Shown here piece after piece: positions 1 to 5,160 of a stretch of DNA of 5,160 nucleotides (positions are counted from its first letter, which is position 1; each line of letters begins with the position of its first letter). The notes below the pieces were generated by a model, which saw only the letters and a list, made by a program, of their open reading frames with translations, ran no database searches and was not told where the DNA came from. The stretch lies in the NCBI GenBank assembly GCA_913061425.1, contig CAJXUO010000125.1, positions 1-5,160 on the forward strand. Direction: 5' to 3'. A program made the position numbers and the translations under genes. This stretch comes from an uncultured Lutibacter sp. Its GTDB lineage: Bacteria > Bacteroidota > Bacteroidia > Flavobacteriales > Flavobacteriaceae.

Positions 1-192
1 GACCGCTTACACGTGCAAAAAAAGTTGCTTCTTGATTTTTAATAAGTATTTGATCTAAACTAACACGTTCTTGAACAAAATCTTCTGCGGGGATGGAAAA
101 CCTGCTGAAATACCAATGTCGACAAAAGTTGCTCCAGAATTTTCATGAACTTCTGAAGAGAAAAATGTTAAGGCTTGTGAGTTTGTCATCAT
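1..192 (-). pseudogene. umuD: UmuD-like autoproteolytic SOS protein, 5' part, frameshifted
   Basis: Reading leftward from tandem ATGs at 192 and 189, the protein contains ISAGFPSP, the signature around the LexA/UmuD self-cleavage bond (Ala-Gly here). Straight after it the frame breaks. The unshifted frame runs into TAG at 57-55, while moving by one base restores AEDFVQERVSLDQIL and then a stretch ending ATFFARVSG. These match the family region that leads to the SGxSM catalytic-serine motif, which lies beyond the window edge. The simplest explanation is loss of one base in the G run at 89-92. In the family, UmuD is cleaved with RecA-ssDNA help and joins UmuC to form the translesion polymerase Pol V; umuC usually follows and would lie off the left edge. 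The gene diverges from the biotin operon. Identity as UmuD is confident. Whether the break is a true mutation or a sequencing error cannot be decided here. A short S24-family repressor is a less likely alternative. Confidence 0.85.
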
Positions 193-231
193 TATTTTAC
201 GATTAATAGTTCATTGATATGTGTTCTTGAC

Positions 232-246
232 GCACTTTCCAAGTGC
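232..246. repeat. Short dyad GCACTT-TCC-AAGTGC in the divergent intergenic region
   Basis: Two perfect 6-bp arms, GCACTT and AAGTGC, flank a 3-bp spacer. The dyad lies between the umuD and bioF starts. Its right arm abuts CAAAGATG (246-253), whose complement CATCTTTG is one base from the Bacteroidota -7 element TAnnTTTG and would face umuD. No good -33 TTG was found for that candidate, so the promoter is weak. The dyad could be an operator at the umuD start site. An arm of six bases can also arise by chance. Confidence 0.35.
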
Positions 247-257
247 AAAGATGTTAG

Positions 258-285
258 TAAAGGTAATGAAATTTCATTACCTTTA
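258..285. promoter_or_regulatory. Perfect 28-bp palindrome, candidate operator
   Basis: Each half reads TAAAGGTAATGAAA on its own strand, giving a 28-bp palindrome with no mismatch and no spacer. It ends 37 bp before the bioF ATG, just upstream of the expected -33 region of the bioF promoter, and would lie across the upstream half of a umuD promoter facing left. A terminator is unlikely because the genes on both sides point away from it and no U-run follows. It does not resemble the BirA box (TTGTAAAC half-sites separated by about 14-16 bp). The perfect symmetry suggests a dimeric DNA-binding protein, which could control bioF, umuD or both. The regulator is unknown. Confidence 0.55.
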
Positions 286-310
286 TGTGAATGTTAAATC
301 AACGATTCTC

Positions 311-318
311 TATATTTG
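311..318 (+). promoter_or_regulatory. Candidate -7 promoter element for the biotin operon (TATATTTG)
   Basis: TATATTTG matches the Bacteroidota consensus TAnnTTTG exactly. The -33 TTG is not perfect: GTG (287-289) or ATG (291-293) stands at the right distance. Transcription would begin about 4-8 bases after the element, on or beside the bioF ATG at 323, which implies a leaderless or nearly leaderless mRNA. Confidence 0.5.
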
Positions 319-322
319 TTTT

Positions 323-1477
323 ATGAAGGGACTCCCAAGTAAATTAATTAAAAAACTAAGAGCAAGGAAAGAACAAAATTCTTTACGGCAACTTTCTTTA
401 CAAAGTGATTTAGTAGACTTTTCATCCAATGATTATTTAGGGTTTTCAAAATCCAAAGAAACATTTCAAAAGGCTCATCAATACTTAGTTGAAAATAATT
501 TAGAACAAAACGGTGCAACAGGTTCAAGATTGTTAAGTGGAAATCATAAACTATATGATGATGTAGAAAGGCTATTGTGTAAGTTTCACAATTCGGAATC
601 TGTAACAATTTTTAATTCAGGTTATGACGCCAATATTGGCCTTTTCTCTTCTGTTCCACAACGAGGAGACATTATTTTATATGACGAATTCATTCATGCC
701 TCTATTCGTGATGGAATTAGACTTTCAAATGCGAAAGCATATAGTTTTAAGCATAATAATTTAGAAGACTTAAATGAAAAAGTTCTGCGCATGTCTCAGA
801 AAGGCAGTAGTATTTATGTTGTCACTGAATCAGTGTTTTCTATGGATGGTGATTCTCCAGATTTAGTTGCAATGTCTCAAATATTAAACACACACAATTC
901 ATATTTAATTGTTGACGAAGCTCATGCTATTGGAGTTTTTGGAATGAATGGTTGTGGACTCATTCAAGAATTGGACTTAGAAAATGATGTGTTTGCTAGA
1001 ATTGTAACTTTTGGTAAGGCTTTAGGTTGCCATGGCTCAGCGATTATTGGCACCAAAGAATTGAAAGAATATTTAGTAAATTTTGCTAGAAGTTTAATAT
1101 ATACAACTGCACTTCCACCACATTCTATTGCAACAATAAAAGTTGCTTATGAGCAGCTTGCTATTCAAAATGATAGTGAAGACTCTGAGATAAAAAAATT
1201 GTATCGAAACATTCAGTATTTTAAATCCGAATTGATGCGACACAAGATTCAGCAGAAGTTTGTAGAAAGTAACTCTTCAATTCAATGTTGTATTGTTTCA
1301 GGAAATGAAAAGGTAAAAAAAGAAGCAACTTTAATAAGAGAAAAAGGGTTTGATGTAAAGCCAATTTTATCACCTACAGTTTCTAAAGGTCAAGAACGTT
1401 TGCGTTTTTGTATACATAGTTATAATTCGAAGAAAGAAATAGAGGAAGTTCTAAAACTACTCGCTACCTTTGTTTAA
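323..1477 (+). CDS. bioF: 8-amino-7-oxononanoate (KAPA) synthase BioF
   Basis: This cytosolic PLP enzyme of the alpha-oxoamine synthase family condenses pimeloyl-ACP or pimeloyl-CoA with L-alanine, releasing CO2, to make KAPA, the first committed step of late biotin synthesis. The 384 residues equal the usual length. Visible motifs in order are SSNDYLG near the N-terminus, GATGSRLLSG from G64, FNSGYDAN, the acidic/His stretch YDEFIHAS, TESVFSMDGD, DEAHA (D198 contacts the PLP ring nitrogen, H201 stacks nearby) and TFGKALG, where K232 should form the Schiff base. The frame stays open upstream to a GTG at 221. The ATG at 323 is chosen because MKGLPSKLIKKLRARK resembles known BioF N-termini, while the upstream codons run through the palindrome and the promoter. 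It heads the operon, and the next gene starts 10 bp after its stop. Related KBL or serine palmitoyltransferase activity is possible by fold, but the neighbours settle the call. Confidence 0.95.
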   Translation: MKGLPSKLIKKLRARKEQNSLRQLSLQSDLVDFSSNDYLGFSKSKETFQKAHQYLVENNLEQNGATGSRLLSGNHKLYDDVERLLCKFHNSESVTIFNSGYDANIGLFSSVPQRGDIILYDEFIHASIRDGIRLSNAKAYSFKHNNLEDLNEKVLRMSQKGSSIYVVTESVFSMDGDSPDLVAMSQILNTHNSYLIVDEAHAIGVFGMNGCGLIQELDLENDVFARIVTFGKALGCHGSAIIGTKELKEYLVNFARSLIYTTALPPHSIATIKVAYEQLAIQNDSEDSEIKKLYRNIQYFKSELMRHKIQQKFVESNSSIQCCIVSGNEKVKKEATLIREKGFDVKPILSPTVSKGQERLRFCIHSYNSKKEIEEVLKLLATFV

Positions 1478-1487
1478 ATTAAACTTT

Positions 1488-1859
1488 ATGAGTGCATATA
1501 CAGTTTTAGCCGTTTTCGAATATTCTACAGAAGCACACTTGATTAAATCAAAATTAGATTCTGAAAACATTAGAACTTTATTGACGGATGAAAATACTGA
1601 ATATCATAGTGTAATTAGTTATACAGTTGGAGGTGTTAAATTGAAAGTTCATAATGAAGATTTAGATAAGGCACTTAAAATATATAATGAAATTAGAGTT
1701 TATAAAACAAAAGAAAATGACGAATCAATTCATTGTCCAAAATGTAATTCAACTCGAATTTTAACTGCTCCAGCAAGAAGAAAAAACTTATTTTATATGT
1801 TGTTTTCTTTTTTAGAAGAATCAAAAGATATATGTAACGATTGCAAAATAATTTTTTAA
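1488..1859 (+). CDS. DUF2007 domain protein with C-terminal zinc-ribbon-like cysteines
   Basis: This is a 123-residue protein without signal peptide or clear membrane segment. Residues about 1-70 look like a DUF2007 (putative signal-transducing protein) domain: an opening strand (YTVLAVFEYS), the helix EAHLIKSKLDSENI, the phrase LLTDENT, and then GGVKLKVHNEDLDKALKIY. The C-terminal part has two cysteine pairs, C83-P-K-C86 and C116-N-D-C119, separated by a basic and hydrophobic stretch, consistent with a small zinc ribbon. The ATG at 1488 is preferred over the in-frame TTG at 1470, which overlaps the bioF stop region. It lies 10 bp after bioF and 2 bp before bioD, so it is very likely co-transcribed with the biotin genes. 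No biochemical role is established for this domain that I can name. A regulatory or protein-binding role in the pathway is only an inference from position. The domain call is moderately sure. Confidence 0.8.
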   Translation: MSAYTVLAVFEYSTEAHLIKSKLDSENIRTLLTDENTEYHSVISYTVGGVKLKVHNEDLDKALKIYNEIRVYKTKENDESIHCPKCNSTRILTAPARRKNLFYMLFSFLEESKDICNDCKIIF

Positions 1860-1861
1860 GT

Positions 1862-2470
1862 ATGAAAAAATATTTTGTAACAGGAATTTCTACCGAAGTT
1901 GGTAAAACAGTTGCATCTGCAATACTAGTTGAAGCGCTTCAAGCCGATTATTGGAAACCTATACAAGCAGGAGAATTGGAGAATTGCGACACTCAAAAAG
2001 TTAAAAGGTTGGTGTCAAATAACAACTCTAAATTTCATCTAAATTCATATGCCTTGAAAACTCCAATGAGTCCACATGCTGCTGCTGAAATTGATGTTAT
2101 TCAAATTGATTTAAAGAACATAAAGGAGCCAAAGACAAAAAATAATTTAGTTATAGAAGGTGCTGGAGGTTTATTGGTTCCGTTAAATACTTCTGAAACA
2201 ATTTTAGATATTATAAAGCCAGAATATAAAGTGATTGTGGTTTCTCGTCATTATTTAGGAAGTATCAATCATACATTATTGACGATAAAACTATTACAAG
2301 AAAAGGGATTTGAAGTTGCGCTTATTTTTAGTGGAAATGAGAATAAGACAACAGAAGGTATTATTAAAAAAATGACAAATATCGATGTGATTGGAAGAAT
2401 TGAAGAAGAACCTTACTTTGATAAAAATGTTATAAAAGAATATGCGGATTTGTTCCGAGACAAGTTATGA
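1862..2470 (+). CDS. bioD: Dethiobiotin synthetase BioD
   Basis: BioD is an ATP-dependent cytosolic carboxylase that turns DAPA and CO2 into dethiobiotin by closing the ureido ring. The 202-residue protein is a little shorter than the E. coli enzyme (about 225) but has the full motif set: the P-loop G8-ISTEVGK-T16 with K15 (E. coli has GTDTEVGKT), WKPIQAG with K32 at the position of the substrate-binding lysine, the YALKTPMSPHAAA segment typical of the family, and EGAGGLLVPL starting at E99, which holds the metal/ATP-binding glutamate and glycine loop. The ATG at 1862 puts MKKYFVTGISTEVGKT in the expected register; an in-frame TTG at 1841 would overlap the previous gene. Its TGA stop shares an ATGA with the bioA start, indicating translational coupling between two enzymes that act in succession. 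Confidence 0.95.
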   Translation: MKKYFVTGISTEVGKTVASAILVEALQADYWKPIQAGELENCDTQKVKRLVSNNNSKFHLNSYALKTPMSPHAAAEIDVIQIDLKNIKEPKTKNNLVIEGAGGLLVPLNTSETILDIIKPEYKVIVVSRHYLGSINHTLLTIKLLQEKGFEVALIFSGNENKTTEGIIKKMTNIDVIGRIEEEPYFDKNVIKEYADLFRDKL

Positions 2471-3732
2471 GTTTACAAGAAAGAGATAAAAAACACCTTT
2501 GGCATCCATTAAAGCAACATCAGTTAAATCCAGAAAGTTTAGCGATTGTAAAAGCGAAAGATTGTATTCTAACAGATGAAAATGGGAATGAATATATAGA
2601 TGCTATCGCATCATGGTACACATGTATGTATGGTCATTGTAATGAATTCATTACGAGTCGTGTTTACAAGCAAATGCAGCAATTGGATCAAGTGATGTTT
2701 AGTGACTTCACGCACGAGCCTGCAGTGAAACTTTCTGAAGAACTTATTAAAATACTTCCAGCAGGTCAGAACAAAATTTTCTTTAATGATAATGGTTCTA
2801 CAGCCGTTGAGGCAAGTATTAAAATGGCATTGCAATACTATTATAATAAAGGAGAAAAGCGTTCTGTTTTTATTGCTTTTGAAAACGGATTTCATGGTGA
2901 TACATTTGGTGCAATGGGAGTTTCCGGATTATCAGTTTATAATGGTCCATTTGAAGATTTTTTAATTGATGTTAAACGGATTCCAACTCCAGACGGAACG
3001 AATCAAGAAGAAATTATAAATCTATTAGAGGGTTACGTTTCTAATAATAAAATCGCAGGGTTTATCTACGAACCTTTGTTACAAGGAGCAGCAGGAATGA
3101 AAATTCATGATGCCGCGGGATTGAATGAAATTTTAAAATTTTGTAAGAATCAAAAAGTTTTGACTATTGCAGATGAAGTAATGACGGGTTTTGGTAAAAC
3201 TGGAAAGAATTTTGCGTCTGAATTTATGGACACGAAGCCTGATATTATATGCCTGAGTAAGGCATTAACTGCAGGATTACTTCCTATGGCAATTACATCT
3301 TGTACTCAAGAAATTTACGATGCCTTTTTAAGTGATGATATATCTAAAGGTTTTTTTCATTGCCATACGTATTCTGCTAATCCTGTTGCTTGTGCCGCCG
3401 CAATTGCAGGAATTGAGTTATTGAAATCAGTAGAAATCCAAAAAAACATCAAAGAGATTATTGCTTCTCATAAAAGATTTAATGAGCGCATAAAAAATCA
3501 TCCAAAAGTAAAATCAACGAGACAATTAGGAGTTGTTTTTGCGATAGATTTAAATACAAATAATGAACGCTATGGAGGTTTGCGAGATAAGCTTTTGAAG
3601 TTTTTTATGGATCGTGGTGTTTTCTTAAGACCTTTAGGAAATACAATTTACATTCAAGTTCCTTATATAATTACAAAAAAAGAGTTAGAAAAAGTCTATA
3701 AAACTATTGAAGAGTCGCTATCTATAGTTTAA
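2467..3732 (+). CDS. bioA: Adenosylmethionine-8-amino-7-oxononanoate aminotransferase BioA
   Basis: This class III (fold type I) PLP aminotransferase converts KAPA to DAPA. In the classical enzyme SAM donates the amino group; some relatives (BioK) use lysine. The 421 residues match the usual 420-430. Landmarks are HLWHP at the N-terminus, W50 in ASWYTC, the NDNGSTAVEASIKMALQYY segment, NGFHGDTFGAMGVSG (residues 140-154), D236-E-V in ADEVMTGFGKTG (PLP ring contact), K265 in LSKALTAG (Schiff base) and R388 in LRPLGNTIYI, equivalent to the carboxylate-binding R391 of E. coli. Compared by eye with E. coli BioA, Y17 appears as L15, W53 as Y51 and Y144 as F142, so the substrate pocket is altered. 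The gene overlaps bioD by four bases. Its own TAA stop overlaps a possible promoter element for the next gene. The aminotransferase class is certain, and BioA rather than BioK is the better but not proven choice. Confidence 0.93.
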   Translation: MSLQERDKKHLWHPLKQHQLNPESLAIVKAKDCILTDENGNEYIDAIASWYTCMYGHCNEFITSRVYKQMQQLDQVMFSDFTHEPAVKLSEELIKILPAGQNKIFFNDNGSTAVEASIKMALQYYYNKGEKRSVFIAFENGFHGDTFGAMGVSGLSVYNGPFEDFLIDVKRIPTPDGTNQEEIINLLEGYVSNNKIAGFIYEPLLQGAAGMKIHDAAGLNEILKFCKNQKVLTIADEVMTGFGKTGKNFASEFMDTKPDIICLSKALTAGLLPMAITSCTQEIYDAFLSDDISKGFFHCHTYSANPVACAAAIAGIELLKSVEIQKNIKEIIASHKRFNERIKNHPKVKSTRQLGVVFAIDLNTNNERYGGLRDKLLKFFMDRGVFLRPLGNTIYIQVPYIITKKELEKVYKTIEESLSIV

Positions 3733-3737
3733 ATTTG
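3730..3737 (+). promoter_or_regulatory. Candidate internal promoter for the ketosynthase (TAAATTTG)
   Basis: TAAATTTG matches TAnnTTTG exactly and overlaps the bioA stop codon. TTG at 3707-3709 lies 20 bases upstream, inside the 17-23 spacing described for flavobacterial -33/-7 promoters. Of the three candidates in the window this is the only one with both elements intact. Transcription would start about 12-16 bases before the ATG at 3757. Confidence 0.45.
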
Positions 3738-3756
3738 CTTTTCGAAACAGTTTTTT

Positions 3757-4953
3757 ATGCAAAACCCTATTTCAATAACATCTATTGCTTCAATTTCTTC
3801 TTTAGGAAGTAATATGGATGCTATTTGGGAAAATTATTGTAATCCAAATCACAATTTTCAACGTAAAGACTTTGATAATTTCACGTCGCTTATTGCTCCT
3901 TTAGGTTCCAATGAAGAAGAAGAGATTGAAAAATTAAGGTTGTCAAACAATCGTTATAAAAGCCTTGATAGATCTGTTTTGATGGCAATATATGCTTCTC
4001 GAAAAGCAGTAAAAGCAGCTAATTGGAAAGATGGAGATTATGGAATAAATATTGGTTCTTCTCGAGGAGCAACATCACTTTTTGAGAAGTTTCACGAAGA
4101 TTTTTTAGAAAGAAATAAAACACAAACATTAACTTCTCCGACTACAACTTTGGGAAATATTTCTTCTTGGATTGCACATGATTTACAATCTCAAGGACCT
4201 ACAATAAGTCATTCGATTACTTGTTCTACAGCATTACATGCACTTTTAAATGGTGTTGCTTGGATCAATGCTGGAATGATCGAAAAATTTTTAGTTGGAG
4301 GGAGTGAAGCTCCGTTGACAGCATTTACGATTGCGCAGATGAAAGCGATGAAAATTTATGCTTCGACTCCGCTCAGCAACCCAAATATTGAAAGGTCACT
4401 GAGCGGAGTCGAAGTGTACCCTTGCCGTACTTTAGATTTTGACAAAAAAAAGAATACAATGATTTTAGGCGAAGGAGCCTCTATTATGTGTTTGGAGAAA
4501 GAGGAAACGAAAGATGCATTAGCAATAATTGAAGGTATAGGGTATGCTACAGAAATATTGGAACATAATATTTCTATTTCCGATGATGCTCAATGTTTTC
4601 AAAAATCAATGCAAATGGCATTAAAAAACACAGATGTTTCAGAAGTTGATGTGATTGTGATGCACGCTCCAGGAACCTTAAAAGGAGATAGTTCAGAATA
4701 TAAAGCAATTCAAGAAGTCTTTGGGAATTCCATTCCTTCATTGACGTCAAATAAATGGAAAATTGGACATACGTTTGGTGCTTCAGGTGCTTTGAGTATT
4801 GAATTAGCAATTTTAATGATATTGCATCAAAAATTTATTGATATTCCCTTTTTAGAAAATCAAAAACAACCCAAACAAATTAAAAAAGTATTGGTAAATG
4901 CTGTTGGATTTGGTGGGAATGCCGTGAGCATCTTACTTTCAAATCAAAATTAG
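3757..4953 (+). CDS. FabF/FabB-type beta-ketoacyl synthase in the biotin operon
   Basis: This is a 398-residue condensing enzyme of the thiolase fold. It keeps the Cys-His-His triad of elongating ketosynthases: C156 in SITCSTALHALL, H303 in VMHAPGTLKGD (family form HxTxTxxGD) and H338 in NKWKIGHTFGASG, with K333 at the conserved lysine of the STKSxxGH motif. The C-terminal glycine loop VGFGGNAVSILL is present. The family joins malonyl-ACP to an acyl chain with loss of CO2. The N-terminus (ITSIASISSLGSN) is less canonical than the usual TGxGxxSPxG. Codons 202-219 come from an inserted inverted repeat in the loop before the YPCRTLDF and GEGAS segments, and the frame survives. The gene lies 24 bp after bioA and 71 bp before bioB, so a role in building the pimeloyl chain or a related biotin step is inferred. 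It is not FabH/BioZ-like, since KAS III uses Cys-His-Asn. General fatty acid or pigment synthesis is the alternative. Confidence 0.9.
   Translation: MQNPISITSIASISSLGSNMDAIWENYCNPNHNFQRKDFDNFTSLIAPLGSNEEEEIEKLRLSNNRYKSLDRSVLMAIYASRKAVKAANWKDGDYGINIGSSRGATSLFEKFHEDFLERNKTQTLTSPTTTLGNISSWIAHDLQSQGPTISHSITCSTALHALLNGVAWINAGMIEKFLVGGSEAPLTAFTIAQMKAMKIYASTPLSNPNIERSLSGVEVYPCRTLDFDKKKNTMILGEGASIMCLEKEETKDALAIIEGIGYATEILEHNISISDDAQCFQKSMQMALKNTDVSEVDVIVMHAPGTLKGDSSEYKAIQEVFGNSIPSLTSNKWKIGHTFGASGALSIELAILMILHQKFIDIPFLENQKQPKQIKKVLVNAVGFGGNAVSILLSNQN
4361..4414. repeat. REP-like inverted-repeat element inside the ketosynthase gene
   Basis: The outer arms CTTCGACTCCGCTCAG (4361-4376) and CTGAGCGGAGTCGAAG (4399-4414) pair perfectly over 16 bp. 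The pairing resumes further in, giving 19 of 21 matches between 4361-4381 and 4394-4414 around a 12-base loop. The arms are GC-rich (10 of 16) in very AT-rich surroundings. The element is 54 bases, a multiple of three, and adds about 18 codons in frame with no stop. From memory, sequences close to CACTGAGCGGAGTCGAAG are common dispersed palindromes in Bacteroidota genomes, usually between genes. No clear target duplication is visible at its ends. Confidence 0.85.
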
Positions 4954-4997
4954 ATAAAAAGATTACATTCAATTTCAGAATGACAAAATGATTTTAG

Positions 4998-5005
4998 TAT
5001 TTTTG
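4998..5005 (+). promoter_or_regulatory. Candidate promoter -7 element for bioB (TATTTTTG)
   Basis: TATTTTTG fits TAnnTTTG and lies 19 bases before the bioB ATG, which implies a 12-16 base leader. The -33 region has only TTC (4974-4976) at the expected distance, so this is weaker than the ketosynthase promoter. No terminator hairpin with a U-run is seen in 4954-5024, so bioB can also be read from the operon. Confidence 0.35.
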
Positions 5006-5024
5006 TCGAACTAAACAAGACTTT

Positions 5025-5160
5025 ATGAGCGTAGTAAAACACGATTGGACACGAGAAGAAATATTGGAAGTTTATAACAAGCCTATGATGGAGTTGTTAT
5101 ATGAAGCTGCAACTGTTCATCGTGAAAATCACGATCCAAATTTAGTACAAGTATCTACAT
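5025..5160 (+). CDS. bioB: Biotin synthase BioB, N-terminal part, cut by the window edge
   Basis: The 45 visible codons read MSVVKHDWTREEILEVYNKP, then MMELLYEAATVHRENHD, then PNLVQVST. This aligns with the start of E. coli BioB (WT...[38 protein letters not shown]). The window ends just before the radical-SAM CxxxCxxC cluster motif, so catalytic residues cannot be checked. BioB is a radical-SAM iron-sulfur enzyme that inserts sulfur into dethiobiotin to give biotin, the last step of the pathway. The ATG at 5025 is preceded by an A/T-rich leader with no Shine-Dalgarno, and the same ACTTTATGAG context is seen at the DUF2007 gene. It follows the ketosynthase by 71 bp on the same strand, so the final enzyme closes the set of late biotin genes. 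The identity is firm despite the short fragment. Confidence 0.93.
   Translation, partial: MSVVKHDWTREEILEVYNKPMMELLYEAATVHRENHDPNLVQVST

What the first reader, a model, noticed from the sequence alone, without database searches (positions are those of the whole stretch)
3757..4953. Dedicated FabF/FabB-type ketosynthase between bioA and bioB, with no known pimeloyl gene nearby
The sequence shows an intact Cys156-His303-His338 elongating ketosynthase within a complete late biotin operon. Known routes to the pimeloyl thioester use BioC with BioH/BioG-type esterases, BioI, BioW, or the KAS III enzyme BioZ; none of these is in the window. This protein belongs to a different ketosynthase class from BioZ. 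It may extend a C3 or C5 dicarboxylyl or masked acyl-ACP toward pimeloyl-ACP, which would be an uncharacterised branch of biotin synthesis. The function is inferred from position only.
Basis: partly seen in the sequence, partly recalled or inferred. Interest (0 to 1): 0.75.

Follow-up and report, generated by a model that had tools for sequence, protein, structure and literature searches.

The report
Arginine-pocket ketosynthase for biotin's pimeloyl chain
In the flavobacteria sampled here, a ketosynthase gene found among the biotin genes occurs only in genomes that also hold bioA, and those genomes showed none of the three known pimeloyl-making enzymes searched for (BioC, BioE, BioW); the enzyme has an invariant arginine in its predicted acyl pocket and likely builds biotin's seven-carbon chain without the usual methyl masking.

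Summary
In detail: 3757-4953 encodes an intact FabF-class ketosynthase (C156, H303, H338) between bioA and bioB. In 120 genomes of the same family (119 genera), its orthologue is in 67 of 69 genomes with bioA and in 0 of 51 without; the two exceptions carry BioC-BioG, or a bioA cut by a contig end. BioC passes its cut-off in 1 of 120, BioE matches in 0 of 120, BioW in 0 of 120. Four genomes keep bioB without bioA and lack the ketosynthase, so it goes with the early pathway. Elsewhere in the class it ends five-gene bioB-F-D-A-KAS operons (4 loci) or adjoins bioF (5 loci). It forms a group apart from FabF. Residue 103, aligned with the FabF pocket gate Ile108, is arginine in all 99 rows checked (91 distinct) and in none of 34 other ketosynthases. 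Most likely this arginine holds the free carboxylate of a dicarboxylyl primer, so malonyl extension gives pimeloyl-ACP without BioC/BioH, as BioZ does from another ketosynthase class. Substrate and phenotype are untested. It does not explain most bioB-bearing genomes of the class (at least 87 of 113 unassigned). A 54-base palindrome is inserted in frame in this copy.

The parts
3757..4953 (+). biotin-linked FabF-class ketosynthase (398 aa)
4063..4065 (+). codon of Arg103, aligned with FabF Ile108 (acyl-pocket gate)
   Evidence: aligns with the residue that differs between 4ls5 (wild type) and 4ls6 (I108F mutant); R in 99 of 99 rows
4222..4224 (+). codon of catalytic Cys156
   Evidence: 99 of 99 rows
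4663..4665 (+). codon of catalytic His303 (motif HAPGT instead of FabF HGTST)
   Evidence: 99 of 99 rows
4768..4770 (+). codon of catalytic His338
   Evidence: 99 of 99 rows
4361..4414 (.). 54-base palindromic element inserted in frame in the ketosynthase gene (21-base arms, 12-base loop)
   Evidence: net 12 extra residues against the 94% identical P0001, absent from P0001-P0018; pLDDT under 50 at residues 207-218
2467..3732 (+). bioA
   Evidence: TIGR00508 over cut-off
1841..2470 (+). bioD
   Evidence: TIGR00347 over cut-off
221..1477 (+). bioF (GTG at 221 as listed; the ATG at 323 is a likelier start)
   Evidence: best model TIGR00858, 332.8 bits, under its cut-off of 426.45
1470..1859 (+). 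DUF2007 protein gene within the operon
   Evidence: PF09413; in 21 of 49 named loci
5026..5160 (+). start of bioB, cut by the contig end
   Evidence: continuation G000:C7:1-855

Best explanation
The gene encodes a FabF-class ketosynthase that is predicted to make the pimeloyl chain of biotin: it would take an acyl primer with a free carboxylate, held by Arg103 in the acyl pocket, and condense it with malonyl-ACP, so that BioC methylation and BioH/BioG de-esterification would not be needed. Shown: intact Cys-His-His active site, operon position, presence only with bioA in the family sample, no BioC over cut-off, BioE or BioW in those genomes, arginine at the FabF Ile108 position throughout the group. 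Inferred: that Arg103 points into the pocket and binds the carboxylate; that the 3-oxo product is reduced by the ordinary fatty-acid enzymes to pimeloyl-ACP for BioF; that the last condensation is glutaryl (C5) to 3-oxopimeloyl (C7). Open: whether the C5 primer comes from outside or is made by the same enzyme from malonyl (C3).
For: Co-occurrence in 120 genomes of one family: KAS in 67, bioA in 69, all 67 with bioA; the KAS lies within 1.5 kb of bioA in 59 of 67. Four genomes with bioB but no bioA (G061, G089, G093, G115) lack it. BioC over cut-off 1 of 120; BioE 0 of 120, the same query matching 6 of 198 class genomes; BioW 0 of 120 with Bacillus subtilis positive. G113, same genus, one contig, 99% complete, has KAS, bioA and bioB and none of the three. 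Where BioE or BioC-BioG occurs, the KAS is absent from the locus: 6 of 6 BioE loci and 3 of 3 BioC loci, and the genome sets do not overlap (and the lists). Five-gene operons bioB-F-D-A-KAS in L110, L111, L121, L122; KAS beside bioF in L186, L187, L188, L191 and L112 (bioF the best model there, though under its cut-off). Arg103: 99 of 99 rows, 91 distinct sequences; 120 of 120, 45 of 46 (one fragment lacks the region) and 34 of 34 database relatives; 0 of 34 other KAS of these genomes. Group of its own. For BioZ, Hu and Cronan suggested an arginine for the free carboxylate (PMC7645780, passages), and S84, R147, S287 were put forward for that in PMC8024396 (passages).
Against: No experiment. 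In BioZ the arginine itself was not essential (R147A kept partial activity). Hu and Cronan cite the hydrophobic active sites of fatty-acid enzymes as the argument against a free-carboxyl route; if it applies to the reductases and dehydratase too, Arg103 in the KAS alone would not suffice. A BioH-like esterase, or a methyltransferase that scores under the strict BioC cut-off (reached by only E. coli of the 14 controls), cannot be excluded; BioE was sought with one sequence. In 8 of 67 genomes the KAS is not within 1.5 kb of bioA, and one of nine class loci outside the family, L115, has no bio gene in the 17 kb read. At class level at least 87 of 113 bioB-bearing genomes had none of KAS, BioE or BioC at the thresholds used. 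An Oligoflexales protein, P0162, has the arginine but groups on the other side on a long branch.
Confidence: 0.6

Rival explanations
1. The KAS is a dedicated elongation enzyme for a methyl-masked malonyl-ACP, as FabB/FabF are in E. coli; a methyltransferase unlike BioC and an unrecognised esterase sit elsewhere in the genome.
For: Generic methyltransferases match the BioC model weakly in all 120 genomes, and BioH-type hydrolases cannot be told from other hydrolases by family search.
Against: An invariant charged residue in the predicted pocket fits a masked, uncharged chain poorly; the compact operons L110, L111, L121, L122 hold no gene besides bioB, F, D, A and KAS; where BioC-BioG occurs (L123, L124, L139) no such KAS is in the locus.
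Confidence: 0.18
2. The enzyme does only the last condensation, glutaryl to 3-oxopimeloyl, on a glutaryl thioester that comes from lysine breakdown, as BioZ does in alpha-proteobacteria (a variant of the best explanation).
For: BioZ precedent with glutaryl-CoA or -ACP (PMC7645780, PMC8024396, passages).
Against: No glutaryl-supplying gene was recognised among the conserved neighbours scanned; a FabF-class enzyme is expected to take ACP-bound, not CoA-bound, primers (family knowledge). The supply genes were not searched genome-wide.
Confidence: 0.3
3. The KAS feeds long-chain acyl-ACP to an unidentified chain-cleaving oxygenase of the BioE or BioI kind.
For: BioE makes pimeloyl-ACP from C14-C18 acyl-ACP and its authors report it in Flavobacteriaceae (PMC12915131, sections and passages).
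Against: BioE 0 of 120 in this family and disjoint from the KAS in the class sample; arginine where a long alkyl chain would pass; each of the 67 KAS genomes has at least one further ketosynthase match. BioI was not searched.
Confidence: 0.05
4. The KAS serves another lipid pathway and lies in the biotin operon by descent only.
For: In 8 of 67 genomes it is not within 1.5 kb of bioA; in L115 no bio gene is near it.
Against: Present in 0 of 51 genomes without bioA, although 50 of these 51 have some other ketosynthase match; linkage to bioF or bioB in other families of the class.
Confidence: 0.05

Closest known systems
BioZ (KAS III type, alpha-proteobacteria)
   Same: A ketosynthase in a biotin gene cluster in place of BioC-BioH; free-carboxyl primer; arginine among the residues proposed to neutralise it (PMC7645780, PMC8024396, passages).
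   Different: BioZ is of the FabH class with Cys-His-Asn; this protein is of the FabF class with Cys-His-His, so the two arose separately.
FabF / FabB (KAS II / I)
   Different: 20-26% identity; Ile108 replaced by Arg, HGTST by HAPGT, Gly-Phe of the F202 gate by Gln-Met; presence tied to bioA; separate group in the tree.
BioC with BioH or BioG
   Same: Same proposed product, pimeloyl-ACP, through fatty-acid enzymes.
   Different: Needs methylation and an esterase; found over the cut-off here only in G003 (family sample), G151 and G226 (class sample), with BioG and without this KAS in the locus.
BioE (with BioL)
   Same: Another early-step replacement in Bacteroidota biotin operons.
   Different: Diiron oxygenase that cleaves long acyl chains; matched in 6 of 198 class genomes, none with the KAS.

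Membership tests
FabF-class ketosynthase superfamily (PF00109/PF02801) | Both domains over the curated cut-off | tested here: met
   59.0 and 62.1 bits, cut-off 20.8 each
FabF-class ketosynthase superfamily (PF00109/PF02801) | Cys-His-His active site | tested here: met
   C156, H303, H338 in 99 of 99 rows
Housekeeping FabF (TIGR03150 equivalog) | Score over the equivalog cut-off | tested here: not met
   144.9 of 493.75 bits; the genome has a separate FabF-like gene, L001
Housekeeping FabF (TIGR03150 equivalog) | Present whether or not biotin is made | tested here: not met
   0 of 51 genomes without bioA
BioZ | KAS III class with Cys-His-Asn triad | tested here: not met
   KAS III model PRK09352 18.7 bits against 249; second histidine H338 present
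[quoted passage not shown]
   needs an assay
BioC-BioH/BioG route | BioC over cut-off in the genome | tested here: not met
   1 of 120 family genomes, G003, which lacks the KAS; own genome best 63.8 of 184.95 bits; next best in the family 88.1
BioC-BioH/BioG route | BioH-type esterase | not tested
   cannot be told from other hydrolases by family search
BioE route | BioE homologue in the genome | tested here: not met
   0 of 120; same query positive in 6 of 198. The BioE used (L127) has the six ligands of EmBioE at the published positions
BioW route | BioW (PF03744) in the genome | tested here: not met
   0 of 120; Bacillus subtilis and Methanocaldococcus jannaschii positive
BioI route | BioI P450 in the genome | not tested
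   no search made
BioZ elsewhere in the same genomes | A second, KAS III type BioZ gene | not tested
   no specific search made

The most novel reading that the evidence does not exclude
This is the three-malonate route to pimelate that was proposed and set aside because free carboxyl groups should not be tolerated: the arginine-gated ketosynthase would load malonyl-ACP, extend it to glutaryl-ACP and again to pimeloyl-ACP, so that one gene replaces BioC and BioH and biotin's pimeloyl part is made from malonyl-ACP alone with ordinary reductases.
Probability: 0.3. Interest if true: 0.92.

Novelty: new variant of a known kind. Interest (0 to 1): 0.78.

Why it matters
How these flavobacteria make the pimeloyl part of biotin has no answer among the routes tested here. 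A one-gene, methylation-free route would show that the free-carboxyl problem, for which E. coli needs BioC and BioH, can be solved inside the ketosynthase pocket, and it would be a second, independent origin of a biotin ketosynthase after BioZ. It turns an old question into one complementation test and one point mutant, gives a marker for calling biotin prototrophy in genomes that lack BioC, and offers a compact part for biotin or dicarboxylate production.

Tried and rejected
Ordinary FabF with chance linkage: rejected by co-occurrence and tree. BioE as the hidden enzyme: not found in this family; the paper's statement that BioE occurs in Flavobacteriaceae is not reproduced in my sample (one family, 119 genera, one query sequence), perhaps a matter of taxonomy. 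A pimeloyl gene among conserved neighbours: around 49 named loci the recurrent clusters that I scanned or recognised were BioB, RecX, an SPFH/Band 7 protein, an ATP-grasp protein, a Y-family polymerase, a cupin and ATP synthase subunits; one 210-aa cluster had no Pfam match, and not every small cluster was scanned. Single-sequence class search at E 1e-25: gave weak scores for the f29 members and for one f44 genome, and missed the other f44 members; the alignment search and motif check brought them out. Genes next to bioB: eight were scanned, but only three (L128, L129, L153) are from genomes without KAS, BioE and BioC; none looked pimeloyl-like, and the unassigned 231-aa one in L153 lacks a second ExxH motif. 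Fisher p of 4e-27 for KAS against bioB is not corrected for shared ancestry, so I rest on the counts.

Limits: the tree is a short search with SH-aLRT only; the branch between the two sides has 92, the group of 34 other KAS 100. The 99 rows are 91 distinct sequences. The 120-genome set is called Flavobacteriaceae, and the class Bacteroidia, by inference from named relatives. Novelty rests on ten library searches, nine of them on biotin, of open-licence papers only; subscription papers were not seen. PMC9909488 (passages) lists bioC and fabF for Balneolaceae and says nothing of a biotin-linked ketosynthase in those passages.

Full report
The observation. The window carries bioF, a DUF2007 gene, bioD, bioA, a 398-aa ketosynthase at 3757-4953 and the first 45 codons of bioB. 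The contig ends inside bioB; the rest starts contig C7 of the same genome. The genome is a fragmented assembly, 78% complete, 381 contigs; its only other strong ketosynthase-domain match is a FabF-like gene on C49 (198 bits, L001), besides three weak ones of 22-26 bits. Named relatives of the protein are from Urechidicola and other Flavobacteriaceae.

Association with biotin synthesis. I searched the same 120 genomes (119 genera of one family) with the ketosynthase, BioC, BioB, BioE, BioA and BioW. Ketosynthase scores fall into two groups, about 259 bits and more or 106 and less; 67 of 120 have the high-scoring orthologue. BioB is over its cut-off in 73; BioA matches at E 1e-100 in 69, 68 of them over the cut-off. 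All 67 ketosynthase genomes have BioA and BioB; the ketosynthase occurs in none of the 51 genomes without BioA. The two BioA genomes without it are G003, which has a bioB-bioA-bioF-bioG-bioC-bioD operon (L139), and G079, where BioA is cut off at a contig end in an 81% complete assembly. Four genomes have BioB but neither BioA nor the ketosynthase. In L134, L137 and L138, read over about 10 kb to each side, and in the short L136, BioB stands beside a MocR-type regulator and a gene of 605-623 aa, a TonB-dependent receptor in the copy scanned (L136), with no bioF, bioD or bioA in the DNA held. This ties the ketosynthase to steps before dethiobiotin, not to BioB. In 59 of 67 genomes it lies within 1.5 kb of bioA; the other eight are farther off or on another contig.

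Known routes. BioC passes its cut-off in 1 of 120 genomes, G003; the next best is 88.1 of 184.95 bits, and of the 14 control genomes only E. coli passes. A fourth published route, BioE, cleaves long acyl-ACP or acyl-CoA (PMC12915131; I read its introduction, sections 2.1 and 2.3, one methods section and passages). I found a BioE in L127, divergent from a MocR gene and upstream of bioF-D-B-A; all six diiron ligands of EmBioE sit at the published positions. With it as query, BioE matches in 6 of 198 genomes of the class and in 0 of 120 of the family. BioW: 0 of 120, with Bacillus subtilis positive. BioI, BioH and a KAS III BioZ were not searched for. G113, same genus and one contig, 99% complete, has the ketosynthase, BioA and BioB, and no BioC over the cut-off (63.2 bits), BioE or BioW.

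Beyond the family. A profile of 31 diverse members (A1) finds 13 of 198 class genomes at 355 bits or more, all 13 with BioB. Nine of the 13 are outside the family. Their loci read: bioB-bioF-bioD-bioA-KAS and nothing else in L110, L111, L121, L122; bioF-KAS in L112; bioA-KAS in L119; KAS after bioF and bioD with a reverse-strand ORF between in L114; bioF about 4 kb off on the other strand in L117; no bio gene within 17 kb in L115. Four more genomes of one family (f44) have diverged members at 182-188 bits that share the arginine and the HAPGT motif and lie directly upstream of bioF in all four loci; a fifth f44 genome, G235, at 159 bits, was not inspected. The 6 BioE and 2 BioC genomes of the class sample are disjoint from these 17. 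Against a general explanation: of 113 BioB-bearing class genomes only 25 (26 with G235) are accounted for, so at least 87 carry none of the three at these thresholds. BioA was not counted at class level, so I cannot say how many of these make biotin from the start.

Tree. In a tree of 84 ketosynthases the 31 biotin-linked rows, the four f44 rows and nine arginine-bearing database proteins fall on one side; the 34 other ketosynthases form one side of a branch with support 100. The dividing branch has 92, and one arginine-bearing protein from an Oligoflexales assembly (P0162) falls on the other side on a long branch.

Mechanism. Hu and Cronan describe a proposal in which three malonates condense twice to give pimeloyl-ACP, argued against because free carboxyl groups should not be tolerated in the hydrophobic active sites, and they suggest a pocket arginine for BioZ (PMC7645780, passages). 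BioZ residues S84, R147 and S287 were later put forward as neutralising the glutaryl carboxylate; S84A and S287A failed while R147A kept partial activity (PMC8024396, passages). The protein described here has an arginine at the gate of the acyl pocket in a different ketosynthase class. I conclude that it most likely condenses a dicarboxylyl thioester with a free carboxylate with malonyl-ACP and so yields pimeloyl-ACP after reduction by the common enzymes. Whether it starts from glutaryl or already from malonyl is open.

Novelty. Ten searches of the open-licence library, nine on biotin and one on the FabF pocket, listed no paper that by title or abstract start treats a FabF-class ketosynthase of the biotin operon; from the listed papers I read five in part. 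Public names for the protein are generic. I file it as a new variant of a known kind: a ketosynthase solution to the pimeloyl problem, of another class than BioZ.

The insert. Bases 4361-4414 are a palindrome (21-base arms, 90% complementary, 12-base loop); its 16-base arm core occurs twice in the window against 0.01 expected. The 18 closest relatives (82-94% identical) lack it; this copy has 12 net extra residues against P0001 at a loop of variable length, modelled with pLDDT under 50. The reading frame stays open, so the gene is probably still active.

Noticed in passing
window 4361-4414: A 54-base palindromic element sits in frame inside the ketosynthase gene and is absent from the 18 closest relatives; the site is a loop of variable length in the family. 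One arm of the same element lies inside the bioF reading frame of another bacterium (L060:2258-2273).
   Followed up: partly
L134, L136, L137, L138: Four flavobacterial genomes keep bioB without bioA; there bioB follows a gene of 605-623 aa (a TonB-dependent receptor in L136) and a MocR-type, BioL-like regulator gene: possibly a dethiobiotin uptake and conversion locus.
   Followed up: partly
window 1470-1859: A DUF2007 protein with two C-terminal CxxC motifs overlaps bioF and bioD and has relatives in 21 of 49 named loci; its role is unknown.
   Followed up: no
L067:8061-9150: In Flavobacterium davisii the ketosynthase gene is in two frames (broken near codon 306), and bioF, bioD and bioA are not within the DNA held around it, of which 1,468 bases are masked.
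   Followed up: partly
L187, L188, L191: In three of four f44 loci a DAHP synthase gene lies directly upstream of the ketosynthase-bioF pair.
   Followed up: no
L114:8745-10319: One class member (G307) has a proline-histidine-rich low-complexity stretch in the N-terminal part of the ketosynthase.
   Followed up: no
class sample: At least 87 of 113 bioB-bearing genomes of the class sample have neither this ketosynthase nor BioE nor BioC at the thresholds used; further early-step enzymes, or bioB-only salvage, may be common.
   Followed up: no
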